This document shows, one piece after another, positions 1 through 41,832 of a stretch of 41,832 bases of DNA (position 1 is its first letter; the number at the start of each line of letters is the position of its first letter). The DNA is from a virus, in IMG/VR virus record IMGVR_UViG_3300032284_001110, positions 1 through 41,832 of that record; one strand, written 5' to 3'. The position numbers and the translations under genes were made by a program. Under the pieces are notes generated by a model, which saw nothing but the letters and a program-made list of their open reading frames with translations, did not search any database and was not told the DNA's origin.

Positions 1-1446
1 CCAGGCAAGGCGAGCCTGAAGATTTACGGCGGCCGTATGAACGCCAGAAAAATGCAGGATCTGCCGATTGCGCCGGGTGACTTCATATCGCCGGCGCAAC
101 GCGAGCAGTTGAGGCTGTACTGCCTGAATGATCTGGACACGACTGAGCTTCTGTATCGGCGGCTTGAGCCGCAGATCAGGTTACGTGAGCAGATCGGCAA
201 GCAGTATGGCGACATTGATCTGCGTTCGAAGTCTGACGCGCAGATCGCCGAGACGATCATCAAGCATGAGCTTGAGGCGTTGACGGGGAAGACCTACAAG
301 CCTCGCAAGGTCGAGGTCGGGCATGTTTGCAGGTACGTCGATCCAAAGATCGTCAGCTTCAGGACGCCAGAATTACAGGACATTTTCAAGCGGATCCTGA
401 AGACGGGCTTTCCTGTCGGCGTCAACGGCTCCGTGCAAATGCCGGACTGGTTGCAGCAGACGCGGATCAGGATCGGAGCGGCCGAGTTCCAGATGGGCAT
501 AGGCGGTCTGCACTCGTGTGAGAAGATGCAGAGCATTGTCGTCGGGAAGGATCAGACGCTGAGCGACTATGACGTCGCGTCGTATTATCCGAGCATTATT
601 CTAAAGCTGAAGTTGTCGCCAGAAAGCATGGGCGAGGACTTTTTGCGCGTATATCAGAGCATCGTGACGCGCAGGCTTGCGGCGAAGAAGAGCGGTAACA
701 AGATCGAGGCGGAGACACTCAAGATTGTCGTCAACGGATCTTTCGGCAAATTGGGAAGCATGTACAGCTCGCTGTACGCGCCCGAGTTGCTGATCCAGAC
801 GACCATCACAGGGCAGTTATGCTTGCTCATGTTGATTGAGAGGCTGCACGCGATTGGTGCGAGGATTATGAGCGCCAACACGGACGGCATAGTCGTCTTG
901 TCTCATAATGTGAGCGCCGACACGATTGATCAGATCACGTTTGACTGGATGCTCGACACGTCGTTCGAGTTGGAGCGGGCGGACTATCGGTCGATCCACT
1001 CGCGTGACGTGAACAATTACATTGCCGTGAAGCTCGACGGAAAGACCAAGCGCAAGGGCGCGTTCTCTGAGCCGACACTGGCGAAGAACCCGGAGTTCGG
1101 CGTGGTGACGGACGCACTGTCCGAGTACCTGAGCAAGGGCACGCCGATCAAAGAGGCAATCATGAGATGCAGGGACGTGTCCAAGTTTGTCATGGTGCGC
1201 AGGGTGGACGGCGGCGCAGCCTGGCGTGATGAGTTTCTGGGCAAGGCTGTTCGGTTCTATTATTCCATCCACGTCCGCTCGGACGAGCATATTCAGTACG
1301 CGCGCAACACCAACAAGGTTCCGAAATCGGACGGGTCGAGGCCGCTGATGACATTGCCTGAAAAATTCCCCGACGACATTGACTATGCGCGGTACATCGG
1401 TATGGCGCATGACGCCCTGCGCGATCTGGGGGTCGTCCATGCGTGA
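1..1446 (+). CDS. Family B DNA polymerase, 5'-truncated by window edge
   Basis: Replicative DNA polymerase of the phage. The frame is open from base 1, so the N-terminus lies outside; 481 residues are visible. In visible numbering, the exonuclease III motif (YCLNDLDTT) is at about 40-48, polymerase motif A (DYDVASYYPSII) at about 189-200, motif B (K...NGSFGKLG) at about 241-250 and motif C (SANTDG) at about 291-296. Motif C has the NTDG form instead of the usual DTDS; the second aspartate is present. Most of the 3'-5' exonuclease domain is missing from view. The stop overlaps the VRR-NUC start by 8 nt, and a helicase and nucleases follow, which fits a replication module. Confidence 0.93.
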   Translation, partial: PGKASLKIYGGRMNARKMQDLPIAPGDFISPAQREQLRLYCLNDLDTTELLYRRLEPQIRLREQIGKQYGDIDLRSKSDAQIAETIIKHELEALTGKTYKPRKVEVGHVCRYVDPKIVSFRTPELQDIFKRILKTGFPVGVNGSVQMPDWLQQTRIRIGAAEFQMGIGGLHSCEKMQSIVVGKDQTLSDYDVASYYPSIILKLKLSPESMGEDFLRVYQSIVTRRLAAKKSGNKIEAETLKIVVNGSFGKLGSMYSSLYAPELLIQTTITGQLCLLMLIERLHAIGARIMSANTDGIVVLSHNVSADTIDQITFDWMLDTSFELERADYRSIHSRDVNNYIAVKLDGKTKRKGAFSEPTLAKNPEFGVVTDALSEYLSKGTPIKEAIMRCRDVSKFVMVRRVDGGAAWRDEFLGKAVRFYYSIHVRSDEHIQYARNTNKVPKSDGSRPLMTLPEKFPDDIDYARYIGMAHDALRDLGVVHA

Positions 1447-1702
1447 GAAGACCATCGAAGCCGCGCTGGTCAAGCGCGTCGAGGCGCTGGGGGGCATGTG
1501 CGAGAAGTTCGTCAGCCCCGGCAGGCGCAGCGTTCCCGATCGTCTTGTGACGCTGCCAGGCAATCGCATCGTCTTTGTAGAAGTGAAAGCGACAGGCAAA
1601 GGTCCAACTGAGTTGCAGGCGCGCGATCACAAACGGCGCAAGGCCTTGGGTTGCGAGGTGTACGTTATCAACGATATTGAAGATGCGAGCAACTTCAAAT
1701 GA
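1439..1702 (+). CDS. VRR-NUC domain nuclease
   Basis: Protein of 87 residues of the VRR-NUC (PD-(D/E)XK-like) family. Visible features are the N-terminal helix with an early glutamate (REKTIEAALVKRV), the S-PGRRSVPDRL segment with the first catalytic aspartate, and FVEVKATG holding the E-x-K pair. Stand-alone small VRR-NUC proteins are common in phages beside polymerase and helicase genes and are thought to act as structure-specific nucleases. I chose the ATG at 1439, inside the polymerase stop region, because family homology begins there. The end overlaps the next gene by ATGA. Confidence 0.9.
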   Translation: MREKTIEAALVKRVEALGGMCEKFVSPGRRSVPDRLVTLPGNRIVFVEVKATGKGPTELQARDHKRRKALGCEVYVINDIEDASNFK

Positions 1703-2265
1703 AGAAAGCCACCAAGAAGTCGCGAATTGAAGCGGCGCGCCGCATCATTGATCGTAATATCACCTTTATCCCCTTCTCGGACGAAGATCTCGCCGAATTT
1801 TCAGTCGCCTGCGGGGTCACGATTGAAGGAGCCGAGCGTCGACCTAATCCAAAGTTCCCGCAAGATTCCCGCCATTTGTATATGAAAATGAATGGTGGAG
1901 ACTGGAAGGCGATCTCTTGGAAGAAGCTGATTGTGGGGTGGGACCAACATACAAGCGTTAAAAAAGTTATGCGCGAAGCCATCTCGATTGATATGTGGAA
2001 CTTCAAGAAGGGTTTGGAACTCATCTGCGAACGCTGCGGATCGGTCGAGCATCCATCAGTGGATCACATTGATCCGCCTTTCGACTGGATTGCGGAACAG
2101 TTTATTGAGGCCAACGGCGTGCCCATGATTGATGACGCCGCAGACGGCGTAGGCAACGTCTTCATTGACTATGCAATCAAAATGTCGTGGGTCGAGTTTC
2201 ACATGATCCACGCAAAATATCAAATCCTTTGCCGGTCTTGTAATGCGTCAAAAGGAAAACGCTAG
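1699..2265 (+). CDS. HNH endonuclease
   Basis: 188 residues. The N-terminal half (1-100) is unrecognised. The C-terminal half carries an HNH/zinc layout: C110-x2-C113, VDH at 121-123 followed by PPFDW, and a closing C178-x2-C181 with N182. The segment between the two halves of the motif (about 124-175) is long compared with compact HNH domains. It starts on an ATGA overlap with the VRR-NUC gene and abuts the helicase start directly, so it looks like an integral replication-operon gene more than a recent homing insertion. Its exact substrate is unknown. Confidence 0.8.
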   Translation: MKKATKKSRIEAARRIIDRNITFIPFSDEDLAEFSVACGVTIEGAERRPNPKFPQDSRHLYMKMNGGDWKAISWKKLIVGWDQHTSVKKVMREAISIDMWNFKKGLELICERCGSVEHPSVDHIDPPFDWIAEQFIEANGVPMIDDAADGVGNVFIDYAIKMSWVEFHMIHAKYQILCRSCNASKGKR

Positions 2266-3603
2266 ATGCTTTCTCGTGAGCACATGCACGCCTACCAGGA
2301 AAGATGCGTTGCGTTCATCAAGGATAAACGCCGTTGCGGGCTCTTCCTCGACATGGGACTCGGGAAGAGCGTCTCAACATTGACTGCGGCCCTCGATCTG
2401 CTGGAAGAGTTCTCGGTCAGGCGCGTTCTGGTGATAGCCCCGCTACGTGTCGCCAATTCGGTTTGGGCGCAGGAGATCAAGAAGTGGAGGCACCTGTCTG
2501 GACTGCGCGTGTCGGTCTGCACGGGCAATGAGAAACAGAGACTGACCGCGTTGCATAAAGACGCGGACGTGTTCGTCATCAATCGTGAAAACATCATGTG
2601 GCTCGTCGAGAAGAAGCGGACCAAGTGGCCGTTTGATATGGTGGTGATTGACGAGTCGAGCAGTTTCAAAAACAGCAGCACCAAACGCTTCAAGGCGATC
2701 CGCAAGATCCTGCCCGGCACTGAGTACATGGTGTTGCTGACTGGCACGCCGTCACCCAACAGCCTCCTCGACATCTGGTCGCAGATGTACATGATTGACT
2801 TCGGCAAGGCGCTGGGGCGCACGATGACGGGCTACAAGCAAAGGTTCTTTGAACAGGACTACATGGGCTACAATTGGACGCTGAAAGATGGGGCGGAGAA
2901 GGCGATCCATTCCTTGATTGAGCCAAGCGTCATTCACATGAGCGCCGAAGATTACCTTGATGTGCCAAACAGGATCGACCTGACAGAGCGTGTCGTACTG
3001 GAGCCGTCTGTCATGGCGCAATACAAGAAGTTCGAAAAGACGTTGTTGTTGGAGCTGGAGAACGGCGACGAGGTCGAGGCCATGTCTGCGGCAGTTCTGG
3101 CTAACAAGCTCCTGCAAACGGCGAATGGCAGCGCCTACACGGATAAGAACGGCGCATGGACGCCGATCCACAGCGAGAAGCTCGACGCACTGGCTGAGAT
3201 CATCGAGGACAATCCGAACGAAAACATTCTGGTGGCGTACAATTATCGCTTCGATCTTGAACGGTTACAGGAAAAGTTCAAGACGGCCGTTTTACTCGAC
3301 AAGAAACAGGACACGATTGACCGTTGGAACAATGGCCAGATTAAACTGATGCTGGCTCACCCTGCATCCGCCGGCCACGGCCTGAACCTCCAAAATGGTG
3401 GCTCAATGATCGTGTGGTTTGGGCTTACGTGGTCGCTCGAATACTATCAACAATTCAACGCTCGCCTGCACAGGCAAGGTCAACTCAAACCTGTCCGCGT
3501 CGTGCATATCGTGTCGGCCGACACGATCGACGAGCGCGTCCTGCAAGTGCTGACAATGAAAGATGCCACGCAGAAGAACCTGCTGGCCGCCCTGAAGCCT
3601 TGA
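2266..3603 (+). CDS. SNF2-type DEAD/DEAH helicase
   Basis: Superfamily 2 ATPase of 445 residues, short for an SNF2 protein but with both RecA-like lobes. Visible motifs are Walker A DMGLGKS (29-35), APLRV (Ia, about 58), Walker B VIDESSSF (127-134), LLTGTP (motif III, about 157), SAGHGLNLQ (motif V) and QFNARLHRQGQ (motif VI, 396-406). Phage members of this family act as DNA translocases or branch-migration helicases in replication and recombination. The ATG follows the HNH stop without a gap. Its stop TGA lies inside the -35 box of the next promoter. Confidence 0.94.
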   Translation: MLSREHMHAYQERCVAFIKDKRRCGLFLDMGLGKSVSTLTAALDLLEEFSVRRVLVIAPLRVANSVWAQEIKKWRHLSGLRVSVCTGNEKQRLTALHKDADVFVINRENIMWLVEKKRTKWPFDMVVIDESSSFKNSSTKRFKAIRKILPGTEYMVLLTGTPSPNSLLDIWSQMYMIDFGKALGRTMTGYKQRFFEQDYMGYNWTLKDGAEKAIHSLIEPSVIHMSAEDYLDVPNRIDLTERVVLEPSVMAQYKKFEKTLLLELENGDEVEAMSAAVLANKLLQTANGSAYTDKNGAWTPIHSEKLDALAEIIEDNPNENILVAYNYRFDLERLQEKFKTAVLLDKKQDTIDRWNNGQIKLMLAHPASAGHGLNLQNGGSMIVWFGLTWSLEYYQQFNARLHRQGQLKPVRVVHIVSADTIDERVLQVLTMKDATQKNLLAALKP

Positions 3604-3628
3604 CAAAATGTCTAGTGCGGTTTAACTT
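3600..3628 (+). promoter_or_regulatory. Early promoter with TTGAC-N5-GTCTA element
   Basis: TTGACA (3600-3605) lies 17 nt before a weak TAACTT (3623-3628). The -35 box begins an imperfect inverted repeat, TTGACAAAATGTCTA. The same arrangement recurs at 4355 and 7555. An AAACAGGAGA leader and the start at 3650 follow. Confidence 0.55.
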
Positions 3629-3649
3629 TTTGTGAAACAGGAGATATTA

Positions 3650-3841
3650 ATGAACTGGGACCGAGTGATTGAGATCGCGCAGGACAAGCTGGGCGTGGAC
3701 TATTACACTGCTCACCAGTGGAAGCACCGCAACACGATCCCGCACCGGCACAGGTTTGCTTTGGTGCGGGCGTCACGGGGCGAGATCACGCACGAGCAGA
3801 TGGAGAAGCTTACGCCGAAGGTGCGTAATGGGAAAGCGTAG
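3650..3841 (+). CDS. Small HTH-like protein
   Basis: 63 residues. The core (YYTAHQWKHRNTIPHRHR) resembles the recognition-helix region of short Cro/YdaS-type DNA-binding proteins, where a W-K-x-R-x-x-I-P-x-x-R run follows the recognition helix. I infer DNA binding but cannot name the family. I chose the ATG at 3650 over the upstream GTG at 3632 because ACAGGAGAT lies just before it. It sits directly behind a promoter, and its 3' end overlaps the adenine methyltransferase start by 14 nt, so the two are probably translated together. Confidence 0.75.
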   Translation: MNWDRVIEIAQDKLGVDYYTAHQWKHRNTIPHRHRFALVRASRGEITHEQMEKLTPKVRNGKA

Positions 3842-4358
3842 TGACTTCACTCGCAAGAAGCATGACTTTTACCGCACACCGAAGTCGTGCGTAGATGTCT
3901 TGCTGCCGCACCTTCCGCGTCACGGTACATTCTGCGAGCCGTGCGCTGGCGATGGTGCGCTGGTCCGTCATTTGGCGTCAAAACACAAATGCGTATCGGC
4001 ATTTGATATTGCGCCGCAGACGGATGATATTCGTGAAGGCGATGCCTCGTTCATTACTGAGGATGATCTCAATGGCGCTGACATGATCATCACGAACCCG
4101 CCGTGGGATCGAGCGCCGCTGCACCAGATCATTGAGCGGTGCGCCATCCTGCGCCCGACGTGGCTGCTATTCGACGCAGACTGGGTGCACACCAAGCAAG
4201 CGCGCCACTCGCTGCAATTGTGCGTCATGATTATATCGGTGGGACGAGTCCAATGGATCGAGGGCAGCGGGATGTCCGGCAAAGACAATTGCTGCTGGTA
4301 TTTGTTCAACGCGACGGATTCCAGGCGCGGGAACCCGACCTTCAAATGGCGGACTTGA
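3828..4358 (+). CDS. DNA N6-adenine methyltransferase
   Basis: 176 residues. FCEPCAGDG (35-43) is the S-adenosylmethionine-binding motif I. NPPW (90-93) is the catalytic motif IV of adenine- or cytosine-N4-methylating enzymes. The N-terminal FYRTPKSCVDVLLPHL is typical of compact phage adenine methyltransferases. It would methylate phage DNA for protection or signalling; the target sequence cannot be read from the protein. The start ATG lies inside the upstream gene. The stop TGA lies inside the next -35 box. A GcrA-like regulator, whose cellular relatives read adenine methylation, is encoded in the same phage. Confidence 0.88.
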   Translation: MGKRSDFTRKKHDFYRTPKSCVDVLLPHLPRHGTFCEPCAGDGALVRHLASKHKCVSAFDIAPQTDDIREGDASFITEDDLNGADMIITNPPWDRAPLHQIIERCAILRPTWLLFDADWVHTKQARHSLQLCVMIISVGRVQWIEGSGMSGKDNCCWYLFNATDSRRGNPTFKWRT

Positions 4359-4383
4359 CAACCCGTCAAATTGAGTCCATTCT
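4355..4383 (+). promoter_or_regulatory. Early promoter with TTGAC-N5-GTCAA palindrome
   Basis: TTGACA (4355-4360) starts a perfect TTGACAACCCGTCAA inverted repeat. A weak -10, CATTCT, lies 17 nt downstream (4378-4383). A GANTC site (GAGTC, 4373-4377) sits between -35 and -10, the position used by GcrA/CcrM-responsive promoters. A CGCAAACAGGAGA leader precedes the ATG at 4413. A 27-codon frame (4346-4429) also crosses this stretch, so a coding explanation for some of the conservation is not excluded. Confidence 0.55.
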
Positions 4384-4412
4384 GTTCACCATACGCAAAC
4401 AGGAGATCGCAA

Positions 4413-4562
4413 ATGGCCAGACTGCTTGAAGCCTTCCGGAAGAACCCGACGCCGGCCAATCATGTCCGGCTGCAGTCCTACATCAACAAGCACCCGATGG
4501 CTGTTTGCTTGGTCGCACCGGACGATATCCAGTTTCTGTATGCTAACGGATTCAAGCTCTGA
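4413..4562 (+). CDS. Conserved small phage protein
   Basis: 49 residues, with no recognised domain. It has a basic N-terminal helix (LLEAFRKNPTPANHVRLQSY) and a hydrophobic C-terminal part. Similar short proteins are familiar in phages of alphaproteobacteria, but their role is unknown. The ATG at 4413 was chosen because AGGAGA lies 7 nt upstream; upstream in-frame methionines would fall inside the promoter. Confidence 0.75.
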   Translation: MARLLEAFRKNPTPANHVRLQSYINKHPMAVCLVAPDDIQFLYANGFKL

Positions 4563-4575
4563 GGGAGATGGGAAA

Positions 4576-4971
4576 ATGCTAGAAGCAAAGATCGACAAGA
4601 TGAAGCCCGATTTTCATGACTGGAACTATAACCTTTCATCGCTAGAAAAATCATTACACAAAGTCTGTGCAGACACAATGCGTATGGCGCTGACTGAATA
4701 TCCGCCGATCGTCAATATGGCTTTCTCGGTTCGTAGATCAAAAGCAAAATCAGACCCATTTCTTATGGAATTTGCGCTCCCCATGGGGGAAGATTGGTGT
4801 TTGCCGGGAGTCCAATATTCATTCAATTTCATGGACGTTTTGATGCATGAGATAGAGTGGTGGGTAAAAGACCGGGAAAGTGTTGAGCCCATGAAAAAAA
4901 TTGCGGCAAAATTAGAAGATGCCGCGCAAAAGATTCGGGAAATGATCGCAAATGGAAAGACGCCAGAATGA
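4576..4971 (+). CDS. Hypothetical protein, possible paralogue of the 10255 gene
   Basis: 131 residues of unknown function. The central part has FALPMGEDW followed by a W-rich helix, and the end is a charged helix (KKIAAKLEDAAQKIREMI). The 10255 gene shows the same order: NLPIGKDY, a DWLKN helix, then an ALRKLANKIDKI end. I infer distant paralogy. Base composition is more AT-rich than the neighbours, as in the 9375 and 10255 genes. GGGAG precedes the ATG, and the stop overlaps the next start (ATGA). Confidence 0.75.
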   Translation: MLEAKIDKMKPDFHDWNYNLSSLEKSLHKVCADTMRMALTEYPPIVNMAFSVRRSKAKSDPFLMEFALPMGEDWCLPGVQYSFNFMDVLMHEIEWWVKDRESVEPMKKIAAKLEDAAQKIREMIANGKTPE

Positions 4972-5231
4972 GCTACATCATCACAATCTATCCCGTCTAC
5001 GAGTACAACGACGGCATCGAAGATCTTGAGGCCGAGCCCAAGCTGACCGTATGGTTCGGCATGGGCGACAATGGGCCGCAGGTCGAGGACGTCGAGATTA
5101 CCGACGCTGACGGCTCGCCTATCAGGCCCACGGAGGCCATGCGGCTTGCGCTGGACGAGCAGGAAAATGACGCCGACCAGTTCGTCGCGGCTGCTAAAGA
5201 GCAGGGGTGGAGGGGGCCGTCCTATGACTAA
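4968..5231 (+). CDS. Hypothetical acidic protein
   Basis: 87 residues, acidic, with an N-terminal beta-rich stretch (YIITIYPVYEY, KLTVWFG) and an acidic C-terminal helix. No family recognised. It starts on an ATGA overlap with the upstream gene and overlaps the next small membrane gene by 8 nt, so it belongs to the translationally coupled chain. Confidence 0.75.
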   Translation: MSYIITIYPVYEYNDGIEDLEAEPKLTVWFGMGDNGPQVEDVEITDADGSPIRPTEAMRLALDEQENDADQFVAAAKEQGWRGPSYD

Positions 5232-5394
5232 CGCCATCCCGATCGCCATCATCCTGCTAGCCGCCGCCGTGACGTATGCGTTTTTCGCGGCGATCTTCAT
5301 CGGCTTTGTGCTGGTCGTGTTTGAGTTCATCCGCGATTATTATTGGTTCGTTCTTGGCTGCGTGGCGGCGCTGGTTATATGGAGGATGATGTGA
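5224..5394 (+). CDS. Small membrane protein (two TM segments)
   Basis: 56 residues, almost entirely hydrophobic. Two likely transmembrane helices span about 5-34 and about 40-54, with a short charged turn (FEFIRDYY). There is no signal peptide cleavage site and no recognised family. GGGGG/GGAGG-rich sequence precedes the ATG at 5224. It lies in the early region far from the lysis cassette, so a role in host takeover is as likely as one in lysis. Confidence 0.7.
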   Translation: MTNAIPIAIILLAAAVTYAFFAAIFIGFVLVVFEFIRDYYWFVLGCVAALVIWRMM

Positions 5395-5786
5395 TCACCC
5401 GTTACGTCCACCACGACCCACGCACTACTGAAAGCCCCGGCGCTGGCTTCCCGAGCTATGAGGATTTGGTCGCGGAGAATGCGCGGCTGCATAGGGTTAA
5501 TCAAGCCTTGCGGCAGCGTGTCTCAAATCAAGAAGAGTGGCTACGCAGATTAAATGAATCGCTGGAGATGTCTGCGCAATATCACTGTGAATGGAAGCCG
5601 ATCGAATGCGCACCAAAGGACCGACGCATTCTTGGTCTGAACAAAACGGGAAATATTGATATGATTGTTTGGGGTGAGTTCAAGGGAGTTCCTGCGTGGC
5701 TGGTGTCGCCAGGGCGGGGGAAACGTATTCCAACTCATTGGGCCGCTCTGCCAGATTGCGCCGCCCTCAATGGAGAAAAGCCATGA
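5391..5786 (+). CDS. DUF551-like protein with coiled coil
   Basis: 131 residues. The N-terminal half has a predicted coiled coil (YEDLVAENARLHRVNQALRQ). The C-terminal half is a DUF551-type domain: WKPIECAPKDRRILG opening, PTHWAALP closing. DUF551 proteins are frequent in phages; their function is unknown. The GTG at 5391 was preferred because GGAGG lies 5 nt upstream and it overlaps the preceding stop as GTGA; an ATG at 5379 is the alternative. A second DUF551 gene is at 11101. Confidence 0.78.
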   Translation: MITRYVHHDPRTTESPGAGFPSYEDLVAENARLHRVNQALRQRVSNQEEWLRRLNESLEMSAQYHCEWKPIECAPKDRRILGLNKTGNIDMIVWGEFKGVPAWLVSPGRGKRIPTHWAALPDCAALNGEKP

Positions 5787-6028
5787 GCGAAATTCTGGAC
5801 GAACTACGGAGCGGCGGCCCTTGCTCTGGTGATATCGCTTGTGCTGCAGATGTTTGCAAGGAGGCAGCAGGCCGCATCGAAGAACTGGAGTCCGCCCTCA
5901 AAGACGTCGAGGACTACCTCGCCGGCATCGCCGATTGCGACATGGATCAGGACGGCTACGTGCCAAACCCGGAGATGAAGCTGCTCATGCAAGTGCGGGC
6001 GGCATTGTACGGAAAGGATGCGCCATGA
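5783..6028 (+). CDS. Hypothetical protein
   Basis: 81 residues. The middle is a helix (EAAGRIEELESALKDVEDYL) followed by an acidic DCDMDQDG stretch that resembles an EF-hand loop by eye, which I do not count as proof of calcium binding. No family named. GGAG lies upstream, and an ATGA overlap couples it to the previous gene and another to the next. Confidence 0.72.
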   Translation: MSEILDELRSGGPCSGDIACAADVCKEAAGRIEELESALKDVEDYLAGIADCDMDQDGYVPNPEMKLLMQVRAALYGKDAP

Positions 6029-6231
6029 CCCAGAACCCCATCAACCTCATCAAGACCGAGAACGACATCTGGCACGTTGAATATTTCGGCAAGATCGTCG
6101 GGTGGATCCAGAAGGTCCAACGCAAGGTTGGCCACGGGCAGGCATATCATTGCCTGACGGCCGGCGGCGACATCACCTACACCGACAGCCTAAGAGCCGC
6201 GAAGGATTGGATTGTGGGGCAGGTGAAATGA
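6025..6231 (+). CDS. Hypothetical protein
   Basis: 68 residues, with a beta-rich pattern (DIWHVEYFGKIVGWIQKVQ) and a C-terminal helix. No recognised domain. ATGA overlaps on both sides place it in the coupled chain leading into the cytosine methyltransferase. Confidence 0.7.
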   Translation: MTQNPINLIKTENDIWHVEYFGKIVGWIQKVQRKVGHGQAYHCLTAGGDITYTDSLRAAKDWIVGQVK

Positions 6232-7574
6232 CAGCCTTCTACAACGAGATTGACGGGGCTTGTGTGGCTGTCCTGAAAGAACAGATCGCACATAACGTCA
6301 TAGCGCCTGGTATTGTAGAAAGCCGTTCGATCAAGGATATTAACCCAGATGACATCAAACACTACACACAAGCCCACTTCTTTGCAGGCGGCGGTTTCTG
6401 GTCAGTCGCAGCCCGCCTCGCCGGATGGCCTGACGACAGACCTCTTTGGTCCGCGTCCTGTCCGTGCCAGCCGTTCTCGCAAGCAGGCAAAGGGGCCGGA
6501 ACTGCTGATGAACGGCACCTGTGGCCCGACTTATTTCGATTGGTCCGGGCCGTTCGACCTCGAGTCCTCGTTGGGGAACAGGTTAGCGGAGCGGCTGGCT
6601 ATGGTTGGCTCGACGGAGTCCGCGCTGATCTGGCGTCGGAAGGCTACACCTGCTGGGCATACGATATTCCGGCTTGCGCCATCGACGCGCCCCATATTCG
6701 AAACCGGCTCTACTGGTGCGCCGTGGCCGAGCCCGACGTCATCAGTGGGCGGTCCGGAGCCGGACGGATCGACGGGGCGCAAACTAGCGACGCACATGGT
6801 CCGCACGAGGTGGCCGACGCCGAACTGCCCGGCAGGCGGTCGAACGATGACGTTCGAGGAAGCGGTGACGCAGCGCAAGCGGACCGACGGATCGAAGGCG
6901 CAGTTGAATCTGGAAAACGCGATGCTGCATCTGGCGAACTGGTCGACACCCCGAGCCTCGGACGGGGAGAAGGGCGGCCCGAACCAGAGTTTCGGAGCGG
7001 GCGGGACGCCGCTGCCGTCGCAGATGCACCGGGCGACGTGGGCTACTCCGGAAGCAAGCGACGTGCGCAAGCATTCGGAAGTTCCGGCGACCGTGCTTCG
7101 GCGCATAGCCAAAGGGCAGCAGATTGCACTGAACGCATACGTTTCCTTGACCGCGCACATGAACCTAGCGACGTGGCCGACGCCGACGGTTCAGGATTCG
7201 TCGAGGGGCAACGGGACTATTCGGCCGCACGATACGGGAATTCCCTTGGTGCAACGTATGGCGGCAACGGCGGCTTTTTCTGGTCCGACGCCGAATGGAT
7301 CATCTGCCACGATGGAAAAGCGCGGCGCACCAAATCCAGGTTTTGCGATGTGGCTGATGGGGTTTCCAGACCGCTGGGTGGCTGTGACGACCTTGGCACT
7401 ATTACGCCGGAAGAAAAAGAAGCCGTCACAAAAGTCCTAGGCCCCGATCTGCTTGTCGACGCACTCCCAGGCCGTGTTGATCTTTGGCGTATAGCCGGGA
7501 ACGCCATCGTGCCAGTCCTCGCGGCAGAAGTCCTCAAAGCCCTGATGGAAACGCTTGACACCCCGTCAATATGA
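6228..7574 (+). CDS. DNA cytosine-5 methyltransferase
   Basis: 448 residues. FAGGGF (52-57) is motif I. SCPCQPFSQAGKG (77-89) holds the catalytic cysteine (C80). GEQV (116-119) stands for motif VI, which is usually EN-V. RNRLYW (158-163) is motif VIII, and GNAIVPVLAAEVLKAL near the end is motif X. Between VIII and X lies a long, low-order variable region (170-370) with repeated VADA-type motifs where the target-recognition domain should be. Start on an ATGA overlap, with GGGCAGG upstream. A second long open frame covers most of the gene (6349-7440); see that entry. Confidence 0.92.
   Translation: MTAFYNEIDGACVAVLKEQIAHNVIAPGIVESRSIKDINPDDIKHYTQAHFFAGGGFWSVAARLAGWPDDRPLWSASCPCQPFSQAGKGAGTADERHLWPDLFRLVRAVRPRVLVGEQVSGAAGYGWLDGVRADLASEGYTCWAYDIPACAIDAPHIRNRLYWCAVAEPDVISGRSGAGRIDGAQTSDAHGPHEVADAELPGRRSNDDVRGSGDAAQADRRIEGAVESGKRDAASGELVDTPSLGRGEGRPEPEFRSGRDAAAVADAPGDVGYSGSKRRAQAFGSSGDRASAHSQRAADCTERIRFLDRAHEPSDVADADGSGFVEGQRDYSAARYGNSLGATYGGNGGFFWSDAEWIICHDGKARRTKSRFCDVADGVSRPLGGCDDLGTITPEEKEAVTKVLGPDLLVDALPGRVDLWRIAGNAIVPVLAAEVLKALMETLDTPSI
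6349..7440 (+). CDS. Overlapping frame inside the cytosine methyltransferase (WPTP-repeat protein)
   Basis: 363 codons open in the +1 frame relative to the methyltransferase. The translation does not look random. It contains an ordered LxxRLAERLAMVGSTESALIW stretch, KATPAGHTIFRLAPS, then repeated W-(P/S/A)-T-P motifs (WPTPNC, WSTPRA, WATPEA, WPTPTV) and a C-terminal NPGFAMWLMGFPDRW. I recall this architecture, including the WLMG-P-W end, from proteins annotated beside phage cytosine methyltransferases. The DNA behind VADA in one frame reads WPTP in the other. The ribosome-binding site is weak (AAGGA 17 nt upstream). Expression is unproven. Confidence 0.5.
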   Translation: MTSNTTHKPTSLQAAVSGQSQPASPDGLTTDLFGPRPVRASRSRKQAKGPELLMNGTCGPTYFDWSGPFDLESSLGNRLAERLAMVGSTESALIWRRKATPAGHTIFRLAPSTRPIFETGSTGAPWPSPTSSVGGPEPDGSTGRKLATHMVRTRWPTPNCPAGGRTMTFEEAVTQRKRTDGSKAQLNLENAMLHLANWSTPRASDGEKGGPNQSFGAGGTPLPSQMHRATWATPEASDVRKHSEVPATVLRRIAKGQQIALNAYVSLTAHMNLATWPTPTVQDSSRGNGTIRPHDTGIPLVQRMAATAAFSGPTPNGSSATMEKRGAPNPGFAMWLMGFPDRWVAVTTLALLRRKKKKPSQKS

Positions 7575-7582
7575 CCTATAAT
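7555..7582 (+). promoter_or_regulatory. Consensus sigma70-type promoter with TTGAC-N5-GTCAA palindrome
   Basis: TTGACA (7555-7560) and TATAAT (7577-7582) match the consensus exactly, with a 16-nt spacer. TTGACACCCCGTCAA forms a perfect inverted repeat over the -35 box. A CGCAAACAGGAGA leader precedes the ATG at 7613. It is the strongest predicted promoter in the window. Confidence 0.82.
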
Positions 7583-7612
7583 CCCATGACTACCGCAAAC
7601 AGGAGACAGCAA

Positions 7613-7897
7613 ATGACCGATTCCCTCGACAACATGCACCTCGCCGACCGCTACGCCACCCTGAAGGCCCGCGCCGACGAGATTGACGCGCTGCTGAAGA
7701 AGGCGCGGGAGGAGATCCTTGCGACCGGGCTCGACATCATTAAGGGCGACCTCGCCGTGATCAAGGTGTCGCTGTCCGAGTCTACGACGCTCGACACCAA
7801 GGAAGTCCGCAAAATCTTGTCGCAGGAGCAGATCGCTGCCTGCAGCAAGACCGGCCTGCGCACCACTGTCACCGTCAAGCCAAGATGTGGGGGGTGA
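7613..7897 (+). CDS. Conserved phage coiled-coil protein
   Basis: 94 residues. An N-terminal helix (YATLKARADEIDALLKKARE) is followed by a compact alpha/beta part with an EVRKILSQEQIAACSKT core. Relatives of this layout occur in phages of alphaproteobacteria; no function is known to me. AGGAGA lies 6 nt before the ATG at 7613, which decides the start against in-frame ATGs at 7571 and 7586 that fall in the promoter. It is the first gene behind the consensus promoter, so it should be highly expressed. Confidence 0.82.
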   Translation: MTDSLDNMHLADRYATLKARADEIDALLKKAREEILATGLDIIKGDLAVIKVSLSESTTLDTKEVRKILSQEQIAACSKTGLRTTVTVKPRCGG

Positions 7898-7898
7898 G

Positions 7899-8048
7899 AT
7901 GACACCGAACAAAGCTCTAGCGATTATCGCCCTCTTATGGGCGACATCGGCATCAATCGCTATCGCCATCCACGCCGACCCTATGTTGGTCGACGCTGCC
8001 GCTCTCGTCTCGATCGCGTTCGGCTCGATCCACTGGCCGGAGGATTGA
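7899..8048 (+). CDS. Small membrane protein
   Basis: 49 residues. Residues 5-24 (ALAIIALLWATSASIAIAI) form one membrane helix or signal anchor; a second mildly hydrophobic stretch follows at about 29-44. GGGGTGAG lies just upstream of the ATG, inside the end of the previous gene. Unknown function. Confidence 0.6.
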   Translation: MTPNKALAIIALLWATSASIAIAIHADPMLVDAAALVSIAFGSIHWPED

Positions 8049-8101
8049 TATGGGTGGTCTAACAACAATCGCGCGTGTTACATCATCAAGTGGAGATGGA
8101 A

Positions 8102-8335
8102 ATGACCGAAGACGAAGCCAAGACCAAGTGGTGCCCGATGGTGCGGTCGTCAGATTTGGAAAAAGATGTTGATAATTGTTATATTAAAGACCGCAATCCA
8201 ACATATTCTAGATGCATCGCCAGCGACTGCATGATGTGGCGGCTGTCTGCACGACACTACCTTGATGACGTGCCGCCTAAGTCGCCAATTCAGGGTTATT
8301 GCGGTCTTGCAGGAACTGCGGGAACTGCAAAATGA
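8102..8335 (+). CDS. Cysteine-rich small phage protein
   Basis: 77 residues with five cysteines (11, 26, 38, 43, 67). The KWCPM opening, CIASDCMMWR middle and GYCGLAG close match a familiar phage small-protein pattern, so metal binding is likely but unproven. The ATG at 8102 follows GGAGATGGAA. The stop overlaps the next start (ATGA). Confidence 0.75.
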   Translation: MTEDEAKTKWCPMVRSSDLEKDVDNCYIKDRNPTYSRCIASDCMMWRLSARHYLDDVPPKSPIQGYCGLAGTAGTAK

Positions 8336-8448
8336 AAACCGCCTTCTGGGTTTACATTTTCACGCTCGTGCTAAACCCGATCCTGCTGGGGCCGGTTGTG
8401 TTGCTGCTGGTATGGGGCGGCATAAAACTTTACAGGAGGTTTAGATGA
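8332..8448 (+). CDS. Tiny membrane protein
   Basis: 38 residues with one long hydrophobic helix (about 4-30, VYIFTLVLNPILLGPVVLLL) and a basic tail (KLYRRFR), giving an N-out/C-in topology prediction. It begins on ATGA and ends on GATGA, overlapping both neighbours. The AGGAGG for the next gene lies inside its own last codons. Unknown function. Confidence 0.65.
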   Translation: MKTAFWVYIFTLVLNPILLGPVVLLLVWGGIKLYRRFR

Positions 8449-8783
8449 CTAAATTTAAGCGTGTCTTCGTAAGCAATCCGAATTTTCGCTTTGGCACGCA
8501 GCACTTGCTGACACTGGCGGACCAGATCGTCTACCTGTGTGACAGCCCGGTCTTTGACGACATGATTGACGACCCGGACGCGATCGACAAGTTCGAGACG
8601 TCGGTGATGGACAAGCTGCGCGACTTCAATCCGCGCACAGATGTTCTAGCGTTTTACGGTGACGTCATACTTCTATGTATGGCGCTGTGGGAGATTGCGC
8701 AAATGGAACTCGACTGTCCCGTGTCGATCGCCAGGTGGAGTGCGAAGGCCGAGCGGTATCTTGTGAAGCAACTGGAGGTGTAA
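8445..8783 (+). CDS. Hypothetical protein
   Basis: 112 residues, mainly helical and acidic in the middle (FDDMIDDPDAIDKFE), with a hydrophobic helix (VLAFYGDVILLCMALWEIAQ). A near-perfect AGGAGG lies 6 nt before the ATG. No recognised domain. Confidence 0.8.
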   Translation: MTKFKRVFVSNPNFRFGTQHLLTLADQIVYLCDSPVFDDMIDDPDAIDKFETSVMDKLRDFNPRTDVLAFYGDVILLCMALWEIAQMELDCPVSIARWSAKAERYLVKQLEV

Positions 8784-8784
8784 A

Positions 8785-9012
8785 ATGGACGAAATCGAAA
8801 TCGCAGAACAGCCAGACCTGATCCTCTGCACCATGGCGAACCATGGCCAAACGATCAATGCACTCACGGAGGAAGGCAAGATCGAGCCCGTGAACTTCTG
8901 CGTCAATGGCGTCTGGCATACGGCGAACTCACTCTGGGCGGCGACGCACTGGCTGCTGCTCGAGGGCCACTACGAGAAGAAGAGCCACATTGTGTGGCAA
9001 TTGGAGAACTGA
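8785..9012 (+). CDS. Hypothetical protein
   Basis: 75 residues. It ends in a Trp-rich segment (VWHTANSLWAATHWLLLEGH). No recognised family. GGAGG lies 8 nt upstream, and the gap to the previous stop is 1 nt. Confidence 0.75.
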   Translation: MDEIEIAEQPDLILCTMANHGQTINALTEEGKIEPVNFCVNGVWHTANSLWAATHWLLLEGHYEKKSHIVWQLEN

Positions 9013-9014
9013 AC

Positions 9015-9365
9015 ATGGATCATCGTGATTACATCGAAAAAGCCAAGGGCATGCTCGTCGAGCGCGGCGCGGCGTACGGCGGCGTTGAAGAGTCGTTCAC
9101 CCGAGCTGCAGCTATCTCGACGCTGAAGCTCAATATGCAGATCACGCCCTACATCATCGCGACGATCATGGAGTCGGTGAAGGATGCGCGCCTGGCGGTG
9201 AATACAACGCATGTCGACAGCCACATAGACGGAATCAACTATCGCGCCTTCCGCGCCGAGTTCGCGCCCAAGGACGCGCCGGCGCAGTCTGTCGATCAGA
9301 TCTACGAAGGCGTGAAGGAGATGGCTGCCAAGCTGGCTCCTGCTATGCTGGCGAAAACAGAGTGA
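9015..9365 (+). CDS. DUF6378-like / MazG-like phage protein
   Basis: 116 residues. The layout (DYIEKAKGMLVERGAAYGG...F.RAA, then IIATIMESVKDARL, then a D...DGINY close) matches a family of small phage proteins related in shape to MazG-type all-alpha NTP pyrophosphatases (DUF6378). The E-x-x-x-D style metal ligands are only partly evident, so activity is inferred. I took the ATG at 9015, immediately after the upstream stop, and not 8994. Confidence 0.7.
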   Translation: MDHRDYIEKAKGMLVERGAAYGGVEESFTRAAAISTLKLNMQITPYIIATIMESVKDARLAVNTTHVDSHIDGINYRAFRAEFAPKDAPAQSVDQIYEGVKEMAAKLAPAMLAKTE

Positions 9366-9374
9366 GATACGCCG

Positions 9375-9965
9375 ATGACGTATTGGCGATATGAAGAAAC
9401 CTATTATGCGAGACTCCCTCACGAAAGTCGTATTGTTTGTGCGGGCTCCGCAAGCGAGGTCTTTATATTAAAAGGATATATAAAATGCACTCCGTGGATA
9501 TCAGACGGTGTTGGCGCTTCCCCACTTGAACTTGTCATGCGTGAACTGTTAGCCGTTAGAAGAAAAGAAACAGGAAATACAACTGAAGCATCCATTGATG
9601 AACGCATGGAAGATATTGAGGGAATAGAGTGGTTAGAAGACAGAGTTGTCTTTTATGTACATGATTGGATAAACTATGGAGGCAGAAAAAGGGGACCACC
9701 TATACCGTCCGGGTATTTTATTACATATCCGCACACAACAGTTGGTGAATGTATGGCATGCGGAGCGCCATGCGACGTTTATGTCGGTTGTTGCAGCAGA
9801 TGCAAGCCAATACTCATCGAAATAATGAAGGAGGTAAAACAAAATGTAGAAATAATTGAGGATATCAAAGCGTCTGAAAAAATAATATCAGAATTTAAGG
9901 GGAAGTTAAATGAAAGATACAGGCCAGCTAAGAGCAAAACTACTCGCGCTCTGGTCAAAGTATGA
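9375..9965 (+). CDS. AT-rich cysteine-cluster protein, unknown
   Basis: 196 residues. Residues 126-143 hold six cysteines in a C-x2-C-x3-C-x5-CC-x2-C arrangement, which looks like a zinc-binding knuckle. The rest is unrecognised, with a basic C-terminal end. Codon use and base composition are clearly more AT-rich than adjacent genes, a sign of separate origin (morphogen-type insertion). The 3' end overlaps the next gene by 56 nt. Confidence 0.75.
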   Translation: MTYWRYEETYYARLPHESRIVCAGSASEVFILKGYIKCTPWISDGVGASPLELVMRELLAVRRKETGNTTEASIDERMEDIEGIEWLEDRVVFYVHDWINYGGRKRGPPIPSGYFITYPHTTVGECMACGAPCDVYVGCCSRCKPILIEIMKEVKQNVEIIEDIKASEKIISEFKGKLNERYRPAKSKTTRALVKV

Positions 9966-10137
9966 CAAGGGCGACATCGACGCGGCGGAGGCAAAGACGC
10001 ACATCGCGTTTGCCAGGGCCACGCTCGACACACTAAAGGTTGAGATCGCGGCAGCCCATCTAAGCGCAGGCGTTATCCCGGCCGTCGCGATGTCGTCGCC
10101 TGTTGGGCTACAGGCCAAGGGGAAGCGTATCCAGTGA
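9910..10137 (+). CDS. Conserved small helical phage protein
   Basis: 75 residues, an all-helical pattern (LRAKLLALWSKYDKGDIDAAEAK...ATLDTLKVEIAAAHL). Similar small proteins occur in many phages; the function is unknown. AAGGGGAAG lies upstream of the ATG, inside the 3' end of the AT-rich gene. GC-rich composition returns abruptly at this point. Its stop overlaps a GTG start (GTGA). Confidence 0.75.
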   Translation: MKDTGQLRAKLLALWSKYDKGDIDAAEAKTHIAFARATLDTLKVEIAAAHLSAGVIPAVAMSSPVGLQAKGKRIQ

Positions 10138-10253
10138 CGCTCTTCCGACATAAACAAGAAACCCGCGCGCAACGCATCAGGCGCGCGGGACAGCGCCAGT
10201 ACCTGACATTCATGTACTGGCATGGGGGACTCGCAGCGGCGATAGGAATGTAA
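10134..10253 (+). CDS. Tiny basic protein, containing two hairpins
   Basis: 39 codons from a GTG overlapping the preceding stop (GTGA). The product is Arg/Gln-rich with a short hydrophobic end. The coding status is doubtful because two perfect inverted repeats lie inside (see the repeat entries); the stretch could be a structured RNA element in the operon instead. Confidence 0.45.
   Translation: MTLFRHKQETRAQRIRRAGQRQYLTFMYWHGGLAAAIGM
10162..10189 (+). repeat. Perfect 9-bp GC hairpin
   Basis: CCCGCGCGC (10162-10170) pairs with GCGCGCGGG (10181-10189) over a 10-nt loop. No U-run follows, so it is not a standard terminator; it may protect mRNA or slow translation. Confidence 0.6.
10196..10220 (+). 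repeat. Perfect 7-bp hairpin
   Basis: CCAGTAC (10196-10202) pairs with GTACTGG (10214-10220) over an 11-nt loop. It starts 6 nt after the preceding GC hairpin, giving a tandem pair just before the AT-rich 10255 gene. Confidence 0.55.
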
Positions 10254-10254
10254 A

Positions 10255-10695
10255 ATGAAAATGAAGCACTACAAACCAAGCGGGAACGTAGATCTTACAA
10301 ATTGGGAGTTAGGACCGGACCCCCGTTTTTATAAACATTTTGAGAAGATTGTTAGTAAAATAGAGAAATCAATTAAGAAAATTGAAAAAGATTTGGAGGC
10401 AGCGCAAGCGTGGAACTTCCAAGATAAACTCATGGTAGACATATCGGAGGCCGTCGATTACGCCATCAAGGCTGACATTGATTTTGATATAATTTTCGGA
10501 GAAGACAACGAATTGTTTGTGATAGTTAACCTTCCTATAGGCAAAGATTATGTCGAATTTAGAGGGTCAATATCGGACTGGTTAAAAAATGTAATTTCAA
10601 CGTATGACGACGAGGATGGAATACAGTTAATGCAAGAATACGCAAACGCGCTTAGAAAGTTGGCCAACAAAATAGACAAAATAGCCAAGCAATAA
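10255..10695 (+). CDS. AT-rich hypothetical protein, possible paralogue of the 4576 gene
   Basis: 146 residues. Lys-rich helical N-terminus (KIVSKIEKSIKKIEKDLEAA), a beta part ending NLPIGKDY, then a DWLKN helix and a long C-terminal helix (ALRKLANKIDKIAKQ). The second half parallels the 4576 product. Composition is strongly AT-rich. No known domain. ATAGGA lies 8 nt upstream; a second ATG two codons on is possible. Confidence 0.75.
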   Translation: MKMKHYKPSGNVDLTNWELGPDPRFYKHFEKIVSKIEKSIKKIEKDLEAAQAWNFQDKLMVDISEAVDYAIKADIDFDIIFGEDNELFVIVNLPIGKDYVEFRGSISDWLKNVISTYDDEDGIQLMQEYANALRKLANKIDKIAKQ

Positions 10696-10714
10696 CATCG
10701 AAAGAGGAACGACC

Positions 10715-11104
10715 ATGTACCTTGATGATCTGCACGCTCACTACAAAGACGTCCGGCAGCGCATCGTCAACGCTGTCCCAGCGCCGCCAAAGGCGACCCC
10801 ACAGATCATCCACCGACCTGTGCCGGGCCGTGAAGAGCCAGTGCTGATGACGCCGCGGCACATGATGATCAAGAAACTCAAAGCCATCCTGGCGCAATAT
10901 GATGTGACGTGGGAGGATGCGTTCTCCCACAGCAAGAGGGCGCGCTACATCTTGCCCAAGTGTCACGTCTGGCACGAGATGGTGAAACTGGGCTGGTCTT
11001 ATAATCAGATCGCCAAGTTCTGCCGGCCCATAGACCCATACAATCATTCAACAATCTTGCATGGCGTGAAGCAGTATCGTATACTGACGGGAGACGTGGA
11101 ATGA
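10715..11104 (+). CDS. DnaA domain IV-like DNA-binding protein
   Basis: 129 residues. The C-terminal 60 residues resemble DnaA domain IV: a helix with SKRARYILPKCHVWHEMV, then GWSYNQIAKFCRPIDPYNHSTILHG, matching the S-x-x-x-IG-x-x-(F)G-R-DH(S/T)T-V-xH signature of the DnaA-box-binding helix-turn-helix. There is no AAA+ domain, so it could bind DnaA-box-like DNA without opening it, for origin marking or host DnaA interference (inferred). AGAGG lies 8 nt before the ATG. Confidence 0.75.
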   Translation: MYLDDLHAHYKDVRQRIVNAVPAPPKATPQIIHRPVPGREEPVLMTPRHMMIKKLKAILAQYDVTWEDAFSHSKRARYILPKCHVWHEMVKLGWSYNQIAKFCRPIDPYNHSTILHGVKQYRILTGDVE

Positions 11105-11310
11105 GCAAATGGCGTCCAATCGAAACAGCGCCTATTTTAGAAGAAATTTTGCTTTTTAGTCCAAGGTATGGAGTTTTCGTTTCACAGACACACATTCGAC
11201 CTTTTTGGTTAGCATGTCGCGACAAAGATTTTGAAATTACATCGGAGTGGGTAAAACCAACCCACTGGATGCCGATTCCTACCCCGCCTGATTTGCCACC
11301 TGTTGCATAG
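11101..11310 (+). CDS. DUF551 protein
   Basis: 69 residues: WRPIETAPILEEILLF opening and PTHWMPIPTPP closing are the DUF551 hallmarks; nearly the whole protein is the domain. It is a second copy of the domain found in the 5391 product, but AT-richer. Starts on an ATGA overlap. Function unknown. Confidence 0.8.
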   Translation: MSKWRPIETAPILEEILLFSPRYGVFVSQTHIRPFWLACRDKDFEITSEWVKPTHWMPIPTPPDLPPVA

Positions 11311-11321
11311 TCAGGCATAAT
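11293..11321 (+). promoter_or_regulatory. Promoter for the transglycosylase gene
   Basis: TTGCCA (11293-11298), a 17-nt spacer and CATAAT (11316-11321), each differing from consensus by one base. The only gene downstream before the convergent operon is the transglycosylase (11384). ACAGGAGAT lies before its start. Confidence 0.65.
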
Positions 11322-11383
11322 CCTCACCCCTCTATGGAGAATGACCACGCGGACCCGCAAGCCGATCCACACAGGAGATCAGA

Positions 11384-11977
11384 ATGAAACGCGCCATCAT
11401 CGCCTCGATTATTTCCGCCATCATCGCCTCGTCGCTCTCATCCGTCGCATTCGACGATGAGGGGAACGCTAGTTATTGGAACCGCGAGCGGAAGAACGCC
11501 CCCATCATGCAGACGTCTCCACAGCCCTATGGGACTCTCAATGCCAGCAGGGCGGCTGTGGCGCAGCAGATCGCAGATGGAGCTCGATCCAAGCTGGGTG
11601 ACCAGTGGGTCGCCAGCGCACTCAGGATCGGCAAGATTGAGTCTGGGTACACATGCAACATTAAAGGTCCAAAGACACGCCACGGGCGCGCTGTAGGGCC
11701 GATGCAAGTGCTTGTGCCGAGCGCCGAAAGCCTGGGAATCAGCGCGTGGGAACTAAACTCGTCCTGCTCCGCACAGATCGAGGCTGGCTTGCGCCACATG
11801 GAGCGATGTGTGAAGCTTGGGGCTAAGACTGAAGCTCAGATGTCAAGCTGTCATGTTTCTGGGAGCCCATTTAAGCGAAATCTAGTGCGCAAGGCAGAGC
11901 GTTACCGCCAGCAATACATCCGCATGGCCGCGAATGCGAAGATCCCGAACTGGATCGGCACACTGCATTATTGGTGA
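11384..11977 (+). CDS. Secreted lytic transglycosylase (SLT-like)
   Basis: 197 residues. An N-terminal signal peptide (MKRAIIASIISAIIASS) leads to a goose-type lysozyme / SLT fold: catalytic glutamate in KIESGY (E86), GPMQV (105-109) and a later IEAGLRHM helix. Cleavage of peptidoglycan glycan strands in the periplasm is expected. Four cysteines in the mature part could form disulfides. It has its own promoter in the early region and is separate from the GH108 endolysin in the lysis cassette, so a role in early envelope modification or superinfection control is possible (inferred). AGGAGAT lies 7 nt upstream. Confidence 0.85.
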   Translation: MKRAIIASIISAIIASSLSSVAFDDEGNASYWNRERKNAPIMQTSPQPYGTLNASRAAVAQQIADGARSKLGDQWVASALRIGKIESGYTCNIKGPKTRHGRAVGPMQVLVPSAESLGISAWELNSSCSAQIEAGLRHMERCVKLGAKTEAQMSSCHVSGSPFKRNLVRKAERYRQQYIRMAANAKIPNWIGTLHYW

Positions 11978-12145
11978 TCAGAACGGAACTTCCCACAAAT
12001 CGCCAGCGTTGATCGCTCTGTCAACGCGGTCTAGTTCAAGCCGCAACGCAAACGCTCTATCGTCATCGCCCGACCATTCGGCGTCCGCCAGTTGCGTTTG
12101 CAGCGCACGAAGGTAGTCGTTGATCGGGATTGGTTCTGCGGGCAT
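11978..12145 (-). CDS. Small acidic protein
   Basis: 55 residues read on the minus strand: an acidic helical protein (LRALQTQLADAEWSGDDDRA...LELDRVDRAINAGD). GGAGA lies just before the ATG. Last gene of the five-gene small operon, ending immediately beside the transglycosylase stop with no space for a terminator. Unknown function. Confidence 0.6.
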   Translation of the reverse strand: MPAEPIPINDYLRALQTQLADAEWSGDDDRAFALRLELDRVDRAINAGDLWEVPF

Positions 12146-12167
12146 CTAGGTCTCCGTTTTTTGATAC

Positions 12168-12311
12168 CTACGAGAACAAATATTTCAGTACCGCAGCGAT
12201 GAAAGCGATCGTCGCGATGAACTTTGCCGCGCCCATAACCATCCGTATCCTCGCACGGACGATCGCAGCCTCAACCCAAAGCTCACCATACGTCTTCCCG
12301 AACTGGCCCAC
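12168..12311 (-). CDS. Small membrane protein, GTG start
   Basis: 47 residues. A strong AAGGAGGGCAGC precedes a GTG at 12311, which decides the start. The N-terminal half is basic and amphipathic (VEAAIVRARIRM); residues 26-45 form one membrane helix (GAAKFIATIAFIAAVLKYLF). No family recognised. Confidence 0.62.
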   Translation of the reverse strand: MGQFGKTYGELWVEAAIVRARIRMVMGAAKFIATIAFIAAVLKYLFS

Positions 12312-12321
12312 GCTGCCCTCC

Positions 12322-12477
12322 TTAGATGATTCCGGCGCGCTGCCACCATAGGCGGCGCTCCATGCGTTTTAGGGAATACTCGTGCATTATCATGTCATTC
12401 CGATCCAAAAGTTTTTGGATCACGCGAAGGCGACGACGTTCGCGGCTATTAAGCCCCACACCTTCCCATTTCTTCAT
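12322..12477 (-). CDS. Small basic protein
   Basis: 51 residues, highly basic (RERRRLRVIQKLLDRND, LKRMERRLWW), plausibly nucleic-acid or membrane associated. The ATG at 12477 overlaps the stop of the 34-residue gene as TAATG, and GGAGCAGG lies 7 nt upstream inside that gene. An in-frame TTG further up, also with AAGGAG, would give an 82-residue form. Confidence 0.55.
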   Translation of the reverse strand: MKKWEGVGLNSRERRRLRVIQKLLDRNDMIMHEYSLKRMERRLWWQRAGII

Positions 12478-12581
12478 TAGTAACCTGCTCCGCTCTTGGA
12501 AAAGATCAACGCGAAAAAGATCAGCCGCGCCGCAAGAAAACCAACTGAGTGTGCGAGGTTCGGACAAAACGGCTCCTTCAC
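12477..12581 (-). CDS. 34-residue membrane protein
   Basis: MKEPFCPN start followed by one hydrophobic helix (VGFLAARLIFFALIF) and a short polar tail. The GTG start overlaps the preceding stop (GTGA) and its stop overlaps the next start (TAATG). Coupling on both sides is the main evidence that this very short frame is real. Unknown function. Confidence 0.45.
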   Translation of the reverse strand: MKEPFCPNLAHSVGFLAARLIFFALIFSKSGAGY

Positions 12582-12772
12582 AATTCGGTTTCGATTTGTT
12601 TCGCCTTGGCGCGTGCAAGCCTTCTGGCCGCACGGTTCTGGTAGCGGCGGCGCGTGGCGCGAAGGTGATCGACCTGTTTTAACCAAACGCCAATCTGCTC
12701 ATCGACCAGTAGAAGAAAATTGGCTTCGTCAGGTGTCAGCGCATTGCGCCAGTCAGGTGCTTTTGTCATCAT
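12578..12772 (-). CDS. Small protein, first gene of the leaderless operon
   Basis: 64 residues: acidic N-terminal helix (TPDEANFLLLVDEQIG), then a very basic C-terminal helix (RRRYQNRAARRLARAKAK). A nucleic-acid-binding role would fit but is not shown. The ATG at 12772 lies 6 nt after the -10 box, so the message is probably leaderless. ATGATG gives two adjacent starts. Confidence 0.65.
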   Translation of the reverse strand: MMTKAPDWRNALTPDEANFLLLVDEQIGVWLKQVDHLRATRRRYQNRAARRLARAKAKQIETEL

Positions 12773-12778
12773 TGTGTG

Positions 12779-12807
12779 ATGATAGCAGTTGACAGGTAGG
12801 GCGTCAA
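12779..12807 (-). promoter_or_regulatory. Minus-strand promoter of the small-gene operon
   Basis: TTGACG (12807-12802), a 17-nt spacer and TATCAT (12784-12779). The first ATG is 6 nt downstream. Its -35 forms one arm of TTGAC-N9-GTCAA; the other arm is the -35 of the divergent plus-strand promoter. Confidence 0.7.
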
Positions 12808-12818
12808 TGTGCCATTTT
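12789..12818 (+). promoter_or_regulatory. Divergent plus-strand promoter for the gcrA-like unit
   Basis: TTGACA (12789-12794) with a weak -10 (CATTTT, 12813-12818). Transcription would begin near 12825, at the foot of the structured leader. It overlaps the minus-strand promoter face to face. Confidence 0.45.
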
Positions 12819-12827
12819 GTGATTGTG

Positions 12828-12958
12828 AGCGCCCCAGCCACTAAGCTAGGTGTGGGTATCTGTGAACCACACTTTTGAAGTACCAGACAAGGGCTGGGAA
12901 GAGATAGTTGGCTGATAGCAAAGGTGTCCCGGTTCGATCCCGAGCGTGCCGGGGCGCT
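12828..12958 (+). ncRNA. Structured leader with a tRNA T-loop-like segment
   Basis: The ends AGCGCCCC (12828-12835) and GGGGCGCT (12951-12958) pair perfectly over 8 bp, enclosing 115 nt. Inside are an 8-bp stem with one G-U (12848-12855 with 12867-12874, followed by TTTTG) and GGTTCGATCC (12931-12940), the classic tRNA T-loop, with a 4 of 5 bp stem. CCCAGCC (12833-12839) can instead pair with GGCTGGG (12892-12898), which competes with the outer stem. No cloverleaf fits. It is placed 47 nt before the gcrA-like start, so it may be a regulatory leader, a separate small RNA or a tRNA remnant. Confidence 0.45.
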
Positions 12959-13005
12959 TACACTGAGTTCAACAAGGAACGCCCCTCTCAAATAGGAAAC
13001 TGAAA

Positions 13006-13551
13006 ATGACAATAGCTAGACACCCACCGCACATCATTGACCGAGTTCTACTCCTGCACCGTGAAAGGCTGTCATCATCAGTCATCGGCGCAGACGTCGG
13101 CCTGTCCCGCAACGCCATCATCGGGATCATTCACCGACAAAGGAAAAATGCCGGCATCGCATGGGAGGGGCCACCTGTCATGACCAAGAACGTGCCGCGC
13201 GGGCCTAAAGCGCCGACTGTCGAGCGGCTGCTCGCAAAGAAGCTGCCGCCCAAAAGCACAAGGGGTCGCATTACGGGACTAAACATCGCCTCAGACCGCT
13301 TTGACACGCGCCCCGAGCCGATTGACATTCCGTCGCTGCATGAGTGGAAGCAGCCAGACTACACGCCGGCAGGGCCAGAATCAGCGAAACCCGCCAACAT
13401 CATCGACGTCAAGGAATGTCGAGCCCCAGTCCAAAAACGGGCAGGTGTCCAATTGTTTTGCAACGCAACACGCAAGACTGGCTCATCCTACTGCCCGCAC
13501 CACCACCGCATGTTCAACTTCGAACCTCGTTCATGGAGCAAAGCGTCATGA
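13006..13551 (+). CDS. GcrA-family transcription regulator
   Basis: 181 residues. The N-terminal helix-turn-helix (residues about 10-46) contains SSSVIGADVGLSRNAIIGII-HR, matching the GcrA S-x-x-x-IA-x-LG-x-(S/T)RNAVIGK-x-HR signature. The C-terminus has CRAPV, an FC, and YCPHHHRM (C138, C152, C163, H165-167), the usual zinc-like end of GcrA. The middle (55-130) is Pro-rich and unconserved. In Caulobacter, GcrA binds sigma70 and stimulates promoters with methylated GANTC; a phage copy could steer host RNA polymerase (inferred). AGGA lies 9 nt upstream; the stop overlaps the next start. Confidence 0.85.
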   Translation: MTIARHPPHIIDRVLLLHRERLSSSVIGADVGLSRNAIIGIIHRQRKNAGIAWEGPPVMTKNVPRGPKAPTVERLLAKKLPPKSTRGRITGLNIASDRFDTRPEPIDIPSLHEWKQPDYTPAGPESAKPANIIDVKECRAPVQKRAGVQLFCNATRKTGSSYCPHHHRMFNFEPRSWSKAS

Positions 13552-13730
13552 CGAACTTCCAGATGGCTGTCGCATACTTCTTCGTCACATCGTTCGGGTT
13601 CGGGATCCTTTGGGCGATCTTCGGGTTTCTGAACAAGAAGCCGGATGATCATGGCATCAAGGACTGGGAGTGTCCGCGCCTGCCGCGCACGCTTGAGCAG
13701 ATCGTGCGGGAGGGCAACCATGAAGACTAA
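13548..13730 (+). CDS. Small membrane protein behind gcrA-like gene
   Basis: 60 residues with one N-terminal membrane helix (about 5-27, MAVAYFFVTSFGFGILWAIF) and a soluble charged tail. ATGA overlap with the regulator gene suggests coupled translation. Its stop overlaps the stop of the convergent fibre gene by a few bases, with no terminator between the early and late units. Confidence 0.7.
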   Translation: MTNFQMAVAYFFVTSFGFGILWAIFGFLNKKPDDHGIKDWECPRLPRTLEQIVREGNHED

Positions 13731-14917
13731 TACTCAATGATCACCACACCCTGCGCGCCGACGCCCACAGCGCCGCCGCCGCCGCCGTAAATGCCGCCAT
13801 TCTGGTAGCCGAGGGAGGTGCCGATAAACCCGGCCCCTCCACCGCCCAGATAGCTGCTGCCGCCCGCCCCGTACACGTTTGTGCCGCCAGCCACGCCGCC
13901 AGCTCCACCGCCGCCGCCCGCGATGTTCAGGTCGCCATTACTGCCCTGGCCGCCCGGCCCCCCCGCGAAAGGGCCACCAGCTGAGCCACCGGTAGCTGAG
14001 CAATAAGAGCCAAATGACGATGTGTTGCCCGCCGCGGCGATGCCGCCGCCAGCGCCGACCGTAATGGCGACTGTGCCCCCCGGCGTGAGCCCTGTAACGG
14101 TTCTGATGGCCGTACCGCCCGCTCCGCCGCCGCCGCCGCCAGAGCCACCCGAATTGCCGCCAGCGCCGCCGCCGACCACCGTCACGCGCACGCGCGTCAC
14201 ATTGGCCGGGATGGTCCATGTCGTACTTGAGTTATGGACGACAGTCGTCGGAACCTTCGACGAGGTCGCTGCAGTCGTCTGGACCGTCGAATCAGCAAAT
14301 GTCAGCGATCCGCCGCCGCCCGTCGCGATTTTTAGCCCGTCGGCTGTCAGGACTCCACCAACCAGCGCCGTACTCTGGAAATACGCCGGCCCGGTCGAAC
14401 TGATGTTAGGCGTGACGACAGTCGTGCCATCGAAAGTGAAACCGGCATTTCCGGTCAGAGTGCCGGCGCTGTTGTAGATGACTTGTGTCGGAAATCCAGC
14501 GGTCGTGGTCTGCGTGTCGGCGTAATGGGTCGTGACGCCGTCGCTATAAATCGACCGCGTCTGACCCTGCGGGATGACAATCCCACCAGACGGCGTCGCC
14601 GCGTTGGCAATAGTGATGGTGTAGCTGCCCGTCGTATTGTTGTAGACTACCCAGGTGCCGCCAACGCCGCTGGGAACAGTGTAGATGATGCTGGCGGTTA
14701 GCTGGGCGGCAGCGCCGCCGATCGACGTCCCGATCAACAGGCCCATGCTTTGGTACTGCGTCAAGGTCAACGCAATGGTGCCTGACTGGCTTGTCGGGTT
14801 GATCACCGCGACTGTGCCGAGCGCCGAGTCGATGAACCCAAAATTGTTGTTGAGCGACGTGTCCCAGCCGCTGGCATTGTTGGCGGGCTGGTTCAGGCCC
14901 TTGTTGGTCGTTGTCAT
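13727..14917 (-). CDS. Glycine-rich tail fibre / adhesin
   Basis: 396 residues. The N-terminal part (MTTTNKGLNQPANNASGWDTSLNNNFGFID) is a common opening of phage fibre proteins that anchors to the virion. The middle is Thr/Ser-rich beta. From about residue 235 the protein is a run of glycine blocks (GGGAGGNSGGSGGGGGGAGG, then several more) ending VVIIEY. Such glycine-rich ends fold as polyglycine-II bundles in S16/T2-type adhesins and carry receptor specificity in their variable loops. It is the last gene of the late operon and begins on an ATGA overlap. Confidence 0.82.
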   Translation of the reverse strand: MTTTNKGLNQPANNASGWDTSLNNNFGFIDSALGTVAVINPTSQSGTIALTLTQYQSMGLLIGTSIGGAAAQLTASIIYTVPSGVGGTWVVYNNTTGSYTITIANAATPSGGIVIPQGQTRSIYSDGVTTHYADTQTTTAGFPTQVIYNSAGTLTGNAGFTFDGTTVVTPNISSTGPAYFQSTALVGGVLTADGLKIATGGGGSLTFADSTVQTTAATSSKVPTTVVHNSSTTWTIPANVTRVRVTVVGGGAGGNSGGSGGGGGGAGGTAIRTVTGLTPGGTVAITVGAGGGIAAAGNTSSFGSYCSATGGSAGGPFAGGPGGQGSNGDLNIAGGGGGAGGVAGGTNVYGAGGSSYLGGGGAGFIGTSLGYQNGGIYGGGGGAVGVGAQGVVIIEY

Positions 14918-17331
14918 GACGTAGCCTCACTGGCTTGTTGGGCGACGCTCAGCGCGTGCGCGACGTGTTCGTCTGGAGTATTCAGGAGCGGCTTTGTCGA
15001 CTGCTTGCCGACCCTCTTGGCCTGCTCGGACAGCCGAAAGAGCCGCTGCACGCCCTGCTCGTGCGTGAGCTTTGTCTTGACCGAGCCGCCGGCTGCGTGG
15101 GCGGGGCGGGGTAGAGTCTCTTGTGGCTTACGCACGTCCGAGCGGGCCGCCATCTTGTACATGGCGTCGCGTATCCATGCGCGAGTGCTTTCGTTTTTCG
15201 CAGCATTCGACAACCGTTGCAACGCGCCGGGGGCGTCTGACGTAAGAAGTTCTGCAATCTTCGGGGCTAAACGCGCATCGGTGGCATGCTTTGAATGCAC
15301 CAACAGACTGGTTATGACAGCAGACCCTAGATATTTTGCAGCAGTAGCTGGGTCGTTTTTAATAGCATTCCAGTTCTGATACACTGACGTTCCAACACCC
15401 GCGCCAATCACGCCGGACAACCCGGCGTTTGCATACAACTGAGCGGTCGTATTTGACCCACCCATAACCGCTGTCTTGACGTGATCCATCATGGCTTCGC
15501 GCGCGAGATACATCTCGACGTCGCGCGCTGTATTCGTTCCGAGCCCAAGCTCCATCTTCTGACGAATTTGCGGCGTGGCGAACTTCCTGATCAAACTGGC
15601 GCTGTCGCCGGTCTTCGACGCGGTGTTTACCAGCGTGCTGGCCATGCCCATGGAGAAGAGGTTCTTCTCCGCAGGATTCATCGCTGCCAAGGCAGTCTTT
15701 GCTTTTGAAAAATCATACGAGTTCATGTTTTTCAGGAAATTGACGCCAGCCTCGTGCGCATCTTGCGCATTGAAGAAGGCGGCGGCCCCCTGTCTGACAT
15801 TCTTGTACTCAGGGACGGCCGTGTCGAGCGTGTCGCGCAGCGTGTCGCGTACCCCCTTGATAGCGTTCCCCTGCTTCCCTGAGCCTGTTCTAAAAGCGGT
15901 GTCGACTTTATCGTCCAGCGATTGCTTGACGTTGTCCCAGAACTCGAGGGTAGGCGGACCCTTCGGACCCGGCACCCAATTGCCGTTCACGTCTTGGACA
16001 AATGGGTTCACCGGCGCGGGTCGGCCAGCAGCACCCGCCACGTTCTTGCCCAACTTCTCCGCGTCGCCTATGGCGCTCTGCATGGCTGGCGTATCGAGCA
16101 GGCCTGACAGCTTCGGATCCCACACGGATTGCGCATGCGGCAGTGTATACAGGTTCTCGTATGCGGGGCCATTCTGCTGGCGCGCCTGCATTTCCAATCC
16201 GCTGCGGACAACGCCGGCGTCTGCGTTTGGACCGTACTTGGATGTGATGAAGTCTGAGAACCTGTCCGCCTGAGTGGCCGATCGATCCATCGCTGGACCA
16301 GCCAAGATCGCTTTGGCTTCCGGCGACACGTTAGCAACGGACCGAGCCAGCGTTCGTGTATGCTCGCCGCCTGTGTCCGCAAGCATGACGGGCTGATTAG
16401 CCGCCTGCGCCGCCGCGATGTCAGCGTCAGACATCCCAGCCGCCTTTGTAGGTAGACCGCGATTTTCCAAATTGCCTTTGGTGGCCGCATCATCGAGAAG
16501 CGCGGCGCTCACGGCACGCTCGGCTGGGTCGCGCGACACCAATTGCTTCAGGCCGGGGATATAAGACGCGGCCTTTGACGCGACAGCACCAAGCGCGGAC
16601 GGGAGGACGGCCACCGGGACGTTAACACCGCCAATGGGGACCGTTTGCGTTGCGCCCTCCTTGGCCCCCTGAAGAGCGTTCTGGACCTGCTCGCCCCATG
16701 TGTCGCCTTGCTCTGCGCTCTTAGCGCCGGAATAGAGCGCCCCGACCCCACCGACGCCTGCAACGTCTCCCACAACCTTTGCGGCGCGGGATGCAAAACC
16801 AGACCCTATTGGGGTCTTTTCTATAAGAGACGCGGCAAAAGGACCAAGCTTGGACGCGCCAAATGTAGGGGAGACGGGGATTGTCGACAATTCTCCGACT
16901 GTAGTCGCAATAGGGTGTGCCGCTACTGTCGCGGCGCGATCAGCGGCGATGTTTTTTGATATGTCTTCATAGCGTTCCCCCCATGTTTTTTTTGTGCTTG
17001 TCTCTGGCCCCGCATTTAGCGTAGCACCAAGAGCCGCCCCAGCCTGATCCATCCCCCACGAAACTAGTGGAACATTAGAGCCTGGATCCGCAGCACGGAG
17101 TGCGCGCAAATATGGCGCGGCCGAACCAGCCCACGAAAATCGTTCGGCCTCATTTTTAGTCGCGGTAGCTGCCCTGTTCTGATCTTCTGCCTGTTGGGCT
17201 GACACCTTCGCAGGTTGTTCTTCAGCATTAGGCTGCGCCGTCGAGAAAGGCTTGAGATCGCTGAATCCCGACTGGTCTTCCTGCGCTGGCTTCTCCGCTT
17301 GGAATGGTTTGAAGTCCGAGAAGGCGGCCAT
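14914..17331 (-). CDS. Large internal virion protein
   Basis: 805 residues. The N-terminus has a repeated FSDFKPF / FSDLKPF motif; the middle is Ala/Gly-rich with amphipathic helices (FASRAAKVVGDVAGVGGVG); the C-terminal third is helical and charged. No enzymatic motif seen. The size, Ala content and place directly after another internal virion protein fit a DNA-ejection protein of a podovirus (compare the T7 gp14-16 and P22 gp7/16/20 groups); this is inferred from context. AAGGATCTGAT precedes the ATG at 17331, 1 nt after the upstream stop. Confidence 0.75.
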   Translation of the reverse strand: MAAFSDFKPFQAEKPAQEDQSGFSDLKPFSTAQPNAEEQPAKVSAQQAEDQNRAATATKNEAERFSWAGSAAPYLRALRAADPGSNVPLVSWGMDQAGAALGATLNAGPETSTKKTWGERYEDISKNIAADRAATVAAHPIATTVGELSTIPVSPTFGASKLGPFAASLIEKTPIGSGFASRAAKVVGDVAGVGGVGALYSGAKSAEQGDTWGEQVQNALQGAKEGATQTVPIGGVNVPVAVLPSALGAVASKAASYIPGLKQLVSRDPAERAVSAALLDDAATKGNLENRGLPTKAAGMSDADIAAAQAANQPVMLADTGGEHTRTLARSVANVSPEAKAILAGPAMDRSATQADRFSDFITSKYGPNADAGVVRSGLEMQARQQNGPAYENLYTLPHAQSVWDPKLSGLLDTPAMQSAIGDAEKLGKNVAGAAGRPAPVNPFVQDVNGNWVPGPKGPPTLEFWDNVKQSLDDKVDTAFRTGSGKQGNAIKGVRDTLRDTLDTAVPEYKNVRQGAAAFFNAQDAHEAGVNFLKNMNSYDFSKAKTALAAMNPAEKNLFSMGMASTLVNTASKTGDSASLIRKFATPQIRQKMELGLGTNTARDVEMYLAREAMMDHVKTAVMGGSNTTAQLYANAGLSGVIGAGVGTSVYQNWNAIKNDPATAAKYLGSAVITSLLVHSKHATDARLAPKIAELLTSDAPGALQRLSNAAKNESTRAWIRDAMYKMAARSDVRKPQETLPRPAHAAGGSVKTKLTHEQGVQRLFRLSEQAKRVGKQSTKPLLNTPDEHVAHALSVAQQASEATS

Positions 17332-17332
17332 A

Positions 17333-20300
17333 TCAGATCCTTCCCGTGATGATATCGGCAATGCGGGGTGGGTAGCCGCCCTCTTTCAACTTGTTCCTGA
17401 TCTGGTCATACAAATATTTTCCAGACGTCATATCGGCATACGATTTTGGGGACTTAGAGATAAGTTGCTCCAGTCCTGCTTGAAGCTTGTCGTACTTTTC
17501 TTGCGGATTATCCGCCGCAAACGCGCCCTGCGCTCGGATGAACCCACTATTTCCAGCGGCGTCCTTATACTGGATCATGTGCTTTTCGCGATCTCTGGCG
17601 CGTACTTGGTCGGTCATGAGTTGCGACACAATTTTAGCTGACGCCGCTGGATCCATTTCCGCATTCGGGTTGGCCGACTTCAATGCGTCCAGAGCCGAGA
17701 AGGATCGTTGGTCACCACCGGCCGCCTGCATCGCGCCCTGCAGAATATTAACCTTATCAATTATTTGCTTATCCGCCGCCAAATCACCAAACCGTAACGG
17801 GATCAGATTTCCGTCCTTATCTTTGGTTGTGGCCCCAAATCCATTAGCCATCGTGTTTAAGGCGTTGACAAGGTTTGCCCTCGCGCTCGCCTGCGCCCCA
17901 GCGACGTTAATTCCCGTTCCGGTATTGATTTTAGCCAGAGAATTCGCTAAATCGCGAGTGTATTTCGAGGCTTCGATAGATGTTCTTGAAGCGGTAAGCA
18001 CATTTCTTTGATAATCGCTTGAGTTCTTCAGGTCTTCACCATAAAGCGGCCCACCTTGATTTTCCGCAGCTGCCGCATCTTTAGATGCTTGACCAAAAGC
18101 AGGGCCGCTCGCCAAAATAGGCTCGGGAGCAGGCGCGGTATTAGGTTCAGCCACAACCGGCGCAACCGGCGTGACCTTTGGTGGCGCGACAGAGGTTGGC
18201 ACGCCCGCTGTTCCGCGCGGATTAACAGTTTCGGCTGCCGCCCCGGCAGGCCCCCCAATAATTGGCGGACGCTGATCAGGGGGAAGTGCTCTATACTCTT
18301 GTGCAGATATCCAACCTTTGCCATCTGCCCGCATGTACCGGACGTTCCCTTGAGGATCGATAAAGATGCCCTTGCGAGCGTTATCTAGCATCGCTCCAGC
18401 GGTCTGAGCCTGCGCCAGGCCCGTGTTGGCCTCCGTGTTGCCGATCCCGGCCTGCTGGACCTGCTGCTTGCCATATTCTTCAGCGCCCGCCCCGACGCCC
18501 TGCAGGACGGCCGAGCCGAGGTAGCGGCTGTTGCTGGACGCCATCTTGCCGAGGCCGGACAGGAGCGGGATGAGCCAGCCCTTGTTGTCCTCAAACTTCT
18601 TGGCGAGGCCCTTAGTCGGCGGCCCCTGATTGTAAGACGGAGCGGCTCCAAGGCCGGGCTGCGGCCCTGCACCATTCTGTGCGACCTGATCGGGTGCTGC
18701 GCGAGAGATAGCGCCAAGGCCCCCCTGACCAGTGTGCGCCGAGTCAGGCGCGTAGCCGAACTTGTTCATGGTTTTTAACCACGGCGTCAGGCCCTGCTTG
18801 GCCATCTGCTGAACACCGAAGCGTGTGGACGCCTCATAAGTCGTTGGGTCGCGAGCATCCAAACCTGTCTGCTTGGTGAACTCATCGCCTAGGCCGGGGC
18901 GTGGGTATTTGCTGGACGTGTCCCCGTAATGCAGTTGCAGCGGGCCGCCGGAAGATCCGTCGTCTCCGACGTACTTGCTTCCGTTGCCGTATTCGCCGCG
19001 GATCACATTGGTGACGACACGCGGGTCGAGGCCCTGATTCCTTGCTTCGTCGGCCGCGATCGCCGCGACTTCCGCGAAAGTCGGGTTGCGGGGTTTCTGA
19101 TCCTCAATTTGCTGGCTTGTCTCCGCCGCGCCCAGATCGGGCATCCCACCAGCCGCCAGCCCTTGCCGCACGCTGCCGCCGCGGCGCACGCCAAAAGGCG
19201 CTCCCAACGCTATGAGCCAAGCGGGCATGCTGCTCGCCGCAGCGCCAGCGCCTGCCGCCTCCGCGCCTGCTCCGAGGCCTCCGAGCGTCGCGCCGCTCAA
19301 TTCCAGAGGTGCTCCGGCAGCGCCTGCGCCGCCGAGGCCGCTGAGGAAGCTGCCAGCGCCCTTGAGGCCAGTGCCGATCGTCGCGATGTCTTTGACGCCA
19401 CCAGCAAGTTGCCCGAGGCCGCTTTGTTGGCCGCCGCCACCCGGCGCGCCGCTTGCCGGGTGGAGCGATGCGTGGCTCTGGTCGTTCGGGATGTTGAGAG
19501 ACTTCGGCACAAGGCCCGGCTTGACGGCAGGGTCGTTGTACGGGTCTGAATCGTCGACCGCGCCGCCGTCGGCATACCCAACGAGGCCACCCCGAGCATT
19601 CGATGCGGCGGCAGTCTTTTTGTTCCACCAGTCCTTCGCATCTCCAAGATTCGTCCCGGCAGTCTTCAGATTGGTCACAATGTCGTTACCGCTTCCGACC
19701 GCCTGCGATATTTGAGACAATTCTGGCGTCAACGCCTTGGGAGGCGTCATCGGCTGCATCAAGGATCGAGCCCGGTTTGACGTGCCGGCGCTCAGCGCGG
19801 CTGCAAGGCCGGAATTGACGCTCTGCGAGCCGGGCATACCGAAGATGGAAAGGCCCGGCGCGCCGCCTTCCGCGAAGCCCTCGCCCATATTCTGCGGGTC
19901 TACAGCGCCACCCTGATGGGCCAGGCCTCCCCCGTAAAAATGTCCTCGCTTGGCGGCGTCTTTGGTGGCTGCGTCATAGTCGACGGTCTTATAGCCACCG
20001 GCCAGACCAACTGCATCCGGGTGATGATGCTCCACATTCTGCGCAGAAAGCCCGATCTGTGTGTGGGGCGATCCCTTGTAGCGAAATTTGATGATCTTCT
20101 GGCCATCGTAGGTTTCTCCGATCGGCTGTACGTCATCTTTCAGCCGCTCATCCGAGAAAAACGGCGCTGGCTGCGTAGTGCTGGTCGTCGAGCCGGACAG
20201 TGCGCCAGTTCCTTCCGCAATATTCGCGAGGAACTGCGCCGTCTGGAATGGGTAGCCTTGCTGCTGCAGGAACTGGTTGTAGAGCGCGGACTTGCCGGCC

Positions 20301-21091
20301 TGCTCCGTCTGCTGGCCAACCTGACCCGCCGCAAGCTGGGATTGCGCGCCCTGAAGGCCGGCCGTCTGCGCGCCCGTGCCAAGGCCCGCAATGGTGCTTG
20401 CACCCTGCTGCTGCCGCGCGAGGTTCGCCTGCTGCTGCGACAGGTCAAAGCCCTGCTGCTGCTGAGCAGCGCCGAGGCCACTGGTGTAAGCCTGACTGTA
20501 AAGCGGATTGATGGCATTGGCGAAGGCAAGGCTTTGCTGACCAGCCAGATTTGCCGCAGCGATCCCTGATCGGTCGCCACCAAATGCGCCATTCTTGATC
20601 GCATTGCCGGTCTGGCCGCTCATTTCCGCCTGCTGCTGCTGGTTCAGCAATTGCGCGGCGGGGTTCACGACTGATTGAACAAATGGGTTCGCGTACTGGC
20701 CAATGTCCTGATTGCTCAGTTTGCCGACGTTAGTTGCGCCAGACCCTTGCAAAGCCATATTCGTCGCAGCGCCAAAGTAAGGCTGCGCAGCCGTCGCGTA
20801 ATTGTTTGTATTTGCAACGCCAAATTGCTGCGTAGGCGTTAACGGGGCGACAAAGTCTGATGCATTGGTGCTGTACTGCTGGAACGGTGTTTGCGCGACC
20901 TGCTGGGCGTTCTCATTCACGCTGTTATAACGCGCCAGCACTTCAGGCGGAATCTGAACGCTTTGCGTTGAGTTCGACGTTTTACCGCCGCCCCCGCCAT
21001 AAAACTCGTGAGCGACGAACGAAGGCGCACGCTTCAGGCGGAAGTCCTCGTCTTCAACGAAGATGGCACGATGAGAGACGAGGTTGATCAT
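17333..21091 (-). CDS. Internal virion protein with S74-like and lysozyme-like domains
   Basis: 1252 residues. Gln/Ala-rich helical N-terminus (about 40-300). Residues about 311-365 read SDERLKDDVQPI...IKFRYKG...IGLSAQNVE, the pattern of the S74 intramolecular chaperone, here in the middle of the protein. Residues about 670-785 look like a transglycosylase domain: ...VVTNVIRGEYGNG (E700 as candidate catalytic residue), GGPLQLHYG, then a helical end. The rest is low-complexity Gly/Ala plus a helical C-terminus. It likely travels inside the capsid and opens peptidoglycan during injection. GGAG lies 7 nt before the ATG at 21091, within the preceding gene's end. Confidence 0.82.
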   Translation of the reverse strand: MINLVSHRAIFVEDEDFRLKRAPSFVAHEFYGGGGGKTSNSTQSVQIPPEVLARYNSVNENAQQVAQTPFQQYSTNASDFVAPLTPTQQFGVANTNNYATAAQPYFGAATNMALQGSGATNVGKLSNQDIGQYANPFVQSVVNPAAQLLNQQQQAEMSGQTGNAIKNGAFGGDRSGIAAANLAGQQSLAFANAINPLYSQAYTSGLGAAQQQQGFDLSQQQANLARQQQGASTIAGLGTGAQTAGLQGAQSQLAAGQVGQQTEQAGKSALYNQFLQQQGYPFQTAQFLANIAEGTGALSGSTTSTTQPAPFFSDERLKDDVQPIGETYDGQKIIKFRYKGSPHTQIGLSAQNVEHHHPDAVGLAGGYKTVDYDAATKDAAKRGHFYGGGLAHQGGAVDPQNMGEGFAEGGAPGLSIFGMPGSQSVNSGLAAALSAGTSNRARSLMQPMTPPKALTPELSQISQAVGSGNDIVTNLKTAGTNLGDAKDWWNKKTAAASNARGGLVGYADGGAVDDSDPYNDPAVKPGLVPKSLNIPNDQSHASLHPASGAPGGGGQQSGLGQLAGGVKDIATIGTGLKGAGSFLSGLGGAGAAGAPLELSGATLGGLGAGAEAAGAGAAASSMPAWLIALGAPFGVRRGGSVRQGLAAGGMPDLGAAETSQQIEDQKPRNPTFAEVAAIAADEARNQGLDPRVVTNVIRGEYGNGSKYVGDDGSSGGPLQLHYGDTSSKYPRPGLGDEFTKQTGLDARDPTTYEASTRFGVQQMAKQGLTPWLKTMNKFGYAPDSAHTGQGGLGAISRAAPDQVAQNGAGPQPGLGAAPSYNQGPPTKGLAKKFEDNKGWLIPLLSGLGKMASSNSRYLGSAVLQGVGAGAEEYGKQQVQQAGIGNTEANTGLAQAQTAGAMLDNARKGIFIDPQGNVRYMRADGKGWISAQEYRALPPDQRPPIIGGPAGAAAETVNPRGTAGVPTSVAPPKVTPVAPVVAEPNTAPAPEPILASGPAFGQASKDAAAAENQGGPLYGEDLKNSSDYQRNVLTASRTSIEASKYTRDLANSLAKINTGTGINVAGAQASARANLVNALNTMANGFGATTKDKDGNLIPLRFGDLAADKQIIDKVNILQGAMQAAGGDQRSFSALDALKSANPNAEMDPAASAKIVSQLMTDQVRARDREKHMIQYKDAAGNSGFIRAQGAFAADNPQEKYDKLQAGLEQLISKSPKSYADMTSGKYLYDQIRNKLKEGGYPPRIADIITGRI

Positions 21092-21092
21092 T

Positions 21093-21578
21093 CTAATGCT
21101 CCGCCGTCGAGTGGCCGGTTTCGCCGCCAACGATCCAGTATGCGCCGCTCGGCTTCCCAAATTGGCGCTCGTAAAGTCTGACCTTCGATTCCGTGCGTTG
21201 CGAACTCAAAATGCCGATCACCAACGGCAACTCAAGCAGGTTGGCGGCGTGTTTGGCGAACTCGCATAATTTACGAGCGCGGCCGCCCTTGGCGCTGCGA
21301 TAGTCGGGATGCACGAAAATGGCCCTTTCGACTAGGCTCGGGTCATCTGAATACCATAGGCTTTCGGTTTTCAAAAGTATCGCCGCTTCCAGCTGCTTGC
21401 CTTGTTCGCCAATAATGCCGACAAGACCATGATTGCGCGTCAATCCGGCCCATATCTCGGCCAGAAGCTTCATCGGATTTGGGTTTGTCAGCCCGTTTTC
21501 TTCGCAGGCGGCCAAAGCCAACTCCATCATGCCGTCGACATCTTTGTCATTGCCGATGCGGACTGTTACGGTTTCCAT
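21093..21578 (-). CDS. GNAT-family N-acetyltransferase
   Basis: 161 residues. VRIGNDKDVDGMMELALAACEENGL opens the fold; RAIFVHPDYRSAKGGRARKLCEFA (about 85-108) carries the acetyl-CoA pyrophosphate-binding turn in a degenerate R-x-x-K-G-G-x-A form; the end YERQFGKPSGAYWI matches the last GNAT strands. The substrate is unknown. It lies between tail genes and translates into the internal virion protein gene, so it may modify a virion or host protein at late times. Confidence 0.8.
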   Translation of the reverse strand: METVTVRIGNDKDVDGMMELALAACEENGLTNPNPMKLLAEIWAGLTRNHGLVGIIGEQGKQLEAAILLKTESLWYSDDPSLVERAIFVHPDYRSAKGGRARKLCEFAKHAANLLELPLVIGILSSQRTESKVRLYERQFGKPSGAYWIVGGETGHSTAEH

Positions 21579-21586
21579 GTTTCCCC

Positions 21587-22180
21587 CTAATCGCGCTTCG
21601 GACCCGGAAGGGCCTTCAGCGTCTTCACCAGATTCTTCCGCGTACGCACGACAAAATCATCAAGCCACGCATGGCCGGCGTCCAGGTCACCATCGCCAGC
21701 GTAGGCGACTTCATGCGGGGCCAGAACATACTCGCCGCCAGCCGCCACGATCGGCACGGGGGCGTCAGCAGAGCCCCCAGCAGCCTTATGGGGCATATTC
21801 GCCCCATAAGGTCCCGAATTACCCCCATAAGGCATCCCTGCGGCCCCGTAGGGTGCGCCGCTGAACATGCGGCGGACGTGCCTGAACCCGGCAAGCGTGT
21901 TTCCCTCGCCGAACGAGGAGACGATGTCTGCCGGCAGGACGTAGGATCCGCTGGGAACTTGCATGGGCAAATGATCTGTGCGGCCGGCCACGCCGCTGTG
22001 GATGGGTCCAGTGTGGAGTTTAGGGCCTCGAGGCGCGCGAAAGCCGCCACCGATTGCCTTGCTGTGGCGAGCCGTATTGAGCGCGGCCGCGATCGCCTGC
22101 TTGCGCGGATGGCCAGCCTTCTCCATCTCGGCAATATTATGTCCGATGTCGGCTTCGCTCTTTCCCTTCACAAGCGGCAT
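21587..22180 (-). CDS. Conserved phage virion-associated protein (MPLVKGKS type)
   Basis: 197 residues. The first 40 (LVKGKSEADIGHNIAEMEKAGHPRKQAIAAALN) match a common small phage module of unknown function. The remainder holds Gly/Tyr/Pro-rich repeats (PYGAAGMPYGGNSGPYGAN) and VPIVAAGGEYVLAPHEV, repeating a motif seen earlier in the same protein (QVPSGSYVLPADIV). The ATG at 22180 was chosen to match the family start, with GAGGCCGCC before it. Confidence 0.75.
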   Translation of the reverse strand: MPLVKGKSEADIGHNIAEMEKAGHPRKQAIAAALNTARHSKAIGGGFRAPRGPKLHTGPIHSGVAGRTDHLPMQVPSGSYVLPADIVSSFGEGNTLAGFRHVRRMFSGAPYGAAGMPYGGNSGPYGANMPHKAAGGSADAPVPIVAAGGEYVLAPHEVAYAGDGDLDAGHAWLDDFVVRTRKNLVKTLKALPGPKRD

Positions 22181-22187
22181 GGCGGCC

Positions 22188-22529
22188 TCACGAATAGCTG
22201 ACGGAGATTGTCTGACCCGCACCGGGCACGACGACAATCCCGTTCGAAACAGGGAAATTGATGACGAAGACGCCCGCAGTTTGCGGGATCGTGTAGATAG
22301 CGTTGGTCGTCAGACTAGCCAGATTGGCATCGTAGATGATCCCGTCTCCGCTGCCCTTTACGACGACGCTGACACTCGCCAGCCGGCCGCTGCCGGCCTT
22401 GACCAGCGTTGCCGATGTAATCGCGTTCGAGCTAAGCGAACCCTGAACATTGAGGTACGTCTGCGCAAGGTTGCTGATCGCCAGGACGGCGTTGCGCGTG
22501 GTTGTGAGGATGTCGTCCAAGCCTGCCAT
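22188..22529 (-). CDS. Small structural protein
   Basis: 113 residues: a short helix (MAGLDDILTTTRNAVLAISN), then beta-rich sequence with ATLVKAGSGRLASVSVVVKG, a pattern common in phage head or tail decoration-type proteins. The start overlaps the upstream hub gene stop (TGATG), indicating coupling. Function inferred from position only. Confidence 0.7.
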   Translation of the reverse strand: MAGLDDILTTTRNAVLAISNLAQTYLNVQGSLSSNAITSATLVKAGSGRLASVSVVVKGSGDGIIYDANLASLTTNAIYTIPQTAGVFVINFPVSNGIVVVPGAGQTISVSYS

Positions 22530-25204
22530 CAGAATTTCCCGTCGCCCTGGAAGCGATACCTGATATTGCCGATCCGCCAAAAGCTGCCGATATCGCTGCT
22601 GCTGATCTTGATCTGCACCAGACGTCCCCGCAGCCGCGGCGTGATGTATGTCGTCGCATCAGTCAGCGCGAAAGGACCGGACACCAGCGGCGTCTGCCCC
22701 GGATAGTCCACATAATTGATTTGCATGCTGACAGTCGCGCCCTGCGAGCCGCCATAATATCCCCACTTCATGTCAGGCCAGACCTGATCAATAAAGGTCT
22801 TCAAGTCGCCTTCCTGCAGAGTGAAATAGCCCGTGGTGAAGGTGCTGTTCATCGCCTGACCGTCTGCGTCCGGCGACGTCTCGTGCTGGTAAATGTAGCT
22901 TGGGTCGGAGCCAATTGGCGGGCCCATAACGGATTCATTGATCCACGCCGTGCGGGACAGGAAGCCAAAATCCCACGACTGAAGATTGGTGTTGTATTTG
23001 ACGTAATTGGTGATCTCACCGCCGCCAGAAAGCGTCGGGTAATACCACGTCACTTCACCGAAACGTGAGTTTGGCGCGACGCGGATCTTGTCGAGCGACG
23101 TCAGGTCGATGTCCTGGAAGATCACGTCCCAGACGGGGCACATGACAGGCGTCACGCCATCGCCAGCATATTTGAAGAACTGCGACTGGCCCATCCAGTA
23201 CGTCACGCCGTTCAGGCTCGCGGCTGCGCGCTTGGCGATCATACCGCAGCCCGTGCCAATTTCATTGAAACTGTAAACGTAAGGCTGGCTGACATATTGC
23301 ATTGACCACAGGCCGAGGTCCGTCCAGATCAGGCACTGCTGCGGAGCCTGAATGCCACCGACAATCCGGCTGCCCTTTGGCAGGCGGTAGCTGCCGGCCT
23401 GATTGGTGATCGACCCAACCCATTGTCCGTAATCGTTGATGTCGCACCAGCGAACCAGCAGTGGGTCAGGAATGCCGGTGAAAGTCGATCCAAGGGCTAT
23501 GATCTGCCGCTGCGGCATGGCCACGAAGCAGCTATCATTGACAGTCGGAGCGCCCGCGATAATCGTGGCGATTGATGGGATCGACGGCTCGGCGGTCGGG
23601 AACCATTGGTAAATTGGAGAAAAAGGAACGCCGGTCGGATTGTCGATCGTGATCGTGCCATAAGTCGCCAGAACGCCTTGCCAATAAATGGCCGCAGCAC
23701 TGTTGTTCTGCCACGCGAGGGCAGTCCCTAAATTGTTGGTGAACGTCAGGAGGGGGCCGGTGATTGGCGCTGTCGTCGAGTTAAGATAACTGACTGACCC
23801 GGCCGACGATGTTGTGACGGTGTAGATGCCATTGTAGCCAGCCGGGATTACGTTTGCGACAACAATTTGGCTGCCGGCAGGAAGTATGACAGACCCGCTG
23901 TAAGTGAGCGTTGCAGTCGTGCCATTGCCACTGCCGCCGCTGATCAACAAGATGGCTTCAGATGGCGACGTCGGATTTGCGATGAGGATCTCGCCCCAAT
24001 TGTCGAGCGACCATGATGTCGCGCCAATGGGCGTGCCTGTAGTGGCGACGATCGGGCTGCCAACGCCATATCCACCAATGCCGTAGCCGCCGACGCCGTA
24101 GCCTGTGGCAGCGATCGCGGGGCCAAATCCGACGCTGTACAGGAACGCAACCTTGCCAAAGTTCTCGGGCAGCGTCGCGTTGGATTGCGCCGCCTGTGAA
24201 GCATTAATCGTGAACGTATATCCGTTCGGGACTGACTGAACGATGTAATTGCCGTAGAGCGTGATGGACCCGACCGTAGTCGAAACAAGCATGGGGAACG
24301 TGTCGCCCACGGAATATCCATGCTCATACAATGTGACCGTGACAATTCCGCTTGAGCTGGTCGTCGTGAAGTACGGGACAATTCCGTTATTTGTCGGAAC
24401 GCCGCCACTCGACCACGTACTGGTGGCGGCCGCATTGACGAAGCTGACGCTTGTCGCGCTGGATGCCGTGACCGTGAACGTGCCGTTCCAGTTCGACGGC
24501 AAGACGCCAGTGACGGTAACCTTGCTACCGACCGGGAAAGTGTAGTTCGGGCTGCTCCATGTCAGTGTTTCGGTGCCGGTGGAGAGTGAGCCGCCCGTGA
24601 TGGCGATGGCCGGCGCTGTTGAAATAACGGCCGGTGAACTGACGCCTAATCGGTCAACCGCAGATATGCTGTAGGATGTTGACCCAGCATTCGCGTAGAC
24701 CGGATAAAGCCCACTAATTACAAGGCCGCCGACCGCCACCGGGACTGCGATGTAGACGCTGTCATATGGCGTGATGTTGGTGGCCACGGCATCCGTAATC
24801 GTGATGATCGGGCTGCCGGCGGTCGCCGAGAAGCTTGGCGTGACATTGCTGGTGATTGTGCGTGGCGTGATGTCGGTCAGTGATGTGCCGACTGTCAGAC
24901 CGCTCGACGTCGGCAGGCCCTGCATGACAGCAAGCTGTGACTGCAGGTTAGACGCCTGCAGGTCAGTGCCTGCCGCTAGCCACTTGTTCGCGTCGGTGTC
25001 TTCCCACGCCCACAGGGCGCGGACAGTCGCGACCATTTGCGAGGCGTAGAACTTTGTCCAGCCGCCAAGCTTCTGGATCAGCCCAATGCCATTCCGATCC
25101 GGTATGAAGCGGATCAGGTTCGATTCAGAAATGCCCGCCTCGTTCAGAGCGGGCGTTTCGTTCTGATCGATGCCTGGCTTTAACTTGACTGAAGCGTGGG
25201 GCAA
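22529..25204 (-). CDS. P22 gp10-like tail hub / DNA stabilisation protein
   Basis: 891 residues. The N-terminus (SVKLKPGIDQNETPALNEAG...LGGWTKFY...RALWAWEDTDANKWLAAG) and the C-terminus (FWRIGNIRYRFQGDGKF) match a family of podovirus tail proteins comparable in layout to P22 gp10, which plugs the portal. Inserted in the middle are two copies of a beta-sandwich module (about 205-270 and 425-485) also found in the tailspike, and a GYG-repeat stretch (about 368-382). Start is a TTG at 25204 with GGAGA 7 nt upstream; the nearest ATG is out of frame. Confidence 0.75.
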   Translation of the reverse strand: MPHASVKLKPGIDQNETPALNEAGISESNLIRFIPDRNGIGLIQKLGGWTKFYASQMVATVRALWAWEDTDANKWLAAGTDLQASNLQSQLAVMQGLPTSSGLTVGTSLTDITPRTITSNVTPSFSATAGSPIITITDAVATNITPYDSVYIAVPVAVGGLVISGLYPVYANAGSTSYSISAVDRLGVSSPAVISTAPAIAITGGSLSTGTETLTWSSPNYTFPVGSKVTVTGVLPSNWNGTFTVTASSATSVSFVNAAATSTWSSGGVPTNNGIVPYFTTTSSSGIVTVTLYEHGYSVGDTFPMLVSTTVGSITLYGNYIVQSVPNGYTFTINASQAAQSNATLPENFGKVAFLYSVGFGPAIAATGYGVGGYGIGGYGVGSPIVATTGTPIGATSWSLDNWGEILIANPTSPSEAILLISGGSGNGTTATLTYSGSVILPAGSQIVVANVIPAGYNGIYTVTTSSAGSVSYLNSTTAPITGPLLTFTNNLGTALAWQNNSAAAIYWQGVLATYGTITIDNPTGVPFSPIYQWFPTAEPSIPSIATIIAGAPTVNDSCFVAMPQRQIIALGSTFTGIPDPLLVRWCDINDYGQWVGSITNQAGSYRLPKGSRIVGGIQAPQQCLIWTDLGLWSMQYVSQPYVYSFNEIGTGCGMIAKRAAASLNGVTYWMGQSQFFKYAGDGVTPVMCPVWDVIFQDIDLTSLDKIRVAPNSRFGEVTWYYPTLSGGGEITNYVKYNTNLQSWDFGFLSRTAWINESVMGPPIGSDPSYIYQHETSPDADGQAMNSTFTTGYFTLQEGDLKTFIDQVWPDMKWGYYGGSQGATVSMQINYVDYPGQTPLVSGPFALTDATTYITPRLRGRLVQIKISSSDIGSFWRIGNIRYRFQGDGKF

Positions 25205-25216
25205 TTCATTCTCCGC

Positions 25217-26911
25217 TCACGCGATGGAGGACCAAGACCAGACTGTGGGGTAGTTGGTAGTGGTGTAATATGCTGTGATCGTCGCCAACGGGTCCAGAAT
25301 GAACTGGCGTGAAACAGTAGGGACATCCATTGCGTATGATGTGCCCCCCGGCACATATGTGATGTAAACAGCTGACAACGAGCCGGTTCCTGGACCAATT
25401 GTTACACATACCCTTTGGCCCTGATAATTAGTGAAAGCCTGAGCATTGGCTGTTGTAAATGGGGGCGTCGTGACAGTTGAAGCATTCAACCCAACAACCT
25501 GAACGCCAACACTATACGTCGGATCATTGATAATGAACGTGCCGGCAGGCGTCGCGCTTCCAAGTGCTATATTCGGGCTCATAATGATATTTCTAGCGCC
25601 GGCTGTCGCCACAACGCCATTGCCTGCCCCCGAGACAGACGAGCAGAAATTCCATTGGCCGCCCAGCCAAAGATTATCATGGACCTTCAGCGCGACGCCG
25701 TTAATTGCAAGCGTGGACGCTGAATTTTCCATATCCATGCTGATGAAGACGTTGCCGTACGTCTCCTTGTTTGAAATATTTGTGATCTGCATGCTATAAG
25801 ATTGGCCGCTGCATGAGCCATAGAAGGTACTAAAAACAGCACCCCGCACATTCAGCCCGCAATACCCCCCAGTCCCATACCCAGGGCGATATGTATTGGC
25901 GATAAACCTACAAATTCCGTTTGTGATGAAGTTAACCTCAACAGCTGTCGCGCCCGTATTTGAAGTTGAGTTCGCATTCGAAACCCAAACATCAAAAATT
26001 GGCTCATTGATGGAGTCGCTCCCATCAAGATTGCCTACTTGGTAAACAACATCCGGGCGATCGCCCCGAAATCCAATTCCGCGCATTTCAAAATAAGTGT
26101 TATACGAAAGATTGGTGATATCTCCACCGCTTGTATAGCTGCCTGTGGCAGAAGAGTTGATGAAGCTGACGCTTGTAGTCGTTGATGCGGTTACAACAAA
26201 AGTCCCATTCCAATTGGAAGGGACAACAGTTGTGACAATCACTTCACTGCCAACCGCGAACGTATAAAATGGGCTCGACCAATTGAGAGTAATCGTAGAA
26301 CCTACTTTTGTCCCACTCGTAACTGCAGAAATATGTCCAGCGGCTGGGACGTTGATAAGAACTTGGGGGCTGACCGAAACGGCCGTCACATCAATCACGG
26401 AACGCTGAACACCGTCCCCAAATACCGAAAGACCTTTATTCTGAACCTTTGCCTGATTCAGAAGCCAATTCAATCGAGTTGATCCGGTGACGATATAATC
26501 GCCTGTGCCGGCCGGTAAATACATAGGCGTGCCGGTTGTAAGCCCATACGTAATCCACGCCAGAATGGCCGCAGTATCATTCGTAACACCGTCACCGACA
26601 GCGCCGAAATCTTGCGCGTTCGCGACCTCGCCAAATCGTGCGGCGAGCGTGCGGGTCGTCGTGCTGCCGCTCGCCAGAACATTCAGCGCGCTGATGTTGC
26701 CCGTCGAGGAGGCCGTGCCGCCGTTCACGACGGGCAGGATTGCAGCTGTGTTCGAGAATGATGTGATGTTCGGGGCGTCCAGCGCCACGCTGCCAGAGCC
26801 GACCCCGTTAAGCGCAGTCGTGATCTGGCTGAAGTTCGTGTCGAGGTACGACGCCGGGACAGTGCCCGTCTGCGTTCCGAACGTATAAGTGAGGGTGATC
26901 GGAAGCGACAT
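25217..26911 (-). CDS. Tailspike with pectate-lyase-3 beta-helix
   Basis: 564 residues. AQDFGAVGDGVTNDTAAI (about 99-116) is the start motif of pectate_lyase_3 beta-helix tailspikes. The N-terminal 95 residues would attach to the virion. An extra module at about 196-265 (WSSPFYTFAVGSEV...VPSNWNGTFVVTAS) is shared with the hub protein. Many short turns consistent with a right-handed helix follow, and the end is a short beta domain. It probably binds and perhaps cleaves a host surface polysaccharide; catalytic residues cannot be assigned. Confidence 0.85.
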   Translation of the reverse strand: MSLPITLTYTFGTQTGTVPASYLDTNFSQITTALNGVGSGSVALDAPNITSFSNTAAILPVVNGGTASSTGNISALNVLASGSTTTRTLAARFGEVANAQDFGAVGDGVTNDTAAILAWITYGLTTGTPMYLPAGTGDYIVTGSTRLNWLLNQAKVQNKGLSVFGDGVQRSVIDVTAVSVSPQVLINVPAAGHISAVTSGTKVGSTITLNWSSPFYTFAVGSEVIVTTVVPSNWNGTFVVTASTTTSVSFINSSATGSYTSGGDITNLSYNTYFEMRGIGFRGDRPDVVYQVGNLDGSDSINEPIFDVWVSNANSTSNTGATAVEVNFITNGICRFIANTYRPGYGTGGYCGLNVRGAVFSTFYGSCSGQSYSMQITNISNKETYGNVFISMDMENSASTLAINGVALKVHDNLWLGGQWNFCSSVSGAGNGVVATAGARNIIMSPNIALGSATPAGTFIINDPTYSVGVQVVGLNASTVTTPPFTTANAQAFTNYQGQRVCVTIGPGTGSLSAVYITYVPGGTSYAMDVPTVSRQFILDPLATITAYYTTTNYPTVWSWSSIA

Positions 26912-26914
26912 GGG

Positions 26915-27637
26915 TTAACCTCTCGTCGGGCTGGCGACGGAAGAAGGAGACTGCGAAGACCAAGCAGATGCCTCGAACTTCTTCCTAGCCTCTTCTACTG
27001 ACGCGCTCTTCAACAACACTTGATATTGCGATTCGTAAGACACAGCCATCGAAGGGTCATCGTTTTGACGCCCGAAATTACGTTGGAATGCCGAAATGTA
27101 GATCATCGATGCCATCATCATCAACTCAGGCAGATACAGGCTGATGAACGTCGTGGTGTTGTTCGCCGACAGGCTGTTCGGCCGATACGTTCCGACAATC
27201 TCGACCGGGTAATCCTGATCAGGCACGGGGCCGACCAGGAACAGAGTGTCGTTGAACGCGACGAAGTAACGCGGCATGGCCCGATTAGCCACGGCGCTGC
27301 TGCCAAACACGGCGTCGAGGTATTCTTTGGTCGTTGGCAGGCACGGATTACGGGTCAGGCCGCTGTCGGTCAGGATGTTGATCTGCTCGCTGACCACAAA
27401 CGTGCCGCTGCCGTCAGCTAGATTCGTCGGGATTGTCAGCGATCGATTGCCGGCAGTCAGCGAATACCCCGTCAGTGCCGTTGACGTGAACATGAAATCG
27501 AGGTCGCGGTAGATGCGGTTCTCGCTGTAGGTAATCATCAAAGGAAGTATTTCGACGAAATTGGCGTCAGCGGGGTCCACGACAGCCATGGTGGCCACCT
27601 GATTGACATACTGGCTGTAGGTAAGTCCGGTTGTCAT
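26915..27637 (-). CDS. Phage adaptor-like protein
   Basis: 240 residues. YSENRIYRDLDFMFT near residue 35 and the YLPELMMMASMIYISAFQRNFG helix match small head-tail adaptor proteins of podoviruses (T7 tail-tubular-A / gp4-type functional class). A second adaptor-like gene is at 30682, so this phage appears to have two. Starts at an ATG just upstream of the tailspike gene in transcription order. Confidence 0.72.
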   Translation of the reverse strand: MTTGLTYSQYVNQVATMAVVDPADANFVEILPLMITYSENRIYRDLDFMFTSTALTGYSLTAGNRSLTIPTNLADGSGTFVVSEQINILTDSGLTRNPCLPTTKEYLDAVFGSSAVANRAMPRYFVAFNDTLFLVGPVPDQDYPVEIVGTYRPNSLSANNTTTFISLYLPELMMMASMIYISAFQRNFGRQNDDPSMAVSYESQYQVLLKSASVEEARKKFEASAWSSQSPSSVASPTRG

Positions 27638-27693
27638 CGTGAGCCGCCCATCAATATTCCCAAAAGTCTAGTGGTTTTTGCACCAAAAGTAAA

Positions 27694-28188
27694 TCAATAG
27701 TGAATGCCCTTGTAGGCGTCCACCCATATTTCCGGTTGGTCGAGGAGCCACGGCCTGTAAGGAACTTCAAACCTCGCCAGGATCCTGACGCCCATGCGGT
27801 ATGCATCCGTCGCATTCTTGGAGATGTCGACGCATGTGTCGGAGTCGTAATGCGCCAGCGGAGCCCCCTGCAGGCGGCCGCCATAGGCCTCTCCTTCATA
27901 ATGCTCGATGCCGCGCAGCAAATATTGCAGGTTATCCCCTTCGTAGACTTGAGCCACGTAGAACACGCCGCGCGCCCTTCTGGCTTTGTCCCAGTGGAGC
28001 ACAAAGCACAATCGGCTCCCATCAACACGGATATTGTCAACCGTCACATTCCGAAAAACAGGCGCAAGATGCGCCTCAATCGATTGCCCCGCAGTAAACA
28101 CGACATACAGGCCCACCACGATCCGCAAAGCCCACCTCATCCAGTGGATTTCTTGTGCGGCCGCCTCTTTGACATATGATGGCATCAT
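27694..28188 (-). CDS. Membrane-anchored protein of the lysis cassette
   Basis: 164 residues. One N-terminal membrane helix (MRWALRIVVGLYVVFTAG, about 17-35) followed by a soluble part, presumably periplasmic, with conserved-looking VRILARFEVPYRPWL. Topology is compatible with an inner-membrane spanin-like or lysis regulator, but no spanin motif is seen. Start chosen at 28188 (ATGA overlap); ATG at 28185 is equally possible. Confidence 0.65.
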   Translation of the reverse strand: MMPSYVKEAAAQEIHWMRWALRIVVGLYVVFTAGQSIEAHLAPVFRNVTVDNIRVDGSRLCFVLHWDKARRARGVFYVAQVYEGDNLQYLLRGIEHYEGEAYGGRLQGAPLAHYDSDTCVDISKNATDAYRMGVRILARFEVPYRPWLLDQPEIWVDAYKGIHY

Positions 28189-28496
28189 GGTGGAGAACGT
28201 CTTTGCATGGACCACGACTGAAATACTCCGAGGAAGAACCCAACAAACGCCACGCCAATGATGCCCGTGATAAATCCGCTGAAGCCGATGACGGCGTCCA
28301 GCGGAACGAAACTTCCCAACGTCGGTTTGAAGACCGCATTGGTAAGCGGCGTCAGATATAGGGAACAGATCGCCCCGACAGTCACGCTGACGGCGGACTG
28401 ACGGACCGGCAACTCAAGAGCCATAGCCTTAACCGCCCCACCCAGCCCCCCAGCTAAAGCGTCGGTCAATTGGGTTGTTGTAAAAGGCCAATCCAT
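28185..28496 (-). CDS. Small multi-TM protein of the lysis cassette
   Basis: 103 residues with two or three hydrophobic helices (about 36-52, 62-75, 78-95, e.g. FSGFITGIIGVAFVGFFLGV). No family recognised. Its position right behind endolysin and holin suggests a second holin or antiholin (inferred). GGAG lies 7 nt before the ATG. Confidence 0.65.
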   Translation of the reverse strand: MDWPFTTTQLTDALAGGLGGAVKAMALELPVRQSAVSVTVGAICSLYLTPLTNAVFKPTLGSFVPLDAVIGFSGFITGIIGVAFVGFFLGVFQSWSMQRRSPP

Positions 28497-28549
28497 TCCG
28501 TATCTCCATGGGGATCAATACCCTTATGTTGTTAATATGATATGGCGCG

Positions 28550-29098
28550 TCACCGCCCCTTTACTGACGATACAGCGCCCCGCAAAAGCTCATCAACCGT
28601 CGCATTCTTGTCGGCCGAGCCCTTCGACGAGCCGAGCCAGTAATTCACAACCTGGCCAAAGGCCGCCGTCAGCGCGCCGAACAGCACCATGGCCAATTGG
28701 CTATCAGGGACTGCGCGAAACAGCAGCGCAAACACCAGACCGAGAAACCCAATAACAATGATGGTCGAGATCACGATGGGAGCATACGCAATGCTGGAGC
28801 CCATCTTGGCGTACTCGAGTTGCTTCGAGCGAGCGTCAGCAATGTCGTCAAGGTACGCCTTCTCGGCAGTCTTGAAAGCGGCGGCGTGGTCCGCCTCAAT
28901 CTGTTGCACTGTCGCGGCGGCTTCAGGCTGCGCCAGCGCCCCGCCAACGTCTGTTGGCGTAGGCGGGACGCCCAGCGCCTGCCCCAACGTAGCGCCGATG
29001 GCCGGCCCAAGCACCGCGCCCGCGGGGCCGCCAATAAGGCCGCCTAAAACGGTGCCCCCAACCTGTGTAAGCGGCCCGACAAGAACTGACCAATCCAT
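28550..29098 (-). CDS. Holin, GTA 3TM type
   Basis: 182 residues. Glycine-rich N-terminal hydrophobic stretch (LVGPLTQVGGTVLGGLIGG), an amphipathic middle, then two strong helices (APIVISTIIVIGFLGLVFAL and LAMVLFGALTAAFGQVV) ending NYWLGSSKGS. The YW-G-SS-GS end is characteristic of the three-TM holin of gene transfer agents and alphaproteobacterial phages. The ATG overlaps the endolysin stop (TGATG). Confidence 0.85.
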   Translation of the reverse strand: MDWSVLVGPLTQVGGTVLGGLIGGPAGAVLGPAIGATLGQALGVPPTPTDVGGALAQPEAAATVQQIEADHAAAFKTAEKAYLDDIADARSKQLEYAKMGSSIAYAPIVISTIIVIGFLGLVFALLFRAVPDSQLAMVLFGALTAAFGQVVNYWLGSSKGSADKNATVDELLRGAVSSVKGR

Positions 29099-29856
29099 CA
29101 AACCACTCCGTTGGCTTCTGTGTCCATGGCTTCCGCACGCTGCTGGTGCTGCATAGCCTTGATGACGAGAACGACGCACATGCCGACCAGTGCGGCAATC
29201 ATGATGAAAGCGATCACTTTGCCGGTGTGGCCGGCCGTCGCGGCGTCTGCTGTCGTGACCGCCCCGCCGCCGCCCGAGACAACTGCAACCTTTGCGGTTT
29301 TTGTCGCTTTTGTCTTGGATGCGCCCGCCTCAACACCCAACGTCTGGATTGTGGTGTTAGGATGTAGGCTCAGAGCCTTGCTGGCCATGACGATAGCTTT
29401 AGCCTCGCAGGCGCTGACACGCGCCGCCCAGCCCTTCCCAAACTGGCTCCATGCCCGCAGTCCGTGCATGAATGAAAGTCGCCGCGTGCAGATCGTCCGG
29501 ATCTGCTCGAGAGGCTGCTGGCTGGCGGCTCTTGCGTCAACATACCATTGCCGGGCCTTGCCGGAGCCGGAATTGACCGATACGTCAAAGGATACAAGGT
29601 CAACGCCCATCGGCATGGCGTCGCCGCCGATCGTGTCCCAATACTCTGTCTTGAAAATTGCGTCCGCCTGCTCCATTGTCAGGTTCGCAATATCAAGGTT
29701 GGGGTGTGAATTGGCCGCGATGCCGTATTTCGTGCCCTTCAACTGACCGGAACCGACCTTGCCGCCCGTCCAATTGCCGGGGTCAGATCGGATATTCGAG
29801 AAGCCGCCCTCGTATTTTCGGACGAATGCTCGACAATCTGGGTAATTCGTTTGCAT
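29098..29856 (-). CDS. GH108 endolysin with C-terminal TM segment
   Basis: 252 residues. KYEGGFSN (catalytic Glu about 16), DPGNWTGG, and GTKYGIAANSHP match glycoside hydrolase family 108 (N-acetylmuramidase), with the usual peptidoglycan-binding part behind (about 80-170). Residues about 214-233 form a clear transmembrane helix (IAFIMIAALVGMCVVLV) followed by a polar tail, after a Gly/Ala/Thr linker. Endolysins with membrane anchors usually have them at the N-terminus; here it is C-terminal. A strong hairpin lies in its 5' leader. Confidence 0.86.
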   Translation of the reverse strand: MQTNYPDCRAFVRKYEGGFSNIRSDPGNWTGGKVGSGQLKGTKYGIAANSHPNLDIANLTMEQADAIFKTEYWDTIGGDAMPMGVDLVSFDVSVNSGSGKARQWYVDARAASQQPLEQIRTICTRRLSFMHGLRAWSQFGKGWAARVSACEAKAIVMASKALSLHPNTTIQTLGVEAGASKTKATKTAKVAVVSGGGGAVTTADAATAGHTGKVIAFIMIAALVGMCVVLVIKAMQHQQRAEAMDTEANGVV

Positions 29857-29871
29857 TTGTTTCCCCTTAGC

Positions 29872-29907
29872 GCCAGCCGGGAAGGGGACACGCGCGGCCC
29901 GGCTGGC
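29872..29907 (-). repeat. 10-bp perfect hairpin in the endolysin leader
   Basis: GCCAGCCGGG (29872-29881) and CCCGGCTGGC (29898-29907) pair perfectly over a 16-nt loop. No U-run follows on either strand. It sits between the structural genes and the lysis cassette, 16 nt before the endolysin ATG, so it could separate or regulate lysis expression. Confidence 0.6.
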
Positions 29908-29926
29908 ATCCCCGCACGTGTTCCTG

Positions 29927-30157
29927 CTACGTGACTCTGATCATCAAGACCGATCCATTGCGATAAAGACCGCCGACCGGCACGCCGCCGGCAGCTGCGG
30001 CTGCATCGTTGACGTAATTCCCCTGCGGAGAGACGACATACGTCTTGATCTGCGCCGTCGTCACTTTGACGGACACGCCAGACTGGACGCATTCCAACTG
30101 TTCCGATCCAGCGAGGCCAATAGCAGCGCCGAGGTTGGGTATTTGAATAACCGACAC
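29927..30157 (-). CDS. Small fibre-like protein
   Basis: 76 residues. IQIPNLGAAIGLAGSEQLECVQSGVSVKVTTAQI resembles the short N-terminal module found in fibre proteins, compare the start of the 32030 fibre (GPVKVTAAQLKTF). Possibly a small accessory protein of the tail; function inferred. Confidence 0.65.
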   Translation of the reverse strand: MSVIQIPNLGAAIGLAGSEQLECVQSGVSVKVTTAQIKTYVVSPQGNYVNDAAAAAGGVPVGGLYRNGSVLMIRVT

Positions 30158-30166
30158 GAAGAGCTC

Positions 30167-30679
30167 CTACGTCGATGGCCCTGTTGATGGGACTGTCGTA
30201 TTTTCATAAGGCAACCCAGGCCCATTAATTTCAAGTTCGGTCGGAACCGCCACGCTCGTGCCAGGCAGTGTGTTGAGGCCGAAATAAGGTTCGCCCGTCT
30301 GTTGCGCGACGCGCACCTTGTTTGCCTGCGTAATGCGCGTGTCGCCTCCGATGATCGGGATGCCCGTCACGGGGTCGATCGTGTTCTGGCCGGACGTGAC
30401 GCGGTTCATGTTTTCGGCTGCGACGAAGTCTTGAACGCGCGGATTGCTGATCGGAACAGGGTCTGCGGGGAGCGTTATGGCGCGCAGCTGGTCCTGGGGC
30501 CTGTCGTAGCAGGTGCCGCAAACGAGCAGTTGAATGTTCTGAAGCGTCGAGCCACGCCAGTCGTACTGGAATTTCAAATCAACATGGTTGAATCTGAAGC
30601 CACAGCGATCGCAAATTCCGTGCGCCTGCGGATTGCTGGGCGACGTTCTGGCGCGACCTGATAGTGACGAAAAGCCCAT
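30167..30679 (-). CDS. Zinc-ribbon phage structural protein
   Basis: 170 residues. C23-x2-C26 (ICDRCGFRFNH) and C54-x2-C57 form a zinc ribbon; VDLKFQYDWRG and RPQDQLRAITLPADPVPISNPR complete a pattern I know from many podo- and siphovirus late operons. Role unknown, probably a head or connector component from its position next to the gp4-like adaptor. Confidence 0.78.
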   Translation of the reverse strand: MGFSSLSGRARTSPSNPQAHGICDRCGFRFNHVDLKFQYDWRGSTLQNIQLLVCGTCYDRPQDQLRAITLPADPVPISNPRVQDFVAAENMNRVTSGQNTIDPVTGIPIIGGDTRITQANKVRVAQQTGEPYFGLNTLPGTSVAVPTELEINGPGLPYENTTVPSTGPST

Positions 30680-30681
30680 GA

Positions 30682-31392
30682 TTATGGCCTGTAGTAGGAC
30701 GAGATGGACGGCGAAATGTAGTATTGGGACGTCTCAATGTTCTGAGACGCCGCTATCTGATACGCCTCATCGGCCGCACCCTTCAGCAATTGCACCTTGT
30801 CGGGAGCCCAAATCATCGCGAGACGCAGCGCCAGCCCGAGCGAGAACGCCTCAAGGAAATAGGACGGAAGCTCGACCTGCTGACCGTTCTGGAGGTTGGC
30901 GTCCTGAATTTGGCGAACGCGATAATAGGAAAAGCTGACCTGCGTCCCGTCAGGAACAGGCCACAGCGTCACGGTGGGCGACAACAGCCGATCAAACCAG
31001 AAGACGGTCGGCCGGCCCTGCTGCGTTTTATTGGGGTAGGACGCATATTCAGTGCGGCTGATCGGCAGCATGATCAGGTTCTGCGCGGCGTTTCCCGTGC
31101 CGACCGTGACGTAGGCGTCGAGCATCACGATGGTGTTGGAGTCAACCGTGTAGGTAGAAGTACCTTGCACTAGTGGGACCGTAATGAGGTCAACGGCCCA
31201 CAAATTGACTCCTTGGCTCGACCATCGGCCAAGCATGAGATTCGACGCCATACGCGCCGATTCCATGTGCTCTTGCAAAATTGAAGTATTGCGGATGCCG
31301 ATCAAATTAAAGGCATAAAGAGTCATTTCCCCGAGACCGGGGGCTCCACCAGTGGCTATTGAGCCAAAGTTATACGTTCCACTGGTGGACAT
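30682..31392 (-). CDS. P22 gp4-like head-tail adaptor
   Basis: 236 residues. AFNLIGIRNTSILQEHMESARMASNLMLGRWSSQGVNLWAVD matches the N-terminal helices of P22 gp4-type adaptors that bind beneath the portal; VTLWPVPDGTQVSFSYYRVRQIQD is the beta part. The C-terminal tail (SQYYISPSISSYYRP) is an extended segment of the kind that docks onto the portal. One of two adaptor-like genes. Confidence 0.8.
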   Translation of the reverse strand: MSTSGTYNFGSIATGGAPGLGEMTLYAFNLIGIRNTSILQEHMESARMASNLMLGRWSSQGVNLWAVDLITVPLVQGTSTYTVDSNTIVMLDAYVTVGTGNAAQNLIMLPISRTEYASYPNKTQQGRPTVFWFDRLLSPTVTLWPVPDGTQVSFSYYRVRQIQDANLQNGQQVELPSYFLEAFSLGLALRLAMIWAPDKVQLLKGAADEAYQIAASQNIETSQYYISPSISSYYRP

Positions 31393-31403
31393 TCTCGCAT
31401 TCC

Positions 31404-31589
31404 TTACTTAGCGGCCTGCGGGAGTTCGACTACATTTGCCGCCGCGTCTTCTTCAGCCTTGGCGGCCGCCTGAATCATCTTTGAAAAATGCAACCCTGCT
31501 TCCGCAGCCTCAAGACCAGCCGCTTTGACGGCGACGTTGATGAGGTTGATGAGAACCTGCGCTTCGTCCTTGGTCAGGTCAATTTTCAT
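31404..31589 (-). CDS. Small helical protein
   Basis: 61 residues, a single amphipathic helical pattern (DEAQVLINLINVAVKAAGLEAAEAG, then Ala/Glu-rich). The start at 31589 was chosen because AAAGGA precedes it; the upstream in-frame methionine lies in the preceding small frame. Unknown function. Confidence 0.68.
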   Translation of the reverse strand: MKIDLTKDEAQVLINLINVAVKAAGLEAAEAGLHFSKMIQAAAKAEEDAAANVVELPQAAK

Positions 31590-31608
31590 GTCTGATCGTC
31601 CTTTTCCA

Positions 31609-31665
31609 TCAAAAAACAGCATCGGCCAGAAGCGCCAGAGCGGCTATGAGCGCGAGGCGGATCAT
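31609..31665 (-). CDS. 18-residue hydrophobic mini-ORF
   Basis: MIRLALIAALALLADAVF. The ATG overlaps the upstream stop as ATGA, and the peptide is a pure hydrophobic helix. It could be a coupling leader for the next gene or a chance frame. Nothing else supports it. Confidence 0.25.
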   Translation of the reverse strand: MIRLALIAALALLADAVF

Positions 31666-32024
31666 TTAGCCTCAAAGCCGATTGGCTTGATGGCTTCCTG
31701 CGCCTTGGCGAGAGCCTGCTGCTGCTCCCATGCGAGCGTGTCGGCCTCGACCTTGCGGACGATTTCATTCAGCATGTCAGCGAGGCATTCACCGAGCTTG
31801 CGCGGGCGCTGGAAGGACTCAGTGACCGTGATAACCTTGGTCTGCGCCGGGTCAGCCTCGGTCGGGTCTGGCACGGTTTGCTGGACCTCGCGCGTGTCGG
31901 TGTAAGCTGCTGCGGTCGCGAGCATACGCGCAAAGTGGCGCTGTATGTTTTCTTCACTGGTGGAGAACTCTTTGAACTGTTCGCCGGTTGCGTCGGTGGA
32001 GATAGTGAAGCGAATAAAGGCCAT
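31662..32024 (-). CDS. Hypothetical structural-region protein
   Basis: 120 residues: N-terminal beta part (MAFIRFTISTDATGEQFKEF) followed by long helices (LADMLNEIVRKVEADTLAWE). No recognised family. Lies between the main fibre and the adaptor genes, so may be a tail accessory or chaperone (inferred). Confidence 0.68.
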   Translation of the reverse strand: MAFIRFTISTDATGEQFKEFSTSEENIQRHFARMLATAAAYTDTREVQQTVPDPTEADPAQTKVITVTESFQRPRKLGECLADMLNEIVRKVEADTLAWEQQQALAKAQEAIKPIGFEAK

Positions 32025-32029
32025 GATGA

Positions 32030-33439
32030 TTATCCCGCTTTCCAGTTTGTACCGTCAGAAAAGACGGGGTACGGGACTGCCCCGCCACCTACGATAGTTG
32101 AACCGCTGACTGGTCCAAGTGCATCGGTAACAAATGCCCGCGCGCCCTTGCCAGCCGTGGCGGCGGACGGGAGATTGGCGACGGTTACTGGGTCGAAGTT
32201 AATAACGCCGCCCGTCGTCCCATTCGTCGAAACTTTCAGAATACCCGCAGAAGCGCGAGAGAGTATAGTATCACTAGCTGCGAACACATTTCCAGCATTC
32301 CAACCAATCTGCGCAGAGAACCGCGTTGCTCCTGTTGCATTATCAACAAGAAGCCCGTTCCCCGCAAGAATGGTGGTCCCCGTGAATGTCCAAGCATTAG
32401 TTGTCGTAAATCCCCAATCTACAATATTAGACGCAACGCCATTGACCTTTTTCTGTATCTGGAACGCCCCGCTCGCACTCACGCCACCCGCCAGCACAAT
32501 CGTCGAAGTCGGGCCGGTGGTCGCTGCGCCAGTGGAGGATTGGAACTGTAGGGTCTGCGCGACTGCGGAGGATGCGTCGGCAGGTCCGAATTGGAATGAA
32601 GCTGCCGATGACCCACGACCAAAATATGTGTCAAGTGTGCCATTATTTGAGTTTATAGATGCCCATGCAATCGAACTTGCACTGGCTAAGACAAGCGAAC
32701 CGAGATTAGCTTGTTGCAATTTCCAATAGCCACCAACCACATCAACGACTGTGCCAGTTAAGAGCGTCGTCCCCGTCACCGCCAGCGCATTGCTGCCAAT
32801 CGTCGCCCCGCCAAGGGCGAGGGTCGCGGCTTGCAGGCCGCCAGCAATCGAGCCCTGCGCGCCAGTGCCGACGCCGATAATGCCTGCGGAGATGCGGGAG
32901 AAGGCGGTGTCAGCCAACGATCCGATACTAACCGATCCTGTACTTGCCCATCCAAAAACACCAGCATTCCAAGTTACCGTTTGAAACGAAGTCGTTACGG
33001 CTAACGAACTATAAAATGTGGACGCTCCGTTCGTTGTAAATTGCGATCCAACGTATGTTGTACCGTCCGAGTAAACTTTGAATTTCGTCGTGCCTCCAAG
33101 CTGAAAATCTAAAAAATTCGACGCTACGTTGCTCGCCGTATTCGTGACGTTCAGCTTCCAAGCCGTAAACGTGGTGCCTGCGTTGTTCCATGTCTGCGTG
33201 GCGCTCAATACCGGAAAGCTGGAGGTCTGCGTCGCGCCGGTCAGGGTTAGAGCGGAGGAGCCGACTGCTTCGGTGATGACAACAGGCGCACCCAGCGTAG
33301 GAGACGCACTCATAAATGTCTTCAGCTGCGCGGCGGTCACCTTCACAGGCCCGACCCCGACCGTCTGCACGTCGGGGAACAAGTCGCCGGCCGCTACTGC
33401 AGCGCCGCCAGCAAGCCCTGAAATTGATGTATTGGCCAT
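32030..33439 (-). CDS. Tail fibre protein
   Basis: 469 residues. The N-terminal 45 residues (DLFPDVQTVGVGPVKVTAAQLKTFM) form an attachment-type module; the body is Thr/Ser/Gly-rich beta repeats (TGTTLLTGT, RISAGIIGVGTG); the C-terminus (GARAFVTDALGPVSGSTIVGGGAVPYPVFSDGTNWKAG) is a well-known phage fibre end. Likely receptor-binding. Together with the Gly-rich fibre and the tailspike this gives three candidate adhesins. Confidence 0.82.
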   Translation of the reverse strand: MANTSISGLAGGAAVAAGDLFPDVQTVGVGPVKVTAAQLKTFMSASPTLGAPVVITEAVGSSALTLTGATQTSSFPVLSATQTWNNAGTTFTAWKLNVTNTASNVASNFLDFQLGGTTKFKVYSDGTTYVGSQFTTNGASTFYSSLAVTTSFQTVTWNAGVFGWASTGSVSIGSLADTAFSRISAGIIGVGTGAQGSIAGGLQAATLALGGATIGSNALAVTGTTLLTGTVVDVVGGYWKLQQANLGSLVLASASSIAWASINSNNGTLDTYFGRGSSAASFQFGPADASSAVAQTLQFQSSTGAATTGPTSTIVLAGGVSASGAFQIQKKVNGVASNIVDWGFTTTNAWTFTGTTILAGNGLLVDNATGATRFSAQIGWNAGNVFAASDTILSRASAGILKVSTNGTTGGVINFDPVTVANLPSAATAGKGARAFVTDALGPVSGSTIVGGGAVPYPVFSDGTNWKAG

Positions 33440-33442
33440 TGA

Positions 33443-33634
33443 TCAGCTTTCCAAAAGAAGGATTGAGGTATTATCCTCAAGCAGCAAAAAGCTCACATTG
33501 TCTTCCAGCAGGATGCCGTTTGTCACGGTCGCCGCAGAATTGTTATTCAACCCCGCCCCACCATCCAGACCAACATGCCAGTAAAGGCCGGTCCCATTGG
33601 TTAGGCCCGTCGTGGTGTCGGTCAATCCTGACAT
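33443..33634 (-). CDS. Small LEDN-repeat protein
   Basis: 63 residues ending in a short repeat (ILLEDNVSFLLLEDNTSILLLES), a pattern I recall from small phage proteins of the virion region. No function known. It lies 3 nt before the fibre start in transcription order. Confidence 0.65.
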   Translation of the reverse strand: MSGLTDTTTGLTNGTGLYWHVGLDGGAGLNNNSAATVTNGILLEDNVSFLLLEDNTSILLLES

Positions 33635-33660
33635 ACGCGCCTCTAGGAGTTAGGCCCGTA

Positions 33661-34620
33661 TCACGCCGGGCCATTGCTGGCTTGCAGGTAGGAAGCAGTC
33701 ACATTCCCGGTGCGGCTCTCACTATTCAAAAGAACTCGCGACAGAACCGGCACGTACGCATAATTGCCCTGCACACTGGTCGTCGCGCTGACCAGATTGG
33801 TGTCAGCGTGGTTGATCCACGTCACATTCGCCGGCGTTACAGGCAACGTCGGGCTGTTCGGATTATCAAGCGTCTGTTGGACCGTGTAATTGACTGTCCC
33901 AGACACCGTGCATTGGATCGACGTCGGAGCCGGAGCCCACATATCAAACTCAACCCACGGGGAAGACGCGACGCCATTCGTGCCGATCGACACGTTGCCT
34001 GCCAGGGCTGCCGAAACAGTCACACGGTAAACCGTCAGATAATCCAAAACGCTGTAGGTCGTCGTGTTGTTGACGCCCGTAATCGTCTCGCTGATCAGAT
34101 CGCCGGCCCAGTTGGTGCCGTAAAGCGTGATCGTGTTGGCCGTCTCGTCGGCAGTCGTGGTCAGCAGGACGCGGCGAGCGGTATCGAGCGTTGCCTTGGT
34201 GTAACTGCCGACCGTCACGTTCGCCGCGATCGATCCGGACGGCGTAATCGAGATGATCTTCCAGTACGTTTTTGCGCTCGATACGGACTGTGCGTTGGTC
34301 AGCGTCACTGTCTCGGTGACAGACGTCCCGTTGCCGTCAACGCCGACAATCGTCGCAGTCAGCGCATGGTCATCGCCCGAAGACGTGATGTAAATATACG
34401 AAGTTGACTGTAAATACGCCACGCCGCCAGACGCCTGCGTGCCGTTGATGGTGAACGCAGCCGCTACCGGAGCCTGGCTGGCGCAGACGCTCGTCGAAAT
34501 AACGTCAGACGCAGCCCCAATCAACGCCAAAGAACCGGCAGCGTAGGGGCGCTGCGCGGTTGCAATCTTGGTGGCTGTGGCCGTTGCGAGTGGGCCGACA
34601 GAAACAACTACCTTGCGCAT
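33661..34620 (-). CDS. Ig-like structural protein
   Basis: 319 residues, nearly all beta with repeated ALxxNVTVGSYTKATLD / NVSIGTNGVASS-type strands. No enzymatic motif. Resembles in style the 35030 product, suggesting related decoration or tail components. Position after the capsid genes supports a virion role. Confidence 0.7.
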   Translation of the reverse strand: MRKVVVSVGPLATATATKIATAQRPYAAGSLALIGAASDVISTSVCASQAPVAAAFTINGTQASGGVAYLQSTSYIYITSSGDDHALTATIVGVDGNGTSVTETVTLTNAQSVSSAKTYWKIISITPSGSIAANVTVGSYTKATLDTARRVLLTTTADETANTITLYGTNWAGDLISETITGVNNTTTYSVLDYLTVYRVTVSAALAGNVSIGTNGVASSPWVEFDMWAPAPTSIQCTVSGTVNYTVQQTLDNPNSPTLPVTPANVTWINHADTNLVSATTSVQGNYAYVPVLSRVLLNSESRTGNVTASYLQASNGPA

Positions 34621-34663
34621 ATCTGCTCCTTCAACACATCATAGAAGGCAGCACGCGCCAGCG

Positions 34664-35017
34664 TTAGCCCATGTCTTTCTCGGTCGAGTGGCCCTTAGGA
34701 CGTTCGCCCTTGGCGGCAGCACTGAACAGGTTGCTCTCACAGGAGCCGCCAGACTTTCGCGGCTTGCGGCCGGCGTGGTGCTTGGCCTCGCCGTGAACCA
34801 TGCCGACATGATGCGCATGCTTCATGTTCTCCATCTTCTCGTGATGAACATGGCGGCCAGCCTTGCGAGCAATCCGGCCACCGGCCTTGCGCTCCTTGGC
34901 TTCCTTTTCGACGTTGCTGCCCTTGCCGGCATAAACCTCGGACGGGGACGGATCCTTGTCGACCACGCCACCTTCCTCACGATGCTTGCGGTGGTGGTGA
35001 GCTTTGTGACCCTTCAT
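34664..35017 (-). CDS. His/Lys-rich small virion-region protein
   Basis: 117 residues, very basic, with many histidines (GHKAHHHRKH, GRHVHHEKMENMKHAHHVGM) and several K/R-x-GG motifs (KAGGRIARKAG, RKPRKSGG). Similar K-R-GG proteins occur near capsid genes of podoviruses; the protein cut by the right window edge has the same style. DNA or metal binding is plausible, not shown. GGAGC lies 7 nt upstream. Confidence 0.7.
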   Translation of the reverse strand: MKGHKAHHHRKHREEGGVVDKDPSPSEVYAGKGSNVEKEAKERKAGGRIARKAGRHVHHEKMENMKHAHHVGMVHGEAKHHAGRKPRKSGGSCESNLFSAAAKGERPKGHSTEKDMG

Positions 35018-35029
35018 GGCATGCTCCTA

Positions 35030-36175
35030 TTAAGCCTGAGTGACACCGAACAGGCCAGCGACGCTGCCAATGTTCGAGAGTTCCGGCGACTGGTAGAAGA
35101 ACAGTCGCTTGGTATTGTCTGCGCCGGACTGCACCGCGTAAGTGCCGCGCACGTCGCCAGTCGTCGCCGTCGCCGGGCTGGTCGTAACCGCCGCCAGATA
35201 GCCAGTCGAGGCCGTGATCTTCGTCGCATTGTAGTCAACGCTGACATCGCCGAAGAAGTCAGACCGGATCGGGAAGCCGAACACGTCCAGCGTGTCAATC
35301 GAGTAATTGTGGGCGTCCGTGAAGGCCGGCGTCACCGACGCGATGTACTTGAACGCCTTCTTGCCCGCCACCTGCGAAGCGCCGGCCGGAGCCGCGATCG
35401 TCTCGGTCATCGGATAGCCGTAAATGTCATAGCCGGCGATCGTGATATTGCCGCCCGTCGAGGACGAGGATCCCGTCACAGCCACTGTGCGAGCGCACAA
35501 AGCCTGCGGGTTCCACGGCTGAACGTGGCCGGTGTAGCCAAACGGCAGTCGAAGGGCCGAATTGCCCGTCACCGGGCTCGAGGTCGCGCCCGTGATCGTG
35601 GTGCTGCCGACAGTCGTCGAGCCAACCACGTTATAGGTTCCAGCGCCGCCGGTCGGGCCAGTAATCTGGTTCAGCACATACGTGCCGGTCGTGACGCCAG
35701 TGCCGGCGATGACCATGCCCGGAGTTACCGTGCCGGTCAGGGCGCTGACAGTCAGCACGCCAGCCGCCACGACGCCCGTGAAACTCGCGTAGCCGTCCAG
35801 CATGATGAGGCCGCTCACCAGCGCGCCAGTGGCCGCATTGATGCAATACTGGCTGACCGCGACGCCCGTAGACGTCGAGGAGGACGACACCAGCGTCATG
35901 GCCGTGCCGCTGACGACGTTGGCCGCAGCCGCGATCGCCGCAACGCCCTTGCCGTAAGGCTGGTAGTTCAGCGTGTTGATGTTGGTGGTTCCGAGGAAGC
36001 CGGCCGCCGGCTGATTAGCGCTGGAGCCGGGGATGTAGGTAAACGGGCTGCGGGGGTCGAGGATGCCGTCGCCTGCATAAAAGAGCGACGGGCCAAGATT
36101 TTGGTTGTACTCGGAGCCAGCGTAGGGGCTCTGGCCGAAAGAGATGACCGGACCGGCGAAGGCGGTGATGGACAT
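35030..36175 (-). CDS. Ig-like structural protein
   Basis: 381 residues. Central part contains SALTGTVTPGMVIAGTGVTTGTYV-type repeats followed by GGAGTYNVVGSTTVGSTTIT, a beta-rich module frequent in phage virion proteins. The N-terminus (GPVISFGQSP...AGDGILDPRSPFTYIPG) and C-terminus are unrecognised. Its AAGGAGA ribosome-binding site and the first base of its ATG lie within the 3' end of the endonuclease VII-type gene. Confidence 0.72.
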   Translation of the reverse strand: MSITAFAGPVISFGQSPYAGSEYNQNLGPSLFYAGDGILDPRSPFTYIPGSSANQPAAGFLGTTNINTLNYQPYGKGVAAIAAAANVVSGTAMTLVSSSSTSTGVAVSQYCINAATGALVSGLIMLDGYASFTGVVAAGVLTVSALTGTVTPGMVIAGTGVTTGTYVLNQITGPTGGAGTYNVVGSTTVGSTTITGATSSPVTGNSALRLPFGYTGHVQPWNPQALCARTVAVTGSSSSTGGNITIAGYDIYGYPMTETIAAPAGASQVAGKKAFKYIASVTPAFTDAHNYSIDTLDVFGFPIRSDFFGDVSVDYNATKITASTGYLAAVTTSPATATTGDVRGTYAVQSGADNTKRLFFYQSPELSNIGSVAGLFGVTQA

Positions 36176-36870
36176 CAGAGGGTCTCCTTGTTAACGACAG
36201 CCAACAGAGGCCGCTCGGATGATTTGTCGGAATGCTTGTCGAGGTACTTGATGGCCGCGAGAAGGATGTTGCGGTCTTCCTTCATCTTGCCGATGGCTTG
36301 ATTGCAATCGACACATAAAAGACCGCGCACAGCGCCCGTAGTGTGATTGTGGTCTACCGCGAGCGCCTTGATTTTCCCGCCCCGCATCTGTGTCTCGGGC
36401 TGGTTACAAATGGCGCACTTGTTGTCCTGCTCGGCGGCTTTCTCAGCATACTCAGCGAGGGAGATACCGAAATTCCGCAGGAGATGGGTGTTGCGCCAAA
36501 GCTCGGGGTGCGCGCGACGATGATCTCTCATATAAATTGCGTTCGTCTCGCGATCACCGCCGATACCATTGAACAGCGTAAGATTGTCATAGCGGCAATC
36601 TGATTTGTCTTTGTTTTTGAACCTAATCCGATTGTCGGGCCAAGATCCATTGACATAAAACCACGCCATTCTTGCTGTCGTCACTTCTTCCCCATCGAGA
36701 GTCATATAACGATAGGAATTTCCTTTGCTGGACGCACCCGCAATAGATCCTGCATTCACGTTCTTGGCTGGCTTGATTTTCCACACAAACGTGCCGGTGC
36801 TTGGATCATAATCCAAAGCCTCCAGAACACGTTCATGCGAGAAATTCGGCACCTTGGTTTTGCCCTTCAT
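36175..36870 (-). CDS. Endonuclease VII with degenerate HNH_3-like N-terminus
   Basis: 231 residues. N-terminal half (10-100): LEALDYDPSTGTFVWKIKPAKN...AGSIAG...YRYMTLDG follows the HNH_3 homing-endonuclease pattern, but the HR of the motif is AR (67-68) and the IDH is IRF, so catalytic residues are missing. C-terminal half (140-210): C152-x2-C155, DHNH (173-176), C186-x2-C189 is the recombination endonuclease VII domain. Start chosen at 36870 (GGAG 6 nt upstream). Own promoter; AT-rich upstream. Behaves like a homing-type insertion between capsid genes. Confidence 0.85.
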   Translation of the reverse strand: MKGKTKVPNFSHERVLEALDYDPSTGTFVWKIKPAKNVNAGSIAGASSKGNSYRYMTLDGEEVTTARMAWFYVNGSWPDNRIRFKNKDKSDCRYDNLTLFNGIGGDRETNAIYMRDHRRAHPELWRNTHLLRNFGISLAEYAEKAAEQDNKCAICNQPETQMRGGKIKALAVDHNHTTGAVRGLLCVDCNQAIGKMKEDRNILLAAIKYLDKHSDKSSERPLLAVVNKETL

Positions 36871-36897
36871 ATCCGTCTCCATTGTTTCGGATTGAAC

Positions 36898-36926
36898 CTT
36901 ATAATGGAGAACGTATCGTTTGTAAA
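36898..36926 (-). promoter_or_regulatory. Promoter of the endonuclease VII-type gene
   Basis: On the minus strand TTTACA (36926-36921), 17 nt, TATAAG (36903-36898), 27 nt before the ATG. It lies in a short AT-rich gap behind the major capsid gene. Confidence 0.65.
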
Positions 36927-36958
36927 TAGATCGTTTTCTTCTCAAAAACCTAATAAAA

Positions 36959-37873
36959 TTAGGTAGTTGGGAAGGATCCATAGAGAGCGCGCCAGTTGTA
37001 GTACGCGAACGAAAATCTTGAGTATCCTTTGACCAAAAGATTATCTGTTACGAAGTCAACCTGCATGTCCGTCTCGAACTTGACACGCTCCATGTAGGAG
37101 AGCCCGTCGATGTTCGTGAGCAGGAACCATGCGTAGGCCGAGGTCAGGTAGTCGTTGACCATGTAGCCTTCCGGCAGACCGCCAGCGGTCATGAGGATGG
37201 CGTTGGTGTCGTTGTCGGCGGTGCCGGGGCGCAGTTCCGTCTTCAGGAGGCGGATTGCGACGGGCTCAAGCTGCGGCGGCACGATGAGCTTCCGGCCACG
37301 GGCGAAGACCTTGAGGCCGGCCTGATCGCGGAAGTTGGTGCGGATGGAGATCATGCCGTTGAGCAGGGTCGCCTCGTTCAGGTCGGCCTGAATGGCCGGC
37401 TGGTTGGCGACGGTGCCGCCGTCGATGGGATGGGAGGCGGAGCAGAGAGCCACGCCGTCGCCGCCGATCGCGCTGTTGTAGGTCTGCGCGGTGTTGAGGA
37501 CGTTCGCGCCGTAGAGTTCTTCGGTCTGGTTGAAGGACTCCATGAGGCCGAGGTTCGACGGGGCGAACTGGCTCTTGTAGAGGTTGTCGTCGATGGCTTT
37601 GCGGGTGATCGCGTAGCCGAGGCCGATTTCGATGTGTTCCTGGTTGTAGACGAACCGCTCGCCGGCCGAATTGTCGAAGGAGGTCTGGCCGCCTTCTGTC
37701 TTCAGCTGGGCGTAGCCGAGGAACCGCATTTCGGCGGTGCGCTCGAGGGCCATCTTCGACGTGTGCTTCGTGAAGATCTTGTCCCACTGGCGCGGAATCT
37801 GCTCGTACTTGCCTTCGATGCCGCGAAGGCCGGGCAGGAGCAGATCTTTGATGGATGAAAGATTGACGGCCAT
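36959..37873 (-). CDS. Major capsid protein, Mu gpT-like
   Basis: 304 residues. IFTKHTSKMALERTAEMRFLGYAQLKTEGGQ, YAITRKAIDDNLY, LCSASHPIDGGTVANQ and KVFARGRKLIVPPQLEPVAIRLLKTE match the Mu gpT-type / HK97-fold major head protein. It should be the most abundant virion protein. It lies directly after the decoration protein gene, with AGGAGCC upstream. Confidence 0.85.
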   Translation of the reverse strand: MAVNLSSIKDLLLPGLRGIEGKYEQIPRQWDKIFTKHTSKMALERTAEMRFLGYAQLKTEGGQTSFDNSAGERFVYNQEHIEIGLGYAITRKAIDDNLYKSQFAPSNLGLMESFNQTEELYGANVLNTAQTYNSAIGGDGVALCSASHPIDGGTVANQPAIQADLNEATLLNGMISIRTNFRDQAGLKVFARGRKLIVPPQLEPVAIRLLKTELRPGTADNDTNAILMTAGGLPEGYMVNDYLTSAYAWFLLTNIDGLSYMERVKFETDMQVDFVTDNLLVKGYSRFSFAYYNWRALYGSFPTT

Positions 37874-37885
37874 GATCTAGGCTCC

Positions 37886-38482
37886 TTACGCGATGCCGGT
37901 CGGGCCAGCACCGTTGGTGCGGGTCAGAGCGTTGTTGAAGCCGACGATGACGTAGTTATACGCCCCCGTGATGAGCGTCCCGTTGGTGCCGGGCGGGTCA
38001 GCCACGATGCCGCGGACGATGAAGGGGAGAGTGACCGTGGTGTTCGGCGACTCAACGTACATGCCGCTGATGCCGGTCGAGGAATTGCCGGTGCCGACGT
38101 TCAGCTGGATGTATTCGCCGATGTTGGCGAAGCCGATGTTGGTGCCGCCAGCCTGCACGAGGAACTGCGCGTTCGGGTCGTTGATGACATAAGCGGTGAC
38201 GTCATTGCCAGAAGCGACGTCGTTGCCGGGCCAGTAGTTGGACCAGACGGTGCGCTTCTGCGAGGTGGAGAGGTATTTGCAGCCGACGAAGATGCCAGCC
38301 ATGGCGACCGTGGAGGCGGTGGCCTGCGCGATGTAGCCGGTCGAGAGCGGAATGACCGCATCGCCGAAATAGATCGGGGTGGAATTGTTGTAGGCGATCT
38401 GCATCTCGACCTGTTCGTAGGTCGGAGCAGAGCCGGTGCCTCGATACTGACGGAATCCCCACGGAGCGGACGTATTAGCCAT
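37886..38482 (-). CDS. Capsid decoration / stabilisation protein
   Basis: 198 residues. MANTSAPWGFRQYRGTGSAPTYEQ opening and GDAVIPLSTGYIAQATA...GIFVGCKYLSTSQKRTVWSNYWPG are a pattern conserved in proteins placed just before phage major capsid genes. Likely capsid-binding. AGGGAGCC lies 7 nt before the ATG. A minus-strand promoter lies about 100 bp upstream. Confidence 0.78.
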   Translation of the reverse strand: MANTSAPWGFRQYRGTGSAPTYEQVEMQIAYNNSTPIYFGDAVIPLSTGYIAQATASTVAMAGIFVGCKYLSTSQKRTVWSNYWPGNDVASGNDVTAYVINDPNAQFLVQAGGTNIGFANIGEYIQLNVGTGNSSTGISGMYVESPNTTVTLPFIVRGIVADPPGTNGTLITGAYNYVIVGFNNALTRTNGAGPTGIA

Positions 38483-38580
38483 AGCAATGGCTCCCTGTAA
38501 CAGGAGGCCATCACCACGCGCCGGGGCGGATCAGAGCCGGGAAGAGTTAAAGCCAACTCCCGAGAGAGGCATATTCGCTT

Positions 38581-38608
38581 AAACTACACACATTAAATGT
38601 CTTGTCAA
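38581..38608 (-). promoter_or_regulatory. Minus-strand promoter for the capsid genes
   Basis: TTGACA (38608-38603), 16 nt, TAGTTT (38586-38581). It would restart late transcription downstream of the antisense homing gene, in front of decoration and capsid genes, with a roughly 90-nt leader. Confidence 0.55.
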
Positions 38609-38611
38609 CTC

Positions 38612-38639
38612 TTCCAAAACAAAGATTATATGATATACT
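38612..38639 (+). promoter_or_regulatory. Extended -10 promoter of the antisense homing gene
   Basis: TGATATACT (38631-38639) is an extended -10; a weak -35, TTCCAA, lies 16 nt upstream (38612-38617). The HNH start is 25 nt downstream. It lies back to back with the minus-strand promoter. Confidence 0.55.
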
Positions 38640-38664
38640 GGCTAAATCGAATGGGGAGGTGAAT

Positions 38665-39180
38665 ATGAAGCCCGCAAAATCATTTCATGTCTCATTGGAA
38701 GAGATAAATCGGCAGCTATCTTACAATCCAGACAGTGGTGAATTGCGTTGGAAAATAAACAAGAAGGGTCCGGTTAAGGCGGGAGATCAAGCGGGGTCAA
38801 TGATGGCAACGGGATACCGAGTGGTAGGGATAAATGGCAAAGAATATCTAGCGCATCGCATTGCATGGTTTATGCATTATGGAATTGATCCTGTCGAAAC
38901 ACAAATTGACCACGACGACATGGATAGGAGCAACAATGCAATTAAAAATCTTAGACTTGCAAATGATTCTCAAAATAGGGCTAACACGAAAGCTCGTTCG
39001 CACAATAAGATTGGCGTAAAGGGCGTAAGCCAAAAAAGAGGCAGTACAAAATTTATAGCCCGTATTACAATCAATTCTGTCGGGATACACCTTGGCGAAT
39101 TTTCAACCGTTGAAGAAGCGCACGCCGCATATTGCAAAGCCGCAGAGAAAAGACATGGAGAGTTCTTCAACGCGGGATAA
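38665..39180 (+). CDS. HNH homing endonuclease with AP2 domain, antisense to the late operon
   Basis: 171 residues. YNPDSGELRWKINKKG and AHRIAWFMHYG-x-IDH (HR 64-65, DH 82-83), then NAIKNLRLAN with the N-rich tail (N91, N95, N104) form a complete HNH_3 domain. Residues about 113-160 (GVKGVSQKRGSTKFIARITI...LGEFSTVEEAHAAY) are an AP2/ERF DNA-binding domain. Start at 38665, with GGGAGGTG 7 nt upstream. Strand opposite to all neighbours, AT-richer than they are, own promoter and hairpin: a typical free-standing homing gene. Confidence 0.9.
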   Translation: MKPAKSFHVSLEEINRQLSYNPDSGELRWKINKKGPVKAGDQAGSMMATGYRVVGINGKEYLAHRIAWFMHYGIDPVETQIDHDDMDRSNNAIKNLRLANDSQNRANTKARSHNKIGVKGVSQKRGSTKFIARITINSVGIHLGEFSTVEEAHAAYCKAAEKRHGEFFNAG

Positions 39181-39182
39181 GC

Positions 39183-39208
39183 GGCCCACCCCTCGAAAGG
39201 GATGGGCC
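39183..39208. terminator. Bidirectional hairpin between convergent genes
   Basis: GGCCCACCC (39183-39191) pairs with GGGATGGGCC (39199-39208) with one mismatch. It lies between the stop of the homing gene and the stop of the convergent 39216 gene. A weak T-run follows on the plus strand (CATTTAATT). Function as terminator is likely but the U-tract is poor. Confidence 0.5.
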
Positions 39209-39215
39209 ATCGCAT

Positions 39216-39920
39216 TTAATTCGGTATCTGCACAGGCTCGTAGCCGGTCTTGATCTTGACCAGCGGCGTGTCCTTGTTGTTGCGATCGAACTCGCCCGGC
39301 TTCGCCTGACCAAGCTGTTCCTGCTTGTTCTGGATCTGCTGGCGGGCGCGGCGTTTTTCGATATTCTTGGCCTCTTCAGTGAGGTCGGCAGGGCGTTCCA
39401 TCAGCACCATGCCCTTGCGCTCGATGATGGCATGCTTGTCGCCGACCGGCATCATTTCCGGGTGGCGTTCGGCCGGAACGCAATCCCAGCCCATGCGCTG
39501 AAGCTGAACCTGGTAGGCCGGATTGGGCTGCCCAAGCACGGTGTTCATCTTCCACTCGTAGGACCAGCCTTCTGGGATGATGCGCGGGTCGATGTAGAAC
39601 TCATCGAGGCCCTGATCCATGTCGCCGATGTTGGCGCGCACTTCCTGCGAACGGCGGCGGGCTCGCTCCTTTGATGCTTCGGCGGCGGAGAGGGACTTGC
39701 CATACGGTGTAAGCGTCTCGCCCCCTGAAAGCGTCGGCTGCAAATCAGGCGGCACGGTCGACGATCGCTTGGCCGGCGTCGCCATCAGGGCTTCCGGCGC
39801 GCCGTAGCCACGGACTTCGGCCTTGGTTTCAGCCTCGATGCGGGCCTTTTCGCGGTTTGCGGCCCGAGCGGCGCGGGCCTTGGCAAGATTGGCGGCGCGG
39901 CCGTTGATTTCTTCAGTCAT
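39216..39920 (-). CDS. Conserved phage head-region protein
   Basis: 234 residues. Ala/Arg/Lys-rich helical N-terminus (AANLAKARAARAANREKARIEAE), a middle with GGETLTPYGKSLSAAEASKER, then WSYEWKMNTVLGQPNPAYQVQLQRMGWDCVPAERHPEMMP, a pattern familiar from genes next to scaffold proteins of podoviruses. Function unknown; possibly assembly. Confidence 0.72.
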   Translation of the reverse strand: MTEEINGRAANLAKARAARAANREKARIEAETKAEVRGYGAPEALMATPAKRSSTVPPDLQPTLSGGETLTPYGKSLSAAEASKERARRRSQEVRANIGDMDQGLDEFYIDPRIIPEGWSYEWKMNTVLGQPNPAYQVQLQRMGWDCVPAERHPEMMPVGDKHAIIERKGMVLMERPADLTEEAKNIEKRRARQQIQNKQEQLGQAKPGEFDRNNKDTPLVKIKTGYEPVQIPN

Positions 39921-39930
39921 GGTGATCTCC

Positions 39931-40800
39931 TCAGTTCATCTTGCGGGATTCAGCCGCAATGCGAAGTTTCTGGGCGTGGTACTCTTGCGGGGTCATGTTG
40001 TTCATCTCCGCAATCTCGAGTTCAGCTTCCGACAGCCGGATGGCGCGGTTGCTGGTGGTGGTTGACGCGCGTGTCGGCGGCGCGGCAGGAGGCGGAGCAC
40101 TGCGACGGGGCTGCGCCGGCGCAGCGGCTTCGGACAGCGGGTTGTCGTCTTCCTCAACGACGGCAGGGGCAACGGCACGCGCGGGCTTCTTCATGCCGAG
40201 CATTTCCTCAACGGCAGAGAAATACTCGTCCGTGTCGGCATGGAGGCCATTGTAGAGCGCTAGTTCGTGCGCATCGATCATGGCTTTATTCATACGCGGG
40301 TCCGTGGCGTAATTTGGATGCTTTCGCACCCAATTCGCGCTCCGCGGCGTCAATTGGGACGCCAAAGCCTCGACAGGGTCCGTGATGACAGGCTGCTTGG
40401 GCCTGTTTTCCATCGCGTCGCGACCCTTATCAAGCTCCTGGAGCCGGTAGGCGTTGGTCGAGATATCTTCCTGTATCGCCGCGGCCTTCTCGTACTCGCC
40501 ATTCGTCATGGCGAACGCATAGGCGCTCCGCAATTGCTCGTTATTGCGCTTGACGGTGTCAATCGCGGACTTGATGAGGTGAAGTTGGGTGTCTTCAGTC
40601 TCATTCTTGGCGACAAACGCCTGTTTGGACGCCTCACGGGCGCGTGTTTCGGCCTCCAGGCGCGCCCTTTTCTCGTCCTCAAGCTGTTTTTTAAGCTCGA
40701 GAACCTCTAGCGGCGCTTCAGAAGGCGTTTCGACGACTTCCGGGGCCTGCTCGGCGGCTGGGATGACCTCGATCTCTTCGACTTCGGGCGTATTCTTCAT
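39931..40800 (-). CDS. Scaffold-like coiled-coil protein
   Basis: 289 residues. Acidic N-terminus, a long coiled coil (about 35-120, LELKKQLEDEKRARLEAETRA), a helical middle (SANWVRKHPNYATDPRMNKAMIDAHELALYNG), a Pro/Ala linker and a short C-terminal helix. Composition and position ahead of the capsid genes fit a scaffolding protein. The ATG at 40800 was taken for its GGAG 7 nt upstream; upstream starts at 40815 or 40812 overlap the preceding stop. Confidence 0.72.
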   Translation of the reverse strand: MKNTPEVEEIEVIPAAEQAPEVVETPSEAPLEVLELKKQLEDEKRARLEAETRAREASKQAFVAKNETEDTQLHLIKSAIDTVKRNNEQLRSAYAFAMTNGEYEKAAAIQEDISTNAYRLQELDKGRDAMENRPKQPVITDPVEALASQLTPRSANWVRKHPNYATDPRMNKAMIDAHELALYNGLHADTDEYFSAVEEMLGMKKPARAVAPAVVEEDDNPLSEAAAPAQPRRSAPPPAAPPTRASTTTSNRAIRLSEAELEIAEMNNMTPQEYHAQKLRIAAESRKMN

Positions 40801-40811
40801 GATTTTCTCCA

Positions 40812-41204
40812 TCACCAGATCTCGTCAGGCTGCGGGATGCGCATCATCGTGACGTCATCGCGGATAATTTTGCACTCAACGCCCCGAATGGAGATGTTCA
40901 TGCCGTCTGAGGCCCGAACGATCACCCAATCCCCGACATTGATGTCCGAAGTCTCGAACAGAGAGCCCGGTTCCGGCGAGTAGGCGTGGGGTCCGGCCTT
41001 GACGACGAGGCAGGCCTTGCCCTGGAACTTGTCTTCGTCAACATACTTGTCGGTCAGCATAATGCCGCCCGCCGTCTTCTTGGGCCGGACGTAAATCGCC
41101 AAAAGTGCGCGATTATCCATCACGTCGAAGTCGGACAGGTCGCCCAATTTGTCGATGATGTCCGTCTTCGGATCCTTGTCGTGCTGCATTTTCATGACTG
41201 GCAT
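40812..41204 (-). CDS. GroES-like cochaperonin
   Basis: 130 residues. MDNRALLAIYVRPKKTAGGIML matches the GroES beta-barrel start and roof loop, DEDKFQGKACLVVKAGP the central strands, and NVGDWVIVRASDG plus the basic close the end. Longer than bacterial GroES (about 97) through N- and C-terminal additions. The GroEL-contact mobile loop is the TAGGIMLTDKYVDEDK stretch. Like T4 gp31 it could adapt host GroEL to fold capsid proteins (inferred). AAGGGG lies 8 nt upstream. Confidence 0.85.
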   Translation of the reverse strand: MPVMKMQHDKDPKTDIIDKLGDLSDFDVMDNRALLAIYVRPKKTAGGIMLTDKYVDEDKFQGKACLVVKAGPHAYSPEPGSLFETSDINVGDWVIVRASDGMNISIRGVECKIIRDDVTMMRIPQPDEIW

Positions 41205-41221
41205 AGGTAGTTCCCCTTAGG

Positions 41222-41422
41222 TTAGTGTTCCTGCGCGAGCTTGTTGGCTTCGTCGCAAAGATCCATCGCCGTGCGCAGGCCGGCGATCTTCCCTGCGATT
41301 TCCTTGTAGTGAGCAAGGTCTGGAATTGTGATGCTATGCGTCAAGTTCTCTTTGAGTTGATCTATTGCATCTTCAATCAACCGCTTCAGCTTCTCCTCGA
41401 AATGAGATTCGTAGGTCAGCAT
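41222..41422 (-). CDS. Small helical protein
   Basis: 66 residues, fully helical (FEEKLKRLIEDAIDQLKENL, then YKEIAGKIAGLRTAMDLCDEANKL). Proteins of this shape sit beside cochaperonin and scaffold genes in related phages; function unknown. AAAGGG lies upstream. Confidence 0.72.
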   Translation of the reverse strand: MLTYESHFEEKLKRLIEDAIDQLKENLTHSITIPDLAHYKEIAGKIAGLRTAMDLCDEANKLAQEH

Positions 41423-41446
41423 ATAGTGTTCCCTTTGATGGTAATC

Positions 41447-41475
41447 GGCGGGGAAACGCAGAACATTTCCCCGCC
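41447..41475. repeat. 10-bp perfect hairpin in the late operon
   Basis: GGCGGGGAAA (41447-41456) and TTTCCCCGCC (41466-41475) pair perfectly over a 9-nt loop. Located in the 86-nt gap between the edge gene and the 41222 gene. It could be an attenuator or an mRNA processing/protection site; no long U-run follows on the minus strand. Confidence 0.6.
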
Positions 41476-41508
41476 GTTGTTATCGGCCCGTGTACCAATC
41501 CGGCCCGA

Positions 41509-41832
41509 TTACTTCTGGGTCGCCCCATAAGCCTTAATTTTGTCCAGCCGCGCCAAGCCGCCGCCGCTGCCGGTGTCGATCGGATAGCTTGTGCGTCCGC
41601 CGCGCTTGCGGCCCATCGGCAGGCCGGGCGGCATTCCCGGAGGTCCTTGCGGCGGCTGCATTGCCGGGCCAGCGCCGGGCGGCATGCTCGGCGGCTGCAT
41701 CTGCGGCGGGATCGGATGTCCCATCATCTGGGGCGCGCCGGGGCCGCCCATCGCGTCGGGCTTGTGGCCGGTGGCGATAACGATATTCACGGCCGTCTTG
41801 CCGGTGCGGCCGCCGTGCTTGCGGGCGGTGCG
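41509..41832 (-). CDS. KRGG-type small phage protein, 5'-truncated by window edge
   Basis: 107 residues visible; the frame is open to the right edge (RTARKHGGRTGKTAVNIVIATGH), so the N-terminus lies outside. A GTG at 41790 is not the likely start, since the upstream residues fit the protein style. After a Met/Pro-rich linker (MPPGAGPAMQPPQGPPGMPPG) it ends with KRGGRTSYPIDTGSGGGLARLDKIKAYG. Similar to small basic proteins between portal and scaffold genes of podoviruses; function unknown. Confidence 0.7.
   Translation of the reverse strand, partial: RTARKHGGRTGKTAVNIVIATGHKPDAMGGPGAPQMMGHPIPPQMQPPSMPPGAGPAMQPPQGPPGMPPGLPMGRKRGGRTSYPIDTGSGGGLARLDKIKAYGATQK

Follow-up and report, generated by a model that had tools for sequence, protein, structure and literature searches.

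A Phage C5-Cytosine Methyltransferase Probably Made of Two Chains from Nested Genes, with a Recognition-Like Region in the +1 Frame

Two-Polypeptide C5-Cytosine Methyltransferases

In M.EcoHK31I (YGGCCR), the beta subunit is encoded within the alpha gene, in a different reading frame. According to the published description, the two polypeptides of this enzyme share out the conserved motifs, i.e., I–VIII and X in the large one and IX in the small one, and the recognition domain is predicted to lie in the large subunit (PMC3404938). The same paper describes M.AquI as naturally split after motif VIII, with IX and X in the small subunit (PMC3404938).

The locus that we describe here belongs to a 41.8 kb IMG/VR virus record (the window, i.e., the whole stretch of DNA analysed) and very probably encodes a C5-cytosine methyltransferase made of two polypeptides from nested genes, the beta-like one (B, with the recognition region) lying inside the alpha-like one (A). 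Like M.EcoHK31I, as far as its published description goes, the locus has motifs I–VIII and X in A (alignment A6, constraint, and a folded C-terminal helix) and, as in the beta subunit, motif IX in B (HHalign with motif IX of fused enzymes). Unlike in the M.EcoHK31I of that description, the constrained recognition-like region is here in B, and the middle of A is an unconstrained linker. Moreover, this is a phage gene, and its layout occurs in phages infecting many different hosts, with B usually unannotated. With M.AquI, the locus shares the division into a catalytic and a small-domain polypeptide, but motif X is here in A and not in the small subunit; it is the split loci of actinophages, such as L204 and L216, that look closer to M.AquI. 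Single-chain phage enzymes (Mycobacterium phage Rita gp76, L176) resemble this locus by their LPTP-type repeats and their WMMGxPxGW motif IX placed after motif VIII but, on the contrary, carry all motifs in one frame, with a normal codon-position pattern throughout. Our literature searches found nothing that deals directly with an overlapping-frame phage methyltransferase.

The Locus and Its Two Frames

Besides a GcrA-like gene, the window carries genes for a DNA polymerase, a helicase, and tail and head proteins, and from this gene content it is therefore probably a phage of an alphaproteobacterium. The GcrA cell-cycle-regulator-like gene (13006-13551; PF07750, 8e-8) suggests an alphaproteobacterial host whose cell cycle is controlled by DNA methylation.

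The first-pass annotation had pointed to two long overlapping frames in the methyltransferase gene, and they are real. Frame A runs from an ATG at 6228 to a TGA at 7572-7574, and frame B, of 363 codons, from an ATG at 6349 to a TAG at 7438-7440; the offset of 121 nt between the two starts places B in phase +1 (Table 1). Frame A matches phrog_363 (4e-59) and frame B phrog_1008 (3e-28). The coupling of two repeat sets at the base level, also proposed there, is present as well: GTGGCCGACGCC reads VADA in frame A and WPTP in frame B, with copies at about 6811-6822 and 7174-7185.

Table 1. Positions of the features of frames A and B in the window.
Feature	Position	Strand	Evidence
Frame A (448 aa): C5-cytosine methyltransferase, the catalytic, alpha-like chain	6228..7574	+	PF00145, phrog_363; Foldseek to M.HhaI 8e-8
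Frame B (363 aa, phase +1 of A): putative beta-like chain for specificity	6349..7440	+	phrog_1008; +1 of A in related loci
Putative Shine-Dalgarno AAGGA for B, inside A, 11 nt before the B ATG	6333..6337	+	sequence
A, motif I-like HFFAGGGFWS	6375..6404	+	conserved in the 99-sequence alignment A6
A, motif IV SCPCQPFS with catalytic Cys	6456..6479	+	SxPCQP invariant in A6
A, motif VIII region APHIRNRLYW	6687..6716	+	A6; A-type codon-position pattern
A, central linker, residues 178-347, open, unconstrained, predicted disordered	6759..7268	+	pLDDT mostly <50, coil; rates; 118/122 open
A, motif X RIAGNAIVP, 3' of the end of B	7488..7514	+	A6; folded C-terminal helix, pLDDT to 95
B, residues 69-111, predicted helix and beta hairpin (SSL..RL...GST...W...TPAG...RLAPS), in the true dual-coding stretch	6553..6681	+	block pLDDT to 93; z 3.4 in each frame
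B, W[PSA][TS]P repeats in a region resembling a recognition domain	6706..7299	+	HHalign to actinophage in-frame region E 4.8e-10; B the constrained frame
B, motif IX-like NPGFAMWLMGFPDRW	7333..7377	+	aligned to RLAPAFSEWMMGWPAGW of fused enzymes; B-type constraint

In frame A, the PF00145 match (1.9e-12) covers residues 75-168, and the PCQP, GEQ, and PHxRxR signatures, for the catalytic motif IV and motifs VI/VIII, are conserved. The AlphaFold model of A, which resembles M.HhaI in the Foldseek comparison, is folded over residues 1-177 and at the motif X helix and leaves residues 178-347 as low-confidence coil. Frame A has no recognition region and motif IX within its own chain: its middle is unconstrained and unstructured, and the WLMG of motif IX is in B. 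Over residues 1-84 (6228-6479), in the window as in the family, motif I (HFFAGxGxWS) comes only after a stretch resembling motif II/III (YNEID...GxVDxRSIxDV). The motif order of A thus looks permuted, which the strand order of the model fits; the HHalign signal for it is weak (probability 15, E 0.0018). The only permutations given as natural in one published list are those in the variable region (PMC5944983).

Frame B Is Open and Conserved in Relatives

The +1 open run of the window reaches 373 codons, against a mean of 190 and a maximum of 367 when the synonymous codons of A are permuted (200 permutations). Taken over 150 distinct homologous loci, +1 runs have a median of 332 out of 398 codons and a minimum of 206, with a median of only 67 in the +2 frame; the simulated +1 median is 166 codons, and the observed run is significantly longer (p <= 0.05) in 130 of the 150 loci. 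In all 178 viral or phage loci that contain the family, including those fetched with the A profile alone, B lies in +1 of A and the overlap exceeds 200 nt; in four of them, all actinophage enzymes, the +1 match is weak and mainly within the N-terminal shadow, so that the firm count is 174. In the 78 distinct loci selected through A, the two frames overlap over a median of 317 codons (minimum 141). The same arrangement is found in 80/80 loci from bacterial genomes, 79 of them with more than 100 codons of overlap. No locus with B lacking an A in this phase was found among the 178 viral or phage and 80 bacterial loci.

Frequent stop codons in B beside an intact A, the pattern that the first-pass annotation had set against the second frame, were not found: B is open in essentially all relatives. 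Several natural disruptions run the other way, the middle of A being broken by stops with B intact (L090, L109/L070, L136, L261). In a pairwise test, B also appears depleted in stops, but since the choice of ORFs partly builds this depletion in, we do not use it as main evidence. These comparisons between relatives support the view of B as a genuine, conserved, and selected reading frame.

A Putative Start Signal for B inside A

The sequences GGAG or AGGA occur at the R-S codons of the RSI motif of A in 58/131 loci, against 20.4 +/- 4.1 expected from the codon usage of each gene and a maximum of 34 over 500 simulations. A start codon lies 13 nt downstream of this position in 88 loci, 57 of which have the site. 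Across relatives, B has a selected, putative Shine-Dalgarno site inside A. The start used in the window is the second common one, an ATG located 25 nt downstream of the RSI-motif site position; its own AAGGA is slightly off the enriched site of the relatives, and its 11-nt spacing is less common.

Constraint Passes from One Frame to the Other

Because codon position 3 of B corresponds to position 1 of A, the two frames leave distinct substitution fingerprints. We compared 19 close pairs (about 74-96% identity), with rates given for A positions 1/2/3. The A-only 5' part (.084/.053/.287), the overlap over motifs I–VIII (.103/.069/.206), and the A-only 3' part (.157/.161/.365) are fastest at A position 3. 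In the middle (.358/.222/.186), position 1 is faster than position 3 in 19/19 pairs, i.e., the pattern is B-like (sign test, p 4e-6); the comparison of the window with its 88%-identical relative L172, one of these pairs, gives 42/28/25 there. The C-terminal overlap gives.149/.084/.148, and a finer scan finds B-type constraint at LNPxxxxWLMG and A-type constraint resuming at motif X. In single-chain relatives, taken as a control, the recognition region has the normal pattern (.159/.130/.314). The constrained frame is hence A over motifs I–VIII and X, and B in the middle, with its WPTP repeats, and at LNPxxxxWLMGxPxxW.

Silent changes complete this picture. Those that are silent in A are conservative in B over the late part of the N-terminal overlap (z 3.4) as well as over the middle (z 2.6), and not conservative in B for A-only DNA (z -0.9) or the first stretch of B (z 0.5); for the first ~40 residues of B, amino-acid constraint was not seen. 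Substitutions that are silent in B, for their part, are not conservative in the middle of A (z 0.95), and in the late N-terminal overlap both frames are conservative (z 3.4 each). Clear two-frame amino-acid constraint spans only about 240 nt, in the N-terminal half, with weaker signals at the C-terminal junction, and the rest of the overlap is therefore a relay. Uniform dual coding is ruled out by the codon-position rates and the silent-change tests. The first-pass annotation had envisaged dual coding over more than 1 kb: the second frame stands as real and selected, but the uniform extent was overstated. It had also taken the VADA repeats as an ordered feature of the methyltransferase; since the residues of the A middle are unconstrained, these repeats are rather the shadow of the WPTP repeats of B. 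The middle of A is nonetheless open in 118/122 loci, against 6 expected if only B mattered, and A must therefore still be read through.

Resemblance of B to a Recognition Region

In actinophage methyltransferases, LPTPxxxD repeats and RLxPxFxEWMMGxPxGWVT, then motif X, stand in frame with motifs I–VIII. Built from 152 sequences, the B profile matches these fused enzymes over their recognition region and motif IX (HHalign E 4.8e-10, a score that the P/T-rich repeats may inflate) and also matches the split beta ORFs in +1 (E 4.4e-13, N-terminal extension included). Retrieval with the recognition region of a fused enzyme gave 80 loci, which simple motif rules sorted into 30 fused and 47 split, with 3 unresolved; beta is in +1 in 38 of the 47 split loci, with an ORF overlap of mostly 180-370 nt. 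In L310 and L339, A is naturally fused in frame to the C-terminal part of B.

By profile comparison, the C-terminal half of B is homologous to a segment of single-chain actinophage enzymes, namely their target-recognition region with motif IX. By this homology to the region between motifs VIII and IX, B would play a role in target recognition, and the earlier suggestion of a second protein that recognizes the target or acts as partner of the enzyme is the best explanation. Modelled on its own by AlphaFold, B gives a poor model (pTM 0.28) apart from residues 69-111 and the WLMG helix, as might be expected, though this is no proof, for a chain that needs a partner. With this model, Foldseek returned chance matches only and did not link B structurally to any recognition domain; a profile search of the PDB with B likewise gave only chance matches, and Pfam gave none.

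A Two-Chain Enzyme and Its Alternatives

In the two-chain model, frame A would give the catalytic subunit, with the SAM-binding and catalytic motifs I–VIII and, beyond a long linker without structure, motif X. Ribosomes would also start at the internal Shine-Dalgarno and ATG to make B, the small-domain subunit, whose N-terminal helix-hairpin piece would be followed by a target-recognition region rich in repeats and by motif IX. Both chains would then assemble into one active enzyme. In such a scheme, the shared DNA would act as a relay, a precise sequence in one protein facing mostly linker in the other. We infer the translation of B, its assembly with A, and its choice of the target.

The same parts exist in one chain in actinophages and natural in-frame A-to-B fusions are known, and both facts would suit a programmed +1 frameshift near motif VIII, producing a single A-to-B chain (I–VIII, recognition, IX) with no independent start of B. 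We consider this unlikely: the product would be devoid of motif X, which is in A, and a frameshift leaves unexplained that B is open and constrained in its amino acids upstream of motif VIII, that its start signal is enriched, and that A is kept open through its middle. B could also be an expressed protein of unrelated function, e.g., a regulator or an anti-defence factor, overlapping the methyltransferase by chance, as the lack of any Pfam or significant PDB match and its low-confidence model would allow. We consider this unlikely too, given that every B found in the viral, phage, and bacterial loci has an A in this phase, that its C-terminal half matches a region which fused enzymes carry in frame, and that A is without a constrained recognition region of its own.

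Long open shadow frames are frequent in GC-rich genes, and part of the N-terminal conservation of B mirrors the motifs of A; B might thus be an untranslated by-product, held open by the composition of A. We give hardly any credit to this reading, since the middle evolves as B and not as A in every pair and both openness and start signal exceed the shuffled controls. A random open shadow frame is ruled out by the permutation runs and the codon-position rates of the middle.

Spread and Annotation of the Layout

The layout is found in phages of Proteobacteria and of Paenibacillus, in Mycobacterium and Gordonia relatives, and in a cyanophage. Such an overlap had been held to be rare outside very small viruses; on the contrary, it is common in the C5 methyltransferases of tailed phages. 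B is unannotated in epsilon15, N15, BcepC6B, and most others, and a few records annotate both frames. Those that do, with beta in +1, are Paenibacillus phage Bloom (BLOOM_56/57), K1ind1 (ORF29/ORF28, "Mte8-like"), and the Xanthomonas phages PhiXhv-5 and PhiXhv-28, where the frames are given as separate or duplicate methyltransferases without explanation. We think it likely that, among the tailed-phage C5 methyltransferases annotated as single proteins, a large share (with epsilon15, N15, and BcepC6B as examples) consist of two chains, the specificity subunit being hidden in +1, constraint being handed between the frames and the family shifting between nested, partly overlapping, and fused forms. 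If so, the part that decides the target is absent from the annotation of many phage methyltransferases, and cloning or specificity prediction from the annotated gene alone would therefore fail. The family would also be a large and deep natural data set on the coexistence of two long overlapping genes, by a route in which the unstructured part of each gene sits under the structured part of the other.

Observations in Related Loci

Several relatives present peculiarities of their own. L006 (EBPR siphovirus 2, gp44) has an in-frame insertion of ~1.1 kb at the motif IV site of A (about 1381-2499); it begins with CFPAGALVLTKRGYVEIQHV and ends with DGIVVHN before CQPFS, and B starts within its 3' end. 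By its sequence, this insertion looks like an intein. In L134, a TAG replaces the glutamine codon of motif IV (SCPC*PFS, about 2741) in an otherwise intact A, which may indicate an amber-recoding phage, an error, or a nonsense mutation. L178 (Gordonia phage GordTnk2, 2288-3158) has motifs I–VIII in one ORF; a second ORF, which overlaps the first in +1, holds the recognition repeats and motifs IX and X. The annotation of L178 mentions only a short methyltransferase and a hypothetical protein. Finally, L111 carries a degenerate second copy of the N-terminal part of A (2491-3186), directly 5' of the intact gene.
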